NCBI RefSeq assembly: GCF_024662215.1
Contig: NZ_CP096115.1
Coordinates: 310,001 to 374,000, forward strand
DNA: 64,000 nucleotides
DNA from: Methanoplanus endosymbiosus
GTDB lineage: Archaea; Halobacteriota; Methanomicrobia; Methanomicrobiales; Methanomicrobiaceae
Direction of reading: 5' to 3'
Shown here: piece by piece, positions 1 through 64,000 of the stretch
Layout of the letters: each line of letters opens with the position of its first letter
How positions within the stretch are numbered: position 1 is the first letter of the stretch
The notes under the pieces: model-generated
What the model saw: only the letters and a program-made list of their open reading frames with translations
Database searches by the model: none
What the model was told of the DNA's origin: nothing
Program-made: the position numbers and the translations under genes

Positions 1-1
1 A

Positions 2-415
2 TCAGGTTTAAGAACCCTAAAAACCTGCAACATTGGTTATTATGCCACAAATATTTTTAATACGGCAGAAAAAGTCATTGAGGAGAGAGACTGGGCAGAA
101 AAAGTATCTGTTATGGATTATGAGAATGCAGTTGCTTATCTTTCAGGATTTAAAGGGGTAAAAAGAAGTGTTGCAGAATGGGTTTTATTACTCTCACTAA
201 AGCGATATGATATCTTTCCGGTGGACACACATATAAGGGATTTCTTCGTTAAGAACTACATGAAAGATTATCATTTCAGCAAAACAGGAAGTAATGCTAT
301 TGATTCTACAGTCAGAGATGTAGCAGATAAAAAATTTGGCAGTTATGCCGGATATGCAATGGAATATCTCTTCAATATGAATAATGAGTTTATTGAGGAT
401 TTTATTAAATCCTAA
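2..415 (+). CDS. HhH-GPD DNA glycosylase, OGG1-like (5' end missing)
   Basis: The reading frame is open from base 2, so this is the C-terminal ~137 residues of a base-excision-repair glycosylase. It would flip out and excise a damaged base, probably 8-oxoguanine. Visible features are an OGG1-like stretch LKTCNIGYYA, a helix-hairpin-helix (GFKGVKRSVAEW), and FPVDTHIRDF carrying the catalytic Asp. At the position where OGG1 enzymes have the Schiff-base lysine (G-V-G-T-K), the sequence reads G-V-K-R-S, with Ser encoded at 167-169, as in monofunctional MutY-type enzymes. The stop overlaps the convergent glmM stop by 4 nt. The family call is good. Substrate and lyase activity are uncertain because the N-terminal part lies outside the window. 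Confidence 0.75.
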   Translation, partial: SGLRTLKTCNIGYYATNIFNTAEKVIEERDWAEKVSVMDYENAVAYLSGFKGVKRSVAEWVLLLSLKRYDIFPVDTHIRDFFVKNYMKDYHFSKTGSNAIDSTVRDVADKKFGSYAGYAMEYLFNMNNEFIEDFIKS

Positions 416-1764
416 TTCTCAGTGGCTTTAATAATTTCATCATAAAATTTTTCTGACTCTTCTTTGGTCCTTCCTTCAACGAAGAGTCTCATGAATGGTT
501 CAGTGCCGGAAGGTCTGAGAAGTGCCCATGAATTGTCTCTGTTTACTCTGACACCATCGGTCAGATCGAGACTGTCATCCTTAAAAGCCTGCTGAATTTT
601 TTCAGTGATAACATCCGGCTCTTCAGTATAAACCTTCCCGCGCTTCATATATTTTGGTGGCAGTTCAGATCTCAGCTCAGATAGTTTTTTGCCGGAAGTC
701 GATATGAGGTATGCCATGGATGCGGCAGTCATGCCTCCGTCACGGCAGTGCTGATGTCCCGGAAAGATCAGCCCTCCGTTTCCTTCGCCGCCAAAGAGAA
801 CATTTTCACCTGACTGTGACAGTTCAAGCATCTTTCTTGCAACATAGATGCTGCCGACTTTGGTGTATATCACTGTGCAGTTCTCTTCTGAGGCAATTTT
901 TTCTACGATCTTTGATGTGCTCACCGGAGTTACAACCACTCCCGGCCCTTTATCTTTACAGATGAGCATCTGCATTAATGCGAACTCCTCGTTCTCCTCT
1001 ACGTATTCACCTCTGTCATCGACAAATACGGCCCGGTCTGCATCTCCGTCATGTGCAACCCCAAATGATGCTCCGGTTGCGACAGTAAGTTCAGACAATC
1101 CCATCAGCCCTTCAGGAGATGGTTCGGGCAGTCTGCCGGGAAATGTTCCGTCTGTTTTTCCGTTTATTGTATGGACTCTGCATCCCATCTTTGAGAGGAT
1201 CTGCGGTGTTGTTTTACATGCCGGACCTGATCCGGGATCTACTGCCACTATTAATTCTGTATCTGTCTTTGGGAAATATCCGGCGACTGCATCTATATAT
1301 TCTGCCAGCATCTCCTCTGAGTGCCTCTCTTCGCCGGTCTCTCTCCAGTCTTTGATATCGAAATCCTCTGAAAAAAGTATCTCTTCAAGTGCTATGGTGT
1401 TGTCATCGCCCATCTCTGTCCCGTCGGTGTCAATCAGTTTTACACCGTTGTATTCCGGAGGATTGTGTGAGGCAGTCACAACTGCTCCACCGTCAAAATA
1501 CTTTCTAACCAGATACTGTAGTGCAGGTGTAGGAAGAACGCCTAAGTCAACCACATCGCATCCGCCTGAAAGAATTCCGGCCTTGAGTGCGTTTATGAGT
1601 GCCGGCCCGGAGGTTCTTGTGTCCATGCCCACAGCAAGTGTCCCAGGTCTCATTTTGCTCAGTGAAAGACCTATGTTCATTGCAAGCTGCGGGTTCATTG
1701 CTTCGCCGACAACTGCCCTTACACCGTTTGTACCAAAAAGCTGTTTCTTTTTAATTTCTGCCAT
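412..1764 (-). CDS. glmM: Phosphoglucosamine mutase / phosphomannomutase family protein
   Basis: Alpha-D-phosphohexomutase family enzyme of 450 residues that interconverts hexosamine 6- and 1-phosphates for UDP-GlcNAc or other nucleotide sugars. It has the N-terminal FGTNGVR motif, the phosphoserine loop TASHNP (Ser99), the Mg-binding loop DGDADR (Asp239, 241, 243), the sugar-binding loop GGEGNGG and the C-terminal phosphate loop RPSGTEPFMR. All four domains are therefore intact. The frame is open further upstream to 1860, but the ATG at 1764 is preceded by AGGGGAA and matches the usual family N-terminus (MAEIKKKQLFGTNGVR). GlmM is the likeliest activity; phosphomannomutase cannot be excluded by sequence alone. 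Confidence 0.88.
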   Translation of the reverse strand: MAEIKKKQLFGTNGVRAVVGEAMNPQLAMNIGLSLSKMRPGTLAVGMDTRTSGPALINALKAGILSGGCDVVDLGVLPTPALQYLVRKYFDGGAVVTASHNPPEYNGVKLIDTDGTEMGDDNTIALEEILFSEDFDIKDWRETGEERHSEEMLAEYIDAVAGYFPKTDTELIVAVDPGSGPACKTTPQILSKMGCRVHTINGKTDGTFPGRLPEPSPEGLMGLSELTVATGASFGVAHDGDADRAVFVDDRGEYVEENEEFALMQMLICKDKGPGVVVTPVSTSKIVEKIASEENCTVIYTKVGSIYVARKMLELSQSGENVLFGGEGNGGLIFPGHQHCRDGGMTAASMAYLISTSGKKLSELRSELPPKYMKRGKVYTEEPDVITEKIQQAFKDDSLDLTDGVRVNRDNSWALLRPSGTEPFMRLFVEGRTKEESEKFYDEIIKATEN

Positions 1765-1860
1765 AAAATTCCCCTGAATTACTCCGTTAATAATTGGATT
1801 GGTGAAAGTTATAGCTTTCACATTAATATTCTGTGCGGATATTTTCATCCGGCAGGTCAT

Positions 1861-2043
1861 TTAGATCATACGTATAGCATCCGGCGGTTTATGGATTTTA
1901 GTGTGGTTCAGTTTTACTGTTGAAGGTCGGAATTGTAGCCGAGGAGATCAGTTTCCCGGAATTATTTATATCCGGACAGGTGAATGCTGAAAAAGTGTTT
2001 TTTGGGATTGTCTTTTATTGCCGGGTTTTGGATTTATGAGATT
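1861..2043. other. Intergenic spacer between glmM and the DUF5806-like gene
   Basis: This spacer holds the promoter region of the minus-strand glmM and the 3' side of the upstream minus-strand gene. No open frame, repeat or clear hairpin was seen. Confidence 0.4.
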
Positions 2044-3204
2044 TTACTCATCTCTAATGCCTGAATCTTCTGTCAGTTCTTCAATATCTGAGTAACACTC
2101 TTCAGGGATCTTCCCTCCCGGAATATCTTCATATTCAAAGTCATCCTCAGGTTCATCACTGACTGTTTTTGGTGCTCTTATCATTGATGATGCTTCAGCA
2201 ACACTTCTCATTACATCCGTAATTTTATCTTCGATATCAATTTCATCATCGAGATCTACTGAAGTGCCTTCGATTTCAAGAAGGAATCTTGCAACTTCAC
2301 TTGATTCAAATAATATGTCATCCAGTTCATCGGCAGTAAAGAAGCCACATAATGCCCCATAAAAGAATGTAGCTCCGGATTTTTTTACCTTCTTTTTAAA
2401 TGAACTTCTTGCCTGGTTTACTGCCTGAGGTGAATAGGTATCTGTCATGAATGGGATGAGTTCAGGCAGGTTTTCACCGATAAATGTCATCTCTGCTCCT
2501 CCTCTTGTAGAGAAGTCTGCACATAGACGGGCTATGGCCCATTCTCTTGCTGTAATGTAGGTGTGCTTTCTTAAAAACTGATTTACTCTCCTGTATGTTG
2601 ATCCGTCAACCTTCTTGAATTTTTTATATTTGTTGATTCTCTCTTTTTCTTCAGGAGTCAGCTTGTCTGTAATTTCCGTCTGATAATCGGATTTTTCCTG
2701 ATCAATGTCATCGTTGGCTGTTTCTGATTCTTCCGGATTATCCGGTGATAGTGGTTTATCTATTACATTTTTATCTTCTAATCTTTCGTCTTCCGGTTTA
2801 TCAGTGACATCTGCATTATCTGATCCTTCATCCTGTTCTGAATTATCAGCCATATCCGGATTATTGGGTATTTCTTTTTTATCAGATCTTTCCGTTTTAT
2901 CCTGTCTTTCTGAACCGTCTGCTGACTCACACATTTCTTTTTCATCAGATCTGCCTGTATCTTCTGACATCCCTGTGAATTCTGCTCCATTGGATATTTT
3001 TATATCTTTGAGATCCGGCAATTCTTCCGGCATTGCAGATTTATTATAATCAGTTCTCTCTTTAGATGTGACTTCAGTATGGACTTTGTTTCTCTCAGAG
3101 TCAATGACAGAATATATATCATCATCTGGTTTATTGTCTTGTGCTTCTTCAGGATTCATATTTTCATCAGGATTTTTTATTTTACCATTCTCTTTTTTAG
3201 CCAT
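2044..3204 (-). CDS. Acidic protein with C-terminal DUF5806-like domain
   Basis: 386-residue protein in two parts. Residues ~1-185 are a highly acidic, low-complexity, repeat-like tail rich in DKPED, SDNAD and ERSDKK, predicted disordered. Residues ~190-345 form a compact conserved domain beginning KYKKFKKVDGSTYRR and including ITAREWAIARLCADF and MTDTYSPQAVNQAR. That domain resembles the DUF5806 family described from haloarchaea and methanogens; this is recalled family knowledge and was not searched. There is no signal peptide or membrane segment, so it should be cytoplasmic. Function is unknown. The gene stands alone, facing away from the recombinase segment, and TGATC before the ATG could be a weak ribosome binding site. 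Confidence 0.7.
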   Translation of the reverse strand: MAKKENGKIKNPDENMNPEEAQDNKPDDDIYSVIDSERNKVHTEVTSKERTDYNKSAMPEELPDLKDIKISNGAEFTGMSEDTGRSDEKEMCESADGSERQDKTERSDKKEIPNNPDMADNSEQDEGSDNADVTDKPEDERLEDKNVIDKPLSPDNPEESETANDDIDQEKSDYQTEITDKLTPEEKERINKYKKFKKVDGSTYRRVNQFLRKHTYITAREWAIARLCADFSTRGGAEMTFIGENLPELIPFMTDTYSPQAVNQARSSFKKKVKKSGATFFYGALCGFFTADELDDILFESSEVARFLLEIEGTSVDLDDEIDIEDKITDVMRSVAEASSMIRAPKTVSDEPEDDFEYEDIPGGKIPEECYSDIEELTEDSGIRDE

Positions 3205-3753
3205 TTAAGATCAGAATTCATCATCATTCTCTTCTTGTCATTTAACATAATTTAATGCTTTAAATCAGAGGAATTTAATTAAGATTTTTAATCATGAGTT
3301 TTGATTTCATTTTTCACCTGAATTCTGCTGGTTTTATCCGGTAACATTCTGTACAATAATTTAAAACCATCTCTCCCCTCCGATGACTCATAAACCATTT
3401 TTTTCTAACCCACCATATATTTTAGATCTATTAACTCAGGATCAGCGAACTGAGCCACCATATATAGCATCATATGGTTTATCAGATATGTGGACAATAT
3501 TGTTTACGGCGATTTTATTTAATATTGTCGCTATTATTTTCTCTATCTGAAAATCTGACTATATTACGTGTATTTTGTAAGTACACAATAGTATTGCCTG
3601 CATCAGTACCCAATAATATTACAGAATTTCCCGAATACTGATAAATTATGACACCTGTTATACAATGGGAGTAGTTGCCTGCCCAAATAAAAATTATATT
3701 GGTGAAAATATAAGTAAATATCAGGGATTGGCCTAAAAAGGTCAATAAACACT
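3205..3753. other. Intergenic region, left edge of the recombinase/repeat segment
   Basis: About 550 bases without a convincing gene. It holds the left copy of a 21-bp inverted repeat (3462-3482), a hairpin CTCAG...CTGAG (~3435-3454), a GACAATATT...AATATTGTC inverted repeat (3493-3529) and two CCACCATATAT motifs (~3412 and ~3455). Short open frames on the minus strand at 3515-3809 begin with TTG or lack ribosome binding sites and have no recognisable domain. Confidence 0.5.
3462..3482 (+). repeat. 21-bp inverted repeat, left copy
   Basis: This 21-mer, with core AGCATCATATGG, recurs perfectly as its reverse complement at 6425-6445. The pair brackets the tyrosine recombinase gene and the direct-repeat array. 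In the outward direction both copies are followed 7-13 nt later by a GTTCG(G)CTG-like block, so the related stretch may be longer than 21 bp. It could be the terminal repeat of an element, a recombination site or a shared operator. Confidence 0.8.
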
Positions 3754-4662
3754 TTATTTATCTGAAAGTGGAAAGAATTTCCTGTACACATCCCTTCTCT
3801 CATCAACATCAGTATGCAGATATACTTCGGTTGTTTTTATAGATGAATGCCCCAGATTTTCCTGTACAACCCTCAGATTTTTTGATCTTCTGTACAGTTC
3901 ACTCGCATAACTGTGCCTGATCTTATGTGGAGTTATTCCCTTTGGAGCATATCTGTTGAAGATGTACTGCACTGTTCTTGGAGAGATGTGCTTTCCCATC
4001 TGCCCGACAAATACCGGCCCGGAGATCTTTTTGGATGTGAAACTGTCAATCTGTTTAAGGGTTTCGTCATCGACAAAAACAGTGCGTATTTTGCCCCCTT
4101 TCCCTTTAACTTTTATTGTATGGTCCTCAAAATCAATGTCATCAATATCTATGGAACATAGTTCAGATACGCGGACTCCGGTAGAATATATTGTTCTGAT
4201 GATCAGTCTGTCCCTTTCACCCGGAATTGCATCAAGAAGCCTGATTACCTGATTATGCTTTAAATATTTCAGTTCCTGCTCCTTTATTTTGGGCCTGTCA
4301 ACTCCGATCATGGGGTTTGCCTCAATAATTCCCTGTTTAAAGCAGTACCTGTAAAATGAGCTTAAGGAGGAAATTATTCTGTGAAGTGTGGCTGGTTTGT
4401 ACTCTCTTAGTGACATCATGTATGCCAGAAAATCATTTATCATAATTGAAGTTGTATCAACGTCAGTATCCAGCCTGGCTTTTTTTGTGTCATTCCAGTA
4501 CACCGGAAGTTTCTCTTCTCCCTCATTTCTCATTATCCAGAGATAGTATCCAAACTTTTTGACAGAACCTTCATAGCTCTTTATTGTTCTCTGTGAGTAA
4601 TTCCGCATCCTGAGGTGGTGCAAAAAGCGTTTTAACCACTCTGAAAAATAATCTCCCTGCAT
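3754..4662 (-). CDS. xerA: Tyrosine recombinase, XerA/XerC-D-like integrase
   Basis: 302-residue site-specific recombinase that cuts and rejoins DNA through a phosphotyrosine. Residues ~1-110 are an N-terminal SAM-like core-binding domain (RNYSQRTIKSYEGSVKKF). Residues ~130-300 are the catalytic domain with the full set of active-site residues: Arg164 (TGVRVSE), Lys188 in the KGKGGKIR hairpin, His246 and Arg249 (HKIRH), His272 (GHSS) and Tyr281 (TEVYLH). Length and layout match archaeal chromosome-dimer XerA rather than larger phage integrases, but the setting between inverted repeats and next to a direct-repeat array is also what an element-borne recombinase would show. No other mobile-element genes are adjacent. 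Recombinase identity is secure; the XerA role is inferred. Confidence 0.9.
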   Translation of the reverse strand: MQGDYFSEWLKRFLHHLRMRNYSQRTIKSYEGSVKKFGYYLWIMRNEGEEKLPVYWNDTKKARLDTDVDTTSIMINDFLAYMMSLREYKPATLHRIISSLSSFYRYCFKQGIIEANPMIGVDRPKIKEQELKYLKHNQVIRLLDAIPGERDRLIIRTIYSTGVRVSELCSIDIDDIDFEDHTIKVKGKGGKIRTVFVDDETLKQIDSFTSKKISGPVFVGQMGKHISPRTVQYIFNRYAPKGITPHKIRHSYASELYRRSKNLRVVQENLGHSSIKTTEVYLHTDVDERRDVYRKFFPLSDK

Positions 4663-4699
4663 GCTTTATTCTTTGAAATTACTGATTTAATAACTTTTT

Positions 4700-4719
4700 C
4701 GTAGAATACCTATTCTGCG
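4700..4719. promoter_or_regulatory. 20-bp imperfect palindrome upstream of the recombinase gene
   Basis: CGTAGAATA, a 2-nt centre CC, then TATTCTGCG: 8 of 9 arm positions are complementary. It lies 38-57 nt upstream of the recombinase start on the minus strand. It could be an operator or a dif-like core, since Xer sites also consist of two short inverted arms, although those usually have a 6-8 nt centre. Only the dyad itself is directly seen. Confidence 0.45.
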
Positions 4720-5235
4720 CAAAAACTTTAAGCCATATATGGGGGTATTTCCTGAAAGAATTATCGGCGAACTTTTGGTGTATTGCCGGAAGAATTTTGG
4801 GATGGACAGGATTTATCTGTATGTTGATTTTAATTGAGGTACTGAAAAAATATCAGCTGATTTTTCAGTGATATTGTTTTTTTTGGTCCTCATCCGGGAC
4901 TTTTTTAGTGATTGTCTGTGAAATCCAAATTAAGGGCAATATATTGTCATCAATGTCAAATTGGATGTCTGATATAGATATGTGTCAGAAAGTGCAACAC
5001 AACGAACGTATGAGGATGTTTATTTGGAGAACAATTTTTAAATTCGGAATTTTCAATATGATTGTAATAATTTCCAGGCAACAGTTTTTATTTTTCCCAG
5101 GAGGATTACTGATACATTCTCCGGATTTTCTCCCCTTCAATATCCACAGATTTCTGTCTTTTGAATGGCAGGAAAATTCCGCTATGTGAGACATATTTTT
5201 CACACTCAGATGTCTGAAATCCGGAAATCATATTG

Positions 5236-6120
5236 GAGTAACAATTAGTAACATCGATATTTTTTCAGTCAAAATAATATTTATCTGCAAATTTCAGAAG
5301 ATATTTCACCCCAATACTGCTGTAACCATCATATAATCAGCCACGGGTTGCCCCACTACCTGCTTCCTTATCTGTCTATTCTGAATGTTAATTGTCGGAT
5401 CTGGGGATTATATAGACATAAAATATGCAGCAATGATCCGGCAGACGGACGCAGTTACATTATGTTACTAGAATATTTAATTCGTCAAAATAGTGTGTAT
5501 CTGTAAATTTCAGGGCATATCTAACCCCAATACTCACCCCAATACTGTTGTAGCCATGCAGATGAGCAATCGCAGATAGATTGAACCCCGACCTGATTTT
5601 CCTGATCTGTCAATTCTGAATGCTAATTGTCAGATCAGAGGTTTTTATGGTCATAAAATATGCAGCAATAATCCGGCAGACAAACAGAGTTACATTATGT
5701 AACTCAGATATTAATTTCATCAGAATAGTGCATATCTGTAAATTACAGGGCATATCTAACTCCAATACTCAATCAAATAATGTTGTAATCATGTAGATGA
5801 TCAATCACAGATAGATTGCCATTTTCCAGCCCCCCAATCTCTCAATCCGGAATGTCAATTGTCAGATCTGGGGTTTTTATCGACATAAAATATGCAGCAA
5901 TAATCTGGCAGATAAATTAGGTTACATTATGTAACCAAGACATTTACTTCGTCAAAATAGGCGTATCTGCAAATATCAAGGCATATCCCACTCCAATACT
6001 CGCCGTAATAATCAACTCAATTACTGCGGTGTAAAATAGATTTTTGAACAAGTGTCAAACTTGAGATAGATTGCTATTCTGCTGCCTATTGGTATGTCAA
6101 TCCGAATGTTTGTCAGATCA
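5236..6120 (+). repeat. Array of four diverged ~216-235 bp direct repeats
   Basis: An aligned anchor, GTCAAAATA or close variants, recurs at 5268, 5484, 5719 and 5951, giving steps of 216, 235 and 232 bp. Each unit has the same ordered blocks: a near-palindrome GTTACATTATGTAAC (5454, 5689, 5921; degenerate near 5237), ATCTGTAAATTTCAGGGCATAT-like sequence, CCAATACTC, CAGATAGATTG, an AATTGTCAGATC block, and CATAAAATATGCAGCAATAATCC. Units are roughly 70-85% alike by eye and contain no open frame. The pattern is not a CRISPR, because the whole unit is conserved. Function is unknown; iteron-like protein binding, a repeated small RNA or centromere-like DNA are options. Confidence 0.85.
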
Positions 6121-6424
6121 GTTATGATTTTTCAGAAATTGCTGTCCGGCCGGCAGGTTCCATCTTAACAACGCCGTAAGATTCATATTTCCGGAAAGAT
6201 ATTTGAGTCTGCATCTGCCACCTCCCAAATCAGAATCTGAAAAAAAATCAGAATTCAGAATTCCGGCATATCAGGCAGATGGTTTGCACCACGAAATTAT
6301 GTCAGTATCAAACTGCGGGCCAGTATTTGTAAGATTGTACATATCCTCCCTTTTTCCGGAATTATGCTGAATATTCAATGGATTTTTACATCTGAACGAA
6401 CAGCCCTCCCTCCACCCACACCCC

Positions 6425-6445
6425 ATAAACCATATGATGCTATAT
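6425..6445 (-). repeat. 21-bp inverted repeat, right copy
   Basis: Exact reverse complement of 3462-3482. It lies 126 nt before the ATG at 6571 and 177 nt before the ATG at 6622 of mutS, so any inversion between the copies would leave mutS itself intact while changing the DNA upstream of its promoter. Confidence 0.8.
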
Positions 6446-6621
6446 GACAGATGTTCGGCTGGGAAATCAGATCTCAGGACACCAGATTTAAAGAAATGTC
6501 ACATAATCTGCACTCTTCAAAATCCTGATAGCAAAATACGGTTTATCAGCCTCCTTTGACCTCACAAAATATGTCATTCTCAAAACACTCATTAGCCTAT
6601 AATAAAGATCTTTATGGTAGG

Positions 6622-9267
6622 ATGAGTAAGGGCCCAACACCTGCGATGAAGCAGTTTTACGACTTAAAAGACAAATATCCCGGAACAATCCTCTTTTTCC
6701 AGATGGGGGACTTCTATGAGACATTTGGAGAGGATGCTGAGGTTGTTGCCAGTGAGCTGGACATAACCCTGACATCCCGCGGCAGAGATATAAACGGTGA
6801 AAAGATGGCTCTTGCCGGAGTTCCGATCCATGCAGGAGAGACATACATCTCAAGGATGGTACAGAAGGGTTACCGTGTTGCTGTCTGTGACCAGATTGAA
6901 GATCCAAAAAAGGCAAAGGGCATAGTAAAAAGAGATGTTGTAAGAGTCATCACACCCGGAACTGTAATCGACTCATCAATGATTGGAACTTCGGGATCAT
7001 GCTACCTGATGTCACTTGACTACAACTCCAAAAAAAATGAATTTGGCATGGCATTTCTTGATGTCTCAACCGGAGAATTTTTTATATCAGAATGCAGGGA
7101 GAGCAATGGCTATACATCACTTAATTCTGAGATTGTGCGTTATAGCCCGTCTGAATGTATAGTCTCCCAAAAAGTTCCGGAATCAGCAATAAAAGAGCTT
7201 GAAAATAAAAATATTCTCATAACTCCGTACAACACAAGGGCATTTGATTATGAAACTGCCAGGGATTTCCTTCAGGATTACTTCAGTGTATCATCACTTG
7301 AAGGATTTGGCTGCATGGGCATGGATCTTGCCATCGGATCTGCCGGAGCATGCCTTTCATACGCCTGCTATACCCAGAAAAAAGACCTTGGACATATAAG
7401 AAAACTGTCTGTCAGAATTCCGGAGAACAGCATGGTTCTCGATGCAATCACGCTTAGAAATCTCGAAATTCTGGAGAACATAAGAAACCGTGGGAAGGAC
7501 ACATCCCTCTTTGGCGTATTAAATGATACAAAAACCTCAATGGGAATAAGAATCCTGAAGAAATTCCTGACAGCCCCGCTGATAAACAAAGAAGATATCG
7601 GGAAGAGACATGACGCAGTTGAATACTTCCTGAACAACTCCGCCACAAGATATAAACTGCGGGGACATTTACACAAATTCCCGGACATTGAAAGAATTGC
7701 CGGAAGGATCTCATACGGCAATGCAGGCCCGCGTGATCTCGTCACACTCAAAAATGCACTGCTTAAAATTCCGGAGATAAAATATCTTATAAATCCGGCA
7801 TCCGAAAGACTTCCAGCACTAATACGGGAGTCTGTTTCCGGTGCAGAGGCACTCACTGACGTAACAGAACTCATTGAATCTGCAATTAATGATGAACCGC
7901 CTGTCCTTGCAAGAACAGGAGGCGTAATCCGGGATGGTTACAGCAGTGAACTTGATGAACTCAGGGATATTGCATATTCAGGCAAAAACTGGATTGCAGA
8001 ATTTCAGCAGGGTGAAAGGGAGAGAACCGGAATCAAATCCTTAAAGGTAGGATTTAATAAAGTATCCGGATACTATATCGAAGTCACAAAGTCGAATCTC
8101 AGCCTTGTCCCACCCGAATACCTGAGAAAACAGACAATGTCAAACGGTGAGAGATATACCCTTCCGGTTTTGCAGGAGAAGGAATCTCTCATATCAAATG
8201 CAGAGGAGAAACTGCTTGCACTTGAACTTGAATTATTCAACAGCTTAATCTTATCACTTGCAGAAGTTGTCCCGGCAATACAGAAGACATCCGGACATAT
8301 CGGTCTTCTGGATGTATATGCAGCATTTAGCAATGTATCAGATCTATACAACTATAAACGTCCGGTGATTGAAAATTCCGGCAGGCTCATCATATCAGAC
8401 GGCCGCCACCCTGTTGTTGAGAGAAACATGGATAACAGTTTTGTGCCGAATGATTCCGGACTTGAAAGTGAGAGCGAACAGATCTTAATCATCACCGGAG
8501 CAAACATGGCAGGAAAATCCACCTACATGCGCCAGGTTGCCCTGATAACAGTAATGGCACAGGCAGGATGCTTTGTCCCCGCAGCCAGTGCTGTGATAGG
8601 AATTGTGGACCGGATATTTACCCGCGTTGGTGCATTTGATGATCTCTCAAGCGGCCAGAGTACATTTATGGTTGAGATGCTTGAACTCGCCAATATTCTT
8701 AATAACATCACCGACAAAAGTCTTGTAATTCTTGATGAGATCGGCAGGGGGACAAGCACACTTGACGGCTACTCCATTGCAAAGGCAGTGCTTGAATTCC
8801 TTCACGGCAGATCAAAGAGCGGACCGAGGACACTATTTGCAACGCATTTCCATGAGATGGTCGGGATGGAAGGTGAACTTAAGAGAGTGAGCAATTATCA
8901 TTTCGCTGTAAACGAGACCGGAAGGGATGTAGTATTCCTCAGAAAACTTATTCCGGGTGCGACAGACAGGAGCTATGGTATCCATGTTGCAAAGCTTGCC
9001 GGAATCCCAAAGAAAGTGCTTGACAGGTCATCTGAAATCCTGAAATTGGAACAGGAGAGAGAATACTCAGTTCCCGGAAGAATACAGCCGAGATACACCC
9101 AGATGCTGCTTATAGATCAGGGAGATTGTGCATCTGTTCATGATTGTGGGAATGGTGGAAAACTTGCAGAGAGGATAAGGGAGATAGATACTGATTCACT
9201 CACTCCAAGGGAAGCACTTGCACTGATATATACTCTAAAAGAAGAAGCCGGAGATGAGATGAATTGA
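6622..9267 (+). CDS. mutS: DNA mismatch repair ATPase MutS
   Basis: Bacterial-type MutS1 of 881 residues from this start. It recognises mispairs and small loops and recruits MutL. The mismatch-wedging motif GDFYETF sits near residue 31. The lever and clamp regions follow. The ATPase has Walker A (GANMAGKST, ~8494-8526), Walker B with signature (LDEIGRGTSTLDG, ~8722-8760), and the FATHFHEM histidine. The ATG at 6622 gives the family-typical N-terminus MSKGPTPAMKQ; an ATG at 6571 and a TTG at 6556 are in frame and cannot be excluded, as none has a good ribosome binding site. A CTATAATAAA element at ~6596-6605 may be the TATA box. The stop codon overlaps the mutL start. Confidence 0.95.
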   Translation: MSKGPTPAMKQFYDLKDKYPGTILFFQMGDFYETFGEDAEVVASELDITLTSRGRDINGEKMALAGVPIHAGETYISRMVQKGYRVAVCDQIEDPKKAKGIVKRDVVRVITPGTVIDSSMIGTSGSCYLMSLDYNSKKNEFGMAFLDVSTGEFFISECRESNGYTSLNSEIVRYSPSECIVSQKVPESAIKELENKNILITPYNTRAFDYETARDFLQDYFSVSSLEGFGCMGMDLAIGSAGACLSYACYTQKKDLGHIRKLSVRIPENSMVLDAITLRNLEILENIRNRGKDTSLFGVLNDTKTSMGIRILKKFLTAPLINKEDIGKRHDAVEYFLNNSATRYKLRGHLHKFPDIERIAGRISYGNAGPRDLVTLKNALLKIPEIKYLINPASERLPALIRESVSGAEALTDVTELIESAINDEPPVLARTGGVIRDGYSSELDELRDIAYSGKNWIAEFQQGERERTGIKSLKVGFNKVSGYYIEVTKSNLSLVPPEYLRKQTMSNGERYTLPVLQEKESLISNAEEKLLALELELFNSLILSLAEVVPAIQKTSGHIGLLDVYAAFSNVSDLYNYKRPVIENSGRLIISDGRHPVVERNMDNSFVPNDSGLESESEQILIITGANMAGKSTYMRQVALITVMAQAGCFVPAASAVIGIVDRIFTRVGAFDDLSSGQSTFMVEMLELANILNNITDKSLVILDEIGRGTSTLDGYSIAKAVLEFLHGRSKSGPRTLFATHFHEMVGMEGELKRVSNYHFAVNETGRDVVFLRKLIPGATDRSYGIHVAKLAGIPKKVLDRSSEILKLEQEREYSVPGRIQPRYTQMLLIDQGDCASVHDCGNGGKLAERIREIDTDSLTPREALALIYTLKEEAGDEMN

Positions 9268-11384
9268 ATACTGATATACAAAAAAAGATCCATCTCCTTG
9301 ATGATGACACAATAAATAAAATTGCAGCCGGGGAGGTTGTCGAGAGGCCTGCATCTGTTGTAAAGGAACTTGTGGAGAATTCAATTGACTCCGGCGCAAA
9401 GACGATCAAAATTGATATAGGCTCAGACTCACGTGAAATATTCAGAATCCGGGTCTCTGATGACGGCTGCGGCATGGACAGGGATTCAGCCCTTCTCTCG
9501 GTAAGAAGACATGCAACAAGCAAACTATCATCCGCAGGCGATCTGATAACAATCGGAACTATGGGCTTTCGCGGTGAAGCACTTGCAAGCATTGCATCAG
9601 TATCCCGGTTTACACTAATAACCAAAGAAAATTCCAGAGATTCCCTTAAGGGCACAAAGATTGTAATTGAAGGTGGGAAAGACAATGAGACCAGTGAAAC
9701 CGGCGCACCTGCCGGGACATCAGTTCTTGTTGAAAATCTCTTCTTCAACACCCCTGCAAGGAAGAAATTCCTTAAATCAAGGCAGACAGAGTTCTCCCAT
9801 ATATTAAAAGCAGTAGAGCAGATTGCTCTGGCAAACCCTTCTGTCTCAATACTTCTGACCCATAACGGCAAGGATAAGTTGTTCTCCGGCACATCGGCTG
9901 ATTTTAAAGAGAAGATCGGTCACATATACGGCAGTGAGGCAGTTAAAGATCTCATTAAGATTGAAAAGACCTTCCCCTTCATGAAGGTTGCAGGGTTTTG
10001 TGAAAAACCCTCTGAGAATTCATCAACCCAGCAGTCAGTACATATATCAGTCAACAACCGTCCGATCTATTCTGTTCCTCTTTCAAGGGCTGTCAAGGAA
10101 GGTTATGGTACACTTCTGCCAAAGAACAGATACCCAATAGCATACTTAAGCCTCATAATTGACAGAAATATAGTTGATGTAAATGTCCACCCGACAAAGA
10201 AGGAAGTCAGATTTTCAAGAGAGACTGAGATAAGGCGTGCATTAAGGGATTCGGTTTCACAGGCCCTTAAAGGAGAATCCCTGGTCTATAAGAAAGGTCT
10301 GTCAGTATTCTCCTTTGGGAAGAGATCAAAGCCGGAAATCGTATATAATGAAGAAGAGCCTGACTATAAACCATCTGCTAAACCTTCTGTTCTGAGCTGT
10401 GAAAAATCTGAAGATTTACCATCCTGTACAGAAGAAGAATCGCATGCTACATATATCAGGGAAACATCCGGACAAGGGAGAAGGGAACCTGATCTCTTTT
10501 CATCATATATAAAAGAAGAGCCGGAATCAGTATATGTTAAAGAGAGATCCGCTGTAAGCAGCAGAGATTTTGGTATTTTTTCATCATATATAACAGAAGA
10601 ACCAAAGTCCGCAACAGTCAGCGAAGCATATGATGATATAATAAGCAGCAGAGATTCCGGTCAGAAAAAATCCCAGTTTTCCGGGTTTAGCATAACAAAT
10701 CCTGATAACGAAGAGCGCTACCACCCGAAATTTTCGGCAACAGACAGGCAGCTCAGGCTTACAGAAAATTTCTCATACAAAAATACCGGCGAATTCAGAT
10801 TTCCGGATATGAAAATTGCCGGACAGTTTGATTCTTCATATATTGTCGCATTCATGTCAGGCAGTGAAGGAGAAGAGCTTGTCCTGATTGATCAGCATGC
10901 TGCCCATGAGAGAATAATCTATGACCAGATTCAGGCAAATAAAATGTCAGGAAAGATCTCCCAGGAACTGTTAGTGCCTGTTGTACTGAACTTAAGAGCC
11001 TCAGAATCGGAAATATTAAAATCCGGATTGACAGAACTTGAAGAGGAAGGATTTAATATTGATGAATTCGGTAAAGACAGTTTTGCAATACGATCTGTTC
11101 CCCTTGTTCTTGGCAAGAGGATAGGTACTGAGATAATAAAAGATATCATCTCTGATATAATGGACGATGGCAGCAGCACCTTTGAAGAGAAAAAGGAGAA
11201 GATTGCTTCAACAGTCTCCTGTAAGGCGGCAATTAAAGCCGGAACTGAACTATCCTTTGAGCAGATGCAGAAACTTGTGAAGCAGCTGTCTGCAACAGAA
11301 AATCCATACACCTGCCCTCACGGAAGACCGGCAGTGATTACAGTATCTTCAAAAAAGCTTTCTAAAATGTTTCTCAGAACCTGA
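9264..11384 (+). CDS. mutL: DNA mismatch repair endonuclease MutL
   Basis: 706-residue partner of MutS, starting at a TTG whose last bases form the mutS stop (TTGA), with GGAGATGA as ribosome binding site. The N-terminal GHKL ATPase has KIAAGEVVERPASVVKELVEN, DDGCGM, GFRGEAL and GTSVLVENLFFNTPARKKF. A disordered linker (~residues 370-500) contains a duplicated FSSYI-EEP-S segment. The C-terminal domain carries the metal-dependent nicking motif DQHAAHERIIYD, SCKAAIKAG and CPHGRP, so it should be an endonuclease-type MutL, as expected where no MutH exists. The last acidic position of DQHA(X)2E(X)4E is Asp instead of Glu. Coupling to mutS argues for equimolar expression. Confidence 0.95.
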   Translation: MNTDIQKKIHLLDDDTINKIAAGEVVERPASVVKELVENSIDSGAKTIKIDIGSDSREIFRIRVSDDGCGMDRDSALLSVRRHATSKLSSAGDLITIGTMGFRGEALASIASVSRFTLITKENSRDSLKGTKIVIEGGKDNETSETGAPAGTSVLVENLFFNTPARKKFLKSRQTEFSHILKAVEQIALANPSVSILLTHNGKDKLFSGTSADFKEKIGHIYGSEAVKDLIKIEKTFPFMKVAGFCEKPSENSSTQQSVHISVNNRPIYSVPLSRAVKEGYGTLLPKNRYPIAYLSLIIDRNIVDVNVHPTKKEVRFSRETEIRRALRDSVSQALKGESLVYKKGLSVFSFGKRSKPEIVYNEEEPDYKPSAKPSVLSCEKSEDLPSCTEEESHATYIRETSGQGRREPDLFSSYIKEEPESVYVKERSAVSSRDFGIFSSYITEEPKSATVSEAYDDIISSRDSGQKKSQFSGFSITNPDNEERYHPKFSATDRQLRLTENFSYKNTGEFRFPDMKIAGQFDSSYIVAFMSGSEGEELVLIDQHAAHERIIYDQIQANKMSGKISQELLVPVVLNLRASESEILKSGLTELEEEGFNIDEFGKDSFAIRSVPLVLGKRIGTEIIKDIISDIMDDGSSTFEEKKEKIASTVSCKAAIKAGTELSFEQMQKLVKQLSATENPYTCPHGRPAVITVSSKKLSKMFLRT

Positions 11385-11394
11385 AAAAAGGATT

Positions 11395-11958
11395 TTATCC
11401 CTTAATTTTTGCCTGGATTACGAATCCGGTAATGAGACTTACAATACCCATTGCAACAGCAAAGATACCAAGCACCTGAACAATAACTGCTGTGCCTGCC
11501 ATTGGGAATACCATCATCATAATTCCAAGCATCACTGCAATAATTCCTGAAATTACAAGCAATACTCTGTACCAGCCATTTTCACGCTCAGCAGTAAGCC
11601 CAATCCAGAGATCTCCAAATCCGGTAATGAACGCCCACAGGGCAATCAGAACTGCTATAGTCACCCACAGAACTGCAAGGTTCATAATTGCAAGAATACC
11701 GATGATAATACCAATAATTCCAAGAATAATCAGCAGTATTCTGGACGTGCTTTTGTCCTGCCCGGCAAAACCTTTAATTAAGGTTGAAATACTGTAGATG
11801 ATAATCAGTGCACCAATAAAGAATGCAATAAGATCAACAATCAAAGGTGCCCACAGAATCGCTGCTGCACCGAAAATTATTGATATAAGTCCCTGAAACA
11901 GGAAAATCCACCATGAAAGTGGTGTAAAATCTGCTTCAATAATTTCTACTTCAGCCAT
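11395..11958 (-). CDS. HdeD/DUF308 family membrane protein
   Basis: 187-residue integral membrane protein with about six hydrophobic helices in paired hairpins, such as ILWAPLIVDLIAFFIGALIII and ILLIILGIIGIIIGILAIM. The pattern of helix pairs, with G-I/L-I-x-x-I-x-G turns and a WIFLFQGLISIIFGAAAI opening, matches HdeD (DUF308), known in Escherichia coli for acid resistance. The archaeal role is unknown. AGAGGA precedes the ATG. It is convergent with mutL, with 10 nt between stops. The family assignment rests on topology and composition more than on catalytic residues. Confidence 0.72.
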   Translation of the reverse strand: MAEVEIIEADFTPLSWWIFLFQGLISIIFGAAAILWAPLIVDLIAFFIGALIIIYSISTLIKGFAGQDKSTSRILLIILGIIGIIIGILAIMNLAVLWVTIAVLIALWAFITGFGDLWIGLTAERENGWYRVLLVISGIIAVMLGIMMMVFPMAGTAVIVQVLGIFAVAMGIVSLITGFVIQAKIKG

Positions 11959-12140
11959 TTAAATCCTCTAGGATTAATTATTTCTTATAATTATTTATTG
12001 TTTTGTTATTTTTGCAGATCATTTTTGCTTAATTTGCTATTTTAGGCAGGATCATAACTGTTCCGGCAATAATGTTAATCATTTATCTATGTTCTCTGAC
12101 ATTGTTGCACCAAAATCATTTATACTTCAGATTCATTGTA
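11959..12140. other. Intergenic spacer upstream of the HdeD-like gene
   Basis: AT-rich spacer with several TTATTTATT-like stretches (~11984-12000) that could serve as TATA boxes for the minus-strand DUF308 gene. No gene or hairpin of note was seen. Confidence 0.35.
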
Positions 12141-12728
12141 TTAGGGATTACCACAGACATCATGTACAATCCTTAAAATATAGAGAGTCTCGTCTTCACA
12201 GATCTCACTTAAAATAACATATGACAGCAGTTTTTTCCCGGAAAAAATATTTCTCACTTCTTCAGTGCCTGTAAGTGATGATACCAGAAGAAGACACCTG
12301 CCGTTTTTATTCATAATTTCAGGCAGGACTTCTGCAAATTTTTCTATAGTCTCCCTGCCGGAAATTCCTCCGTCAAGTGCATATTCAAGCCAGTCGTCAA
12401 TTTTTTCCTCTTCCTCTGTTGGCAGATATGGCGGATTAAAGATGACAAGATCAAATTCAGAAGAGATTCCGGCTGAAAGATCAGTCCTGATAATCTCAGG
12501 CCCTAACGCTGCTGCTGATCTGCATGCATGAGGATTAATATCAGTACCTGTTACAGATTTAGCGATCTTATATGCTTCCCCCGCGATCTTTCCGCTTCCG
12601 GTTCCGATTTCAATCACCCTGTCATCATATTTTATCTCTGCCATTACTGCTTTTAACAGAAGATATGTATCAGCTTCCGGCTGGTAAACCTGTTCATGAT
12701 ATTTTGGTGTAATTTCTTTATCTTTCAT
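12141..12728 (-). CDS. HemK/PrmC-type (Mtq2-like) class I methyltransferase
   Basis: 195-residue SAM-dependent methyltransferase of the short archaeal and eukaryotic HemK2/Mtq2 type. That type methylates the glutamine of the GGQ loop in release factor aRF1. Motif I is VIEIGTGSGKIAGEA, and the diagnostic catalytic NPPY motif is present (FNPPYLPT). The long N-terminal domain of bacterial PrmC is absent, as in the archaeal family. It is the last gene of the minus-strand translation cluster, downstream of ksgA by about 145 nt, so it may have its own promoter. Substrate is inferred from the family; other HemK paralogues methylate other targets. Confidence 0.82.
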   Translation of the reverse strand: MKDKEITPKYHEQVYQPEADTYLLLKAVMAEIKYDDRVIEIGTGSGKIAGEAYKIAKSVTGTDINPHACRSAAALGPEIIRTDLSAGISSEFDLVIFNPPYLPTEEEEKIDDWLEYALDGGISGRETIEKFAEVLPEIMNKNGRCLLLVSSLTGTEEVRNIFSGKKLLSYVILSEICEDETLYILRIVHDVCGNP

Positions 12729-12800
12729 ACAATCACTATCCTGAATGAAGCATTTGAGACCGCCGGCTCAAAAATCCGGAGAAAAATATTTGGTTTTGGA

Positions 12801-12820
12801 TCATATGAGATCATATGAGA
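12801..12820. repeat. Tandem 10-bp repeat TCATATGAGA x2
   Basis: Two perfect adjacent copies of TCATATGAGA followed by TCTC. They lie 73-92 nt upstream of the minus-strand methyltransferase start, in the only sizeable gap of this gene cluster. This is a plausible binding site one helical turn apart, but no regulator is known. Confidence 0.4.
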
Positions 12821-12874
12821 TCTCTATATCCGGAAAAATAGATCAATACCATCGTTTGATCTGATAAAACAGAA

Positions 12875-13648
12875 TTATCCTGAAGCAGTATTTGATAGGT
12901 CTGCAAACTCTTTAAGGGTTAATTCCTGAGGTCTTTTTCTGAGTATATCTTCAGAAACACCGGACAGTATTCTCTCTGACTCTTCTCTGCCAATATTGTT
13001 CTCAGAGATATTTACAGCCTTCCGAATTGTTTTTCTCCGGTGCGAAAAGAGTTCACGGACTATAACTGCATAGAGTTCTATGTTGTTTATCGGGTAGGTA
13101 AGTTCATCTTTTAATGTAAGTCTTACGACATATGATTTTACCTTTGGTTTTGGGGAGAAGGATGATGGCAACAGTTCAAGCAGAGGCATTACCTTTGCAT
13201 ATGTCTGTACCATTATTGATAATCTTCCGCATTCAGAAGTGCCCGGAAGGGCCATCATCTTCATTGCAAATTCTTTCTGATACATCAGCACAGCTTCTTC
13301 AAAGCCCATTCCTATCAGCCTGAAAGTTATCTTTGATGAAGCTGAGTAAGGCAGGTTTGCAACGACAAGATCAAAGTCAGGGATCTCACATCGTATGGCA
13401 TCACCATGAACAATGGTTAGATCTCCGGATTTAACCTCCCTAAAAAAACTTTTTTCAAGATAAGATACTAATTTGCCGTCAAGTTCAACAGCAATTACCT
13501 TTGCCCCACGACTAAGAAGAGCTTCTGTCAGTATTCCCTTACCAGGACCTATCTCAAGAACTGTCCTTCCGGATACATCTGCATATCCGGAAATCTTTTC
13601 TACAGCCCCGGCATCAACAAGGAAATGCTGATCATGCGGTGCTCTCAT
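12875..13648 (-). CDS. ksgA: 16S rRNA adenine dimethyltransferase RsmA/KsgA/Dim1
   Basis: 257-residue enzyme that dimethylates two adjacent adenines in the 3'-terminal helix of 16S rRNA, a late small-subunit maturation step. It begins HDQHFLVDAGAVEKI and has SAM-binding VLEIGPGKGILTEAL, the acidic ribose-binding IAVELDGKL and the catalytic NLPYSASSKI motif. A smaller C-terminal helical domain ends with SHRRKTIRKA-type sequence, typical of the family. Its ATG overlaps the DUF655 stop by 4 nt. Neighbours on the same strand are ribosomal and RNA polymerase genes, in the gene order common in Euryarchaeota. Confidence 0.95.
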   Translation of the reverse strand: MRAPHDQHFLVDAGAVEKISGYADVSGRTVLEIGPGKGILTEALLSRGAKVIAVELDGKLVSYLEKSFFREVKSGDLTIVHGDAIRCEIPDFDLVVANLPYSASSKITFRLIGMGFEEAVLMYQKEFAMKMMALPGTSECGRLSIMVQTYAKVMPLLELLPSSFSPKPKVKSYVVRLTLKDELTYPINNIELYAVIVRELFSHRRKTIRKAVNISENNIGREESERILSGVSEDILRKRPQELTLKEFADLSNTASG

Positions 13649-14205
13649 TTTGATGTGAAGAGATGATATTTGATATTCGGATCCTGCATCTCTTCGATAA
13701 TTCTCTTAATTATCATCTGCTCCGGATGCGGAATTGATTTAATTCTCTCACTTATATCAGCGAAACTGTCAAAGAGCTTTTTCTCTCTCTCGTCAAGAAT
13801 TTCCCATAATATTTTCTTTCCGATTCCGGGAAGCAGGTGAAGCATATGCTGTTTGGATGTGATCGGGACAGCTTTATTGAAGAAATCCACATAACTGGAT
13901 TCTTTTTCCATTACAATACTCTTAATTGCATAAGGGACTTCAAGTTTTGCAGTCTGGGTCAGATCATTATAACCAATTCTCTTCTTTACCCTCTCAATTT
14001 TATCCCGCTGTTTCTCACCAATATATACAATATCACCTGTTGTGACATCAGTGTTTTTTGGTACAAGCTCAAGCAGTTTAAACTGTTCAGTGCCCATAGC
14101 CTGAACAAGAGGTTCCTTTTTGTACTGAGGCCGTCTTACGTCACCATGCCCCATCGGGAGTACATCAATAACTACAGCATAAAGTTCTTTTTTATCAGAT
14201 CTCAT
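13645..14205 (-). CDS. DUF655 family RNA/DNA-binding protein
   Basis: 186-residue protein of the archaeal DUF655 family. The N-terminal half is an OB-like fold (ELYAVVIDVLPMGHGDVRRPQYKKEP), followed by KLLELVPKNTDVTTGDIVYIGE. The C-terminal half has a helix-hairpin-helix (LLPGIGKKILWEILDEREKKLF). The combination suggests nucleic-acid binding, and genomic linkage to ksgA and rpoF suggests a role in ribosome maturation or transcription, but no activity is established. It lies between rpoF (24 nt gap) and ksgA (4 nt overlap), consistent with cotranscription. Confidence 0.85.
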   Translation of the reverse strand: MRSDKKELYAVVIDVLPMGHGDVRRPQYKKEPLVQAMGTEQFKLLELVPKNTDVTTGDIVYIGEKQRDKIERVKKRIGYNDLTQTAKLEVPYAIKSIVMEKESSYVDFFNKAVPITSKQHMLHLLPGIGKKILWEILDEREKKLFDSFADISERIKSIPHPEQMIIKRIIEEMQDPNIKYHLFTSK

Positions 14206-14229
14206 AAAAGATTACCTTCCGGAAAAAAA

Positions 14230-14580
14230 TCAGAAGTGGACCTTTACAAGGTCCAGAATCTCATCCAGCTCTTCACCTGTGAGGTTGAAGCGCTCTTTGG
14301 CGTAGATTGCCCTTAATTCATCTCTTGACTGAGGCATGATGCCCGCAATCCTGAATGCAATTTCAGGTTTCATCTTTTCAAATTCAAGAAGCTTCTCTAC
14401 GAGTTCTCTTGAACTGCCTGCACTTGTTTTTGAGAGATGATTGGCATGCTCAATGCTTCTCCTAAGCTCATATGACATCTCTTTTCCAGCCTCAAGGCGT
14501 ACTGCCTCAACCTTCAGTAATTCCTCACGTAATTCCTGAAGAGTAATTTTTTCTTCATTGATAATGCCTTTAACTTTCAT
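14230..14580 (-). CDS. rpoF: DNA-directed RNA polymerase subunit Rpo4 (RpoF)
   Basis: 116-residue subunit of archaeal RNA polymerase, homologous to eukaryotic Rpb4. It pairs with Rpo7 to form the stalk that contacts initiation factors and nascent RNA. The sequence begins MKVKGIINEEKITLQELREEL, is predicted all-helical, and ends in the conserved HRDC-like region (MKPEIAFRIAGIMPQSRDELR and ERFNLTGEELDEILDLV). Length is normal. It lies 24 nt downstream of rpl21e, the standard archaeal pair. Confidence 0.93.
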   Translation of the reverse strand: MKVKGIINEEKITLQELREELLKVEAVRLEAGKEMSYELRRSIEHANHLSKTSAGSSRELVEKLLEFEKMKPEIAFRIAGIMPQSRDELRAIYAKERFNLTGEELDEILDLVKVHF

Positions 14581-14604
14581 GCCAATCCCTGTTATAAAAA
14601 AAGA

Positions 14605-14898
14605 TTATTGTTTCTGAGGTCTTAGATGTTGTGGTCTTGAAATCACAGTCTTGAGTGAATTTCCGTCCCTTACTTCCAAAACCCATGCGCGTCCCTGTTT
14701 ACCAATAACTTTACCGGTTCTTCCGTGGAATCTTCTGTGAGGCATTCCTGTCTGCACACTTGGATCTACAACAATGTGTACTCTCTGTCCGTCCTCAAAT
14801 TCCTGAATAAGTCTTGTTACAGGGCCAATACCGCGCTGTCTGAGTTCTTTTTTGTACTTATAGCGTGTCTTTTTCCTCTGACCATTGTGATGTGCCAT
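14605..14898 (-). CDS. rpl21e: Large ribosomal subunit protein eL21
   Basis: 97-residue basic ribosomal protein of the archaeal/eukaryotic eL21 family. Landmarks are the N-terminal [23 protein letters not shown], the [28 protein letters not shown] core, and the C-terminal [11 protein letters not shown]. It binds 23S rRNA in the large subunit. Full length for the family, and followed closely by rpoF. Confidence 0.95.
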
Positions 14899-14930
14899 TT
14901 TTACTCTCCGTATTTTTAATAATATAAGAT

Positions 14931-16178
14931 TTAGTCGAACTTCCTTGATTCAGGTACTACGCCTTCGACCATGATTACATCAAGGGCGGTAACTCTGGCA
15001 TCTGCACCGATATTTAATGAAAAATTCGGCTCAGTTCTGCCTTCATCACCTGATATGAGTTCTTTAATGTAAAGTCCTGCATCTCCGAGAACCTCAATTC
15101 TGAATTTGCCATCCTCTACACCAATGCACTCAATATCTATGACCTTTCGTTTTCTCACTAGATCTGCCCTGCGGTGTGAAACCCTGTCCGGGGTGCGCTG
15201 GTCTATTATCGTCCCTTTTAGACTTTTCAGAGCAGATCCAACATCGTCCGGTGAGAAATCGCCGTCAACTTCAACCAGAATGCTGTATTTTTTATGAGCT
15301 TTTCCGGATTTAAGGGTTTCCACCTCATGCCGATCGCTTACATGATCAAACACAGCTTCCACCCTTTTTTCTGCATAGTTATCTATAGCAGACTCCATAT
15401 CTTCAAAGGAGATATCCCTGAGTCGGGGTTTTACGATCTCAATTACAAAAGGCCTTCCTGTTCCGATCATAACAGCGTCGATATCTTCCCTTCCGGCACC
15501 ATGCAGTATAGCATCTTCCGCTTCAAAGAGTTCAATAAGAGGCCTTCCGATCAGTTCCTCTACGGAATCCTGATACATCCTGCCTGTAAAATTACATCTC
15601 TCACAGCCTTTTCCACGGCATTCACGGCAGTGCCATCTTGTCTGCGGAATACCCCTTATATTTTTGCGGTATCTTCCGTAGATGTAAACCGGATTTACTT
15701 CCACATCCACAGTACCATCGGCGATATTACAGACTACAACAAGATCAGGTCTTTTGAAATTGACCTCACAACCAAGTTGTGAAGTGACCCTTTTACCCGT
15801 CTCACGGTTGAATTCCGCTTTTACAGGTTCGGGGGACTTTAAAGAGAGATCACTCCAGACCATCTCTTCACTCTCTGAGATCAGAGGTGGAATTTTGCAC
15901 CCTAACAGAAGGGTTTTAAATTCCAGATCCTTTAGTGAATCTTTTACTTTCTCTGCCCAGGTATCAACAGTATCAAAGAGATTTCCGCATATCCAGCAGG
16001 TCTCCTCTTCAGGGCTGAAGGGTCTGTCCTCTTCAATGCAGGAATATATCCTTAATGCTCTTCCTCTTTCATCATTTCCAAGTCCATGTGTTCTCTTCCC
16101 GAAAAATCTTCCGAGGCAGTGATCACATATCGGACCATAATTAAGAATTTCCTTAATCTGCTCTGATAACTCCGACAT
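14931..16178 (-). CDS. pus10: tRNA pseudouridine(54/55) synthase Pus10
   Basis: 415-residue pseudouridine synthase that converts U54 and U55 in the T-loop of archaeal tRNAs. The N-terminal zinc module has Cys18-x2-Cys21 and Cys61-x2-Cys64, followed by a THUMP-containing domain. A second cysteine cluster (Cys184, 187, 192, 195; [13 protein letters not shown]) precedes the catalytic motif [16 protein letters not shown], in which Asp232/Asp234 includes the nucleophile. The [17 protein letters not shown] block is a further family signature. GGAG precedes the ATG, which shares one base with the trmY stop (TAATG), so the two enzymes are translationally linked. Confidence 0.95.
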
Positions 16179-16744
16179 TACTCTCTCCTGTCTGATTCGT
16201 TCAGAATCGTTATTATGGTGTGATCCGCGTGGAGCACTTTTGGTCCGGCTGAGATTTTTGGCAGATCCTTTATGAGCAGTTCCTCTTCCTCTGTGAAGTT
16301 CATATGGTCTGACAGAATATAATTGTCAGGCATAGGGGAAATATCCCTTATATCTGTCCCGTTTTCGTCCAGAACTGCAAACTCATACTCTTCAAGAAGC
16401 TCTTTTAATCCACCGTTTCTGACATAAAATCCCTTTGTTGATTCGGTGAATTTATTTCCGCAGGGGATATTGAGTGCCTTTTTTATCAGTGATCCTGCAC
16501 TTCTCTCGTCAGGATTCAGATGTCTGACATCTTCTCCGCTGATCATTATAGTCTTTGGAGGGTTTGGCTCTCCAAGCAGGACGAGAAAGCACTCAACGTC
16601 TCTTCTGAGATCGTGTGAGAGAAAAAAACATGAGTTCACAGATCTGCACAGGACATCAAGTCTGCCTGCACCACCGGGAAGATCATTTAATGCAAATTCT
16701 CCGGCAGTCGGTGCTTTGTGCCCTATTACAAGAAACCGCTTCAT
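16178..16744 (-). CDS. trmY: tRNA (pseudouridine(54)-N1)-methyltransferase TrmY
   Basis: SPOUT-class methyltransferase of 188 residues from ATG 16744 (MKRFLVIGHKAPTAG). It methylates N1 of pseudouridine-54, giving m1-Psi54, the archaeal substitute for ribothymidine. Family landmarks are FALNDLPGGAGRLDVLCRS, the SHDLRRDVE segment and the knotted C-terminal region around YILSDHMNFTEEEE. An in-frame upstream extension would run back into srp54; GGCGGT ahead of the ATG and homology favour 16744. The adjacent Pus10 makes the substrate base, so this pair encodes consecutive steps. Confidence 0.94.
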   Translation of the reverse strand: MKRFLVIGHKAPTAGEFALNDLPGGAGRLDVLCRSVNSCFFLSHDLRRDVECFLVLLGEPNPPKTIMISGEDVRHLNPDERSAGSLIKKALNIPCGNKFTESTKGFYVRNGGLKELLEEYEFAVLDENGTDIRDISPMPDNYILSDHMNFTEEEELLIKDLPKISAGPKVLHADHTIITILNESDRRE

Positions 16745-16748
16745 AATA

Positions 16749-18068
16749 TTACATACCGCCAAATTTCTTCATCATGCGCTGCATGTTGAATTTTCCGCCG
16801 GCACCGCGAAATCCCTTGATTGCGCGCTGCATGGTTTTGTAGTATTTTAATAATTCCCTGACTTCCTCAGGATTTGCACCGGCACCAAGAGATATTCTCT
16901 GGACTCTTGAACCGCTTATGACAGAAGGATTTTCCAGTTCTTCGTTCGTCATGGAATCCATAATTATCTTATAGCGCTCCATTTTGACACTGGTGGTATC
17001 GAAGACATCCTCCGGAATTTTTGCCCCTCCCATCGGGAGCATTGACATAACCTGTTTTAAAGGGCCCATCTTCTTAAGGGATTCAAGCTGTTTGTACATA
17101 TCCCTCAATGTAAATTTGCCCTTCATCATAGCATTGACATCAAATTCCTCATCTGCCATGACCTCTTCTGCCTTTTCGAGGAGTGATTTTAAGTCACCCA
17201 TTCCAAGCAGCCTTGAAATAAAGCTGTCAGGGTCAAAGCGTTCAAGATCTTCAATAGTCTCTCCGCTTCCGGTGAAGACAATACCTGATCCGGTCTCTGC
17301 AACGGCAGAAAGAGCACCACCACCCTTTGCTGTTCCGTCCATCTTTGTGATGATAACGCCATCTATGCTTATGGCTTCATGAAATCTTGCAGCCTGCTCT
17401 TTTGCCTGCTGTCCAAGCGCGGCATCTATTACCAGCCACCTGTGTGTGGCTTTTGTAAGGACATTGAGATCAATAATCTCGGTGATGAGATCGTCCTCAA
17501 GTGCATGCCGCCCCTGTGTATCAATAATCAGAACCTCTGCATTCTTTAATTCACGAATACCATTTTCAACAATTTTAACGGCATCAGTAACACCCGGTTC
17601 ACCGTAACAGGGAACATTAACTTTTGAACAGAGATTTCTCAGCTGATCGTAAGCTCCGGGCCTGAAGACATCAGCACAGATTACACCTACTCTGAGACCT
17701 TTCCTCTGGAAATATCGTGCAAGTTTTCCGGTTGTGGTTGTCTTACCGCTCCCCTGAAGACCAGCCATCAGAATGGTCTGCGGGCCAAGAGTCACTGTGA
17801 CTTCATCGCCCATAAGGTTTACAAGCTCCTGATATACAATTCTCAGGACGTGCTCACGCACACTCATCCCCTTAGGTGGTTCTTCTTCAAGTGAACGCGC
17901 CTTTACAGCCTTTGAAAGGTTCATTACAAGTTTGACGTTTACATCCGCCTGCAGCAGCACTCTCTGAAGATCTTTTACAAGCTCCTCTACTGCTGCCCTG
18001 TCAATGACTGTCTTTCCGGCAAGCTTCTTTACTGCATCTTTCAGACCTGTACCCAGACGATCAAGCAT
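16749..18068 (-). CDS. srp54: Signal recognition particle 54 kDa protein
   Basis: 439-residue SRP GTPase that binds 7S RNA and the signal sequences of nascent membrane and secreted proteins, then docks with FtsY. Domains in order are N (four helices, residues ~1-90), G with P-loop [11 protein letters not shown] (from residue ~103), [17 protein letters not shown] and [14 protein letters not shown], and then a methionine-rich M domain. The M domain contains [31 protein letters not shown] in pieces and ends [15 protein letters not shown]. Complete. The gap to ftsY is 6 nt, and trmY begins 4 nt after its stop. Confidence 0.97.
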
Positions 18069-18074
18069 TGTTAT

Positions 18075-19226
18075 TTATTCTCCCAAAAGATCATTTACTA
18101 CAGTTTCCGGCTCAAAAGGAGTTATATCACCATAGGACTGCCCTGTTCCAAGGAACATTATGGGTTTTCCTATAGTATGTGCAATTGAAATCGCAGCACC
18201 GCCTTTTACATCCATATCAGCCTTTGTCAGAACCACAACATCTGTACCTACGGAATTATTAAATTCTTCAGCCCTGATCACTGCGTCATTTCCGGCTACT
18301 GCTTCATCCACATATGCGATGATATCCGGAGATATGACTCTCTTAATCTTATCAAGCTGTTTCATCAGGTTTGTCTTGTTGTGGAATCGTCCTGCCGTAT
18401 CGCCAAGTACAACATCAATGTTATGTGCCTTTGCATATGACACTGCATCAAATAGAACAGCAGACGGATCTGCACCTTCCTGATGATTGATTACCTTAAC
18501 ACCGACTCTATCAGCGTGGGTCTTCATCTGCTCATTGGCACCTGCCCTGAAAGTATCTCCTGAGCCGATTACAACCGAATATCCATTATCCTTCAGATAA
18601 TAGGCAACCTTTGCAATTGAGGTTGTTTTTCCTGCCCCGTTTACTCCCGTAAACAGGATTTTTACCGGCTTTTCATGTGAGTTGATATAACTTTTCAGTG
18701 AAAATCCTTCACCAAGAACGTTTAGAAGAGCATTTTTCAGGGCATCAAGAACAAAATCCTCTGCTGAGGTTTTTATCTTTCTCTTCTGACCGACAAGATT
18801 CTCCCGCATATCTTCGATTATTGCTTCTGTTGCATCAAATGCAACATCGTTTTCAAGGAGAATCAGTTCAAGCTCTTCCAGAGGTTCTTTTATATCCTTT
18901 TCAGAGAGCAGAATCTCTCTCTCGGTTACAAGAACCTTTAATTTCTGTGCAAAACCGGTCTTTACAGGACGCTGCTTTTCAGCCGGAATGTTTTCCGGTT
19001 CAGATACAGGTGAGGATGAAGAATCGTTTTTTAAAACCGGAATCCTTTCAGAATCAGATATTAATTTATTCTTACCTTCAGAAGAAGATGTTATTTTTTC
19101 CGGCTGAGAAACAGATCTCATTTCTCCTGCCGGTTTATTTACATCGTCTCTCTCTATGGCCTCATCTATATTTGAACCAAATTTTCTGGTAACGCCTTTG
19201 AGTTTTTCCTTAAGCGATTTAAACAT
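18075..19226 (-). CDS. ftsY: SRP receptor FtsY
   Basis: 383-residue SRP receptor GTPase. Residues ~1-90 are a charged, probably disordered tail that may contact the membrane. The NG domain follows, with P-loop TGVNGAGKTTSIAK, GDTFRAGANEQ, the G3 motif DTAGRFHN, TKADMDVKGGAA and the closing GTGQSYGDITPFEP. It pairs with Srp54 for co-translational targeting, and the two genes are adjacent, as in many archaea. All GTPase motifs are present. Confidence 0.96.
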   Translation of the reverse strand: MFKSLKEKLKGVTRKFGSNIDEAIERDDVNKPAGEMRSVSQPEKITSSSEGKNKLISDSERIPVLKNDSSSSPVSEPENIPAEKQRPVKTGFAQKLKVLVTEREILLSEKDIKEPLEELELILLENDVAFDATEAIIEDMRENLVGQKRKIKTSAEDFVLDALKNALLNVLGEGFSLKSYINSHEKPVKILFTGVNGAGKTTSIAKVAYYLKDNGYSVVIGSGDTFRAGANEQMKTHADRVGVKVINHQEGADPSAVLFDAVSYAKAHNIDVVLGDTAGRFHNKTNLMKQLDKIKRVISPDIIAYVDEAVAGNDAVIRAEEFNNSVGTDVVVLTKADMDVKGGAAISIAHTIGKPIMFLGTGQSYGDITPFEPETVVNDLLGE

Positions 19227-19232
19227 GGATGA

Positions 19233-19670
19233 TCAGAAGTCTGCGTTTTCAGCCTGAAGCTGTTTATATGAAGCTTCCATCTTTTTGGCTATATCGCCGG
19301 CCTGCCTGTTGAGCTGCTCTAATGCTGCGGATAGTTTCTTCTCCAGGACCTCAAGTTCCTTTACACGATCATTAAGATAAGTGCAGGAGTCCTGGCAGTT
19401 CTTCTCTACAATAACATCTGATCCAATGTTTAAGAGCACCTTTTCAGGTTCTTCAATTTTTACCCTGACTGAAGCGCCTCCGCCAATCTGGAGGAGGACT
19501 GTGCTGTCAGGAGACTCTGAAAATGAATTCAGGGTCTCAATTGCAGAAACTGATTCAAGCCTGCGTGATTCAAGAATCTGTAGCTGTGAAGAATATGCTT
19601 CAGCCTCTTTGCTGATTTCATTCAGATACTGTTTCAGCATCTGTACTTCACGAGGATCAACAGCATCCAA
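19233..19670 (-). CDS. pfdA: Prefoldin subunit alpha
   Basis: 145-148 residue subunit of the hexameric prefoldin chaperone, which holds unfolded proteins for the thermosome. The layout is two long coiled-coil helices (residues ~10-55 and ~100-145) around a beta-hairpin core containing VLLQIGGGASVRVKIEEPEKVLLNIGSDV in pieces. The frame could start at GTG 19679, but the ribosome binding site GGTGAG, inside the end of the LX gene, sits 5 nt before TTG 19670, which is preferred. The stop lies 6 nt before ftsY. Confidence 0.9.
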   Translation of the reverse strand: MDAVDPREVQMLKQYLNEISKEAEAYSSQLQILESRRLESVSAIETLNSFSESPDSTVLLQIGGGASVRVKIEEPEKVLLNIGSDVIVEKNCQDSCTYLNDRVKELEVLEKKLSAALEQLNRQAGDIAKKMEASYKQLQAENADF

Positions 19671-19671
19671 T

Positions 19672-19863
19672 TTACTCACCGTTAATCAGTCTGATACCAT
19701 TAATTTTGATATAACTTCTCTTTAAGCGGTGTTTGCTGCCAATAATGTTGTAAATTTTTTCTGTAGCCCGGGCCTCATTATATGCTGAGATCTCCTTTGT
19801 AAAAGGCTGCCAGTCATTACCGTTTTTATAGGTACCATTAACCTCAAAGTTCTGTATTTCCAT
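19672..19863 (-). CDS. rplX: Ribosomal protein eL20/LX (L18Ae)
   Basis: 63-residue archaeal large-subunit protein LX, homologous to part of eukaryotic eL20. Typical features are the start MEIQNFEVNGTYK, the WQPFTKEISAYNE segment and the C-terminal KRSYIKINGIRLI. It lies between aIF6 (16 nt gap) and prefoldin alpha, whose ribosome binding site is within its last codons. Length is normal for the short archaeal version. Confidence 0.92.
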   Translation of the reverse strand: MEIQNFEVNGTYKNGNDWQPFTKEISAYNEARATEKIYNIIGSKHRLKRSYIKINGIRLINGE

Positions 19864-19879
19864 TGGTTTTCAACTCCTT

Positions 19880-20536
19880 TTAATAACCGAAAACTTCATC
19901 AATTCTACTAAGCTCAAATCCACTTGTGGACATTCCAACGAGAAAACCGGTTGTATTGGCAACAAGGCCTGTGCCTACAAGACCGTTGCCCATATTTATA
20001 GTGCCTGTTCCAACAGGAAGATCAGTAATCTCCTCAATCTCCCGGATTTCATGTTTTGTGAGACCCGGATTGAGTAACAGACCTTTGTTGGTTGCAACAC
20101 CGGCCATTCCGACTGTCGGAATGTTTCCTATTGTTGACATCAGTACGGGCACATCAAGAAAAGCTGAGATCTTCTCTGCGACTCTGTCTGTTATTCCCGG
20201 ATGTACAATAGCCAGTTTATCATTTGCAAGAATTACATTCCCCGCAGCGTTCATAGATGCTCCAAGGAACATGACATTGCCATGCTCTTTGAGAATCGCT
20301 GTTTCACTGGAAGTTGCAAGGCTGCTTACAATAAATCCGTTGCTGTTTCCTGCAAGTAGTGAGCCTATGATCGAACTTCCCTGAATTGTGGTGTTGATCA
20401 CTTCAACACCAAGTCTTTTTTCTACTACACTAATATACTCTTCCGGGGCATCCAGCGGAACAACCGCTAAATCCTCAAATACACGAGTATATACTCCAAT
20501 ATTTTCATCGCCTGCGAAGTCGACCGTTTCAATCAT
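19880..20536 (-). CDS. eif6: Translation initiation factor aIF6
   Basis: 218-residue anti-association factor that binds the large subunit and blocks premature joining of the small one; it is also needed for large-subunit biogenesis. The sequence shows the five-fold pentein repeat typical of eIF6, with recurring G-V/T-...-NxxG elements (for example NSNGFIVSS, NDKLAIVHPGI, TNKGLLLNPG, NTTGFLVGM). Start ATG 20536 (MIETVDFAGDENIGVY) fits the family; a GTG six bases upstream overlaps the rpl31e stop and is the alternative. It lies between eL31 and LX. Confidence 0.95.
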   Translation of the reverse strand: MIETVDFAGDENIGVYTRVFEDLAVVPLDAPEEYISVVEKRLGVEVINTTIQGSSIIGSLLAGNSNGFIVSSLATSSETAILKEHGNVMFLGASMNAAGNVILANDKLAIVHPGITDRVAEKISAFLDVPVLMSTIGNIPTVGMAGVATNKGLLLNPGLTKHEIREIEEITDLPVGTGTINMGNGLVGTGLVANTTGFLVGMSTSGFELSRIDEVFGY

Positions 20537-20538
20537 AT

Positions 20539-20802
20539 TCACTCTTCAGCAAGTTCAGCCTGAACCTGACCGTCCTCAAATTTCATTGCACGAATACGAA
20601 TTTTCCTTGGAGGTTTTTCGCATCCGCGTTCCCAGATCTTTTCATTGATACTGGAGTCAATTTTGATGTCCTCGCTCTTCATGTGCTTTGTAAGGTATGC
20701 GCGGATAACCTTCATTGCTCTTGGACTGCGCTTCCAGCGTGGTGCCCTTTTTACTTCACGAAGGGGTATGATGTATATCTGCTCTTTGAGAATATCTGCC
20801 AT
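20539..20802 (-). CDS. rpl31e: Large ribosomal subunit protein eL31
   Basis: 87-residue ribosomal protein located near the exit tunnel, where it helps form the SRP docking site. Landmarks are [26 protein letters not shown] and [21 protein letters not shown] 20802 (MADILKEQ) is the natural start; a GTG at 20811 lies inside the end of rpl39e. The gap to eL39 is 5 nt and to aIF6 2 nt. Confidence 0.95.
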
Positions 20803-20807
20803 ATTAT

Positions 20808-20960
20808 TCACACCCTAAGAGTGCTGCGTCTCCAGCTGCGCCTTTTTGGGTGCGTAACCACATTGCGCTTTGTTTTAATCATAACCCATGCAGGCACACG
20901 GCGATTCTGCTCACATGCTTTTGCCAATCTTATTTTTCTGGCTTTTGTAACTTTACTCAT
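20808..20960 (-). CDS. rpl39e: Large ribosomal subunit protein eL39 (50 residues)
   Basis: A very short gene read directly from the complement. It begins [19 protein letters not shown], continues [13 protein letters not shown] and ends [11 protein letters not shown]. This is the full-length archaeal eL39, a basic protein threaded through the large subunit near the exit tunnel. Its ATG overlaps the stop of the upstream PP-loop gene (ATGA), and rpl31e starts 5 nt after its stop. The conserved L39e-L31e-aIF6 order supports the call. Confidence 0.95.
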
Positions 20961-21568
20961 TTATTTTCACCACTTTTTTTCTGAGATTTCATTCCGGTGA
21001 CAAGGGACTGCTCGTGGTGGTCTGGAAATATTTTGTCTGGATTATGACCTTTTGCAGTGAATGCTGGCCTGATTTCGTTTTCATAGTCGCCATTCATAAT
21101 CTGACCTGTTTCACCATATGCCACGGTGAGATAACGTTCTGTCAGATAATTGACTTCGCGTCTTGTAAAACCAAGCAGAGGTCGCACGAGGGCGCTTTTG
21201 TACTTAGATTCAATCCTCTGGATTTCTGAGTAATTAAGCATAGGTACACGATCATTCAGGCGTGTACCATCCCCTATAACATCATATTCATCTGTAAGTG
21301 AATAGACGGCTTTCCTGTGCACAAGGTTGATGGCATTATTCGGACATCCGTCCTTTACCATCATCTCCACAACAATATCGAGCAATCCTTCTTCAAATAC
21401 TCTTTTTCTGAGTGGAAGGCCAAGAGCATCAGCTGCGGCTTTTACACCGGAAATGTCATGATTTTCATCAAAGACAAAGGTGTTTAACTCAGCTTCGTAA
21501 TCTCTTGACAGCATTAATGCTGCAAGGGAACTGTCCTTACCTCCACTAAAGAGTATTCCGGCTTTCAT
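20957..21568 (-). CDS. PP-loop ATP pyrophosphatase, archaeal ribosomal-cluster type
   Basis: 203-residue protein opening with the PP-loop motif [14 protein letters not shown], which binds ATP and forms adenylated intermediates in tRNA thiolation, lysidine formation and amidation. Further segments are [14 protein letters not shown] and [14 protein letters not shown]. The C-terminal part contains [19 protein letters not shown]. It lacks the CxxC pairs of TtuA/Ncs6 tRNA thiolases. Orthologues sit beside rpl39e in many archaea, suggesting a translation role, but no reaction is established. Its ATG shares one base with the PDCD5 stop, and its stop overlaps the rpl39e ATG. Confidence 0.8.
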
Positions 21569-21906
21569 TATCTTCTTGTGATGTTGAAATCTTTTTTCTG
21601 TGGAACAAGCTGACTTAAGAGCTGTTTTAACTGCGCGTCAGATATCCTTGACTTAACTCTTCCACTCTGAGCAAGCATTACCAGCTGCTGCTCAACAGCT
21701 CTTGCAAATTCCGGTTTTGTCATCCTGATGGTATTTAAACGTTCACGAGCTTCAGGTTCAAGGATTTGTGTCAGAATAGTCCGGATTTGAGCTTCAGCTT
21801 CATTTCTCCTTTCCATCTCAGCTTCAGCAGCGCCTGGTCCCATCTGCTGTTGCCTCATCTCTTCCATTCTTCGCCTTCTAAGTTCTGCAAGTTCGTCGTC
21901 ACCCAT
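21568..21906 (-). CDS. PDCD5-family DNA-binding protein
   Basis: 112-residue protein of the PDCD5/TFAR19 family, whose archaeal members bind nucleic acid and whose eukaryotic members interact with the chaperonin CCT. Features are an N-terminal charged helix (ELAELRRRRMEEMRQQQ), a three-helix core (ILTQILEPEARERLNTIRM and EFARAVEQQLVMLAQSG), and a C-terminal SDAQLKQLLSQL helix with a basic KKDFNITRR tail. It is 13 nt downstream of rps19e, a conserved pairing. Confidence 0.9.
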   Translation of the reverse strand: MGDDELAELRRRRMEEMRQQQMGPGAAEAEMERRNEAEAQIRTILTQILEPEARERLNTIRMTKPEFARAVEQQLVMLAQSGRVKSRISDAQLKQLLSQLVPQKKDFNITRR

Positions 21907-21919
21907 CTAAAACTCCTCC

Positions 21920-22369
21920 TTAGTACTTTGCCATTGCCGGTACTGATTCAGTTACTGACTCCATTGCATCTTTTGCAGCTTTGTCCATAAATGATCTTCC
22001 GGCAGGGGATACTTTTCTTCCTTCTGGAGTGTTGATGATAAATCCTGCTGCTTCAAGCTGCTGGAGTATCTTTCTGATTACAGATCCTGAACCTTTCCTG
22101 AAACTGGAAGGTTTTGATCCGCGGTTCTTTTTTCCTCCATAAACGGATCTGAGTCTCTGCACTCCTACTGGTCCGTCCATGTAAATACGGCGCATAACTG
22201 ATGCTGCACGGATATACCACCATTCTGAATCTTTGGGAGGCATTTCCTTGTGTACGCCTGTCTTCGCAAATTTTGACCATTCCGGAGCCTCAATCGAATC
22301 GAGCGCTTTAAGCTCGCCAGCCACCTTTTCGATTAAGACATCCGGTGGGATATCATATACTGTTGTCAT
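21920..22369 (-). CDS. rps19e: Small ribosomal subunit protein eS19
   Basis: 149-residue ribosomal protein of the small-subunit head. Recognisable segments are MTTVYDIPPDVLIEKVAGELK, PEWSKFAKTGVHKEMPP, DSEWWYIRAASVMRRIY, GPVGVQRLRSVYGG and the C-terminal RKILQQLEAAGFI. Complete and of usual length. It heads the S19e-PDCD5-PP-loop-L39e-L31e-aIF6 series; the 172-nt gap upstream probably holds its promoter (TATATATTGG and TATTATATAT stretches near 22408-22440). Confidence 0.95.
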   Translation of the reverse strand: MTTVYDIPPDVLIEKVAGELKALDSIEAPEWSKFAKTGVHKEMPPKDSEWWYIRAASVMRRIYMDGPVGVQRLRSVYGGKKNRGSKPSSFRKGSGSVIRKILQQLEAAGFIINTPEGRKVSPAGRSFMDKAAKDAMESVTESVPAMAKY

Positions 22370-22541
22370 TTTCTAACCACTCTCGAATGCTAAAATTAGC
22401 AGTCTCTATATATTGGTCAGATATGTTATTATATATTTCTGGATCACCGGGCTGCAATGAACAGAAAAATATTAATTTTCTTAAAAATTTTCCCTAAAAA
22501 ATAGCTTGTCAGTATTTATCTGAAAAAGTTCTGTTCAGTTA

Positions 22542-22784
22542 TTATTTTTTTCTCTTCTGAAGAACCATGGTTCTCCCTCTTGTCTGAAGAAGTGTGGACC
22601 CTGTTTTGTCAGCGATTTCTTCAGGATTTACATCTGTGCTTCTCAGCCATTTGATCTTTATCTTTCCGGAATCTTTGATCTGCCTTTTGATTTCATCAAT
22701 TGTGCTCTCGCCAATTCCGTTTTTTCCGATCCATACTGTTACTTTTAGCTCATTTAGCTCTCTGTTTAGTTCTCTTCTGCTCAT
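22542..22784 (-). CDS. YhbY-like CRM-domain RNA-binding protein
   Basis: 80-residue single CRM domain related to bacterial YhbY, which associates with pre-50S subunits. The diagnostic GxxG-type loop appears as WIGKNGIGES, followed by DEIKRQIKDSGKIKIKWLR and the C-terminal GSTLLQTRGRTMVLQKRKK. It is likely a ribosome assembly or RNase P accessory RNA-binding protein. Its ATG overlaps the stop of the RNase P component 4 gene by 4 nt. Confidence 0.88.
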   Translation of the reverse strand: MSRRELNRELNELKVTVWIGKNGIGESTIDEIKRQIKDSGKIKIKWLRSTDVNPEEIADKTGSTLLQTRGRTMVLQKRKK

Positions 22785-23104
22785 TTGTCATCTCCTTTGG
22801 TTATGGGAATTCTCCGGATGTATCCGCACTGACTGCATCTGTATATCACTTTTCCCCTGTGAATTCTGACTGACATATTTTCACCAAAAACTGCATATGA
22901 ATGGCAGTTCCTGCAAAACCTTCGTTTATATTCCACAGGTATTCGGATCCTTTGCCGCATTGCAATTTTTCTGGCAATATCTACATACCTGTTGCTAAGT
23001 TCAGGATTATAAACGAATTCCTCTTCAGCATTTTTAAAAAGAATATCTATTCTTTCCTCTGCAATTTTTTTAAATGCCGTTTTACTGGATTTTCTTGCGG
23101 CCAT
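22781..23104 (-). CDS. rnp4: RNase P protein component 4 (Rpp21/Rpr2)
   Basis: 107-residue zinc-binding subunit of archaeal RNase P, which removes 5' leaders from pre-tRNAs. The zinc ribbon uses CRNC and CSQC pairs (RRFCRNCHSYAVF and VIYRCSQCGYIRRIP). The N-terminal helices contain IDILFKNAEEEF and ARKIAMRQRIRIP, which bind Rpp29. An AATATATTA element about 22 nt upstream suggests a leaderless or short-leader transcript, making this the probable first gene of the rnp4-CRM unit. Confidence 0.93.
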   Translation of the reverse strand: MAARKSSKTAFKKIAEERIDILFKNAEEEFVYNPELSNRYVDIARKIAMRQRIRIPVEYKRRFCRNCHSYAVFGENMSVRIHRGKVIYRCSQCGYIRRIPITKGDDK

Positions 23105-23181
23105 ATTTACAAATCAGGGTAATATATTTGTGTTCTGAAATATTTATATAAAAATGGATTTGAATCCTGAATTTCCAATAA

Positions 23182-23790
23182 TTATTCCTTTATTATTACT
23201 CTTCTCTTACTTATTGAAATTTTGTCTTCACAAAAAAGTTTTACTGCTTCCGGAAGTGCCGCATGTTCCTCTTTCAGTATTCTATCTGCAAGTGCCATCT
23301 CGTCATCATTGTCAAGAACAGGAACAGAATGCTGTAAAATAATTGCGCCGGAATCCATCCCCTCATCAACAAAATGAACTGTGCACCCGGAAATCCTGAC
23401 ACCATATTCTATAGCCTGCTTCTGCGCGTTCAGACCTTTAAATGAAGGCAGAAGGGCCGGGTGGATATTGATCATCCTGCCGGAGAAACATGCAGCCGTA
23501 TCCGGGTCTAAAAGGCGCATATAACCTGCCAGCACATAGAGATCTGCATTGATCTCCTTCATGACTCTCAGCAGTTCTGCATTATAATCATCCCTTGAAC
23601 CAAATGATTTGAAATCAATGGCAAAAACCGGAATATTATTTTCCCCGGCCCTTTTGATTGCATAGGCATCAGGTTTGTCTGTTATGAGGGCAACAATTTC
23701 TGCATTTATTGTGCCGTCATTTACCCTGTCAATGACAGCCTGGAAGTTAGAACCTCTTCCTGAAGCGAGAAAGGCTATCTTTTTCATCAT
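23182..23790 (-). CDS. purN: Phosphoribosylglycinamide formyltransferase
   Basis: 202-residue folate-dependent transformylase of purine biosynthesis, converting GAR to formyl-GAR with 10-formyl-tetrahydrofolate (or a pterin equivalent in methanogens). It begins KIAFLASGRGSNFQAVID, has the catalytic Asn-His pair in MINIHPALLPSFKG and the catalytic Asp in HFVDEGMDSGAII. Both MM codons at the start could initiate. It stands alone between the translation cluster and the CNNM gene on the same strand. Confidence 0.94.
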   Translation of the reverse strand: MMKKIAFLASGRGSNFQAVIDRVNDGTINAEIVALITDKPDAYAIKRAGENNIPVFAIDFKSFGSRDDYNAELLRVMKEINADLYVLAGYMRLLDPDTAACFSGRMINIHPALLPSFKGLNAQKQAIEYGVRISGCTVHFVDEGMDSGAIILQHSVPVLDNDDEMALADRILKEEHAALPEAVKLFCEDKISISKRRVIIKE

Positions 23791-23828
23791 AATATATTGG
23801 TCCTTAAAAAGATATTTTTATTCATATT

Positions 23829-25097
23829 TTATGCTGTTTTGTTGTCCTTCATTGTCAGTCTGATGTCAACAATTTTTCTCCCCCTCATCTTCATAACCTT
23901 CAGCCTTATTCCGGTATCGTCAATCTCCATTAACTCACCCCTTTTTGGAATATAACCCAGCCTGTCAATTAATAGGCCACCCATTGTTTCATAGGATTCA
24001 TCCATTGGGAGATTAATATTTAATTTTTCATTTACACGATCGACCCAGGCTCCGGCATCCACGATAAAGACATTTTCATCTATCTTTTTTATATCCGGCT
24101 CTTCAACATCAAATTCATCAAGAATTTCACCTACAAGCTCTTCAAGAATATCTTCAATTGTTATAATCCCTGCATATGTACCATATTCATCAACAACAAT
24201 TGCAAGATGGGTCTTCTGTTTCTGAATTTCATTCAGCAGTTCATCGATCTTTTTGCTTTCCGGAACAAAGATTGGGTCATAGATAAGCCCTGTGATTCCG
24301 CTTTCTGTATTTTTATTATATACTGCTGCAAAAACATCCTTTACATTCAGTGTTCCGGTTATATTGTCCATCTGGTCATGATATACAGGAATTCTTGAAA
24401 ATCCCGTCTTGTTGAAGAGAGTCATTGCTTCCTCAAGGGAGTTTTCATCACTGATCATCACAACATCTCCCCTTGAGGTCATAATTTCCCGTGCAATGGT
24501 ATCAGTAAACCTGAACACGCGATACAGCATCTCATGCTCCTCTTCTTCTATAGTGCCGCTCTCCTCACCTACATCTATCCACTGCTTAATCTCTTCTTCT
24601 GTCACTGCCGGACTTCCCAGTTCTCCTTTTATTCTGAATAGTTTCTTAAATCCGTCATAAAGCCATAGTATCGGCGTGAGTATATATGAGAGAAAAAGAA
24701 TTCCTTTTGCAGAAAACAGGGCAAATTTTTCCGGTTTCCTTGCGGCATAGGTTTTAGGGCCGATTTCACCAAATATCAGCATGAGTACTGTTACAATACC
24801 CGTAGCTATTCCAACCCCCATACTGCCAAACTGTTCTATTGCAATTGCGGTGGCTATTGATGCAGCACCGATATTGACGAGGTTGTTGCCGATTAAAATT
24901 GTTATCAGAAGATGATCTGTATTCTTCTTTAATTTCTCAAGTGCCTTTGCTCCGTTTTTGTTTCCTTCTATGAGCTGCCTTACCTTTGCATGATTCAATG
25001 ATATAAGGGCAACTTCAGAGCCTGAAAAAAAAGCAGATAATATTAGGCATAAGATGAAAAGTGCGATTGCAACATTTACTTCGATCAATTCAACCAC
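23829..25097 (-). CDS. CNNM/CorC-family transporter with CBS pair
   Basis: 422-residue membrane protein: N-terminal DUF21 domain with three to four transmembrane helices (IALFILCLILSAFFSGSEVAL and a following gated bundle), two CBS domains (around REIMTSRGDVVMISD and PIFVPESKKIDELL), then a CorC_HlyC domain. Family members export or regulate Mg2+ or other divalent cations, with adenine nucleotide bound at the CBS pair. The start is GTG 25097; TTG 25088 is a possible alternative. It is monocistronic, and the substrate is not determinable here. Confidence 0.88.
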   Translation of the reverse strand: MVELIEVNVAIALFILCLILSAFFSGSEVALISLNHAKVRQLIEGNKNGAKALEKLKKNTDHLLITILIGNNLVNIGAASIATAIAIEQFGSMGVGIATGIVTVLMLIFGEIGPKTYAARKPEKFALFSAKGILFLSYILTPILWLYDGFKKLFRIKGELGSPAVTEEEIKQWIDVGEESGTIEEEEHEMLYRVFRFTDTIAREIMTSRGDVVMISDENSLEEAMTLFNKTGFSRIPVYHDQMDNITGTLNVKDVFAAVYNKNTESGITGLIYDPIFVPESKKIDELLNEIQKQKTHLAIVVDEYGTYAGIITIEDILEELVGEILDEFDVEEPDIKKIDENVFIVDAGAWVDRVNEKLNINLPMDESYETMGGLLIDRLGYIPKRGELMEIDDTGIRLKVMKMRGRKIVDIRLTMKDNKTA

Positions 25098-25198
25098 GCC
25101 GCATCTGCGGCAAAAATAAATTCTATATTCATGTACTGTTTATCCGGTTCTTTTTTAGTCCTGAAGGATTATATTTTTTTTGTTAACTGTCATTTTTC

Positions 25199-26020
25199 TC
25201 ATCTGAAAAATGATGATACATATTTAATTTCACTGCTGATAATTTCTGTTTTTTCTTCTATGGATAATTTATCCGGGAAGTTTAAATCCTCAATTTCAAG
25301 AGTGATATGGCCATCATAGCCAAGATCTGATATTTTTTTCAGGAAATCTGATATTTTTGCATCACCGCTTGCCGGAAGATGCCTCCTTGAATTTTCAATC
25401 GTGCTCAGATGAATATTTACAATTCTGTCAAAATTAAGATCTATAAATCTGTCAAGTAATCTCTCTCCTGATGCAAGCGCATGCGCTGTGTCAAGGGTGA
25501 AGTAAAGCCATTCCTCCTCTTTAAGAAGTCTATGAATCATTTCAGGATGATGAAACAGTGAGTTGACTTTATACTCCATATTTTCAATGCAGACTTTTAC
25601 TTTAAGATTCCGGCTTTCTTCTCTCACTATACCGATATAATTCTGAAACTTTTCATAATCCCTTCTGCCTGCCGGTCTTTTGGCAGTCCTTCTTCCGGGA
25701 TGGATGGTAATAATTTCCGCTCCGCAGATTTCTGCGGTTTTTAATGCCAGAACTGATGATTTTATTGACGCTTCCACAATGAATGGATTTACTGAACATG
25801 GATTTAGATCCAGCACAGGCGCGTGTATTGTAAAGGGGAGAAGAACAGGAAAATTTCCGGCAATCCGGCGGAGTTTATCTGTGTCCATTCCGTTAAGCCA
25901 GAAATCCGGTGTTTCAAGCCAGAATTCAATGGATGTGCAGCCCGCATCTCTGGCAGATTCAAATATCTCCTCTGCTCTGAATTCATGAAAAAACATACTG
26001 GATACAGAATATTTTGGCAT
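25199..26020 (-). CDS. Sugar phosphate isomerase/epimerase-like TIM-barrel protein
   Basis: 273-residue xylose isomerase-like/AP endonuclease 2 superfamily TIM barrel. Metal-ligand type residues appear in IEFWLET, TIHPGRRT, VCIENMEYK, FTLDTAHALASG, VNIHLSTI and HITLEIEDLN, the usual Glu/His/Asp ladder at the C-terminal strand ends. Members include sugar epimerases, inosose dehydratases and endonuclease IV. The absence of the full set of Nfo zinc ligands argues against endonuclease IV. The specific substrate is unknown. Confidence 0.78.
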   Translation of the reverse strand: MPKYSVSSMFFHEFRAEEIFESARDAGCTSIEFWLETPDFWLNGMDTDKLRRIAGNFPVLLPFTIHAPVLDLNPCSVNPFIVEASIKSSVLALKTAEICGAEIITIHPGRRTAKRPAGRRDYEKFQNYIGIVREESRNLKVKVCIENMEYKVNSLFHHPEMIHRLLKEEEWLYFTLDTAHALASGERLLDRFIDLNFDRIVNIHLSTIENSRRHLPASGDAKISDFLKKISDLGYDGHITLEIEDLNFPDKLSIEEKTEIISSEIKYVSSFFR

Positions 26021-26132
26021 AATTACGGGTAATTTGTAATATTATATTATTATTTTGTTTGCAGCTCCAAAGGATTATCCGGTTACGGCAGATCTCCGGC
26101 ACGGAAGAATAATCTCTTTGGCTTCTTTAATC

Positions 26133-26633
26133 TCATATGCGGGTTAGTTCATATGGTATCTCTGTAAACTGCATCATTGCATATATGCTCAGTACCATGA
26201 GAATTACCATCACAATTAAGGGGATGATTACCATAAAAATGAGATCTGCCGTCTTTGCCGGTTTATACTCATAAAGACCTGAATTTATCCCATTAGCTTT
26301 TTTCCATGCGTCATACATTCCATAAATCCATACGATTAAGCCCGGAATCAGGAATATAAAAAAACCAAATGTTGTTCCAAAAAATATCAGAAGACCTTTT
26401 AAGAGAGAATCGCCGTTATAAACCTGCCCAAGTCCGGGAAATAGTCCGGAGAGGACAACCGATATTGCCGGAACTTTAAGCTGAATGCCGTATTTTTCAG
26501 AGAATAACAGGATCTCCTTTTCCTGCTGAATATTATTGCTGTGCTGATTGAAATCCGGATTATCTTTATCGTTATAATTGTTCTCCTCTCCGGAAAACTT
26601 CTCTTCTTTAACGCTGGATTTCTGGCCGGGCAT
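26133..26633 (-). CDS. Small membrane protein with GLGQVYNG motif (TM2/DUF5683-like)
   Basis: 166 residues. A hydrophilic N-terminus of ~55 residues is followed by three hydrophobic segments. The first contains the PGLGQVYNGDSLLKG motif common to TM2/DUF5683 membrane proteins; the second is FGFFIFLIPGLIVWIYGMYDAW and the last IFMVIIPLIVMVILMVLSIYA. No catalytic residues are recognisable. It is likely an inner-membrane protein of unknown role, transcribed alone and divergent from xseA. Confidence 0.6.
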   Translation of the reverse strand: MPGQKSSVKEEKFSGEENNYNDKDNPDFNQHSNNIQQEKEILLFSEKYGIQLKVPAISVVLSGLFPGLGQVYNGDSLLKGLLIFFGTTFGFFIFLIPGLIVWIYGMYDAWKKANGINSGLYEYKPAKTADLIFMVIIPLIVMVILMVLSIYAMMQFTEIPYELTRI

Positions 26634-26799
26634 ATAAGTAAATCAGATTTTTACCGCCGATCTGATATAAATTCCGGTGAAATATTTTTGGCGGAAATTT
26701 CATCATTCTGAAGAGATCAAAAATAAAATAATACCTTTTAGTAAAAAAAATCCAACAGATTCAGAGATTTTATCTGTGAATCCGGGTAAATCTTAGCTA

Positions 26800-28125
26800 A
26801 TGAATAACCGGAATAATAACAGGCAGATTTCGGATTATTGGCAGGATGATGATCGAAAGAGAAGCAGGGACAGTTACTCAGAAAACAATGTCATAAGGGA
26901 TGAGAATGACAGTGATGAAGATAAAGTAAAAAAGGTCTCCGAGATATCAACCCTGATAAAAAAACTGCTTGACAATGAGCAGTTATGCAGCATCTGGATG
27001 GAAGGTGAAATTACAAATTTAAGAGCACATGCGTCAGGCCACCTCTACTATTCTCTCATTGAAGTCAGGAATAACAGGACATACACAATAAACTGTGTTA
27101 TGTGGAGGTCTGCGGCCTCAGAATTGCCATTTCAACCGGAAAATGGCGTTCTTGTCCGTGTATTCGGTTCTGTTGACGTATATGAACCTCATGGTAAGTA
27201 CCAGTTTGTATCAAAAATTATGCAGACCTCAGGAACAGGAGATAAGCACCGTCTTGTCCTGAGATGGAAAGAGGAACTGTCAAAAGAGGGCCTCTTTTCA
27301 GAGCAGAGGAAAAAAACTCTGCCACGCTTCCCATTAAAAGTCGGTCTTGTGACCTCATCGGGCGGCGCGGCGAGGAGAGATATTGAGAATGTAATACGGA
27401 GACGTTTTCCGGTTGAAATCGTCCTGTTCCACGCAGCAGTTCAGGGCGAAAATGCCCATAATGAAATTGCCAGGGCACTTTCATCTATTGATGATCTGGT
27501 TGATGTAATTATAGTCGGAAGGGGTGGAGGAAGTTTTGAAGATCTCTTTTCCTTTAACCATCCCGATGTTGTGCGTGCAATAGGACGGTGCGAAACTCCG
27601 GTTGTGAGTGCAATAGGGCATGAAATCGATTATACCCTCGCTGATTTTGCTGCCGATCTCCGCGCACCAACACCATCTGCGGCAGCAGAACTTGTTGTGC
27701 CTGATATGGCTGAACTGAGAAAAGAACTTGGATATTTCAGATCTCTGCTTAAAAACAGCCTGTTTTCACGCCTTGAAAGGGAAAGTGAAAAACTTGAGAA
27801 TATAAAGTTTAATTTTCACCCGGAAAGACTTGAAAGAAGATTAAATTTTGAGAATGAAAGGACTGATGAATTATCAGTGCGCCTGAACCGCAGGATTGAA
27901 TCTGCACTGAAGAACAGGAATATTCTTCTTGAGTCACTGAACTCAAGGCTGCTCTCATCAAACCCAAAAAATCCTATGAAAAACGGATTCTGTCTGATAG
28001 AATCCGGCGGAATATTATATTCCTCAGTACATGACCTTTCTCCCGGAGAAATGGTTAAAATTAATTTTAAAGATGGTTCTGCGGATGCAAAAATTGAGGT
28101 GATATACAATGAAAAAAAGTTATGA
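26800..28125 (+). CDS. xseA: Exodeoxyribonuclease VII large subunit
   Basis: 441-residue catalytic subunit of ExoVII, a single-strand exonuclease working in both polarities. After a polar ~45-residue leader, the OB-fold domain begins VSEISTLIKKLLDNEQLCSIWMEGEITN and contains HASGHLYYSL. The catalytic core has VGLVTSSGGAARRDI, IIVGRGGGSFEDL and SAIGHEIDYTLADFAADLRAPTPSAAAEL, all family signatures. A coiled coil and short C-terminal strand close the protein. This is a bacterial family with patchy archaeal distribution, so lateral acquisition is likely. It overlaps xseB by 17 nt. Confidence 0.93.
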   Translation: MNNRNNNRQISDYWQDDDRKRSRDSYSENNVIRDENDSDEDKVKKVSEISTLIKKLLDNEQLCSIWMEGEITNLRAHASGHLYYSLIEVRNNRTYTINCVMWRSAASELPFQPENGVLVRVFGSVDVYEPHGKYQFVSKIMQTSGTGDKHRLVLRWKEELSKEGLFSEQRKKTLPRFPLKVGLVTSSGGAARRDIENVIRRRFPVEIVLFHAAVQGENAHNEIARALSSIDDLVDVIIVGRGGGSFEDLFSFNHPDVVRAIGRCETPVVSAIGHEIDYTLADFAADLRAPTPSAAAELVVPDMAELRKELGYFRSLLKNSLFSRLERESEKLENIKFNFHPERLERRLNFENERTDELSVRLNRRIESALKNRNILLESLNSRLLSSNPKNPMKNGFCLIESGGILYSSVHDLSPGEMVKINFKDGSADAKIEVIYNEKKL

Positions 28126-28288
28126 AGAATTACTGGCCGAACTGAAAGATATTATTGAAAAGATTGAATCCGGAGAGGCATCTCTTGAGGAGAGTATCAC
28201 CCTTTATGAGAAAGGCACTGATATTCTTCGCCAGTGTGAAATAATCCTTCAGGAAGCAGAAATGAAGGTGACTGAGCTTCAGGGTTAA
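28109..28288 (+). CDS. xseB: Exodeoxyribonuclease VII small subunit (59 residues)
   Basis: Short gene found by reading the frame behind xseA. It starts MKKSYEELLAELKDIIEKIE, followed by SGEASLEESITLYEKG and ILRQCEIILQEAEMKV, matching the two-helix XseB family almost end to end. Small subunits coat the coiled coil of XseA in the active ExoVII complex. The ATG is 17 nt inside the xseA 3' end. Its last ~92 nt are overlapped by the convergent DUF371 gene, so both strands are coding here if both stops are real. Confidence 0.93.
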   Translation: MKKSYEELLAELKDIIEKIESGEASLEESITLYEKGTDILRQCEIILQEAEMKVTELQG

Positions 28289-28715
28289 ATGATACTTTCA
28301 TATCAACAGTCATCTCCACACCTTCTTTTAAACGGGTGATTATCTCCTCCGGAATTTTGCAGGCAACTGTATCCGAACAGACTCCTATTGTTCTTGGGCA
28401 TACAAATGTGCTCCTCCGCCATACAAGGTCAGTAGGATGGCTGAGGGTGAACGCTGCTGAGCCATCCGAAATTATGACATGTGTCAGATCTCCGACTGTT
28501 AATGTTGTCTCCAGCCTTGCCCCGTCACTGCATAATACCTCCCTGAAATCATCAGAGAGATCTGCCGCACCTTTGTCGGCCAAAACTCCTATTATACAGG
28601 TTCCATTTGTTGAAAGGTTCTCTTCGCGCGTAATTTCAAATGTGGATTTATGCCCGGCCCGGACATTTGGATGGCCATAGCATACAACTCTCTCTTCTGC
28701 CCTGATCATTACCAT
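28197..28715 (-). CDS. DUF371 family protein with antisense-encoded C-terminal tail
   Basis: 172-residue archaeal DUF371 protein. Landmarks are VVCYGHPNVRAGHKSTFEITREE, GTCIIGVLADKGAADLSDDF, LTHVIISDGSAAFTLSHPTDLVWRRSTFV and DTVACKIPEEIITRLKEG. Homologues usually end soon after that last motif, whereas this frame continues ~25-30 residues into the complement of xseB before the first stop. ATG 28715 or 28709 may start it. DUF371 proteins are widespread in Euryarchaeota with no established function. Family confidence is high, but the biological relevance of the tail is doubtful. Confidence 0.85.
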   Translation of the reverse strand: MVMIRAEERVVCYGHPNVRAGHKSTFEITREENLSTNGTCIIGVLADKGAADLSDDFREVLCSDGARLETTLTVGDLTHVIISDGSAAFTLSHPTDLVWRRSTFVCPRTIGVCSDTVACKIPEEIITRLKEGVEMTVDMKVSFNPEAQSPSFLLPEGLFHTGEEYQCLSHKG

Positions 28716-28845
28716 TTATCCAGTATTATTAGATCTGTTCACATGATACCCTTTCTGATACTGCAAATTCCTGTCTCATCAGATCAAAAAAAATATTGTT
28801 ATCTACTGAAAGGATATATCTGCTGTCCGGTTTATTAATATTGCA

Positions 28846-29421
28846 ATGAATGAAGAATTTTTTTGTCCTGCCTGCAACTGCGAATGTGAACATGAGATCC
28901 TGAAAGAGTCAGGAGATCTTCTTGTAAAGTGCAGCACATGTGGAAATATCCATCATGTTAAAAGACCCGCAGAGCCGGAACTGCTGAAAGTAAAGGCGAT
29001 AATCAGTTCAGAAGGAAATTCGGAGACCGGGATTATTGAACTTTTTGAAGATGAAATTATTCAGAAAGGGGACCTTCTGGTTGCAGAGATCGGTGACGAT
29101 GCGGCAGGGGTTGAGGTCACAGATATAGAAATGGGAGAAAAAAGGCGACATAAAGCAAAAGCCTCCGATATTTCGACTCTGTGGACGAGAAAGATTGACA
29201 GGGTTGTAGTCAAGGTTTCATTTCACGATGCCAGAAAAACTATTCCGCTTTATGCAGAAGTTGAGGGTGAAGATGATTTTATCATCGGAGATTATTACAA
29301 TACTAATGGTCACCGCTACAAAGTCACACATATAAAATTAAGAAACGGTTCAATGATGAGAAAAGAAGGATGGAAAGCGTATGCACGTAAAATAAAGAGG
29401 GTTTATGGAGTTAAACCCTGA
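28846..29421 (+). CDS. HVO_0476-family zinc-finger protein
   Basis: 191-residue archaeal protein with an N-terminal zinc ribbon (FFCPACNCECEHEIL and VKCSTCGNIHHV, two Cys-x2-Cys pairs) and a longer beta-rich domain containing ISTLWTRKIDRVVVKVSFHD and GDYYNTNGHRYKVTHIKLRNG. It resembles the HVO_0476 family, typically annotated only as zinc finger; nucleic acid binding is a guess. The start ATG is 28846, and a GATATATC element at 28813-28820 fits a leaderless transcript. It converges with the FKBP-like gene, with 2 nt between stops. Confidence 0.82.
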   Translation: MNEEFFCPACNCECEHEILKESGDLLVKCSTCGNIHHVKRPAEPELLKVKAIISSEGNSETGIIELFEDEIIQKGDLLVAEIGDDAAGVEVTDIEMGEKRRHKAKASDISTLWTRKIDRVVVKVSFHDARKTIPLYAEVEGEDDFIIGDYYNTNGHRYKVTHIKLRNGSMMRKEGWKAYARKIKRVYGVKP

Positions 29422-29423
29422 AT

Positions 29424-30101
29424 CTATCTTATTTCTGTAACAGTTACGCCAACTACTGAATAGCCATACTGAAGAACTATTCCGTCATCTGTTTTTTCTG
29501 TGATTACTGATGGCCTCTCAAGGGTCATTGTTGAATTTTCTGCTTCTTCATCCGGAGTGTAACCAAATGCAAGCGGCACAACCATTCCTACCTGTGCGGA
29601 TGAGAAATTGCCACCTATCATATTGTACTCCTCTGCGGTCATGTTCCTGGTTAATGTGGAAGCAAAGTCAAGATCAATCTTTTTCACGCCACCTGAACTC
29701 ATTCCCTCCACTCCGGTACTGACAGCATCCATTTCAAGATCAAAGACTGCATACTGTGCAATGCCGTCAGGATATACATAGGCATCTACCGGAAAGAGTT
29801 TCTGATCTGCCAGTGCCCCTGCCTGTATTACAAGAGGTTCTGATAATGCTACAGGAAATCCTTTTTCATAATAGCTCTGGACAATGTTTCTGTCAGAAGA
29901 GATGATTGGTATTCCTTCCTGGTAATTCAGCGTATAATCGACTATTACAAAATCTCCCTTCTCAACTTTCTTAAATACCGAAAAGAAAGAAAATGTGAGT
30001 GAAAAACCTACAACACATGAAATCAGAATGAATACAATAAATACTCTGGACAGAGTCTTCTGCCAGTCTGTATCATTCTTTTTCCCCTTTTTTTGTGACA
30101 T
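29424..30101 (-). CDS. Membrane-anchored FKBP-like peptidyl-prolyl isomerase
   Basis: 225 residues. A short basic N-terminus precedes one transmembrane anchor (VFIVFILISCVVGFSLTFSFF), so the rest should face outside. The domain opens VEKGDFVIVDYTLNYQEG, the classic FKBP entry strand, and has VIQAGALADQKLFP and VGMVVPLAFGY, matching the distorted FKBP/IF-domain layout of other archaeal annotations. Active-site aromatic residues are not all identifiable, so isomerase activity is uncertain. It could be an extracytoplasmic folding helper. Monocistronic. Confidence 0.62.
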   Translation of the reverse strand: MSQKKGKKNDTDWQKTLSRVFIVFILISCVVGFSLTFSFFSVFKKVEKGDFVIVDYTLNYQEGIPIISSDRNIVQSYYEKGFPVALSEPLVIQAGALADQKLFPVDAYVYPDGIAQYAVFDLEMDAVSTGVEGMSSGGVKKIDLDFASTLTRNMTAEEYNMIGGNFSSAQVGMVVPLAFGYTPDEEAENSTMTLERPSVITEKTDDGIVLQYGYSVVGVTVTEIR

Positions 30102-30188
30102 CTTAAATTATATTTGAATTTAAAGGATAAAAAGTTGTATAATAATGCCCTGCCTTTACTCATCAGATAGCATTAATATCACAAACAG

Positions 30189-30224
30189 ATTATAATGGTT
30201 TAATTTCAGAAAAAATTTCTGAAA
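30189..30224 (+). promoter_or_regulatory. hsp20 promoter with perfect 9-3-9 dyad
   Basis: A TATA-like ATTATAAT at 30189-30196 is followed by a perfect inverted repeat TTTCAGAAA-AAA-TTTCTGAAA at 30204-30224. The transcription start expected ~25 nt after the TATA centre falls inside the dyad, the usual place for an archaeal repressor operator. The coding start at 30251 follows a GGAG ribosome binding site at ~30238. Confidence 0.6.
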
Positions 30225-30250
30225 GAAAAAAATGTTTGGAGATGTAAATT

Positions 30251-30718
30251 ATGATCAGAAGAAGATTTTATCCATTTCATTCCCTGTGGAATGAAATTGA
30301 TTCAATGATGGCAGAGATGGAGACAAGGCTGGGAGAATCCGTAGTGCCCGCAAATATATTCAGCAACCAGATAATGCCGGCAATAAAGGGCGAATGCCGT
30401 GTCGATGTAATGGATCATCAGGATGAAGCTGTGGTAGTTGCTGACCTTCCGGGTGCAGAGAAAGAAGACGTAAAAATCCGGCTGATTAACCCTTCTACCC
30501 TTGAGATATCCTGCAACCGCGAGAAAACAACCGAAGAAGGAGAGAAGGATTCAGATTACTATGTGCGTGAGCGTGTTTATGGCAGTATGAAGAGGATTGT
30601 CTCACTTCCTTATGATGTTGAAGATAAGAACACCAGTGCAACATTTAAGAATGGCGTACTGGAAGTTCATTTTAAAAAATCAGAGCATGAAACCGGCGGG
30701 ATTATCCCAATTGAATAA
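30251..30718 (+). CDS. hsp20: Small heat shock protein Hsp20
   Basis: 155-residue alpha-crystallin family chaperone that holds unfolding proteins during stress. The N-terminal arm (MIRRRFYPFHSLWNEIDSMM) precedes the crystallin domain, with VVVADLPGAEKEDVKIRL, LEISCNRE and the signature ATFKNGVLEVHFKK. It ends IIPIE, which supplies the I-x-I oligomer anchor. Regulation by a dedicated repressor is suggested by the dyad over its predicted start site. Monocistronic. Confidence 0.94.
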   Translation: MIRRRFYPFHSLWNEIDSMMAEMETRLGESVVPANIFSNQIMPAIKGECRVDVMDHQDEAVVVADLPGAEKEDVKIRLINPSTLEISCNREKTTEEGEKDSDYYVRERVYGSMKRIVSLPYDVEDKNTSATFKNGVLEVHFKKSEHETGGIIPIE

Positions 30719-30875
30719 TTCCGTAGTAATAATTCAGTATAGTAACGGTTAATCACAAATGTTTTCTCTGATTAACTGTCTTTGCTTTTTTAATGTGTAT
30801 TTTGTATATCATTGCCGGAAAAATAATCTGTACTACCGAATCCTTGAAGTCTTTTTATAACTACTTAATCTGGTA

Positions 30876-31661
30876 ATGGAAAGAAAAAAAGTCCACGACT
30901 ATATGACATACGATGTTGTAACAATTACCGGCGATGGTACAGTTAAGGACGTTATTGAAGCTATAAGGGAGACCGGGCATGATGGTTTTCCGGTCACAAA
31001 AAATAAAAAAGTAGTTGGATATATCTCTGCAAGGGATCTGCTCTTTGCCCAACCATCGACTCCGGTTGAGCGGATAATGTCAAAACACCTTATTGTGGCA
31101 GATCCTGACATGGGTATAAACGATGCCGCAAGAGTAATTTTCAGGTCGGGGATACAGAAGCTTCCTGTTGTAGATGAAAATGGTAATCTGCTTGGAATTA
31201 TTTCAAATACTGACGTTATAAGATCTCAGATTGAGCATGTATCACCTGAAAAAGTCTATAAATTTATTGAAACATTGAAGATGCTTCATGATATTAACCC
31301 AGTACTTGAAAGGGATGCTGTTCCGGTTAAAAACCTTTTACCGACCCAGTCCAAGATCTATCAGGATGAACTGGAAGGAAGGATCTATGAAATAAAAAAG
31401 GGCCTTGCAGAACCGATAATTGTTGTAAGGAGGCCGGGAAAACTGATTCTTGTTGATGGTCACCACCGTGCTGTTGCAGCAAACAGACTTGGAATTGTAA
31501 ATCTTGATGCCTATGTAATTGATATTCAGGAGGACGTTGAGTTAGGACTTGAGAAAACAGCAAGAGAGATGAATCTTGAAACACTCGATGATGTCAAGGT
31601 TCTGGATTATGCGAGGCATCCTCTTGTTGCAATAACCCACAGGCTTGTCAGGCATGGCTGA
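30876..31661 (+). CDS. CBS-pair protein with C-terminal ParB/sulfiredoxin-like domain
   Basis: 261 residues. Residues ~1-120 are two CBS domains (VHDYMTYDVVTITGDGTVKD and PVERIMSKHLIVAD; GIISNTDVI), which usually sense adenine nucleotides. Residues ~145-240 form a ParB-like domain: PVKNLLPTQSKIYQ, GLAEPIIVVRR and the diagnostic VDGHHRAVAANRLG. ParB-fold proteins in archaea include the free serine kinase SerK of Thermococcus, so a kinase is as likely as DNA binding. No parA homologue is nearby. Domain calls are secure; function is inferred. Confidence 0.85.
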   Translation: MERKKVHDYMTYDVVTITGDGTVKDVIEAIRETGHDGFPVTKNKKVVGYISARDLLFAQPSTPVERIMSKHLIVADPDMGINDAARVIFRSGIQKLPVVDENGNLLGIISNTDVIRSQIEHVSPEKVYKFIETLKMLHDINPVLERDAVPVKNLLPTQSKIYQDELEGRIYEIKKGLAEPIIVVRRPGKLILVDGHHRAVAANRLGIVNLDAYVIDIQEDVELGLEKTAREMNLETLDDVKVLDYARHPLVAITHRLVRHG

Positions 31662-31740
31662 TTGTCTGCAAATAGTCTGAAAATATTTTTAAAATTCTGT
31701 TTCAGAGGTTATAGATCAGCAGTCTGAAAGCCGGAAAAAA

Positions 31741-32919
31741 TTAAGAGCCTGTATGAGATGTTTCAAACTCTTCATTCAGGAGATATTCTTTTACAGTTTC
31801 ATCCTCCTCAGTTGTAACTTCAGGCCAGATCCTCGTTCCGGAATGGACAACAGTTCTGTTTTTAAGAACTGTTCTTGGTCCGATTACAGTATTGTTCTCG
31901 ATATTTACTGAAACGCCAATATTGGCATCATTGTCAATTATACTGCCGCTTATTGTTGAATTATTGCCAATGTCCACGTGATTGTATATCGAAGATGAAA
32001 ATATCTTTGAGTCATGTCCAATTATGCAGTGCTCTCCTATGCTTGTATAAGGGCCGATAATTACATTTTCCTCAATATCTGTCCCCGAACCAATTGAAAC
32101 CGGACCTATTATTCTTGAATTTTCACCAATGGTTACTGCATCGCCAAGCAGAACCGGACCAAGGACCTTTGCACCTTTGACCGTGACATTTCCATTGATG
32201 TTTGTGTAATTCATCTCCTGAAGTTTCCATCTCTCCGCTTCACGAAGTGAACTTGGACTGCCGACATCTGTCCAGTTTCCACGCGCAAGGCCCCCTTTGA
32301 TCACAATTCCCTTGTCCATTAAAAGCGGGAAGAGATCTTTTGCAAAATCAAATTTTGTATTTTCCGGAATAAAATCAAAAATTGACGGGTTACATACATA
32401 TATTCCTGTACTTGCCAGATTTGAAAAAATTTCACCGGGTGACGGTTTTTCATGGAAACGCTTAATGTGATAGTTTACGTCAATCTCAGCAATACCATAA
32501 TCACAGGGGTTGTCTATGCTTACAAGGGCAATGGATACTGCACTCTCACCCCTTATATGGTCTCTGTAAAAGGAGAGAAGATCGATATCAGTTATATGAT
32601 CGCCGCCGACAATCAGAAAAGGGGAATCGCTCAGGTATTTCTCAGCATTTTTTACACTTCCCGCAGTGCCGAGTTTTACATCTTCCCTGACATATGTTAT
32701 GCTTACTCCGAATAATGATCCATCTCCCAGTGCATTCTGAATGTCATCCCCTTTATACCCGATTGTAATAATTATATCATTGAATCCGAGATTGGAGAGG
32801 TGTGCAACAAGATGCTGTATGGATGGTTTATTCACTATCGGAATGCAGGGTTTTGGTCTTTCAAAGGTGAGGGGGCGTAATCTTGTCCCTTCACCCCCGC
32901 ACATTATACAGACTTTCAT
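31741..32919 (-). CDS. Sugar-1-phosphate nucleotidylyltransferase with left-handed beta-helix
   Basis: 392 residues. The N-terminal nucleotidyltransferase domain (~1-230) begins KVCIMCGGEGTRLRPLTFERPKPCIPI, has GTAGSV for base contact, VGGDHITD for metal binding and FHEKPSP. The C-terminal part (~240-380) shows hexapeptide repeats such as GPVSIGSGTDIEENVIIGP and IGDNDANIGVS-like turns of a left-handed beta-helix. It resembles the GlmU-like or mannose-1-phosphate guanylyltransferase archaeal enzymes, making NDP-sugars for glycans. With glmM at the left end of the window it could serve amino sugar activation, but the substrate is not determined. Confidence 0.85.
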   Translation of the reverse strand: MKVCIMCGGEGTRLRPLTFERPKPCIPIVNKPSIQHLVAHLSNLGFNDIIITIGYKGDDIQNALGDGSLFGVSITYVREDVKLGTAGSVKNAEKYLSDSPFLIVGGDHITDIDLLSFYRDHIRGESAVSIALVSIDNPCDYGIAEIDVNYHIKRFHEKPSPGEIFSNLASTGIYVCNPSIFDFIPENTKFDFAKDLFPLLMDKGIVIKGGLARGNWTDVGSPSSLREAERWKLQEMNYTNINGNVTVKGAKVLGPVLLGDAVTIGENSRIIGPVSIGSGTDIEENVIIGPYTSIGEHCIIGHDSKIFSSSIYNHVDIGNNSTISGSIIDNDANIGVSVNIENNTVIGPRTVLKNRTVVHSGTRIWPEVTTEEDETVKEYLLNEEFETSHTGS

Positions 32920-33211
32920 ATTATCACTTTCCGGTTTAATTTCATATGATATAATTGGTGAAGATCAGTCTTTTTAAACAGTCATCAATGAACTAACGGT
33001 TTGCAGATGATTGAATGAAAAATTATTTTATCTTTATGAGTTACCCCATGTGCCGGCATTTTGGGCCTGCACGCAGATGATTGAATAAAACAGAGAAATG
33101 CTTCATGAGGGCTGCGGCACAGAAATTTCAGATATTGATCTTTAATTGACTGCCTCAGGGTAAATTCCGGAGAGAATCTTTTTAAATCAGAGTCTGACAT
33201 AATCAATAATT
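32920..33211. other. Divergent intergenic region with an 18-nt direct repeat
   Basis: Spacer between a minus-strand and a plus-strand gene. It contains two copies of GCAGATGATTGAATRAAA at 33003-33020 and 33073-33090 (70 bp apart, one mismatch), and a TTTTTAAATC stretch near 33179 that may be the TATA box for the Cys-cluster gene. A short antisense open frame here is not convincing. Confidence 0.45.
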
Positions 33212-33691
33212 ATGACTGAATTTTACTGTGATCTCTGCGGCAGATGCTGCATGGGTATGGGTAAATATGTGAAAATTACCGGTGTGATGGGACCTGGCAA
33301 TTATGCCGTGGTGCATAAAATCTCAGGAGAGAACCTTTTTGCCCGCCTTGAAAAGGATTTCAGGGATGACTATGATCCATTTACTGACAGCCATGAGGGC
33401 TGGTGCCCGTTTTTAAGCGGGCCGGATGAAAAAGGGCAGCACCACTGTACCATATATTCTGCAAGGCCATCATTCTGTAAGGATTTCATCTGCTGCCAGG
33501 GCAGAATATATGACAGCGCCGGTAAGAGCGCCGGCAGAATCCGGGGTGAAAATACTCTGCTCTCTGATGATGCAGAGCTGAAGGAGATCTGGAAAAGTAT
33601 TGAAAATTCTGATCTTTCCGGAGATGTACTGAAGGCAAAAATAACTGAAACTCTGACAGAGGCAGGCTACAGGACAGATTTTTATGACTGA
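33212..33691 (+). CDS. YkgJ-family cysteine cluster protein
   Basis: 159 residues with eight or more cysteines in the YkgJ/zinc- or iron-chelating pattern: FYCDLCGRCCMGMG near the start, CPFLSG, HHCTIYSARPSFCKDFICCQG in the middle. Members are thought to bind Fe-S or metal ions, but their role is unknown. It overlaps the next Cys-rich gene by 8 nt, so the two are probably cotranslated. The TATA-like element at ~33179 fits a leaderless or short leader mRNA. Confidence 0.83.
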   Translation: MTEFYCDLCGRCCMGMGKYVKITGVMGPGNYAVVHKISGENLFARLEKDFRDDYDPFTDSHEGWCPFLSGPDEKGQHHCTIYSARPSFCKDFICCQGRIYDSAGKSAGRIRGENTLLSDDAELKEIWKSIENSDLSGDVLKAKITETLTEAGYRTDFYD

Positions 33692-33950
33692 TGGCGGCTA
33701 CCGTAATCTCAGTGTAGCTTCAGGTCTTGTTGAATGCCTTCCTGAAAAGAAGGAGACTACTGAAAGATGCCGCTTCTGTGTTCATTCAAGAAAGTTTATG
33801 GTTAAAGGTGTCTGGTATGACTCACCTGCAAGAACATACTGTATGGCATGCAGGACAACAGAAATGCCGGATTATAAAAATGCAGATGCTGTACTGTGCG
33901 ATGACCTTAAAAAAGAAGGTTTCAGAAGTTTTCTGAATGTGATAAGCTGA
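33684..33950 (+). CDS. Small Cys-rich protein cotranslated with the YkgJ-like gene
   Basis: 88 residues with two Cys-x2-Cys pairs, ERCRFCVHSRKF and RTYCMACRTTE, plus single cysteines at VECLPEK and LCDDL, likely a zinc ribbon. No family was recognised. The 8-nt overlap with the upstream gene and compact size suggest a functional unit of two metal-binding proteins. It converges with cbiP at the stop, 4 nt apart. Confidence 0.7.
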   Translation: MTDGGYRNLSVASGLVECLPEKKETTERCRFCVHSRKFMVKGVWYDSPARTYCMACRTTEMPDYKNADAVLCDDLKKEGFRSFLNVIS

Positions 33951-33954
33951 GGAT

Positions 33955-35427
33955 TTATCTACCGGATTTTTGGCTGTTCACTGCAATTTTTCTTATCAAT
34001 TCAAGATCAGCATTTTTCTCAAAATGACTTGCAAGGTCACTGAAACTTTTTTCAAGGGAAAAATGTGATTCATCAATACCTGAAAATGTGATGCCTCTCT
34101 TTTCATGCAGATATTTAAGGAGTGATTGTGAAAAGTCCATATTTGAGAAAAGCCCGTGCATATATGTACCGATCACAAGGCCGTCATCAGTTACTGCTCC
34201 TTCATCCTCAAAGGCACTTTGGATGCCATCCGATAATGTCACACCCATATGAATTTCATACCCTGTAACGTCTCCGGCAGAGGAGAGGATTGGGCCAACA
34301 GGATTTGATCTTCTTGACACCTGCACCGTTGTCTTTCTGTAGCCCTCAAATCTTGTTCTGGTGTTGAGGATACCTATGCCTTCATGTATTTCATCAGAAT
34401 CTGATTCTACTGACATATCTGTTATGGTTTTCCCAAGCATCTGGTACCCTCCGCAGATTCCGATAATTGGTATTTTTTTATCTCTGGCCTCCCTTAATTT
34501 CTCAAAAAAACCATTCTCCCTCAGATATTTCAGATCTTCTGTTGTGTTTTTTGTGCCCGGAATAATGATCAGATCATAATCTTTGGGTATCTCCTCAGGA
34601 TGGACATATTCAACAGCAGAATAATTCTCAAGTATCTCAAAGTCACTGAAGTTTGAGATTCTTGGAAGCCTGATTATGGCAGTTTTTATGGGTTTATCCT
34701 TTGCAGTTTTATCCTGAATTGAGAGCGAATCCTCACTTGGAATATTTATATCTGTATATGGGATGACTCCAAGTACCGGTTTTCCTGTGCGCTTCTCAAT
34801 TTCACGCACACCTTCGGTGAACAGTTCCGGGTCACCTCTGAATTTATTGATGATAAATCCTGCAACATTGTGCACAACATCAGCCGGAAGAAGATTGTAT
34901 GTTCCGATAATCTGTGCAAAAATACCACCCCTTTCAATGTCACCCACGATAATTATTGGTATCTGAAGCTTTTTTGCAAGCTGAATATTTGCTATATCGC
35001 GCTTATAAAGATTGATCTCTGCTGCGCCTCCTGCCCCCTCAACTATAACAGTGCCGTATTTTTCTTCAAGTGAATAAAAAGAGTCTAACGAAATTTTCAG
35101 TAGTTCTTCAAATTCCATGTAATAATCACCGATATAAACATCCCTGAACGGCTTTCCCAGAAGAACAATCTGAGATGTCTTATCACCTTTTGGTTTTAGT
35201 AAAACCGGATTCATCTCTTTTTGGGGACTTATTCCCGCAGCAAATGCCTGCATAGCCTGTGCAATTCCAATTTCATCCCCTTCAGTTGTGATATATGAAT
35301 TAAGACTCATATTCTGGGATTTAAAAGGGGAGTTTACAATTCCGCTGTTTTTAAGGGACCTGCATATTGCGGCAACAACTGTGCTTTTTCCTGCGTGGGA
35401 AGAAGTTCCAAGGATCATGAGGGACAT
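33955..35427 (-). CDS. cbiP: Cobyric acid synthase CbiP/CobQ
   Basis: 490-residue glutamine-dependent enzyme that amidates four carboxylates of adenosylcobyrinic a,c-diamide, part of cobamide (vitamin B12) synthesis used by methyltransferases in methanogens. The N-terminal dethiobiotin synthetase-like domain has the P-loop GTSSHAGKSTVV. The C-terminal class I glutaminase domain has the nucleophile in GICGGYQMLG and the catalytic His in GYEIHMGVT. Complete and single; other cobalamin genes are not in the window. Confidence 0.94.
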   Translation of the reverse strand: MSLMILGTSSHAGKSTVVAAICRSLKNSGIVNSPFKSQNMSLNSYITTEGDEIGIAQAMQAFAAGISPQKEMNPVLLKPKGDKTSQIVLLGKPFRDVYIGDYYMEFEELLKISLDSFYSLEEKYGTVIVEGAGGAAEINLYKRDIANIQLAKKLQIPIIIVGDIERGGIFAQIIGTYNLLPADVVHNVAGFIINKFRGDPELFTEGVREIEKRTGKPVLGVIPYTDINIPSEDSLSIQDKTAKDKPIKTAIIRLPRISNFSDFEILENYSAVEYVHPEEIPKDYDLIIIPGTKNTTEDLKYLRENGFFEKLREARDKKIPIIGICGGYQMLGKTITDMSVESDSDEIHEGIGILNTRTRFEGYRKTTVQVSRRSNPVGPILSSAGDVTGYEIHMGVTLSDGIQSAFEDEGAVTDDGLVIGTYMHGLFSNMDFSQSLLKYLHEKRGITFSGIDESHFSLEKSFSDLASHFEKNADLELIRKIAVNSQKSGR

Positions 35428-35700
35428 ATTCAGTAATTTATATGATCTGCTCTTAATTTGAGTATTTGTCTTTTGTTTCCCGGAAAAAATACCTGCGGGT
35501 TTTGCTTTGACAGATGTGAATTATCATGACTATGGTGAATTTCCGGCTGGTTTTAACAGGGTTCATTTTGCGCGTATCTCAATCGGAAGAGATCTGACGG
35601 ATATTTTTTACAATTCTTTTATTACATGAGTATTCTGTATAGGAATTGCTGTAACCTGCATGCCAACAAATATATAACCCGAATATTAACGTATCAGGTA

Positions 35701-36006
35701 ATGACTGGTGGTATTTGTCCGAAATGCGGACTGCCAAAAGAACTGTGTATCTGTGAAGAAGTTGCCAAGGAGCAGCAGCAGATCAGTGTAAAGATCAATA
35801 AAAGGCGTTATGGAAAAGAAGTAACCGTTGTAGACGGTCTGGACCCTTACGATATAGATCTGGAAGAGCTTCAGAAATTCCTGAAGGGAAAACTTGCCTG
35901 TGGTGGCACAATTAAGGGCAATTCTATTGAACTTCAGGGTAACCACCGTGAAAGGGTCAAGAAGTTACTTCTTGACAAGGGATATAAACTTGATAATATA
36001 AATTGA
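35701..36006 (+). CDS. sui1: Translation initiation factor aIF1 (SUI1)
   Basis: 101-residue factor that monitors start-codon selection on the small subunit. A short zinc-type N-terminus ([16 protein letters not shown]) precedes the SUI1 fold ([22 protein letters not shown]) with the [15 protein letters not shown] loop and the C-terminal [17 protein letters not shown]. The ATG at 35701 is the family start; 25 more codons are open upstream. An AATATATAA box at ~35668-35676 gives a nearly leaderless mRNA. Confidence 0.93.
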
Positions 36007-36348
36007 TCTTTTTTGGAATCAATACAGGCATTTTAAGCTGATTTTTTTGGCATTTGCCAAAATATTGTTTTGTACAGATGTTTGGAATGCCCGCATGATT
36101 TGCAGGCAATGATCTTCCCACTGCCGGGTTATCCGGCAGGAAATGGAAAATCAGATTATTTTATGTACTGTCATTACTGAAAGTAAAATTACGATCTAAC
36201 TGGCAGAAAGCCCATGACTTTAGCCATGGGATAAATACTTTCATAATGCTCTTCTATCTCCGGATCTCTTCTGTAACTCTGACATAAATGTGTACTCTTT
36301 TTCCCGGCCAAGACTCTGTACAGTTTGATGCCGCATAAAAATATGGAA
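36007..36348. other. Intergenic region with a solo IS200/IS605-like hairpin
   Basis: About 340 bases without a gene. It starts with a T-run after aIF1 (~36008-36014) and a perfect TTTGGCA-TT-TGCCAAA hairpin (36046-36061). Then comes the IS200/IS605-type hairpin block (36203-36229). A 63-codon frame on the minus strand crosses that hairpin and is not credible. Confidence 0.5.
36203..36230 (+). mobile_element. Solo IS200/IS605-type end hairpin, copy 1
   Basis: GCAGAAAGCCC then ATGACTTTAGCCATGGG: a hairpin with CCCATG/CATGGG arms. It matches the 58723-58749 copy at 25 of 27 positions. This form is typical of the right end of IS200/IS605-family elements, which also yields the guide-RNA scaffold of TnpB. 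No transposase or TnpB gene is adjacent, so it is a remnant or a non-autonomous palindrome element. Confidence 0.6.
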
Positions 36349-37359
36349 TTATATAAAGAATCTGAATGACACCCATGCAATGAGCAGCATTATCAGTGAA
36401 TATTTCAGGCCGGAAAGAGCACTTCCTTCACCCATCTGCCCTGCAACAAGTCCGGAGAAGAAACCCTGAATCATAGCGGCATGAGAAAAAATTCTCCTGT
36501 ATAGTCCCATATCAACAGACCCACCAAAAGACATTCCGGGCGTATCCCCTCCTGAAGAGGCTGAGGCTGCCTCACCGGCTTCGGCCATTGTATCAAGAAA
36601 TGTACCTGTCATAATTGCAATAACAAACAGAAAAACAAGGAATGATACAAGAACTATCACCACATATATCATCATATTATTTCTCCTTTCGTCTGCAAGG
36701 TTTACAAATTCGTAGGAGTCGTTTGCTGCTGCGTTTAAAACCTCACTGACATTTCCTCCTGCTTTGCTCGCCTTTGCAATAAGATCAACACTTCTTCTTG
36801 CAAGCGGAGTGCCGAGATTTTCGCCAAATCTGTATATTGCCTCAACAAAAGGGACATTCCAGGAGATTTCATTGTCCAGTTTTTTTATGTGCTGTGTAAG
36901 GCCGCCGTAATCTCCATTTGCTACCGAATGTATGGCAGTAGGCAATGTCATACCGCTCTCGTTCATTCCGGCAACATCCCTGAAAAAATTCGGAAGCGCA
37001 ACTTCAATGTTTTTTATTCTCATTCCTTCTTTAGTATAAAAAAATGCAAGCGGAGTAAGTGCGACTACGAGCGTGATTACAAAGATATCATCTATAAATG
37101 TCGATGTAATCAGTGATTTTATTCCGTAATCTCTTACAGTTGTTATAAATCCGGCAAGAAAAATGATTATTGCTGCGGGTACTGAGACAATTAGAATATT
37201 GAGTGGATTTTCGGTCAGGAATTTCAGCGGATTGTGAATAATTCTGTTAATCCCTGTTTTTGCCTTTCGCCTGCTTTCTATCTTATTCAGAATTTCATCC
37301 TGTTTTGGATCTGTATCCGAGATCTGATCTTTTTTATCCTTCTTTTTAAATAGTCTCAT
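36349..37359 (-). CDS. Type II/IV secretion F-domain membrane protein (TadC/FlaJ-like), second copy
   Basis: 336-residue platform protein of an archaeal pilus-like system. A charged N-terminus precedes two hydrophobic segments (ILIVSVPAAIIIFLAGFITTV and FVITLVVALTPLAFFYTKEG), then the T2SSF domain (ALPNFFRDVAGMNESGMTLPTAI, RRSVDLIAKASKAGGNVSEVLNAAAND) and C-terminal membrane helices. It would assemble in the membrane with the ATPase to drive polymerisation of a pilin. It lies 1 nt from the related upstream gene on the same strand. Confidence 0.85.
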   Translation of the reverse strand: MRLFKKKDKKDQISDTDPKQDEILNKIESRRKAKTGINRIIHNPLKFLTENPLNILIVSVPAAIIIFLAGFITTVRDYGIKSLITSTFIDDIFVITLVVALTPLAFFYTKEGMRIKNIEVALPNFFRDVAGMNESGMTLPTAIHSVANGDYGGLTQHIKKLDNEISWNVPFVEAIYRFGENLGTPLARRSVDLIAKASKAGGNVSEVLNAAANDSYEFVNLADERRNNMMIYVVIVLVSFLVFLFVIAIMTGTFLDTMAEAGEAASASSGGDTPGMSFGGSVDMGLYRRIFSHAAMIQGFFSGLVAGQMGEGSALSGLKYSLIMLLIAWVSFRFFI

Positions 37360-37360
37360 T

Positions 37361-38284
37361 TCAGACCTCAGGAGTCATAGAATCTATAAGTATCACAAAC
37401 ATTATACTGCCCATCGGAATTATTCCATATATTACAGCATAGAGAAACAACGGATTTGAAGACCCGCTTATAGTTGACATTATTGACTGAAGAATAATGA
37501 GGAATAATGTGCCTGCAACAAGTGCAGTAACATATGATTCTGAGATCAGGCCAAGCGTTTCAAGAAATGTCTTCTGCTCCTGCCTGTTTTCCCTTGTGTA
37601 CTGTCCGGCTTTGTTTCTGAAATAATCAGAAAGATTACTGCCGCTGGATATGCTTGCAACAGCACCCTGATAAAAATCCTTCATTCTGGCGCTTGGTGTA
37701 TATTGTCCTGCTATTCTTAAAGCTTCAACAAGATCTTTACCAAATATATCCACATCGCGTGCAACAAATCTTGCCTCTACTGAACTTTCGCCATATATCG
37801 GACTTTCTCCAAGGAGCCTGAATACTTCTGCCGGTGTTATCCCTGCTGTGGACATTGCAGTAATATAATTTATTGCATATGGGAGGGTTGCATCAATATT
37901 TCTCTTTCTTTCTTTTGCCAGTATTCCGGGATAAATTAAAAACAGAGAGTAGGTAACCCCCCCAAATATCAGAAGTGAGAGTATTACAACCAGAACTGTG
38001 CCTATTATAAGATTATACTGGCTGAGGGTGACGACTATGTCAGGAACCTCTCCGCGGTAAACTACCAGACTGGGGAGTTTTAAGGCATATGTGATAATTC
38101 CGATGACAAATGCCATAAGAAGTCCTGCAACTATTGCTGAAACATATGCTGTTGCGAGATATGCCTCAAATGGCGTTTTCATTCTGGCTTTTACCATATC
38201 AGTTCTGAGAGAGAGATAATCATCCCTCTTTTTCCTGGCGCGGTCGCCCATAAGGTTGAAACAAAATCTCTCCAAACTATTCAT
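37361..38284 (-). CDS. Type II/IV secretion F-domain membrane protein (TadB/FlaJ-like), first copy
   Basis: 307-residue partner of the preceding gene product. Membrane helices (VSAIVAGLLMAFVIGIITY, IIGTVLVVILSLLIFGGVTY) flank a T2SSF domain beginning LPYAINYITAMSTAGITPAEVF with RFVARDVDIFGKDLVEALRI. Having two F-domain proteins in tandem matches archaeal Tad-like pili rather than the single-FlaJ archaellum. It overlaps the ATPase stop by 8 nt, showing translational coupling. Confidence 0.85.
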   Translation of the reverse strand: MNSLERFCFNLMGDRARKKRDDYLSLRTDMVKARMKTPFEAYLATAYVSAIVAGLLMAFVIGIITYALKLPSLVVYRGEVPDIVVTLSQYNLIIGTVLVVILSLLIFGGVTYSLFLIYPGILAKERKRNIDATLPYAINYITAMSTAGITPAEVFRLLGESPIYGESSVEARFVARDVDIFGKDLVEALRIAGQYTPSARMKDFYQGAVASISSGSNLSDYFRNKAGQYTRENRQEQKTFLETLGLISESYVTALVAGTLFLIILQSIMSTISGSSNPLFLYAVIYGIIPMGSIMFVILIDSMTPEV

Positions 38285-41249
38285 ACAGATCAGTCCTTAC
38301 TAGATTCATTATTGTATCAGGATCTCTGTAATACGACATCAGAACTTTTCCGACATCCTTGTAATTCCTGAGTTTCTTAATTCTCATCCATTCAAGAATT
38401 TCCTGCCTCCGTTTTAATTCCTCGCGAATTCTCTCTTCGTTCCACCCACGCTCTTCCATTATTTCTTCAAGTATGTATGATTTCCCGGAATAACGGATTT
38501 CATCCGTTGCAGGATACCATTTGAAGACATCATTTGTGATTAATTCGCGTGTTCTTGGATCGATGTCCAGAATTTCTATCAGTTGTTTGTTTCTTCTTAT
38601 TCTCTGACCTCCGACTCTTGACTGAACCTGAACACTGACAAGATGAAGGGCATTTAACATATTTCTTGGTACATTTAGAGGTGGATTTTCAAGTCTGTGG
38701 ACAACACTTGCAACTGAGTCTGCATGCATGGTTGCATATGTGATATGACCGGTACTCATGGCCTGGAACAGGGTCAGGGCTTCATTTCCTCTCACTTCAC
38801 CCACAATGATGTATTCCGGTCTTTGCCTGAGTGCGGCCCTCAGGAGTTCATACATATCAATTGAACCCTTACCATCTGAGTCAAATGACTCCCTGGTGAT
38901 GCTTGGAATCCAGTTTTGATGCGGAAGTTTTAGTTCCCTTGTATCTTCAAGTGATACAATTTTTGCAAGAGGGGGTATAAACAGAGATATTGCATTCAGT
39001 GTTGTGGTCTTTCCGGAGGCAGTTCCACCTGCAAAGATACATGATTTTCCGCCCTCTACTGCAAGCCAGATATACGCGATTGAAAGGGGTGTAAATGTTC
39101 CCCATTCAATGAGATCTGTTGGTGTAATAGGTTCTTCCTTGAATTTTCTTATTGTAAATGTAGAGCCGTTTGCAGTAACTTCAGTTCCAAGAGTCATCTG
39201 TATTCTTGAACCGTCAGACATTGTGGCATCAAGCATCGGTTCTGCAATTGATATATATTTTCCAGCTCTTTGTGCAAGCCTTGTTACAAAAGAATCCAGA
39301 CTTATGCTATTTTCATATGAAAGGGTTGTCTCCATTGATTCATAATTTGAGTGATAAATAAATATTGGAGTATTAAGTCCATCACATGATATGTCCTCAA
39401 TAAATTTATCATGCATAATCGGGTCAATAAGACCATCTCCAAGGAATTCCTTATAAATTTGATATAATATTTTTGCCTTAGTGGGAGGATCTGTTTTAAT
39501 TCCATAATCAGATATTATATCCGAGACTGACACTTTTAAAATCTCATATGATTCTTCTTTAGTGATGTCTTTTGTATTTACATCAAGAGTTTCAAATAAT
39601 CTCTGTTTGATCTCTTTGAATAGTTCTTCTTCTGCTTTATTAAGGAAAGGTTCAATCACATTATATATATATTCATTTGTATTTTTGTCATACACAATTC
39701 TTACATATGCATAAGGCTCATTTACCGGATATAATTCAACTTCCTCAAGTCCTTCCACATTTTCAGAATTAAATGAGAGATCTACAATTGAACCATGAAC
39801 AGAAGGATTATATTCTGCCTGATATACTTTTTCTGGCTTTTTAAACCTGGAAAAAAACTTCCCTGAGGGTTTGGTTTCTCCGGAAATCTGATCCTTCTTC
39901 TTTCTTTTAAAATCTGTTAATCTGCCGGAGAGAACCGTTTTTTCATCAGGGAAATTTTTTATGTAAATTGAATCAATTTTGGAGAGAATCTCTTCCTTTT
40001 CTTCCGGCAAAAAGGCCTTATCTTTTGATTTAAACTTAAAATCTTCAAGTTCAAAAGTTGCACCTTCCGGAAGAATAAGATCTGAAAATTCCTCATTTGA
40101 AGAATATGAAATCTCCTTATCTTCAAATTCTTCTTTCCCGGACCACCTTGTTTTTTTTGCAGGAGGATATATTTTTATTCCTTTATTTTCAGGAGATTCT
40201 GCATTTATTCTTTTTTCAAAGTCCTGTATCTTATATTCTGTAGCATTTTCATCCGCTTCTGCCACTACGCCGGAATCTTCAGGTTCTTCTTTGTATTCTT
40301 CATCCGCTTCTGCTAATACGCCGGAATCTTCCGGTTCTTCTTTGTATTTTTCATCTGATTCTGTTACTACGCCGGAATCTTCAGGTTCTTCAGGTTTTTC
40401 AGTGCTTACCACTTCATTTATTCTGGTTTCAGTTTCCTTTCCGATTTCTTCTCCGGCTTCTGCTACTACACCAGAATCTTCAGTTTTTTCAGGCTGTCCT
40501 TCGTGATCGTCTTTTTCAGCCGGATTTCTTTCTGATTTTTTCTCCTGGCTTAAGCTGTACCTGCCGGCAAGCTCATGCAGTTCTGAAGAGATTCCAAAAC
40601 TGACCTTTGAAGACGTTATCTCTTCATTTTCTTCATTTTCTTCAGTTTTAATTTCAGTTCTAATATTGACAGGGGTTATTCCGGCAGAATGTTCAGGCAG
40701 TAATTCATCTGATTCTTCATCTGACAGTTCTTTATATCCCTCAGGTTTTTCAGAATCATCATCTGCTTCAGGCTTACGATATATATTATCATCAGATAAT
40801 TCCTCTTTATCCCCTTCATTTCCGGCATACACTCTGTGTATAATCCGGTTTTTTTCGTTGACAGAATTTTGGGAGTCTTTTAAATGTTCTTTAATGCCAG
40901 TTTTTTCTTCAGCTGTTCTGATTTTTTTTAAAATATCTTCAAGGCTTTTTTCAGCCTGAATTTTATCAGGCTGCTTTTCCGGACTGCTTACTAATAAATT
41001 ACTTAATTCCGGTTTACTCTTATCAGGATCATCTTTCTTTGGATTGTCTGGTATAAGGTTATTTAAATAAGATTTGTCATTTTTATTTCCGGAAAGTACA
41101 TCCACATTACTTCTGCCAATTAATTCCTCGATATTATTTTTATTTTCAATTGGAATATTTATTAAAATTTCTTCTTCCGGGTTACTGTTTTTTCTGGATT
41201 TCCTTTTAAATAGTGATTTAAATCCCTTATTTTTCTCTTCATCAGACAT
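38277..41249 (-). CDS. Type II/IV secretion ATPase with long acidic N-terminal extension
   Basis: 990 residues, about twice the usual length. Residues ~1-440 are highly charged and predicted disordered, including a repeat around EDSGVVAEADE (four copies, residues 257-334). The remainder is a GspE/TadA-type ATPase: N-terminal domain (VELYPVNEPYAYVRIVYDKNTNEY), then Walker A GGTASGKTTTLNAI (~39000-39041), Asp box EDTRELKLPHQNW, Walker B IIVGEVRGNEAL and His box GHITYATMHADS. It powers assembly of a pilus-like structure through the two F-domain proteins next to it. The N-terminal tail has no homologue I recognise. Confidence 0.9.
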   Translation of the reverse strand: MSDEEKNKGFKSLFKRKSRKNSNPEEEILINIPIENKNNIEELIGRSNVDVLSGNKNDKSYLNNLIPDNPKKDDPDKSKPELSNLLVSSPEKQPDKIQAEKSLEDILKKIRTAEEKTGIKEHLKDSQNSVNEKNRIIHRVYAGNEGDKEELSDDNIYRKPEADDDSEKPEGYKELSDEESDELLPEHSAGITPVNIRTEIKTEENEENEEITSSKVSFGISSELHELAGRYSLSQEKKSERNPAEKDDHEGQPEKTEDSGVVAEAGEEIGKETETRINEVVSTEKPEEPEDSGVVTESDEKYKEEPEDSGVLAEADEEYKEEPEDSGVVAEADENATEYKIQDFEKRINAESPENKGIKIYPPAKKTRWSGKEEFEDKEISYSSNEEFSDLILPEGATFELEDFKFKSKDKAFLPEEKEEILSKIDSIYIKNFPDEKTVLSGRLTDFKRKKKDQISGETKPSGKFFSRFKKPEKVYQAEYNPSVHGSIVDLSFNSENVEGLEEVELYPVNEPYAYVRIVYDKNTNEYIYNVIEPFLNKAEEELFKEIKQRLFETLDVNTKDITKEESYEILKVSVSDIISDYGIKTDPPTKAKILYQIYKEFLGDGLIDPIMHDKFIEDISCDGLNTPIFIYHSNYESMETTLSYENSISLDSFVTRLAQRAGKYISIAEPMLDATMSDGSRIQMTLGTEVTANGSTFTIRKFKEEPITPTDLIEWGTFTPLSIAYIWLAVEGGKSCIFAGGTASGKTTTLNAISLFIPPLAKIVSLEDTRELKLPHQNWIPSITRESFDSDGKGSIDMYELLRAALRQRPEYIIVGEVRGNEALTLFQAMSTGHITYATMHADSVASVVHRLENPPLNVPRNMLNALHLVSVQVQSRVGGQRIRRNKQLIEILDIDPRTRELITNDVFKWYPATDEIRYSGKSYILEEIMEERGWNEERIREELKRRQEILEWMRIKKLRNYKDVGKVLMSYYRDPDTIMNLVRTDLYE
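40248..40481 (-). repeat. In-frame tandem repeat inside the secretion ATPase gene
   Basis: Four copies of an EDSGVVAEADE-like unit at residues 257-267, 290-300, 307-317 and 324-334. The last three are 17 residues (51 bp) apart, with nucleotide identity high enough to suggest recent slippage duplication. It sits in the disordered tail, well away from the catalytic core. Confidence 0.8.
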
Positions 41250-41260
41250 ATTTTCTCCGG

Positions 41261-41890
41261 TTATAATTCTATTCTGAAATATTCATCCGGACCAGATATT
41301 GATAATTTGGTCTTAAAATCAGTATGATCTTTTATCATAACAGTACATATATAATCTCCTCTTGGAATCACAAATGCTGCCATTCCTGAAGACGGTGTTA
41401 TTGCATGGCTGTATGAGGCTCTTCCTTTTTTTTTCATAATTACTTTGGCACCTTCAGCCGGATTATCATTTAAATTAACATAAATGACAACTTTTGATGT
41501 TTTAATTCCAAAATTTCCCATATGTGGAACTGCACTTTCATCCATGTGCTCATTTAAAATACTATTTTTATATATTCTTGATCTGGATATTACAGATGAG
41601 GCAAGCTTTTCCCCGATTACAAATACTCTGAAGTTCAGTGATTTATCAAGTTTGTAAAGGGCTTTATCTCCATAAAGGATACCTAATTTATCTATAAATA
41701 CTGCCCCTTCAATTTCTCCGCTTTCTGAAATTAAAAGCAGTCCGGTTTCATCATTTTCTGACAATATTATGGCTGACAAATTATTGTCATAAATATATCT
41801 GAGCATATTGTTATAGGAATATTCCCCCACATATTCTGAATTTTTTAGAATTTTTTCAAGTTCCTGAGTAATTTCCATTTTATTCCCCAT
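41261..41890 (-). CDS. Accessory protein of the pilus-like operon, unrecognised
   Basis: 209 residues, first gene of the minus-strand secretion operon and 11 nt from the ATPase. No signal peptide or transmembrane segment is visible. The N-terminal ~130 residues look like a small regulatory alpha/beta domain (GLLLISESGEIEGAVFIDKLG). The C-terminal ~80 form a beta-sandwich like a carboxypeptidase regulatory or Ig-like fold (VVIYVNLNDNPAEGAKVIMKKKG). Function unknown; its operon position suggests a role in assembly or regulation. Confidence 0.7.
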   Translation of the reverse strand: MGNKMEITQELEKILKNSEYVGEYSYNNMLRYIYDNNLSAIILSENDETGLLLISESGEIEGAVFIDKLGILYGDKALYKLDKSLNFRVFVIGEKLASSVISRSRIYKNSILNEHMDESAVPHMGNFGIKTSKVVIYVNLNDNPAEGAKVIMKKKGRASYSHAITPSSGMAAFVIPRGDYICTVMIKDHTDFKTKLSISGPDEYFRIEL

Positions 41891-42032
41891 AAGGACATTA
41901 TTCTATCCGGGTACTCCCGTATTGATACCATGCTGGTTTAGAACAATTTATCCGGATAATTTATTGATGATAATCTGTATTATCTGACAGATTAATATCA
42001 CTTTTTGTACCTGAAGGTGCACTATATTATAT

Positions 42033-42058
42033 TTTACTTTGTCAAAACTATAATACAG
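42033..42058 (+). promoter_or_regulatory. TATA element of the prepilin peptidase gene
   Basis: TATATTATATTTTA at ~42032-42045 lies ~20 nt upstream of ATG 42059 with no ribosome binding site between, fitting a leaderless archaeal mRNA. The region to 41891 is shared with the divergent pilus operon. Confidence 0.5.
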
Positions 42059-42853
42059 ATGCAGTATATTGAGCCTCTGGTTATCTCATCGGTTGTTGTA
42101 ATAATAACCCTTCTATATGCGTCATACAGAGATATTCTTGAGCGGCGGGTGGCCTTTAAGACATGGTACCCTATGCTGGCTGTCGGAATTCCAATGACAT
42201 TGTGGGCTTACCTGATCTTTTTTGGCATTCAGACACGCTTTGCCACGGGTATGATCATCATGACTGTGATCTTCTCTTTAATGTTTTACTTCATGTCAGC
42301 ATATCTTCATCTTTTTGGAGGTGCAGATGCCTGGGCAATGATCTTTATATCCATATTAATTCCATTCTATCCCCTACAGCCATTATGGGGAGTTCCGCCA
42401 TACCAGTTTTTCCCATTCAGTGTTTTTGTAAATGCAGTTATTCTGAATCTTGCAGTGCCGGTGGCACTGCTGTTTTATAATATTCTAAAGGGCAATATAG
42501 CACCTCTCAAATACATGATGATAGGTTATCCGGTAAAAGGAGACTCCCTTACTGACCATTATGGATTTATTATGGAAGAATTTGAAGAGGACGGTGATGA
42601 GATCAAAAGACGTTTTGTGACATATGGCGGCTCACTAAAACGGATGGTTAAAGGGAAGAGAAGGATGTACACCGTAGATATAAGAAAAAATCCTGAGGAT
42701 TATTCTGAAGAAATCAGACTGTATAAAAAAGCAGGATCTGTCTGGATCTCCTATGCAGTTCCTTTTATCATCCCAATCACTGCCGGATTTATTACAGCGC
42801 TGATATTTGGAGATATTCTCATTACATTGATCAATATTCTTTTAGGCATTTAA
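42059..42853 (+). CDS. Class III prepilin peptidase (A24 family, archaeal)
   Basis: 264-residue polytopic aspartyl protease that removes class III signal peptides from archaeal pilins or archaellins. The two catalytic Asp residues are in the YRDILERRV and HLFGGADAWA motifs, equivalent to the aspartate pair of FlaK/PibD. At least six hydrophobic segments are visible, plus a cytoplasmic loop rich in charge (EEFEEDGDEIKRRF). TTG 42005 would extend the protein by 18 residues; ATG 42059 with its TATA box is preferred. It is divergent from the pilus-like operon it would serve. Confidence 0.88.
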   Translation: MQYIEPLVISSVVVIITLLYASYRDILERRVAFKTWYPMLAVGIPMTLWAYLIFFGIQTRFATGMIIMTVIFSLMFYFMSAYLHLFGGADAWAMIFISILIPFYPLQPLWGVPPYQFFPFSVFVNAVILNLAVPVALLFYNILKGNIAPLKYMMIGYPVKGDSLTDHYGFIMEEFEEDGDEIKRRFVTYGGSLKRMVKGKRRMYTVDIRKNPEDYSEEIRLYKKAGSVWISYAVPFIIPITAGFITALIFGDILITLINILLGI

Positions 42854-42933
42854 AAATTGATAAAATAAATCACAAGTCATTTTCTGAGAGAGTAATTCAG
42901 AATCATACAATAATATTATTTACAGGTGTTTAA

Positions 42934-43305
42934 ATGGAAATTAAGTACAATGACAATGGCCTTGTTCCTGTTATCGTTCAGGACTATAATACAAAGGCTA
43001 TACTGATGCTTGCGTATGCCAACAAAGAAGCGATCTCCCTGACCAGAGAAACAGGATTTGCCCATTATTATTCAAGAAGCCGGAGAAAGATGTGGAAGAA
43101 AGGCGAGGAGAGTGGGCATACACAGGAGATCGTCAGGATTCTTAAAGACTGCGACTGCGACACTTTAATATACCAGGTTCACCAAAAAGGGGCACCGTGT
43201 CATACCGGATACGATTCATGCTTCTACAGAACGATTGAAGGGGAGGTTATCGGCAAAAAAATGTTTGATCCTGATAAGGTCTATTCCGGTTCAAAAAAAG
43301 ACTGA
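42934..43305 (+). CDS. hisI: Phosphoribosyl-AMP cyclohydrolase
   Basis: 123-residue enzyme for the third step of histidine biosynthesis, opening the adenine ring of PR-AMP. The zinc and magnesium ligands are visible in [14 protein letters not shown] and [12 protein letters not shown], with the substrate region [16 protein letters not shown]. It is the monofunctional form, lacking the fused HisE of many bacteria. AGGTG at ~42923 precedes the ATG. No other his gene is in the window. Confidence 0.95.
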
Positions 43306-43405
43306 TCTTAATTCCGGATAATTATAATTTATATCTTTTTCTGTTAGTATGACTCTATTAAATTAATTATGTATTAATTACATGAGTTTATACGGTGGTT
43401 TTTTA

Positions 43406-45343
43406 ATGAAACTTGTACCAGATACCAGCGTCGTCATAGACGGACGCATCACTTCGATGATTAAAGAATCGAGTGAATATAAAGGGGCCACAATAATTGT
43501 TCCAGAGGCCGTAATAGCAGAATTGGAGGCACAGGCAAACCAGGGGCGTGAAATAGGTTTCAGCGGTCTTACCGAGCTTCAGGAATTATCAAAACTTGCA
43601 GAAGAGGAAATAATTGTTCTTAAATATGAAGGTGTAAGACCAAGCCTTGATCAGGTTAAACTTGCAAGCGGCGGAGAAATTGATGCTCTAATAAGGAAAG
43701 TTGCTCTTGATAATGAAGATGCAAAATTTATAACCAGCGATATTGTCCAGTCAGAAGTCGGAAAGGCAAAAGGTCTGGATGTACTCTATCTCAAACCACA
43801 GTCAGGTGAATTTTCACCACTATCAATAGACAAATATTTTGATGAAAATACACTTGCAGTCTTTTTAAAAGAGAGGGCAAAACCTGTGGCAAAGAAGGGA
43901 TCATTAAAAGAGAGCACTCTTGAAATTCTAAGTGAAGATCCTGTATCCGAATATGAACTCAGAAGAATTTCACTTGAGATTCTTGAAAGAGCAAAGAGGG
44001 ACCCTGACGGTTTTATTGAGCTTGAAAAGAGAGGAATTACCATTGTTCAGATTGGTTCAATGAGAATTTCAATTGCGAGAAAACCTTTCTCAGACGGAAT
44101 GGAAATAAACGCCGTAAGGCCTATTGTTGACCGGAAACTTTCTGACTACACTCACTCTGATATTATAGCCAAAAGGCTTCTTGAAGGGCGGCAGGGAATG
44201 CTGATTGTGGGAATGCCAGGCACCGGAAAGACAACCCTTGCACAGAGTGTTGCTATATTTTTATCAGATAAAGAATACTCTGTCAAGACGATGGAAGCGC
44301 CAAGGGATATTCAGGTTCCGGATGAGATTACACAGTACACTGCGCTTGACGGAAGTATGGAGAATACCGGAGAGGTGATGCTTCTGATAAGGCCGGATTA
44401 TGTAATCTTTGATGAACTCAGAAAGAGCGATGACTTCAGTGTCTTTGCTGATATGCGCCTTGCGGGTATTAACATGGTTGGCGTTTTACATGCAGATGAT
44501 GTTGAAGATGCACTTCAGAGAGTAATAAGCAGAACAGGATTTGGAGTAATTCCACAGATAATTGACACAATTGTCTATGTCAGTGAAGGAGATGTCTCCG
44601 GAATATATGATCTTAAATTTGAGATCAAAGTTCCGGATGCGATTCCTGATGATGAAGAGGATTTCATGTCAAGGCCTGTAATTTCTGTCAGGAATATTAT
44701 CAGTAAAAAGACTGTATCCGAGATATTCCTTTATGAGGGAGAGACTATCTTCTTTTCAGGAGAAAGTGAATCTGAATCATTATCATCAGGAAAAGAATCT
44801 GAAGCACCGGAAACTGAAGCACCTCCGGAGGAGGACATCTCCGTTAAGCTTGTGGAGCGTGAAATCCAAAGAGAGATAGGAAGATTCACTGAGGGCGTTG
44901 TGGATGTCAGAATGCAGAATGACAGCAAGGCAGTAGTATATATTGACGACCGTGATGTGCCGGCAGCAATAGGCAAAGGCGGAAAGAATGTAGCTGCCAT
45001 TGTAAACAAACTCAGCATTGGCATAGACATAAAACCAAAGAGTGAACTGCCTTCAAAGGAAATAAGTGAAGAAAAGGAGAAGCCCGCAGTTTCGCTTCCA
45101 AAAACTCCAGACAAAAACGGAAAGGGCAATGGTCTTGATATTCGTTTTGATAAGAAATATCTGATCATTCATACTCCGGAGAACAACGGAAAAATAGTTG
45201 ATGTCTTTGGCGGAAGAGAATATCTCTTTACTGCTACTGTAAATGAAGACGGTGATATTCATATGTCAAAGAATAACAGCATAGCACAGGAAATGATAAG
45301 AAGATATAATGAAGGGGAAGAGATCAGGCTGAGACCTGTATAA
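43406..45343 (+). CDS. PIN-domain ATPase with C-terminal KH domain
   Basis: 645 residues from ATG 43406, which follows GGTGG. Residues ~1-140 are a PIN nuclease-like domain (VPDTSVVIDGRI, VPEAVIAELEAQA, FITSDIVQSEVG) with its conserved acidic residues. Residues ~230-430 form a VirB11/GspE-like ATPase with Walker A GMPGTGKTTLAQ and FDELRKSDDFSVFADMRLAG. After a charged linker (~460-500) there is a KH-type domain with the GKGGKN loop. This PINc-ATPase-KH layout is widespread in Euryarchaeota; an RNA-processing role is likely but unproven. It lies between hisI and leuS. Confidence 0.88.
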   Translation: MKLVPDTSVVIDGRITSMIKESSEYKGATIIVPEAVIAELEAQANQGREIGFSGLTELQELSKLAEEEIIVLKYEGVRPSLDQVKLASGGEIDALIRKVALDNEDAKFITSDIVQSEVGKAKGLDVLYLKPQSGEFSPLSIDKYFDENTLAVFLKERAKPVAKKGSLKESTLEILSEDPVSEYELRRISLEILERAKRDPDGFIELEKRGITIVQIGSMRISIARKPFSDGMEINAVRPIVDRKLSDYTHSDIIAKRLLEGRQGMLIVGMPGTGKTTLAQSVAIFLSDKEYSVKTMEAPRDIQVPDEITQYTALDGSMENTGEVMLLIRPDYVIFDELRKSDDFSVFADMRLAGINMVGVLHADDVEDALQRVISRTGFGVIPQIIDTIVYVSEGDVSGIYDLKFEIKVPDAIPDDEEDFMSRPVISVRNIISKKTVSEIFLYEGETIFFSGESESESLSSGKESEAPETEAPPEEDISVKLVEREIQREIGRFTEGVVDVRMQNDSKAVVYIDDRDVPAAIGKGGKNVAAIVNKLSIGIDIKPKSELPSKEISEEKEKPAVSLPKTPDKNGKGNGLDIRFDKKYLIIHTPENNGKIVDVFGGREYLFTATVNEDGDIHMSKNNSIAQEMIRRYNEGEEIRLRPV

Positions 45344-45368
45344 AATTATTTTTTTGGAGTGAGCGTAA

Positions 45369-48152
45369 GTGAGCAGGTTTGAAACAGAAGTTTACGAAGA
45401 TAATTACAGAGAGTCCTGGTCGCATATATTTGAGGCTGATCCGGGCGAGGCAGACAAATTCTATCTAAATGTCGCATATCCCTACCCCAGCGGAGCAATG
45501 CATGTCGGGCACGGAAGGACATATATTGTGCCTGATGTCATTGCACGTTTTTGGAGAATGAAAGGAAAGCACGTCCTTTTTCCTATGGCATTCCATGTCA
45601 CAGGAACGCCTGTTATAGGAATTTCCAGGAGGATTGCAAATGGGGATGAGAAGACAATAAAGCTGTACAGTGAACTTTACAGAGTTCCTGCTGATATTTT
45701 GGATAGATTCACTGATCCTGATGAGATTGTAAGATATTTCAGCAATGAATATGAGCGCGTAATGAGGTCATGCGGTCTTTCAATCGACTGGAGGAGGCGT
45801 TTTACCACAGTCTATCCTCAGTACAGCAAATTCATTGAATGGCAGTATCTGCACCTTATGGAACAGAACCGTGTCATCAGGGGTGCACATCCGGTAAAAT
45901 ACTGTCCGCAGTGCGACAATCCTGTAGGCGACCATGATCTTTTAGAAGGAGAAAAAGCAGAGATTGTCAAATATGTCCTTGTAATGTTTAAATGGGGCGA
46001 ATATACAATTCCCTGCGCCACACTCAGGCCCGAAACAACATATGGTGTAACAAACCTCTGGATTAATCCGGATGTTATATACAAAAAAGTTACTGTTGAT
46101 GGGCAGAAATGGATTTTGTCCCCTGAAGCGGCAGATAAAATCCATCTTCAGGATCATGAGCTTACAATAGAGGGAGAGATTTCCGGCAGTGAGCTGATAG
46201 ATGAGAAAGTTTCCCATCCGTTTTCAGGAGAAGTGCCCATTCTTCCGGCAACCTTTGTGGACCCTGATATGGCCACCGGAATCGTGATGAGTGTCCCTGC
46301 CCATGCGCCTTTTGACTATATTGCACTTCGTGATCTTCAGAGCAGTGGTAAATATACGGACATTGCACCGGTTGCTCTCATCAGTGTGAGCGGTTATGGC
46401 GAATTCCCTGCAAAGGACGCTGTTGAAAAATCCGGAATTAAAGATCAGAATGACCCCGGCATGGAAACCTTAACACAGGAAGTGTACAGTGCTGAGTTCG
46501 CATCCGGAAGAATGCTCCCACAGTATGGCGGCCAGCCTGTCAGGGTGGCGCGCGATGAATTTTCTGCAATCATGCTTGAGCAGCATGGCTCAATGGCAAT
46601 GTATGACTTTGATGTCAGGGATATCATGTGCCGCTGCGGAGGCAGGGTTTATGTCAGAATTCTGAAAGATCAGTGGTTCCTGAAGTACAGTGATCCTGAA
46701 TGGAAAGAGGAAGTTCATGAGCAGATAGGAAAAATAAATCTTGTACCTGCTGAAGTCCGTGCAGAATTTGACAGGACTGTTGACTGGCTTAAAGACTGGG
46801 CATGTACCAGGAAAGTCGGTCTCGGAACAAAACTTCCGTGGGACAAGAACTGGCTTGTTGAGCCGCTCTCTGACTCCACAATCTATATGGCATTTTATAC
46901 AATTGCCCATAAGCTTGTAAATCTGGATGCAGAGAAACTGACTCCTGAGGTATTTGATTATATATTCCTCGGAAAGGGCAGTCCGGCAGATCTTCCTCTT
47001 GAGGAGGAGACTGTATCTGATCTCAGGTCCGAATTCTTATACTGGTACCCGTATGATTTCAGATTCTCGGCAAAGGATTTAATCTCAAATCATCTGACAT
47101 TCCAGTTATTCCACCACAAAGCACTCTTCCCCGAAGAACTTCAGCCAAAAGGAATGGTTGTCTTTGGCATGGGCCTGTTAGAGGGTGCAAAGATGTCTTC
47201 ATCCAAAGGAAATGTAATACTTCTTGAGGATGCAGTACAGGAAGTCGGTGCCGATACTGTCAGAATGTTCCTTGTTGGCAGTGCAGAACCCTGGCAGGAC
47301 TTTGACTGGAGAAAAGAGCTTGTATCTTCAACAAGGAAACAGATCGAGCGTTTCTGGAATACGATACATGAAGGCATTGATTCAAAAGAAAGCTATCCGG
47401 TGGACAGGTGGCTCATCTCAAGAACGCAGGAGAGAATTAAAAATACTAACTTCTGCATGGAATCATTCCAGACAAGGCAGGCACTTCAGGAGGCATATTT
47501 CGGAATTGAGTCTGATCTCAAATGGTACCGCCGCCGCCTGCCTGAGAATGTCAGATCGTCATCTGCAATTTCAGAGATAAGTTCTGCATGGATAAGACTT
47601 CTTGCACCGTTCATTCCGTTTACTGCACAGAAACTCTGGGAGATTACCGGAAATGAGGGTGAGATTGCCTTTGCAAAATGGCCTGTGGCTGAAGAAGCAA
47701 AGACGGACATCTCACTTGAACTGTCAGAAGAGCTTCTTGCAAGGACAGTTGAAGATGTTGAATCTATCCTGAAGCTCATCCAGATTGACGCTGAGAAGAT
47801 TATTCTCATTATTGCACCGGACTGGAAGCGTGATGTCTTTGAGATGATTGCAAAATCGGAGAACAAAAAGAAGGTAATCTCTGAGATCATGAAAGATGAG
47901 GGTATGAGGAAGCGCGGCAAGGATGCAACTGATGCTGCAAAGCAGATTACAAATCTTATACACAGGCTTCCGCCATGGCTTACATTAAGAATTGCTGAAA
48001 ACAGTATGGATGAATACTCTGTATTTGAGTCAGCTGCTGAATTTTTGAGGCATGAATTTAATCTGCCTGTTGAGGTTGTCCGCGCTGATGACTATCCGGG
48101 CAAAAAATCCGGCCAGGCATTGCCATTTAAACCGGCAATTGTAATTGAATAA
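45369..48152 (+). CDS. leuS: Leucyl-tRNA synthetase
   Basis: 927-residue class I aminoacyl-tRNA synthetase of the archaeal/eukaryotic LeuRS type. The signature HIGH motif appears as HVGHGRTY (~45499-45522) in YPYPSGAMHVGHG, the KMSKS motif as AKMSSSKGN (~47190-47213). The CP1 editing domain (around TYGVTNLWINP and PATFVDPDMATGIVMSVPAHAP in pieces) removes misactivated amino acids. The C-terminal region carries the anticodon-binding helices. The start is GTG 45369 with GGAGTGA 8 nt before it. It is 25 nt after the PIN-ATPase gene, perhaps cotranscribed. Confidence 0.97.
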   Translation: MSRFETEVYEDNYRESWSHIFEADPGEADKFYLNVAYPYPSGAMHVGHGRTYIVPDVIARFWRMKGKHVLFPMAFHVTGTPVIGISRRIANGDEKTIKLYSELYRVPADILDRFTDPDEIVRYFSNEYERVMRSCGLSIDWRRRFTTVYPQYSKFIEWQYLHLMEQNRVIRGAHPVKYCPQCDNPVGDHDLLEGEKAEIVKYVLVMFKWGEYTIPCATLRPETTYGVTNLWINPDVIYKKVTVDGQKWILSPEAADKIHLQDHELTIEGEISGSELIDEKVSHPFSGEVPILPATFVDPDMATGIVMSVPAHAPFDYIALRDLQSSGKYTDIAPVALISVSGYGEFPAKDAVEKSGIKDQNDPGMETLTQEVYSAEFASGRMLPQYGGQPVRVARDEFSAIMLEQHGSMAMYDFDVRDIMCRCGGRVYVRILKDQWFLKYSDPEWKEEVHEQIGKINLVPAEVRAEFDRTVDWLKDWACTRKVGLGTKLPWDKNWLVEPLSDSTIYMAFYTIAHKLVNLDAEKLTPEVFDYIFLGKGSPADLPLEEETVSDLRSEFLYWYPYDFRFSAKDLISNHLTFQLFHHKALFPEELQPKGMVVFGMGLLEGAKMSSSKGNVILLEDAVQEVGADTVRMFLVGSAEPWQDFDWRKELVSSTRKQIERFWNTIHEGIDSKESYPVDRWLISRTQERIKNTNFCMESFQTRQALQEAYFGIESDLKWYRRRLPENVRSSSAISEISSAWIRLLAPFIPFTAQKLWEITGNEGEIAFAKWPVAEEAKTDISLELSEELLARTVEDVESILKLIQIDAEKIILIIAPDWKRDVFEMIAKSENKKKVISEIMKDEGMRKRGKDATDAAKQITNLIHRLPPWLTLRIAENSMDEYSVFESAAEFLRHEFNLPVEVVRADDYPGKKSGQALPFKPAIVIE

Positions 48153-48253
48153 TTAAAATTATCCTTTTTTTAAACGATCAGAATAAGCAGACGGTTGGTT
48201 TAGACACCAAATTTCCGTTGAAAAAAACAGAGTTTATTTTTAATCAGGTTTAA
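48153..48253. terminator. T-run between convergent leuS and the DUF5611-like gene
   Basis: TCCTTTTTTT at ~48162-48171 just after the leuS stop resembles an archaeal intrinsic terminator, and the opposite strand also has T-runs for the convergent gene. No hairpin is obvious. Confidence 0.4.
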
Positions 48254-48601
48254 TTACCTGCTTTTCTTTGCTGCATCTGCTGCTTTCTTTTTCCTCTCTT
48301 TTGTATTGTAACCGGTTACAAATTCCAGATATTTATTGTATTTTCTTGAAGTTTCAAGGACTATTTTGTCTGCTTCTTCTTCAGGAAGATTGTCATACAG
48401 AGTTATATCAGATTCAGTATCAACAACAATGGTTTTTTCATTTTCTCCGAGTTTTACAGACAGCTTCCTGAATGCACCGCTGCTTATGGTAAGAACACCA
48501 TCATTATCTTCAGGTTTTATACCAAATGATTCCTCCAGACCATCATACATCCTTTCCTTTAAGCCTTCTTTAAATCCTCTTTTAATTTGATATTCCTGCA
48601 T
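48254..48601 (-). CDS. DUF5611-like small archaeal protein
   Basis: 115 residues starting MQEYQIKRGFKEGL and ending with the basic stretch TGYNTKERKKKAADAAKK. The middle has DGVLTISSGAFRKLSVKL and VDTESDITLYDNLPEEEADKI. It resembles DUF5611 proteins of methanogens and haloarchaea, which share the TGY-T-KERKK ending; this is recalled and was not searched. No catalytic motif, membrane segment or signal is visible. Monocistronic, convergent with leuS. Confidence 0.68.
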   Translation of the reverse strand: MQEYQIKRGFKEGLKERMYDGLEESFGIKPEDNDGVLTISSGAFRKLSVKLGENEKTIVVDTESDITLYDNLPEEEADKIVLETSRKYNKYLEFVTGYNTKERKKKAADAAKKSR

Positions 48602-48781
48602 ACCTAACTATCTGTCGTTAAAGTTAATCAGATTTTTTGAATGTCATTTGTTGTGGAGAAACTGTTTTGTGAACATTATATTTTGCCGGAATGAAATTCA
48701 GATAAATAATATCACCGATACGACTATAATCAAAGTCAGTATAAGATATTAATTGAGTAATCAGATAATGAGGTGTTTTTA

Positions 48782-49501
48782 TTGGAAGATATTACTATTA
48801 TATCAAAACCACCATCCGACCGTGGAATTAAAGGTATAGTCGGTTTTCCGGGGAGTGGACTGGTGGGCAGTATCTCTGTTCAGTATCTTGTGGATAATGC
48901 AGGATTCAACTATATTGGCAGCATTACAAGTAAGTATTTCCCGCCAATTACTATGATGATCGAAGGTGTCATCAATGCACCCGTAAGAATTTATGAAAAA
49001 GATAATATTGTCGCTTTTGTTGCCGATATTCCGATCCATCCTTCGATATGCTATGAAATTTCATATAAGATTATTGAATGGCTTATGGAATATGACCTAA
49101 AGGAGATTGTTGTAATTGCCGGGCTTATCACTAATATGCCTGAAAAGAGGGTATTTGGTGTCGGCACTGAAACAGAAGTACTTGATATTATCAAAGACAA
49201 AGCAGAAATTCTGCCTATGGGCAGTATTTCCGGCATTCCGGGAAGTATTCTGACAGAGTGTAAAATCAGAAATATTCCGGCTGTCGGACTTTTGGGTGAG
49301 ACTGTCAATACTCCGGACCCCAGATCTTCAGTCTCGGTTTTGAGTGTAATAAATGATCTCTATGGTTTTGATGTTGATGTCAATCCCCTTATGGAGCAGG
49401 CTGAGGAGATTGAGGCATCCATGCAGAAGATGGCAGAACAGGTGCGCGATACAGAGGATTCAGGGGCGCCAAAGAAAGAGCATCTTCCGATGTACGGGTG
49501 A
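48782..49501 (+). CDS. PAC2-family proteasome assembly chaperone-like protein
   Basis: 239 residues from TTG 48782, which has GAGGTG 6 nt upstream; GTG 48773 is the open-frame alternative. The fold is PAC2-like: GIVGFPGSGLVGSISVQYLVD, IGSITSKYFPPITMM, VAFVADIPIHPSICYEIS and GLLGETVNTPDPRSSVSVL. Archaeal PAC2 homologues are linked to proteasome assembly. It is followed after 5 nt by the DUF473 gene, so the two are likely cotranscribed. Confidence 0.85.
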   Translation: MEDITIISKPPSDRGIKGIVGFPGSGLVGSISVQYLVDNAGFNYIGSITSKYFPPITMMIEGVINAPVRIYEKDNIVAFVADIPIHPSICYEISYKIIEWLMEYDLKEIVVIAGLITNMPEKRVFGVGTETEVLDIIKDKAEILPMGSISGIPGSILTECKIRNIPAVGLLGETVNTPDPRSSVSVLSVINDLYGFDVDVNPLMEQAEEIEASMQKMAEQVRDTEDSGAPKKEHLPMYG

Positions 49502-49506
49502 TTTAA

Positions 49507-49899
49507 ATGATTATTTCAGCATTAACGGGAATTTCTCCAAATATAATTACTGAGCTAAAGAAGGGTAAACCAAGAACTCTTGAGTTATACAGCGCTCATA
49601 ATATCATTACGCTGACTGACATTCTCCCCGGAGATCATATATTTATGACCGATGTTGATCTTGATGATGTCTGCACAGGTGACAGGGGAATAATTGCAGA
49701 GGTTCAGTCAATCAATATTACTATGAAGAGAATGACTGAATGGATTAATCCTTTATTCTGTGAGGAAAAAGAGAGAATGTCTGCCCGTATAAAGCTCAAA
49801 TATATAGATGTGGCTCTTGCAAAGAGAGTTGAGGGCCGAGAATGGGCAAAACCAACATCTGTCTGCCTGTATGAATCTTCGGTTTACCATGCCGGATAA
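49507..49899 (+). CDS. DUF473 family protein
   Basis: 130-residue archaeal protein beginning ALTGISPNIITELKKGKPRTLEL and containing GDHIFMTDVDLDDVCTGDRGIIAEV. It matches the DUF473 family of methanogens, for which no function is established. No membrane segment or catalytic signature is seen. It lies 5 nt downstream of the PAC2-like gene and ~80 nt before tRNA-Arg. Confidence 0.78.
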   Translation: MIISALTGISPNIITELKKGKPRTLELYSAHNIITLTDILPGDHIFMTDVDLDDVCTGDRGIIAEVQSINITMKRMTEWINPLFCEEKERMSARIKLKYIDVALAKRVEGREWAKPTSVCLYESSVYHAG

Positions 49900-49930
49900 A
49901 TCCATTCATTTTTTCAAAGTAAAAAAAGAG

Positions 49931-49941
49931 CATTTATATGG
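49931..49941 (+). promoter_or_regulatory. TATA box of tRNA-Arg
   Basis: CATTTATATGG at 49931-49941, about 45 nt before the mature tRNA 5' end, the same spacing as the CATTTATTA element before tRNA-Phe (54346-54354). Confidence 0.5.
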
Positions 49942-49979
49942 TACAAATACCAATCTAATAGAGCAGAAGATGACTGCAT

Positions 49980-50054
49980 GGATCTGTGGCTTAGCCAGGA
50001 TATAGCGCCGGGCTTCTAACCCGGATGTCGGGGGTTCGAATCCCTCCAGGTCCG
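49980..50054 (+). tRNA. tRNA-Arg(UCU)
   Basis: 75-nt cloverleaf. The acceptor stem GGATCTG pairs with CAGGTCC (one G-U), discriminator G at 50054. The anticodon stem is CCGGG/CCCGG with loop CTTCTAA, anticodon TCT at 50015-50017, reading AGA. The T arm is GGGGG-TTCGAAT-CCCTC. No intron and no encoded CCA. A T-run (~50058-50062) follows as terminator. Confidence 0.93.
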
Positions 50055-50212
50055 CTCGTTTTTCTAATTTTATCGGGGTTATTATTACAGTCTGCTGACT
50101 ATAAAGTACAATTTGTTTTAAACCAATAATTCGACTTTTTCTGAGATAGGATAATATTTTTGCTGAATTTTGGAAAAAAGTGTTTTTTGTTTTTTAATCT
50201 GTTGGTGCTGAA

Positions 50213-52213
50213 TTATAATACCTTTGTTCCGGCCTCCACATCCCTTAAGGATGTCAGAAGTGATGCGTCATCCCCTGCCGCAAGTATCATGCCGTTTGAT
50301 TCCACGCCAAAGAGTTTTGCCGGTTTAAGATTAGTCACTACAACCACGCTTTTGCCAATCAGTTCTTCCGGCGTGTAAAACTGTGCAATTCCGGATACTA
50401 CCTGCCTTTTTTCATCGCCGAGATCAACCTGTATCTTAAGAAGTTTCTTTGATCCTTCAATCTGTTCAGCTTCGTAAATTTTTGCGACTTTAAGTTCAAC
50501 TTTTGCAAATTCGTCAATTGTTATCATATTATCTTCCTTATTCTGTCTGTTTTCCTTTCTTACTGCTTCTTCGATTCTGACATTCAGTATCTTCTCACAT
50601 TCCTCCACCTTCCCGTCCTCAATTTTTTCAAAGAGAATGGCAGGTTTTGGAAGTTTTTCAGTTTCAAAACCGGTTACTGCCTCAGATAGGTTCTGATCCT
50701 TAAGCAGAGTTGTAAATCCTAACATCTCCCAGGCCTTCTGCGCTTTCTCCGGGATTAAAGAATCAAAGAGTATTACAAGACCTTTTGCAATCTGAAGGCA
50801 GTTTCTGATAACTTTTTCAGCCTCCTTTGGGTCATCCTTTATCAGTTTCCAGGGGGCGTTATTCTGGATGTATATATTGCCATATGAAGCCAGAGACATT
50901 ACTGAATCCACTGCGGACTTGAATTCATAACTGCGTATTGCAGCTTCAGTTTCCGTTATGGCTTCTTCAATTCTCCTGGTTATTTCTTCATCAGGGTTGT
51001 AATCCGGAACTCCGCCAAGTTTTTTTGAGGCGAAGTGCAGGGTTCTGTAGAGGAAATTTCCAAAAGTATCGACAAGCTCATTGTTTACACGCGCCTGGTA
51101 TTCCTTCCATGAGAAGTTCAGTTCTTTTGTATGGCTTGTGTAGGAGAGTATGTAATATCTCAGATAGTCAGGAGAGAGGCCAAGGTCAAGATAATCATCA
51201 TTTGTCCAGACGACATATCCGCGGCTTTTGGAAAATGTCTTATCATCTATCTTCACCATCCCGCTTGCCACTACAGCATCCGGCTTTGAATATCCGGCAC
51301 CTTCCAGAAGAGCCGGCCAGAATACGCAGTGGTGGTATATAATGTCCTGACCGATGAAATGAGTGACCGGTGCATCTCCCTTCCAGAATTGCTCCCAGTT
51401 GCCGCCGGTCTTCTCTGCCCACTCCTCTGTAAAGGCCATGTAGCCTATAGGTGCATCAACCCATACATAAACCACAAGATCATCATGTCCGGGGAATTTT
51501 ACACCCCATTTCAGAGTTCTGGTGATACACCAGTCATGAAGACCTTCTTTGATCCAGCCAGAGGCATAGTTTCTGGCATTCGATGTGCCTTTGAGATTTG
51601 GAAGATAATCTTCAAACATATCATTGAAATCTGATAATTTAAAGAAAAAGTGCTCCTGATCGCGCAGTTCAGCTCTGCCTCCGCAGATTTTGCATACCGG
51701 ATCTTTGATCTCACCAGGTTCAAGGTGTTTCCCGCAACCCTGATCGCACTCATCGCCACGTGCTCTTTCACCGCAGAATGGACAGATTCCTTCCACATAT
51801 CTGTCCGGCAGGAACATATCACATTCCGGGCAGTAGCTCTGGCTTATTATCTTTTTATAGATATGATCATTTTTGATGAGCTTCTCAACGACTTCTTTGG
51901 TTCTTGCATGATTTGCCGGATCATCTGTCATGCCAAATCTGTCAAAACCGATGAGCATTTTTTTAAAGGTCTCATCAAAATGCCTGTGATATCTCTCAGA
52001 CATTTCACGCGGGGTTATCCCCTCTGCCTCGGCACTGATTACTATCGGAGTTCCGTGGTTGTCTGAACCGCAGACAAAGACAACTTCATCCCCGCAGTGG
52101 CGCAGAAACCTGACATAAAAATCAGCAGGCACATATGTGCGCAAATGTCCTATGTGGCATGGGCCGTTTGTGTACGGCAGTCCGCATGTCACAAGAACCG
52201 GTGTATCACTCAT
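50213..52213 (-). CDS. metG: Methionyl-tRNA synthetase
   Basis: 666-residue class I synthetase charging elongator and initiator tRNA-Met. It opens VLVTCGLPYTNGPCHIGHLRTY with the HIGH motif, has the zinc knuckles (YCPECDMFLPD, CPFCGERARGDECDQGCGKH, CKICGG) and the KMSKS equivalent TFSKSRG. The C-terminal ~110 residues form the tRNA-binding OB domain (FAKVELKVAKIYEAEQIEG and NLKPAKLFGVESNGMILAA), fused as in many archaea. Complete. Its stop lies in the intergenic region after tRNA-Arg. Confidence 0.97.
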   Translation of the reverse strand: MSDTPVLVTCGLPYTNGPCHIGHLRTYVPADFYVRFLRHCGDEVVFVCGSDNHGTPIVISAEAEGITPREMSERYHRHFDETFKKMLIGFDRFGMTDDPANHARTKEVVEKLIKNDHIYKKIISQSYCPECDMFLPDRYVEGICPFCGERARGDECDQGCGKHLEPGEIKDPVCKICGGRAELRDQEHFFFKLSDFNDMFEDYLPNLKGTSNARNYASGWIKEGLHDWCITRTLKWGVKFPGHDDLVVYVWVDAPIGYMAFTEEWAEKTGGNWEQFWKGDAPVTHFIGQDIIYHHCVFWPALLEGAGYSKPDAVVASGMVKIDDKTFSKSRGYVVWTNDDYLDLGLSPDYLRYYILSYTSHTKELNFSWKEYQARVNNELVDTFGNFLYRTLHFASKKLGGVPDYNPDEEITRRIEEAITETEAAIRSYEFKSAVDSVMSLASYGNIYIQNNAPWKLIKDDPKEAEKVIRNCLQIAKGLVILFDSLIPEKAQKAWEMLGFTTLLKDQNLSEAVTGFETEKLPKPAILFEKIEDGKVEECEKILNVRIEEAVRKENRQNKEDNMITIDEFAKVELKVAKIYEAEQIEGSKKLLKIQVDLGDEKRQVVSGIAQFYTPEELIGKSVVVVTNLKPAKLFGVESNGMILAAGDDASLLTSLRDVEAGTKVL

Positions 52214-52257
52214 GCCTATTTTTTTAGCTTTTGATGTTATAAATACATAAATATCAG

Positions 52258-53046
52258 ATGAAAAAAAAAGTAGCCCTGAAAACAGAATCCTTTGGTGCAG
52301 AGGATATTAAAAATCCGGATATAAAAGAACTCTCAGCGTGGATCTCAGGCCAGCGCAGAGTATCCTGTGACCTGATAACATATAAGACTGAAACTCTCCT
52401 TAAATCACAGAAAAATATTGACAGACCATGCACAGGTGGAGTATTTTACAGAAAAAGAATTGAAGAGTCTATTGACGGTCTTAAAGGTGGATTTTTAAAG
52501 TCAGAACCTGATCTGTCAAAGGAAGACCTGATCTATGATGCCAGGAGGGTTGCAAAGATCAGAAAAAGGGCGCGTGTCGCACTACCATCACCCCTCTCCC
52601 TTGGCATTGAGGATGTTTATTACGGAGATCATGAGGAGTTTGTATCATCATTATGCGAAATATATTCAAAGCTGATGAGAGAGCAGAGGGATGCCGGGGT
52701 TTTGAGCCATATTATCATAGCTGACAGGTTCAGCCCGGTTGAACTTGAAGAATTATCAAAGTCAAAAACGTCCTTTTTTTCACCTTTAGCCAATGCTTCC
52801 GTATTGTCTTTGATACTGGATTACAGGCAGGATATTGCTATTTATCCAAATAAAATTCCGGTGATAAAAGAGATAATGAACAGATATGAAGTAAATTCGC
52901 TGACTGTGATTGATGGTGAGAAAAGTCATTTTAAGGAATTAATGAATTATTTTGACCCTGAAAATGTCATATCCGGAGGTTTTGAAAAGCCCGGAAATCC
53001 GGATTACTGGAAAAAAATATCGGAATTTTCCGAATTAGAACTATAA
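52258..53046 (+). CDS. Uncharacterised protein, possible methanogen-specific
   Basis: 262 residues without a recognised family. Segments worth noting are RKRARVALPSPLSLGIEDVYYG, a region SLCEIYSKLMREQRDAGVLSH preceding a short beta-strand IIIADRF, and ALANASVLSLILDYRQDIAI-like alternation typical of an alpha/beta fold. No membrane helix, signal peptide, cysteine cluster or nucleotide-binding loop is visible. The start ATG 52258 lies 44 nt from the divergent metG start, so the two genes share a promoter region. Coding is supported by length and codon use, not by homology. Confidence 0.62.
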   Translation: MKKKVALKTESFGAEDIKNPDIKELSAWISGQRRVSCDLITYKTETLLKSQKNIDRPCTGGVFYRKRIEESIDGLKGGFLKSEPDLSKEDLIYDARRVAKIRKRARVALPSPLSLGIEDVYYGDHEEFVSSLCEIYSKLMREQRDAGVLSHIIIADRFSPVELEELSKSKTSFFSPLANASVLSLILDYRQDIAIYPNKIPVIKEIMNRYEVNSLTVIDGEKSHFKELMNYFDPENVISGGFEKPGNPDYWKKISEFSELEL

Positions 53047-53074
53047 TTTATTATTACTTTGGGAAATAAGTGAC

Positions 53075-54001
53075 TTAACTTTCTGCAATTATTTTTTCAG
53101 ATTTTTGTGAAAGAATTTTAAAATATCTGCTCTTTTTTAATAGTTTAAAGACCATTTTATCTGTAAATTTAAAATCAAAATTCCCCCCGGCAGCAGGTGG
53201 GTGCCCGCCTCCGTTAAACTCCTTTGCTATCAGGTGACTTACAGGCGGTTCTGATCTTATTGAAAATCTTCCGTTTTCAGAGACTATTACTTCTATATCT
53301 GTCCCCATCCTGTCCCTGATTGCATGGGCAGTTTCACTTGGGTATCCATACAGAGGAGCAAAGGCAATTTTGTATTTACCACTGTATATCTTCGTTTTTT
53401 TGATGCTCTTCTCAATTGCTTCGTTTCTTTCCTTCTCAATATGTGAATATATCCGTTCGATCTCTTCATCGATCATTATGCCTTCTGTAAGGCGGTCACG
53501 CACATAATTCAGGTTTTTCCTTTTGGAGCAGACCTCTCCAAGAATTTTTGACCTTGGATCATTATGCTTCCAGAGGTCATAATCACAGACAACCTTTGCA
53601 ATCTCTGATGAGGATTTGTCTCCAGGCATCAGGTCCTTTGCAACAATTCCTGTTGCGCATACCGATGTGTCCACCTGAAGGTATTCAACAAGATCTTCTG
53701 TCTCCTTAATTTCCTCATCTGTCCACCTGTGATGATCACGCCATTCAATCTTCCACCCTTTTGAGACGGCTTTTCTGACATATCTGTCAATTCCTTTCTG
53801 ATAGCCAAGATCTGAAATGCTGAGTATGTCCCCTTTTCCTTCGGTTTCTGAGATGTTTTTTAAATTACTGATAAAACCTCCGACTGACGACCAGACGGTG
53901 AATATATCTCCTCCGTATTTTCTTCTGTGGATTGCATCACATCCGGCAGCATCCAGATCGTTGTGGGTCAGGTGAACAATACCCGATCTTCTCTGCCTCA
54001 C
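53075..54001 (-). CDS. DHH/DHHA1 family phosphoesterase
   Basis: 308-residue protein of the DHH superfamily, which includes RecJ-like nucleases and oligo-RNA/c-di-AMP phosphodiesterases. The metal-binding DxD motif is HLTHNDLDAAGCDA, the DHH box is EWRDHHRW, and the DHHA1 substrate motif is EFNGGGHPPAAGG. The first Asp motif reads HND rather than the frequent DxD. A GAN-like RecJ role at the fork is possible, but the protein lacks the DNA-binding OB extension. It stands alone. Confidence 0.83.
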   Translation of the reverse strand: MRQRRSGIVHLTHNDLDAAGCDAIHRRKYGGDIFTVWSSVGGFISNLKNISETEGKGDILSISDLGYQKGIDRYVRKAVSKGWKIEWRDHHRWTDEEIKETEDLVEYLQVDTSVCATGIVAKDLMPGDKSSSEIAKVVCDYDLWKHNDPRSKILGEVCSKRKNLNYVRDRLTEGIMIDEEIERIYSHIEKERNEAIEKSIKKTKIYSGKYKIAFAPLYGYPSETAHAIRDRMGTDIEVIVSENGRFSIRSEPPVSHLIAKEFNGGGHPPAAGGNFDFKFTDKMVFKLLKKSRYFKILSQKSEKIIAES

Positions 54002-54394
54002 TGCACTGATAAATTTCTCTTTCTTATCTTTTTTTTCTTATTATTGCCCATCTGATACTCCTGACTATTATTCTACCATGTACCTGATAAAATCAGGGTT
54101 TTCCTGGTAATATTTATGTTTTCTTCTCCGGGATATTATCTCCGGCAACTGATGATCCGGGGGTTTACACTGTTATTTATTTTGAAATAATGGAGTATAT
54201 TGTTATGCGTGCTTATCTGTTTGCTGCGGCCCGGTCTGAAAAGCTGATGCAGCATTCCGCGTTCAGGCATGATTAGGGGGTTTTTTGAACAAAATAATGA
54301 TCACCTCCGGAGATCATATTTTACAATTCCGGTTTAAAATCAAATCATTTATTAGTCCGGACATCCCATTCTATTTGCTCACATGAGTAAGTAA
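54002..54394. other. Intergenic region upstream of tRNA-Phe
   Basis: About 390 bases. It contains an ATGATCACCTCCGGAGATCAT dyad (54297-54317), a G-run followed by six T (54275-54286) resembling a terminator, and the probable tRNA-Phe TATA box CATTTATTA (54346-54354). A 28-codon frame (54191-54277) encodes no cysteine and is not claimed as a gene. Confidence 0.45.
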
Positions 54395-54468
54395 GCCTCA
54401 ATAGCTCAGCCTGGGAGAGCGCCAGACTGAAGATCTGGTTGTCCCCGGTTCAAATCCGGGTTGAGGCA
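54395..54468 (+). tRNA. tRNA-Phe(GAA)
   Basis: 74-nt cloverleaf. The acceptor GCCTCAA pairs with TTGAGGC, discriminator A at 54468. The anticodon arm is CCAGA-CTGAAGA-TCTGG with GAA at 54429-54431. The T arm is CCCGG-TTCAAAT-CCGGG. No intron and no encoded CCA. Confidence 0.95.
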
Positions 54469-54635
54469 TCCCGGCAACATGGTTCAAAGCCCTGTTGTTT
54501 AAACACACACTTTTCGTAAATTTTTCTGTTAATCTTTTTTATCTATTAATAATTTTCAGTTCTCACTCATCAGATTATTGTTATCAAAATCCCGGAAGAC
54601 AAAATTATTCATTAAATAGATCAAAAACTGCTCTG

Positions 54636-55799
54636 ATGAAAAACCCTTTTCATGTTATGCTGATTCCGACATTAGGATGTCCGGCAAACTGCGAATACTG
54701 CTGGAGTTCTGAGGTGGGTTCTCCGGTTATGCCCATTGAGACAGTTAAGGAGATTGTTGAATGGCTTAAGGACTTCAGAAAAGATGACCGGGTGACTATT
54801 ACATTTCATGGAGGTGAACCTCTGCTTGCAGGCGAGGAATTTTACAGGCAGGCACTCCCTCTGCTTTCCGAAGGTCTAAGCCACCTCAGTCCTGAATTTG
54901 CAATACAGAGCAATCTCTGGCTTATGACAACCGAAATGGCAAAGATCTTTGCAGAATACAGTGTACCTGTAGGCTCAAGCATAGACGGACCTGAGGAGAT
55001 CAATGATGTTCAGAGGGGAAAGGGATATTACAGAAAAACCCTCGAGGGATATAAAATTGCAGTTGAAAACGGACTTAATGTCAGATTCATCTGCACCTTT
55101 ACAAATCAGTCCACAAAGAGAAAGGAAGAGATCTTTGAATTCTTCTATGAAAACGGCCTTGTGCTGAAACTTCACCCGGCACTTCCCTCGTTAAGAGGCA
55201 GTGATCCTGATAAATGGGCGCTGCCACCTGAGGAGTACGGCGAACTGTTAGTATATCTTCTGGACATGGCACTTGAACATCTGGATGATATGGAGATTAT
55301 GAACATCAATGATCTCTGCCGGGGTGTCTTTACAAGAAGGGGTAATGTATGTACATTTGCCGACTGCATGGGGACAACCTTTGCAATCGGGCCTGACGGT
55401 GCAATTTATCCCTGTTATCGTTTTGTAGGCATGCCTGAGTATGTCATGGGCAATGTATATGATCATCCGACAGTAGAAGATCTCTCTGAATCTCCAGCCT
55501 GGAAACTGATGTATGAGTTTAAGGATTATGTTGATTCTGCATGCAGTGAATGCAGACATATAAGGTACTGCCGTGGCGGCTGTCCATATAATGCAATAGT
55601 TCCCTGCGGCGGAAAGGTTGCCGGAGTTGATCCACATTGTCCGGCATATAAGAGAATATATGATGAGATAACTGACCGTATGGATGACGAAATGTTCAAT
55701 TCACCACCTCCCGGAATGTCTCCTTTTGGCGCGATGAACGGCGAAAAAACAGCCCCCGGAGTGATGTCACTTATCAGAAAAATTGTCATGAATCAGTAG
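54636..55799 (+). CDS. Peptide-modifying radical SAM enzyme with SPASM domain, Mhun_1560-like
   Basis: 387 residues from ATG 54636 (MKNPFHVMLIPTLG); 47 more codons are open upstream but look non-coding. The radical SAM core has Cys-x3-Cys-x2-Cys (GCPANCEYCW), and the C-terminal SPASM-type region is cysteine-rich (NVCTFADCMGTT, IYPCYRF, ACSECRHIRYCRGGCP, VPCGG, PHCPAY), for two auxiliary 4Fe-4S clusters. It resembles the methanogen-specific Mhun_1560 family of putative peptide-modifying enzymes, recalled from family knowledge. No Cys-rich substrate peptide was found within ~1 kb on either side. A leaderless start from ATTCATTAAATAG (~54606-54618) is plausible. Confidence 0.8.
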   Translation: MKNPFHVMLIPTLGCPANCEYCWSSEVGSPVMPIETVKEIVEWLKDFRKDDRVTITFHGGEPLLAGEEFYRQALPLLSEGLSHLSPEFAIQSNLWLMTTEMAKIFAEYSVPVGSSIDGPEEINDVQRGKGYYRKTLEGYKIAVENGLNVRFICTFTNQSTKRKEEIFEFFYENGLVLKLHPALPSLRGSDPDKWALPPEEYGELLVYLLDMALEHLDDMEIMNINDLCRGVFTRRGNVCTFADCMGTTFAIGPDGAIYPCYRFVGMPEYVMGNVYDHPTVEDLSESPAWKLMYEFKDYVDSACSECRHIRYCRGGCPYNAIVPCGGKVAGVDPHCPAYKRIYDEITDRMDDEMFNSPPPGMSPFGAMNGEKTAPGVMSLIRKIVMNQ

Positions 55800-55955
55800 G
55801 AGTTCCAGCAGGAATTCCGGCTGATAATCCGGATTTTTCCGATAAAAACGTCAGTTGGTCAGTAATTCCGGAATATAATTCCCTCTCTTTTCAGTCCGGA
55901 TTTATAAATTCCGGTGAGATGATTAAAATTCCGGTGACAAATAAAGCAGGGAAAT

Positions 55956-57800
55956 TTACGAAGTGTTTCTGGGCATTACTGGGATTTTTACAGTAAATGT
56001 ACTGCCAATGTCCTTTTCTGAGGAGACAAGAATTTCTCCGCCATGGAGTTTGATATATTTTTTGGCAATCGAGAGATCCAGACCGATTCTTCCGTATTCA
56101 CGGCTTAATGAGCTGAGATTGTCTATATAAAACGGCTCAAATATGAGTGCCAGTGATTCATCGGCGATTCCTTTTCCATTGTCAGTAATTTCAATGTAAC
56201 TATAACTTTCATCCTTTCTGAAACCTATCTCAACAATCCTTGGATCTTCATTGTATTTTACTGCGTTTGAAATGATTCCGTTTAATACCTGGTATATTCT
56301 GTCTCTGTCAGCACATATTACTGCATCTGTATTTATTTTGTTGACAATGTCCGCATTGTCAGAATAATGACCAATATTAATAATTTTTTCAGTCATTTCA
56401 TGCAGTTTAATTTCAGAGATCAGAAGGTTAACGGGGTAATTTTCACATATGCCCATCTCAAGTATTCTCTCAACTATTACGCACTCCCTCTCAACACTGC
56501 TGAGACATTTTCTGAGCATATCAGCACTGTACTCGTTTAGGCCTGAATCTTCAGGGTCATCCAGCAGAAGATTCAGATATCCGACAATAGGCTGAAGAGG
56601 TGTGCGCAGTTCATGTGCGGCATTGTTTACAAAAAAATTCCATCTGTGCATTTCGGGATTTATTCCGGAGTTACCAGTCTCCTTAAATGTCTCACCATGA
56701 CTGTTCCGGATGAATTCAACAGTGCCGATAACACCTATAATTTTGCCTGCTGAATCATTCAGAGGTCCTGATATAACAGAACAGGATTTTTTCAAGCCAT
56801 CAGATGTGGTGATATAAGACTTAAATGAATTTGTATCCCCTGAACGGATAGTATTTTCAGTGTATTTTATACACTCCTCATCTGTGCAGTTACCAAGTAT
56901 CTGTGACAGATATCTACCGGATAATGACTCTTCACTTATGTTATTTTCCTCTGCTTTTGACCAGTGGATCTTAAATATTTTTCCGGTTTTATCGAGCATG
57001 AAGAAAATATTATCAGATGAGTCAACAAACCGCCTGAATAGTTCCCTCTCTTCAACTGCATGTCTCTTCTCCCTCTCACTCTCTGTAATATCACAGAAGG
57101 TGCATTCAATACTGCCCTCTTCATTATCCTGCACTGATGTTATAAGGAATATTCTTTCTTCATTTCCAAAACATTTTACTATTATTTTTTCATTGATTCT
57201 GCCGGGTTTATCTATGATTTTATTTGCTCTTGAACTGTCAAGCCCCAGATTGCAGAGAAATACTGCAAGGTTTGTATTAATCAGCTCTTTATGTTTCTGA
57301 CCGGAAATATTACAGATTTTTGGATTGGCATCAATAATATTCAGATCAGATGCTTCAACAATGAGTATCCCGTTCTTTGAATTGTTAAAATAACCAAAAT
57401 ATCTAAAATTAAAAAGGCCGGAAGTTTTAGCAATATATGTGGACGCAAGACCAACCCAGAAGAATAATGCGGTGTTAATTCCTGCAATGAAAGGGTCAAT
57501 TATGAGGCCCTGATAATAAAAGTATGTTACAGCAAGTAAAAAACCTGTAATTATCAGAACTGATGCCAGTATTCCACGTTTTGGGTACCAGATTGTGATA
57601 AGAATTATTGGTATGTAGTACAACTGGGGTATGAGAAATATCACTGCTTCATATGTACCGGAAAAATTGAACTGGAAATATATTGTTGTTATCAGAACTG
57701 AGAATATAATCAGGCATGTTATAACCAAGAGTTTTACGATGTCCTTCTGTTCAATGGAACTAAATAGTCCGGACTTTGCCACTGTATTGGTAAAACTCAT
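55956..57800 (-). CDS. Membrane sensor histidine kinase with PAS domains
   Basis: 614 residues. Four N-terminal membrane helices (VITCLIIFSVLITTIYFQF, AVIFLIPQLYYIPIILITIW, SVLIITGFLLAVTYFYYQG, and a fourth near residue ~115) precede two PAS-like domains (NGILIVEASDLNIIDANPKI and ELFRRFVDSSDNIFFMLDK). The kinase part has the phospho-His box NAAHELRTPLQPIVG, N box QVLNGIISNAVKYN and G boxes DNGKGIADES and GRIGLDLSIAKKYI. No response regulator is adjacent, so the partner is unknown. Orphan kinases are common in methanogens. Confidence 0.9.
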   Translation of the reverse strand: MSFTNTVAKSGLFSSIEQKDIVKLLVITCLIIFSVLITTIYFQFNFSGTYEAVIFLIPQLYYIPIILITIWYPKRGILASVLIITGFLLAVTYFYYQGLIIDPFIAGINTALFFWVGLASTYIAKTSGLFNFRYFGYFNNSKNGILIVEASDLNIIDANPKICNISGQKHKELINTNLAVFLCNLGLDSSRANKIIDKPGRINEKIIVKCFGNEERIFLITSVQDNEEGSIECTFCDITESEREKRHAVEERELFRRFVDSSDNIFFMLDKTGKIFKIHWSKAEENNISEESLSGRYLSQILGNCTDEECIKYTENTIRSGDTNSFKSYITTSDGLKKSCSVISGPLNDSAGKIIGVIGTVEFIRNSHGETFKETGNSGINPEMHRWNFFVNNAAHELRTPLQPIVGYLNLLLDDPEDSGLNEYSADMLRKCLSSVERECVIVERILEMGICENYPVNLLISEIKLHEMTEKIINIGHYSDNADIVNKINTDAVICADRDRIYQVLNGIISNAVKYNEDPRIVEIGFRKDESYSYIEITDNGKGIADESLALIFEPFYIDNLSSLSREYGRIGLDLSIAKKYIKLHGGEILVSSEKDIGSTFTVKIPVMPRNTS

Positions 57801-57937
57801 TTATATTATATCTTTAATTATCTCTTTTAAAGTTAATGTATGTATTCATTACTGCATATCCATAATGTCGATCAAAACATGATCTCCGTATAAAACCAAT
57901 TTAGTTATACTGCACTAAAGACAAATACAGATTTGAA

Positions 57938-58615
57938 ATGAGACCTTTTGTTTTTGTTAATCTTGCAATGAGTGCAGACGGTAAGCTTTCCACAACTGAA
58001 AGAAGGCAGGTAAAAATTTCCGGTAAGAGCGATTTTCTGCGTGTTGATGAAATTAAAGCCGGAAGTGACGCAATTATGGTTGGAATCGGGACTGTTACTG
58101 CCGATGATCCATCACTTACAGTAAAATCCGAGAAACTAAAGAAGGAGAGGACTGAGCGCGGGTGTGAGGAAAACCCAATCAGGATTGTTATTGACAGTGA
58201 AGGCAGAACTCCTGAAAATGCAGAAATCCTTCATAAAGGCCCTGGCAGAAGAATAATTGCAGTCTCTGAAAAGGCATCTGACAAGAATCTTGAACGTTTA
58301 AGTCCATATGCAGATATAATTGTAGCCGGTAAAGATAAGGTTGATCTCGCAGGAGTCATGGAAGCCCTCTCAGATATTGATGTGAAAAGAGTGATGGTTG
58401 AAGGTGGTGGTACTCTAATCTGGTCCCTATTTGAAGAGGATCTGATTGATGAATTTTACACCTGTATAGGCAATATTATAATCGGAGGAGATAGCGCCCC
58501 CACACCTGCGGACGGCACTGGTTTTATCAAGGAAGAAAATTTCACCAGGCTTGAATTAATTGATATGGAGAAGGCCGATGAAGGTGTTCTTCTCAGGTGG
58601 AGAGTTAAAAGGTAA
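57938..58615 (+). CDS. arfC: 2,5-diamino-6-ribosylamino-pyrimidinone 5'-phosphate reductase
   Basis: 225-residue RibD C-terminal-type reductase that reduces the ribosyl side chain in archaeal riboflavin and F420 precursor synthesis. It starts RPFVFVNLAMSADGKLSTTERRQ, has SDAIMVGIGTVTADDPSLTV and the NADPH-site VKRVMVEGGGTLIWSLFEEDLIDEFY, full family signatures. No SD precedes the ATG, so a leaderless transcript is likely. Ends at 58615, shortly before the hairpin block at 58723. Confidence 0.93.
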   Translation: MRPFVFVNLAMSADGKLSTTERRQVKISGKSDFLRVDEIKAGSDAIMVGIGTVTADDPSLTVKSEKLKKERTERGCEENPIRIVIDSEGRTPENAEILHKGPGRRIIAVSEKASDKNLERLSPYADIIVAGKDKVDLAGVMEALSDIDVKRVMVEGGGTLIWSLFEEDLIDEFYTCIGNIIIGGDSAPTPADGTGFIKEENFTRLELIDMEKADEGVLLRWRVKR

Positions 58616-58773
58616 TATTTCCGGAATAAAACCCGTTTTTTTAAATCCGGAATTATAGCGACATGATAATGACAATGACTGTGTCATCACTATCTCAGGT
58701 TTTTGCTCTGCCTGACATACCTCCATGACTAAAGTCACGGGCTTTCTGCATGCCTATTATAAAAAGGAGTCAC
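58616..58773. other. Convergent spacer with solo IS200/IS605-like hairpin
   Basis: 158-nt gap between arfC and the minus-strand lipoprotein gene. It contains the second hairpin block (58723-58749) and a short dyad GACACAGTC-like run near 58676-58690. No open frame of note. Confidence 0.4.
58723..58749 (-). mobile_element. Solo IS200/IS605-type end hairpin, copy 2
   Basis: On the minus strand it reads GCAGAAAGCCC then GTGACTTTAGTCATGG, identical to the 36203 copy at 25 of 27 positions, with compensating changes in the stem. It sits 25 nt after the lipoprotein stop, so it may also act as that gene's 3' hairpin. No adjacent transposase. Confidence 0.6.
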
Positions 58774-59256
58774 TCACTTATTGTCTGTTCTCTCCCTGTA
58801 TTTCAGCAGTTCATCATATATCCTGTAATTTTTTCCGTTTACGTAATAAGCCTCCACTAATATTCTGTCATCGCCCTTTGTTCCCTCTTCAATGATGAGT
58901 TCTGAATTTACATCTCCGCTGATCTGTTTTTCAATGATTTCACCATTGGAAAGATATGCCGTAACCTTCAGGTAATCGACCATATACTGCCCGGCACCAC
59001 CATTTGAAGTTACTGTTATCTCCCCGGTTATTGGATCTTTAACTGCCCCTGCATGAACCTGGAGATTGTCAGGAACAGTTTCTACTGGCAGTGGATTAAG
59101 AGAGAAACCTTCAGGAACTCCTGAAGATGATGCCACAGTTGCAGCAGAATTTGTCCCCGTTCCGTCCGGACTGATCTGTGAAGAATCCGAGCATCCGGCG
59201 GAGAGAAGAAATACTATAATCAGCAGTAACGCCGGAAAAATATACTTTATGCTCAT
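58774..59256 (-). CDS. Putative lipoprotein
   Basis: 160 residues with a lipobox-type signal: hydrophobic MSIKYIFPALLLIIVFLL then SAGC, so Cys22 is probably lipid-modified and the rest extracytoplasmic. The mature part is Ser/Thr-rich for ~40 residues, then beta-rich (ITGEITVTSNGGAGQYMVDYL). No family was recognised. Similar short lipoproteins are common surface components in methanogens. Confidence 0.68.
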   Translation of the reverse strand: MSIKYIFPALLLIIVFLLSAGCSDSSQISPDGTGTNSAATVASSSGVPEGFSLNPLPVETVPDNLQVHAGAVKDPITGEITVTSNGGAGQYMVDYLKVTAYLSNGEIIEKQISGDVNSELIIEEGTKGDDRILVEAYYVNGKNYRIYDELLKYRERTDNK

Positions 59257-59467
59257 GATTTAAAATAGCTCATATCATATTTTAAACTTATCTGCTCTTG
59301 GCACAGTCGGATTTTTCAGATATATGTCTGAAACAGACAATACCAGCTTAAATCAGATGAAAAACTAATTTGTGTTTTAAAATGATCAGCCACCACTGAT
59401 TTTTCAGACAGTGTCCTGTTTTCTCCTGTTTTTCCGGTAGTTTTTTTGTGAGATAATTCAATGATAA
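59257..59467. other. Divergent promoter region of the lipoprotein and membrane-protein genes
   Basis: AT-rich region between two divergent genes with TTTAAACTTA near 59280 and TTTAAAATGA near 59375 as candidate TATA boxes. No gene or strong repeat seen. Confidence 0.35.
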
Positions 59468-60211
59468 ATGATGAAAGTAGCTGACTGGGAGATAAAACTC
59501 GGAGTTATTCTTATATGTATTACTCTGACAGTATATTCCTTAAAATTCATAATACTGCAAAATCCCGGAGATACAGTCAATTATATCTTTAATTCTCTTG
59601 GTTTTCTGCCGATGAATGTTCTTCTGGTAACAGTTGTGCTGAATAAACTTCTTTCAATAAGGTCAAAGAAGGATAAACTGGACAAACTGAATATGGTCAT
59701 AGGCACGTTCTTCTCTGAAGTCGGAAGCGGCCTGATGTCAGAACTGTCATCCAGAGATCCGGCAATTGATGAGATAAGAAAAGAGCTTGTAATAAAGAGT
59801 GATTTTTCAGAGGCTGATTTTGAGAGAGTCAGAAAGAATATTAAGTCTCACAGTTTTTCAGTAAATATTTCAGATATTGATATAGTTTCGCTTGAGAACT
59901 ATCTGAGAGGAAAAAGGGATTTTATGATGAGACTCCTTGAAAATCCTGTTCTTCTTGAACATGAAGATTTTACTGAGCTTTTAAGGGCAGTATTTCATCT
60001 TGAAGAGGAGCTGCAGTGCCGTGATGACTTAACATCTCTGATATGCACAGATTCAGACCACCTTACCGGAGATATAAACCGGGCATATGGAAAACTTGTA
60101 TTTCAGTGGCTGGATTATATGTCTCACCTTCAGGAACGCTATCCATATCTCTTCTCCCTGATGATCAGGACAAATCCGTTTGACCTGAATGCCTCTCCGG
60201 TTGTGAAATAA
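59468..60211 (+). CDS. Uncharacterised protein with two N-terminal membrane helices
   Basis: 247 residues. Two hydrophobic segments (ILICITLTVYSLKFIIL and SLGFLPMNVLLVTVVLNKLL) anchor it; the remaining ~180 residues are acidic, helical and cytoplasmic (KKDKLDKLNMVIGTFFSEVG, LLENPVLLEHEDFTELLRAVFH). No family was recognised, though similar proteins occur in methanogens. It is followed 64 nt later by the korA-type gene but has no evident functional link. Confidence 0.65.
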   Translation: MMKVADWEIKLGVILICITLTVYSLKFIILQNPGDTVNYIFNSLGFLPMNVLLVTVVLNKLLSIRSKKDKLDKLNMVIGTFFSEVGSGLMSELSSRDPAIDEIRKELVIKSDFSEADFERVRKNIKSHSFSVNISDIDIVSLENYLRGKRDFMMRLLENPVLLEHEDFTELLRAVFHLEEELQCRDDLTSLICTDSDHLTGDINRAYGKLVFQWLDYMSHLQERYPYLFSLMIRTNPFDLNASPVVK

Positions 60212-60275
60212 ATATTTTTTTTGCATAAATTATTTATGCATACCCAAACCATTTCCAGACTGGAGATTTAGGTAA

Positions 60276-61964
60276 ATGGGTCTGGATTTTTCAGTTATTA
60301 TCGGCGGTAAAGCCGGTGAGGGAATCAGCAGTGCAGGGCTGACAATTGCCAGGATATTCTCACGGCTTGGTTACTATGTTTATATGGATTTTGATCATCC
60401 TTCACTTATCAAAGGCGGCCATAACTTCTCTGTAATCAGGGCATCTGAAGAAAAGACTGGTTCGCTAAGAGAGGGAATTGATATTCTGATTGCACTTGAT
60501 AAAAATACCGTTAATATTCATAAAAAACGGCTCAAACCGGAATCAACATTAATTTTTGATTCCGACAGTGTAAAAAAAGTTTCAGGGACACCAGTTCCGG
60601 CAAAGCAGATCGTTATAGATTCAGGCGGAATTCCGGTTATGATAAACTCATGCCTGCTGGGTGCATTTTGCAGAACCATCGGGCTTGAACGCGGATTCAC
60701 CCGTTCAGTTATCAGAGATGAAATGCCCGTAAAAACTGAAAAAAATCTTGAGATTGCCATGAAAGGATATGATTATGTCTCAGAATTATGTAATATTCCT
60801 GACATCTCTGAAGCAGCCGGACGGAAAAAAATATTATCCGGAAATGAAGCAGTTGCACTTGGGCTTGTTTATGCCGGACTTGATGCCTATATTTCTTATC
60901 CTATGTCTCCGGCTTCCGGAATCCTGCACTTTCTCGCCGGAAATTCAGATAGTTTCGGGATAAAGGTTATACATCCCGAAGGGGAGATCGCTGCCGTTTT
61001 AATGGCAGAAGGCTTTGCATGCGCCGGCAGGAAGGCTGCAACCGGAACGTCGGGAGGTGGGTTCTGTCTGATGACAGAGGGGCTTAGCTATGCCGGAATT
61101 GCAGAAATTCCTCTGGTTATAGTTCTGGCACAGAGGCAGTCGCCAGGTACGGGAGCGCCGACATATAATGCACAGAGCGATCTTTTATTTGCATCATATG
61201 CAGGACATGGTGAATTTCCCAGGTTTATTGCTGCGCCTGCGAATTCCATGCAGGCATTCTCATGGTCTGTAATTGCAATGGATATCGCCTGGGATTTCCA
61301 GATCCCCTCAATAATCCTTATGGACAGAACTGTATGTGAAGGCATTTACACATTTGAATGCGATCTCTCTTCAGCCGGCGAAATTTCAGAAAACAGGAAT
61401 ATATCTGAATCTTCTGTTATTCATTCAGTGCCAAAAGGTGAGAAATATGAGAGATATGCAGACTCAGAAGACGGAGTCTCCCCATTTGCGCCATTAGGAA
61501 CAAAAAATGCCGTAGTCAAGATCAATGGCAAAACTCATTTCCGGTCCGGAATTTCAACAGGTGATCCTGAAATGCTTCAGTGGCTTGCCGACAAGAGAGA
61601 GAAGAAGGAAAATTCCTTAAAATCTGCACTTGATAAAATAAAATGTGTTCATGCAGGAGGTACATCTGATTCAGAGACTGCACTGATCTGCTGGGGTTCT
61701 TTATCAATGCTCTGTGAGGAGGTTGCAGAAAAGTTTTCCTTAAAACTCATACAGCCGGTTGTTATGGTTCCGTTCCCTGAAAAAGAGATGAAAAAGGAAC
61801 TTTCCGGAATTAAGAGAATAATTATTGCGGAGGACAATTCAACCGGACAGCTATCCCTGATTCTGAAAGGGATGGGTATTCATGCAGATAAACAGATTCT
61901 AAGTTACAAAGGCAGGCAGATGACTGTTGAGGAACTGAGTTCAAAGATATCAGAGGTGCTGTAA
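60276..61964 (+). CDS. korA: 2-oxoacid:ferredoxin oxidoreductase, fused gamma-alpha subunit
   Basis: 562 residues combining the gamma domain (~1-180; IIGGKAGEGISSAGLTIARIFS, GYYVYMDFDHPSLIKGGHNF) with the alpha/pyruvate-binding domain (~200-560; GNEAVALGLVYAGLDAYISYPMSPASGI, GTSGGGFCLMTEGLSYAG). With the next gene it forms a two-subunit CoA-dependent enzyme that oxidises a 2-oxoacid and reduces ferredoxin. Substrate could be 2-oxoglutarate, an indolepyruvate or a branched 2-oxoacid; the sequence alone does not decide. Neither a delta ferredoxin subunit nor a kor gene is adjacent. AGGT precedes the ATG. Confidence 0.88.
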   Translation: MGLDFSVIIGGKAGEGISSAGLTIARIFSRLGYYVYMDFDHPSLIKGGHNFSVIRASEEKTGSLREGIDILIALDKNTVNIHKKRLKPESTLIFDSDSVKKVSGTPVPAKQIVIDSGGIPVMINSCLLGAFCRTIGLERGFTRSVIRDEMPVKTEKNLEIAMKGYDYVSELCNIPDISEAAGRKKILSGNEAVALGLVYAGLDAYISYPMSPASGILHFLAGNSDSFGIKVIHPEGEIAAVLMAEGFACAGRKAATGTSGGGFCLMTEGLSYAGIAEIPLVIVLAQRQSPGTGAPTYNAQSDLLFASYAGHGEFPRFIAAPANSMQAFSWSVIAMDIAWDFQIPSIILMDRTVCEGIYTFECDLSSAGEISENRNISESSVIHSVPKGEKYERYADSEDGVSPFAPLGTKNAVVKINGKTHFRSGISTGDPEMLQWLADKREKKENSLKSALDKIKCVHAGGTSDSETALICWGSLSMLCEEVAEKFSLKLIQPVVMVPFPEKEMKKELSGIKRIIIAEDNSTGQLSLILKGMGIHADKQILSYKGRQMTVEELSSKISEVL

Positions 61965-62006
61965 ATGACCGGAGAACAGCACCATAATACTCCGGAGGTG
62001 ATGTAA

Positions 62007-62849
62007 ATGGTAAAAAACCTGATTACAAGTGAACAGAATACCTGGTGCATGGGCTGCGGGAATTTCTCGGTTGAACACAGCTTAAAAGAAGTATTTGCAG
62101 GCATGAGGGACGATAGTAAGAGCCTCGATGAGGTTGTTTTAGTTGCCGGAATCGGATGCCATGGTAAAATTGCCGATTATCTCAATGTAAATTCAGTTTA
62201 TTCCCTTCATGGACGGGCAATTCCCTTCGCAACCGGAATTAAGCTTGCTGATAATAATCTTAAGGTCATATGCTGCGTTGGTGACGGGGATGCCTATGCA
62301 GAAGGACTTGAACACCTCATATTTGCCGCAAAAAGAAATATTGATATTACGGTTATTGTTCATGACAACCGGGTGTACGGCCTGACAACGGGGCAGTACA
62401 CACCTACATCCCCATATCATTTTAAGGGGAGATCCACACCGGGCGGTTCTCCTGAAAGGCCGGTAAATCCCCTGAGTTTAATGCTTGTAAGCGGAGCCAC
62501 ATATATTGCCCGGAGTTATTCCGGAAGAAAAGAGCACCTCGCCGGAATTATCAGGGCCGGTATTGAGCATAAAGGATTTTCATATATTGAAGTACTCCAG
62601 ATCTGTGCAAGTTATTGTGATATGACTGATTCTTATGAGGAGAAGACAGAGATCCGCAATAATGAAAACCTTACATCTTATTCCGGTGCGGAAGAGATAA
62701 TAAATATCTGGAATTATGATAACGGTAAAGAGATTCCACTGGGAGAATTTTACCAGGTGAATAAATCTGCATATGAAGATGAATTCTCTCCGGTCTCTGA
62801 TGTTAATTCCGGAAAAACTTCTGTAACAGAGTTTCTGGACGGAATCTGA
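62007..62849 (+). CDS. korB: 2-oxoacid:ferredoxin oxidoreductase, beta subunit
   Basis: 280-residue TPP-binding beta subunit. It begins with WCMGCGNFSVEHS, giving the first two cluster cysteines, with CASYCD further on for the 4Fe-4S cluster. The TPP motif is CVGDGDAYAEGLEHLIFAAKRN followed by IVHDNRVYGLTTGQYTPTSP. GGAGGTGAT lies 5 nt before the ATG, the best ribosome binding site in this region. It follows the gamma-alpha gene by 42 nt and is cotranscribed. Confidence 0.9.
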   Translation: MVKNLITSEQNTWCMGCGNFSVEHSLKEVFAGMRDDSKSLDEVVLVAGIGCHGKIADYLNVNSVYSLHGRAIPFATGIKLADNNLKVICCVGDGDAYAEGLEHLIFAAKRNIDITVIVHDNRVYGLTTGQYTPTSPYHFKGRSTPGGSPERPVNPLSLMLVSGATYIARSYSGRKEHLAGIIRAGIEHKGFSYIEVLQICASYCDMTDSYEEKTEIRNNENLTSYSGAEEIINIWNYDNGKEIPLGEFYQVNKSAYEDEFSPVSDVNSGKTSVTEFLDGI

Positions 62850-63002
62850 GGATTATAGTGTGAATATAACTGTGATTTATCCACAGAATCAGGTAATTAT
62901 TACGCTGAAAATCTGATTAATTCACCGGATATATTTCCGGTGGAAAAATTATTATATCATCGTGCTCAATCAGAAAATCAAAGGGATAAGAGGCTGAAAA
63001 AA

Positions 63003-63530
63003 ATGGCGATGAATCCAAAAATTGAGAAAGAGCTTAATGAGCAGATCATGTGGGAATTGTATTCGTCCTATATGTATCTATCAATGTCGTCCTGGTATGA
63101 GTCTATTGGACTTAAGGGCTTTGCAAACTGGGAGTCTGTTCAGGCTCAGGAAGAACTTGAACATGCAATGAAGTTTTACAGTTATATTATTTCAAGAGGC
63201 GGAAGGGTGAAACTTCAGGCAATAAAGGAACCCCCAACAGAGTGGGAATCCCCTCTTGATGCCTTTGAGGCATCCCTGGAGCATGAGAAATTTGTAACCT
63301 CCAGAATTAACCTCCTTGTTGATCTTGCAATTGAAGAACGGGATCATCCGACAAATAACATGCTTCAGTGGTATGTTGATGAACAGGTTGAGGAGGAGGC
63401 AAATGCAGAGGAAATTCTGAACCAGCTCAGACTTATGGGGGTTCAGGGAAATTCAGGCCTGCTCTATATGCTTGATAAGGAACTTGCAACGCGGGTTTAT
63501 ACTCCTCCTGCCACAGATAAGAAGAACTGA
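63003..63530 (+). CDS. ftn: Ferritin
   Basis: 175-residue four-helix ferritin that oxidises and stores iron. The sequence begins MAMNPKIEKELNEQIMWELYSSYMYLSM; the ferroxidase ligands include Glu in WELYSSYM, Glu in QEELEHAMKF (with the adjacent His), and Glu in LEHEKFV/EEANAEE regions. A further open frame to GTG 62940 is unlikely since an AGAGG ribosome binding site precedes ATG 63003. Monocistronic, followed by a hairpin with T-run. Confidence 0.93.
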   Translation: MAMNPKIEKELNEQIMWELYSSYMYLSMSSWYESIGLKGFANWESVQAQEELEHAMKFYSYIISRGGRVKLQAIKEPPTEWESPLDAFEASLEHEKFVTSRINLLVDLAIEERDHPTNNMLQWYVDEQVEEEANAEEILNQLRLMGVQGNSGLLYMLDKELATRVYTPPATDKKN

Positions 63531-63547
63531 ATTCAGGGATACTGGTA

Positions 63548-63592
63548 TGCCGGTCAGGGAAGTTTTTTTTAATTTCCCCGTGATTACCGGCA
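63548..63592 (+). terminator. Probable ferritin terminator hairpin
   Basis: TGCCGGT pairs with ACCGGCA and GGGAA with TTCCC across a loop containing a run of eight T (63563-63570). Placed 18 nt after the ferritin stop. Confidence 0.4.
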
Positions 63593-63795
63593 GATCAGAT
63601 CATCATCTTTTATTATTCCGGATTTAATCAGGTTTATGGTGCTTAATCTCCATCTGGTTCTGTCAGGGCGTTTTTCTGTTTTTTGACTGATATGCCACAC
63701 ACTCTGTATAAATTCCGTCATTTTCTCTGCCAATACCATATAATTTTAAGGTTACTCAGGTTGAATTAAGAAGAATAATTTCGGAGTATATTCAA

Positions 63796-64000
63796 GTGAC
63801 AGGTCAGTTTGTTCCAAAAAAAGTATTTTTCACATCCGGCGCTGGTTCTCATCCGGATAAGCTGACATCTTTTGAGATGGCATTAAGACAGGCATCAATC
63901 CACTGCTACAATATCGTTGAGGTAAGTTCAATATTACCACCCAAATGCAGGATTATACCTAAAGATGAAGGTGTCGGGATGCTGTTTCCGGGTAGTATTA
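63796..64000 (+). CDS. pdaD: Pyruvoyl-dependent arginine decarboxylase (3' end beyond window)
   Basis: 68 residues are visible before the window ends. The start is GTG 63796 with CGGAGT upstream. The sequence VPKKVFFTSGAGSHPDKLTSFEMALRQASIHCYNIVEVSSILPP is typical of archaeal PdaD in pieces, and the Ser-Ser of VSSILPP is where the proenzyme self-cleaves to form the pyruvoyl group. The enzyme makes agmatine, the route to polyamines in Euryarchaeota. Incomplete at the right edge. Confidence 0.9.
   Translation, partial: MTGQFVPKKVFFTSGAGSHPDKLTSFEMALRQASIHCYNIVEVSSILPPKCRIIPKDEGVGMLFPGSI

Follow-up and report, generated by a model that had tools for sequence, protein, structure and literature searches.

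The window, a stretch of 64,000 nucleotides from Methanoplanus endosymbiosus (G000:C1:310001-374000 of a 3.16 Mb genome), contains a noncoding gap of 1.9 kb between xerA on the minus strand and mutS on the plus strand, and this gap accommodates an array of tandem repeats (Table 1). The recombinase beside the array is the chromosomal XerA and not the integrase of a mobile element. A preliminary description of this DNA had reported four direct repeats of about 216-235 bp, and these are real; their coordinates and spacing were recovered, with direct repeats at 5237-5318, 5453-5534 and 5688-5769, whose starts are 216 and 235 bp apart, and with a block present in four copies that start at 5279, 5495, 5730 and 5961. 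Units 2 and 3 are 84% identical over 220 nt. The fragment that breaks unit 4 is a 43-bp piece (GGTGTAAAATAGATTTTTGAACAAGTGTCAAACTTGAGATAG) of a dispersed repeat, which is found elsewhere in the source genome (G000:C1:1509392 and 2219830) and in that of the congener (G001:C1:2322494 and 2862511); its longer copies look like a small mobile element.

Table 1. Features of the xerA-mutS region (positions refer to the window)
Feature	Positions	Strand	Remarks
xerA, archaeal XerA tyrosine recombinase	3754..4662	-	NCBIfam NF040815, 270 bits versus a cut-off of 220
Single-copy dif-like inverted repeat, TTTCGTAGAAT-ACCT-ATTCTGCGCAA	4697..4722	.	just upstream of xerA
Tandem unit 1	5237..5452	.	most diverged unit
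Candidate binding site 1, GTAACAATTAGTAAC	5238..5252	+	exact GTWAC-N5-GTWAC match, GTWACA polarity
Tandem unit 2	5453..5687	.	
Candidate binding site 2, GTTACATTATGTTAC	5454..5468	+	matches GTWAC-N5-GTWAC
Tandem unit 3	5688..5919	.	
Candidate binding site 3, GTTACATTATGTAAC	5689..5703	+	matches GTWAC-N5-GTWAC
Tandem unit 4	5920..6121	.	disrupted at 6028-6070 by a fragment of a dispersed repeat
Candidate binding site 4, GTTACATTATGTAAC	5921..5935	+	matches GTWAC-N5-GTWAC
mutS, divergent from xerA	6556..9267	+	far side of the array; NCBIfam NF003810 and TIGR01070 over cut-off

In the window array, each unit carries an intact copy of a 15-bp site, GTWAC-N5-GTWAC, in which two boxes lie one helical turn (10 bp) apart, with GTWACA first. 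It had been described before as a palindrome of each unit with a degenerate copy near 5237; the site is indeed present in all four units, but the copy near 5237 is a full member of the consensus. While the GTWAC box itself is symmetric, the site as a whole is polar: the first box is followed by A in all 21 xerA sites, read away from xerA, and in 34 of 34 exact sites upstream of the small-protein gene that is treated below, while the symmetric counterpart of this A is not fixed. Eight of the xerA sites are asymmetric at the position after the box, all eight in the same direction. Exact copies of GTTACATTATGTAAC occur twice in the source genome, both inside the xerA-side array.

The array has a syntenic counterpart between xerA and mutS in the congener (genome G001), where five units of 215 bp are 94-99% alike, and this synteny excludes a chance origin. 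The two arrays are about 64% identical to each other. Identity between the two species amounts to 87.5% in the two 5-bp boxes versus 59% in the array outside the site, and the flanking intergenic DNA mostly shows 68-82% in stretches of 60 bp, with somewhat lower values on the mutS side; the conserved element is thus the site and not the unit. The preliminary description had taken the ordered blocks of the units as a sign of selection, which did not hold, since these blocks are no better kept than their surroundings in the comparison with the congener. The units of 215-235 bp, weakly constrained in sequence, appear to have carried the site along as it was multiplied in the window genus.

Four copies of the site are present in the window array, five (four of them exact) in that of the congener, and two to three upstream of xerA in each of five Methanogenium genomes (genus g6). 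The 12 sites of these five genomes lie at -218 to -725, have a spacer of exactly five, and are spaced differently from those of the window genus. A sixth Methanogenium genome (G043) contains one exact site about 220 bp upstream of xerA together with a one-mismatch site recognized by eye, and the seventh, which is fragmentary (G041), has none upstream of xerA. The site is absent upstream of xerA in all other genera examined, including 78 further loci of named records, and a position-weight scan of the xerA upstream regions is bimodal, with scores of at least 16.5 only in the window genus and Methanogenium. In the remaining genera, a crude scan of the DNA upstream of xerA for further repeated palindromes revealed nothing clear. 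Homology of the unit flanks between the window genus and Methanogenium is weak, and the two genera are not sisters in the XerA tree, which is a single-gene tree; on that topology, either several losses of the array or two gains have to be assumed. In Methanogenium (L054-L058), there is also a conserved noncoding block of about 50 bp (GGCCAGGAAATGGCCACATA...TTGCCACTT) about 0.8-1.0 kb upstream of xerA, beyond the array.

When spacers of 0-15 were scanned upstream of xerA in a set of 28 loci, a spacer of five gave nine sites and all others together gave one. Counted over whole genomes, the motif is similar in number to a control pattern, the reversed motif (16 versus 16 in the source genome), so that its clustering and not its abundance is the special feature; the assembly of genome G023 contains only two copies of the motif, both upstream of xerA. 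For a DNA-binding site, the preliminary description had expected a palindrome confined to the array. The site is confined neither to the array nor to the genome; it is, rather, concentrated at two kinds of loci—the upstream region of xerA and the gene of a small protein. A second cluster of the 15-bp site exists in the window genus (L044:2995-3355, L143:2734 and L048:2394-2636), where the sites, which are real, lie in noncoding DNA in the neighbourhood of transposase genes and of a gene for a family 2 glycosyltransferase, within 62-bp repeats 299 bp apart; in the congener, 228 bp separate the sites.

The small-protein gene was found by following the site. In genome G003, three tandem copies of the site 32 bp apart, one of them mismatched, directly precede an open reading frame (ORF) of 60 amino acids, of which orthologues are present in L040, L041, L046 and L047, loci that had been fetched earlier for the site. 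These five cases are consequently not independent, but about 20 other site-bearing loci are. The gene is present in 37 of the 60 genomes searched. In the 9 kb flanking 30 small-protein genes, 42 exact sites were counted versus three in 800 kb of random sequence (window genus). Exact sites are located within 150 bp of the gene at 20 of the 30 loci, and 26 have a site up- or downstream when one-mismatch and N6 forms are included. The sites come in twos and threes, 30-34 bp apart (28 of 30 spacings are 31 or 32 bp, i.e., three helical turns), and the last one typically abuts the start codon. Four loci of genus g12, which is probably of the Methanoculleus type, have tandem triple boxes with a spacer of six at the small gene. 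Two genomes of the window genus contain a single one-mismatch site, GTAGCATTATGTAAC, at this gene, the same string as in one unit of the congener's xerA array. In the source genome, the protein comprises 63 amino acids (G000:C1:3015510-3015698) and its gene abuts that of a metallophosphoesterase. Such a gene immediately follows the small gene at 19 of the 30 loci, and in Methanogenium a pair of sites lies between the two. Across L187-L216, the small protein and the PdeM-like metallophosphoesterase form a conserved two-gene pair in one family of Methanomicrobiales.

Tandem sites at a gene of this kind are what comparative genomics typically shows for a DNA-binding protein that regulates its own gene, and their co-location with the small gene suggests that its product binds them. 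This association between gene and site is independent of any hypothesis on the fold of the protein. Across the order, the small protein has 59-67 amino acids; it has no Pfam match, and its match to ParD antitoxins is below threshold. The AlphaFold model (mean pLDDT 70) consists of an unstructured N-terminal arm followed by three helices, and the N-terminal pattern SKVVRxxxDA resembles, by eye, that of ribbon-helix-helix proteins. A fold search with the small protein returned no match, there was no profile match to the CopG and Arc sequences used, and NCBIfam gave no confirmation. Judged from this pattern and the order of the helices, the protein would be of the ribbon-helix-helix kind; the model is compatible with such a protein to which a third helix is added, as in E73 (PMC5569661).

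Protein binding, one of several options in the preliminary description, is strongly supported at the sequence level by a conserved site, a fixed 5-bp spacing, a shared polarity and the recurrence of the site at a gene that putatively encodes a DNA-binding protein. The array is probably a tandemly amplified set of sites for a small DNA-binding protein, with the 60-63 amino acid ribbon-helix-helix-like protein as the most likely candidate, which is supported by the occurrence of the same site, under the same polarity rule, at xerA and at the small gene. The protein would bind the sites beside xerA and those at its own gene, cooperatively and with one dimer per box, and would repress its own gene. 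In the xerA-mutS region, the bound sites, 118-255 bp apart, may exert a distant effect through looping or compaction of the DNA, either on transcription or on the accessibility of the dif-like site nearby. The sites do not readily suggest a direct repression of xerA, because they are at least 540 bp away from it in the window genus and all of them point away from the gene; in the five Methanogenium genomes, the nearest site is at 218-234 bp. Looping at a distance, or control of a transcript leading away from xerA, fits better than simple occlusion of a promoter. What counts against this explanation is that no site is detectable at the small gene of G023, although the xerA array persists there, that the small gene is present but siteless in the genus g8 genomes G022, G040 and G042, and that the window-genus gene has just the single one-mismatch site. 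The small gene and the xerA region could also both be governed by a different protein.

Such a protein could be a dimeric regulator, for example of the Lrp/AsnC type. The 15-bp sites of this type are likewise built as 5+5+5 and occur in regularly spaced groups: Ss-LrpB recognizes the palindrome TTGCAAAATTTGCAA, of which three sites are juxtaposed (PMC4046817), and Lrp sites are spaced by two or three helical turns (PMC2995911), which matches the operator spacing of 31-32 bp at the small gene. Exactly two Lrp-type genes were found in each of the eight genomes searched; in these eight genomes, co-occurrence does not discriminate for Lrp as the binder. Every genus searched has Lrp genes, with or without the array, and nothing ties these genes to the sites, whereas the link of the small gene to the sites is direct and order-wide. 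Furthermore, the sites are polar direct repeats and not clean palindromes. Overall, a different regulator as the binder, of the Lrp type or another, is rather unlikely. In six or more of the eight genomes, one of the two Lrp/AsnC-type genes has an orc1/cdc6 gene about 1 kb away (G000:C1:1807603, G001:C1:1356424 and equivalents). That each unit is a small-RNA gene or a structured RNA, as had also been proposed, would accord with a long noncoding region and a TATA-like block in every unit, but 13 of the 19 distinct sites have a mismatch at the central pair of the hairpin, whose pairing is no better than that of shuffled sequences, the consensus folds of the approximately 215-nt units are near zero (-1.8 and -5.2 kcal/mol), Rfam scans gave no match at threshold (snoR24, with an E-value of 0.12, stayed below the gathering score), and the unit sequence apart from the site is more diverged than the flanks; an RNA is therefore very improbable. 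Similarly improbable is a decaying local duplication without function. Free divergence of the units outside the site (59% identity between the species), the near-identity of the congener's units, typical of unequal exchange, and the disruption of one window unit by a dispersed repeat are what such decay would produce, but it is largely refuted by the conserved sites, which are intact in all window units and recur in two to three copies, at other spacings, in a second, non-sister genus.

The remaining alternative is about the effect of binding and agrees with the small protein as the binder: as accessory sequences, the sites could assist XerA in recombination at the dif-like site, or they could anchor this chromosome region in the manner of a centromere, instead of serving transcriptional control. 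The dif-like repeat is single-copy in nine of the ten genomes searched and always just upstream of xerA; in the form TTGCGCAGAAT-N4-ATTCTGCGCAA, it precedes xerA at a nearly constant distance of about 35-60 bp across Methanomicrobiales (L060-L139) at 66 of 79 loci versus 2.4% of shuffles. It represents a candidate archaeal dif beside the recombinase gene and possibly also serves as an autoregulatory operator. Since it adjoins xerA near the array, an effect of the array on Xer recombination is possible. An accessory or anchoring role is further favoured by the location of the sites on the same side of xerA in both genera, with one polarity, and by the precedent of SegB, an archaeal ribbon-helix-helix protein with palindromic binding sites in front of its own operon and at other places, which bridges sites separated by about 1 kb (PMC12284271). 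On the other hand, the usual neighbour of the small protein is the metallophosphoesterase, and a partner of the ParA type was not seen there; the distance of the locus to orc1 is not fixed (47% of the genome in G000, 12% in G001), and in most genera the dif-like site occurs without an array. Overall, this role is unlikely. The broader idea that the directional array and the small protein make up a chromosome-organising element, which folds or marks the xerA/dif region and times dimer resolution by XerA in FtsK-less archaea, is a speculative one with a small chance of being correct. Iterons of a replication origin are not supported by the gene context: the orc1/cdc6 genes of the source genome are about 1.4-1.5 Mb away and no initiator gene was seen between xerA and mutS. 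A SegAB partition locus was rejected as well, with no ParA-type partner seen and a motif that differs from TCTAGASTCTAGA. The position of the terminus was not readable from the GC skew of the sampled stretches.

Several known systems resemble the arrangement described here in part. Like the archaeal ribbon-helix-helix regulators SvtR, AvtR and F55 (PMC5569661), it combines a small protein with several adjacent sites at its own promoter and with further sites elsewhere, and F55 also shares tandem direct-repeat boxes. It differs in that the protein, whose fold is putative, is cellular, order-wide and paired with a metallophosphoesterase in one family, and in the additional array at xerA with its widely spaced sites. 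With SegB of the SegAB system (PMC12284271), it shares a small, here putative, DNA-binding protein and a short symmetric site just before the start codon that occurs again further upstream and at distal positions; the SegB motif TCTAGASTCTAGA, however, is unlike GTWACA-N4-GTWAC, no ParA-like SegA partner was seen next to the gene, and the sites are clustered at two or three loci and not scattered. The Ss-LrpB operator (PMC4046817) is similar in its 15-bp site with 5-bp half sites and an A/T spacer, in three tandem copies at its own gene, but its sequence is different, and the small protein of 60 amino acids is far shorter than the 15-kDa Lrp monomer. Both XerS/dif and archaeal XerA/dif (PMC2958812) likewise comprise a single tyrosine recombinase and one dif-like inverted repeat; as here, gene and dif are adjacent for XerS, whereas the dif of Thermococcales is not beside xerA. 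A counterpart of the site array was not seen in the sections consulted for these systems.

With this, a concrete candidate regulator and an exact recognition site, both predicted by sequence comparison, are proposed for an order of methanogens, and a previously unexplained repeat becomes a testable DNA-protein pair. If the array does act on Xer recombination, this would bear on the control of dimer resolution in archaea that lack FtsK.

Follow-up and report, generated by a model that had tools for sequence, protein, structure and literature searches.

Methyl-coenzyme M reductase (MCR) is the source of nearly all biological methane and also initiates the anaerobic oxidation of methane. One of the enzymes that act on it, Mmp10 (MamA, TIGR03278), is a cobalamin-dependent radical SAM C-methylase of an McrA arginine. 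Another radical SAM enzyme, MgmA, is described in the accessible text of PMC11796369 as a glutamine C-methylase that installs one variable McrA modification. As far as the accessible text goes, Table 1 of PMC9081873 lists five modifications each for the MCRs of Methanosarcina barkeri and Methanosarcina acetivorans, of which methyl-Arg, thio-Gly, and S-methyl-Cys each have an assigned enzyme (PMC9081873 and PMC7058361). Didehydroaspartate was reported in MCR in 2016, as cited in later papers. The accessible part of a 2020 review (PMC7581889) gives no enzyme for it, and a 2021 structure paper (PMC8070964) calls its machinery unknown in the text available. In the accessible passages and listings of the open literature on didehydroaspartate and on radical SAM/SPASM enzymes of MCR, we found no enzyme assigned.

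Radical SAM and SPASM domains occur together in RiPP maturases such as DynA, PapB, and the SCIFF maturase. The anaerobic sulfatase maturase (anSME) acts on an entire protein. It oxidizes one side chain, from whose C-beta it abstracts a hydrogen, and the electrons leave through auxiliary clusters.

Here we analyze a radical SAM/SPASM gene of Methanoplanus endosymbiosus that lies in a stretch of 64,000 nucleotides (contig NZ_CP096115.1, positions 310,001 to 374,000), hereafter called the window. A sequence-only reading of the window had taken the product for a peptide-modifying enzyme that lacks a visible substrate peptide. Our analysis points to a maturation enzyme of MCR, most likely the one that forms didehydroaspartate in McrA, with a probability of about 0.6.

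The Gene and Its Product

The gene is an intact open reading frame of 387 residues with an ATG start. The features of the locus are as follows.

54636..55799, plus strand: coding sequence, 387 residues, radical SAM/SPASM enzyme of the TIGR04083 family and proposed modifier of MCR (McrA) (TIGR04083, Pfam, and fold)
54678..54701, plus strand: CxxxCxxC motif with C15, C19, and C22 (40 of 40 alignment rows; aligned with anSME)
55350..55640, plus strand: SPASM domain with eight conserved cysteines (40 of 40 rows; Pfam; aligned with 4k36)
54395..54468, plus strand: tRNA-Phe (GAA), a neighbor only, outside the system (ARAGORN)

The protein matches the TIGR04083 model over its entire length (1–376 of 376) and scores 680.4 bits, where 300 is the cut-off, which makes it a member of that family. 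Pfam finds the Radical_SAM and SPASM domains, the latter at residues 244–306. The CxxxCxxC motif binds the radical SAM [4Fe-4S] cluster, and the eight conserved SPASM cysteines (C239, C244, C260, C303, C306, C312, C316, and C335) should be enough for two auxiliary [4Fe-4S] clusters. All 11 cysteines are present in every row of a 40-row alignment, two rows of which repeat genes already there. The enzyme thus belongs to the radical SAM/SPASM class, and its cysteines are complete, as had been read from the window. The N-terminal MKNPFH is common to homologues such as those at loci L151, L152, and L156, and identity to 15 relatives from several families is 61–72%. TIGR04083 is found in 24 of the 28 genomes of the window's own family, and in 17 of 17 among the good assemblies; there is nearly always a single match per genome.

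The gene stands alone. Upstream is the tRNA-Phe gene and before that an open reading frame of 308 residues on the minus strand (53075-54001), and a histidine kinase gene lies downstream on the opposite strand. PADLOC gave nothing for the enzyme beyond a weak viperin match of 33 bits. Relatives on viral contigs are only 22–33% identical, and the plasmid records, among the matches listed (20 of 36), contain only distant radical SAM relatives of less than 29% identity.

Comparison with Known Radical SAM Enzymes

An AlphaFold2 model calculated with the 40-row alignment has a mean pLDDT of 87.6. The structure that it matches best is that of the anaerobic sulfatase maturase, with a Z score of 35.5 and, over 353 residues, an rmsd of 2.9 and 23% identity. 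The likeness to anSMEcpe (4K36-4K39, TIGR03942) extends over the whole fold, and the ladder of cysteines aligns. In the predicted model the alignment with anSME already begins at residue 3, so that no extra N-terminal domain is left over, where the recognition element (RRE) of a RiPP maturase would lie. We propose that the likeness also includes abstraction of a C-beta hydrogen and exit of the electrons through the auxiliary clusters, although the proposed product here would be a double bond and not an aldehyde. The window protein is not a sulfatase maturase, because it scores only 155.7 bits against the TIGR03942 cut-off of 349.45 and because the aspartate that follows an auxiliary-cluster cysteine in anSMEcpe (PCD), where it is the catalytic base, is replaced by Tyr261, which is invariant in 40 of 40 rows of the family.

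After TIGR04083, the next best HMM for the window protein is DynA (NF041298), at 164.5 bits. The protein shares the radical SAM and SPASM domains with DynA, with PapB (NF047865), and with the SCIFF maturase (TIGR03974), but it lies far below all of their cut-offs, no precursor was found near it, and it is conserved with mcrA. Mmp10, too, is of the radical SAM type, acts on McrA, and has a gene linked to the mcr genes, which in some families is a neighbor of the TIGR04083 gene; it belongs to a different family, however, and its chemistry is methylation instead of the dehydrogenation proposed here. Mmp10 is present in Ca. Ethanoperedens and in the M. jannaschii control, both of which are without a TIGR04083 match. 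MgmA is a B12-dependent methylase according to the accessible text of PMC11796369.

Search for a Cysteine-rich Substrate Peptide

Within 2 kb of the gene there are 50 open reading frames of 20–110 residues outside it, none of which is a convincing cysteine-rich peptide. The only one with four cysteines (25 residues, 53586-53660, minus strand) runs out of frame inside the 308-residue reading frame, and the gaps next to the gene contain no four-cysteine reading frame in this size range. This upholds the observation that no substrate peptide is visible around the gene. The sequence-only reading had also linked the Mhun_1560 group of enzymes to small cysteine-rich peptides, and it proposed a search for short cysteine-rich reading frames that co-occur with the gene. 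A search around the gene in 132 distinct loci with flanks of up to 2 kb (the window's own locus, a duplicate of L020, was surveyed separately) returned 428 small reading frames with at least four cysteines. None is widely conserved: the groups span at most seven loci, and those checked as candidates were rejected, as they overlap mcrA in antisense or out of frame. Thus no cognate precursor was found near the enzyme, either in the window or in the 132 loci as far as the flanks reach, and we found no such link in the data.

TIGR04165, the NCBIfam model of a cysteine-rich methanogen peptide, gave a similar result. In a survey of the window's phylum, in which up to 17 candidates were scored per genome, none of the 392 genomes had a TIGR04165 match over the cut-off, whereas TIGR04083 passed its own in 132 of them. 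There is likewise no match over the cut-off in the organism's own genome, where the best weak match (25.5 bits, with an internal stop) and a weaker one fall on a tandem rubredoxin-like pair. Judged by eye from their translations, the matches below the cut-off at L001, L003, and L004 were rejected as the rubredoxin-like pair and a zinc ribbon-like reading frame of 116 residues. As a separate observation, the translations place the two tandem rubredoxin-like genes of the own genome (L001:1362-1731) just upstream of a gene for an A-type flavoprotein-like protein.

Linkage to mcrA and mmp10

The relatives of the enzyme repeatedly adjoin mcr genes, and for this reason it is probably a modifier of MCR and not of a cysteine-rich peptide. 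Distances were counted in the 155 genomes that have coordinates for both genes, with 78 further carriers without a listed mcrA coordinate left out. The enzyme and mcrA are on one contig in 69 of the 155, and in 30 of these 69 they are at most 10 kb apart. We estimate that fewer than one of the 69 pairs would lie this close by chance. The enzyme is downstream of mcrA in all 30 close pairs and on the same strand in 25, and the pairs span families f3, f5, f7, f8, f22, f36, and f39. A distance of 500 bp or less is seen in 19 of the 155 genomes, with the enzyme downstream on the same strand in 18 of them. The other 125 carriers, that of the window included, do not have the enzyme within 10 kb of mcrA; for 86 of these the two genes are on different contigs.

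All ten carriers of genus g61 have the enzyme within 490 bp after mcrA. At locus L149 the genes mmp10, mcrB, mcrG, mcrA, and that of the TIGR04083 enzyme form one cluster, as assigned with HMMs, and in the ANME-2c-type L145 (the contig of genome G441) the enzyme follows mcrA after 174 bp. Four loci of non-carriers in g61 (L165, L170, L173, and L174) have a hydantoinase-like gene after mcrA, and the same gene is found beyond the enzyme in the carriers L157 and, judged by its start, L149. A different gene follows mcrA in the non-carrier L175.

Several small features were seen at these loci. Directly after the enzyme at L157 (genome G088, 7713-8243) there is a decayed second 3' end of mcrA with 90% DNA identity over 545 bp, which places the enzyme between mcrA and an mcrA remnant. 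The frame of the remnant is broken, and a reading frame of 121 residues within it carries the GFDLQDQCGATN loop. An origin of the remnant in a non-carrier lineage was considered and is not supported, as the remnant, with its broken frame, comes closest to the carrier L149. In a genome of the ANME-2d-type family (G450, L243:5454-5696), a reading frame of 81 residues with DnaJ-like CxxCxGxG repeats lies directly after mcrA, and the gene for the enzyme comes some 4.5 kb further downstream. Further small reading frames separate the enzyme from mcrA or mmp10, one of 109 residues (L155:6871-7197) and one of 113 residues at two loci (L029:962-1300 and L069:6474-6812). The latter is on the opposite strand between mmp10 and the enzyme, and it is similar in both genomes. 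With the thresholds applied, a scan of the L155 and L069 reading frames against NCBIfam gave no match.

Of the 24 loci in the window's own family, 5 have mmp10 next to the enzyme and on its strand. These five are all the carriers of genus g8 (L027/L069 and L028–L031), and at L030 the enzyme starts 3 bp past the mmp10 stop codon. In family f22, tblastn places mmp10 112–216 bp from the enzyme at L244, L245, and L247, which are not an unbiased sample because they were picked for a nearby mcrA. In M. endosymbiosus itself, the enzyme (position 364651), mmp10 (930135), and mcrA (2159062) are far apart, and the window by itself therefore shows no mcr linkage. The association with mcr genes and with a proven MCR modifier is thus seen in the relatives, not in the own genome.

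Co-occurrence with mcrA and with Didehydroaspartate

Among the 392 genomes, mcrA is found in 127 of the 132 TIGR04083 carriers, compared with 95 of the 260 non-carriers (Fisher p 2e-34, with relatedness ignored). The five carriers without an mcrA match are all draft assemblies. Two genomes of genus g10 in family f2 (G030 and G060, 99% complete) are without the enzyme, while 12 other members of the genus carry it, G151 among them. G030 has two copies of mcrA, and G060, a draft, has no mcrA match.

To compare the gene with the modification, genomes were matched to organisms by aligning McrA with PDB chains, and the identities were judged by visual inspection of these alignments. The modification status was taken from Table 1 of PMC9081873 and from PMC12413448, PMC8070964, PMC7058361, PMC5943407, and PMC5589413, in so far as their text is accessible. 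The gene and didehydroaspartate are both present in four of the lineages: M. barkeri (G511, McrA identical to 1E6Y over 540 residues), M. acetivorans (G401, McrA identical to 8gf5 over 561 residues, TIGR04083 match on contig 1 at 4090849-4091973), the ANME-2c type (L145, McrA 1231 bits to 9qm5), and the ANME-2d type (G356, McrA 1223.6 bits to 9qqt). Both are absent in two others. In Ca. Ethanoperedens thermophilum (G405, McrA identical to 7B1S over 485 residues) the gene was not found and the modification is absent; Mmp10 was found in this genome with 483.6 bits, so that a general lack of such genes from the assembly is not the explanation. In family f10, which we judge to be of the ANME-1 type from one member, the enzyme is found in 0 of 37 genomes with mcrA, many of them drafts, and the modification is absent. 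The gene and the status of the modification thus agree in six of six lineages for which both could be compared, and each of the two negatives is a single lineage.

According to the accessible literature, the M. marburgensis MCR is modified as well, and those of M. wolfeii and Methermicoccus shengliensis are unmodified. Methermicoccus McrA was not found among 237 genomes of the class, where the best identity is 77%. The ANME-2d-type family f36 has 30 carriers versus at least three genomes with mcrA but without a match to the enzyme (G454, G461, and G466), and the modification should therefore vary within this family.

The column of the target aspartate contains Asp in every aligned McrA, in carriers and non-carriers alike, and because it is invariant with or without the gene, co-variation of the site gives no support. 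In McrA of families f18 and f31 (L192-L194 and L196), the DLQDQ loop is rewritten (e.g. QDSIDH and GEAVDL) with the aligned Asp kept.

Two other products were considered and rejected on their distribution. N1-methyl-His occurs in all MCRs tabulated in the accessible text of PMC9081873, among them the MCRs of Ethanoperedens and ANME-1, two lineages without the gene. In the same table neither of the two Methanosarcina MCRs has 6-hydroxy-Trp, and both organisms carry the gene. Didehydroaspartate is left as the candidate, because the other modifications of M. acetivorans either have an enzyme or do not fit the distribution.

Discussion

We conclude that MCR is very probably the substrate, as judged from gene neighborhood and co-occurrence, and given this substrate, didehydroaspartate is the likely product. 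The wider proposal, toward which we lean somewhat, is that TIGR04083 represents the MCR didehydroaspartate synthase, a sulfatase maturase-like radical SAM/SPASM dehydrogenase whose gain or loss, as a single gene, would switch one MCR modification on or off. In some lineages its gene lies within the mcr operon or beside it, or is paired with mmp10. The orphan-peptide reading is not supported, and MCR maturation takes its place. The suggestion that the substrate is encoded elsewhere holds in that it probably lies elsewhere in the own genome, but not in its form of a small cysteine-rich peptide. The outcome that was said to refute the peptide reading, a protein as the substrate, is what neighborhood and co-occurrence suggest, with MCR as that protein.

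We infer the identity of the substrate, the residue, the radical steps, and the timing as follows. The target would be the conserved aspartate in the McrA loop G-F/Y-D-L-Q-D-Q-C, which is Asp470 in the M. acetivorans protein. The N-terminal cluster would cleave SAM, and the 5'-deoxyadenosyl radical would take a hydrogen from the C-beta of the aspartate side chain, in a two-electron oxidation of a protein by analogy with the anaerobic sulfatase maturase. The enzyme may act on McrA before or during assembly of MCR, so that it would face a folded or nascent substrate of 60 kDa.

Adjacency links the enzyme to MCR and is silent on which residue it modifies. The enzyme could act on a different residue or subunit of MCR, or by a different chemistry, for example in a change that crystallography and mass spectrometry have so far missed, or on McrC, McrD, or an assembly intermediate. 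We regard this as rather unlikely, though the least so of the alternatives, since the position beside mcrA and mmp10 and the co-occurrence with mcrA would fit any modification of MCR. New modifications are still appearing, such as the beta-methyl-His on the gamma chain of the ANME-2d MCR reported in 2025 (PMC12413448, accessible text), and Table 1 of PMC9081873, in the accessible text, lists no MCR from the Methanomicrobiales. Against it, among the five Methanosarcina modifications only didehydroaspartate is both without an enzyme and variable in the accessible text of PMC9081873, and 6-hydroxy-Trp and N1-methyl-His do not follow the gene. An improbable alternative is that the enzyme modifies some other conserved methanogen protein and that its nearness to mcr genes comes only from the common expression of genes for methanogenesis. 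In most carriers it is not within 10 kb of mcrA, and genes unrelated to MCR modification, such as the hydantoinase-like gene of g61, also border mcr operons. Such an explanation is at odds with the recurrent place directly after mcrA in several families, with the separate occurrence beside mmp10, and with the six of six agreement in didehydroaspartate status.

The remaining two alternatives follow from the relatives of the enzyme. NCBIfam labels the family "peptide-modifying," many of its SPASM relatives by HMM are RiPP maturases, and the TIGR04165 model bears the name methano_modCys, all of which would suit a RiPP maturase with a small cysteine-rich peptide encoded elsewhere in the genome. 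We consider this quite improbable in view of the absence of TIGR04165 matches over the cut-off from the genomes scored, the lack of a widely conserved cysteine-rich reading frame in the distinct loci, and the alignment with anSME that leaves no N-terminal domain to spare. The high identity among relatives and the nearly constant single match per genome are also unlike a diversifying RiPP system. That the enzyme makes formylglycine in a sulfatase is very improbable: anSME is its closest relative in the PDB by fold and sequence, and it does score with TIGR03942, but far under the cut-off and with the invariant Tyr261 in place of the catalytic Asp.

If the assignment of TIGR04083 to didehydroaspartate formation is true, any genome could be scored for this modification. 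M. acetivorans is genetically tractable, so that the reading would be directly testable by one deletion, and the gene could be added to the expression of MCR in foreign hosts. The chemistry of SPASM enzymes would be widened to protein dehydrogenation, and the "peptide-modifying" label of the family would be corrected.
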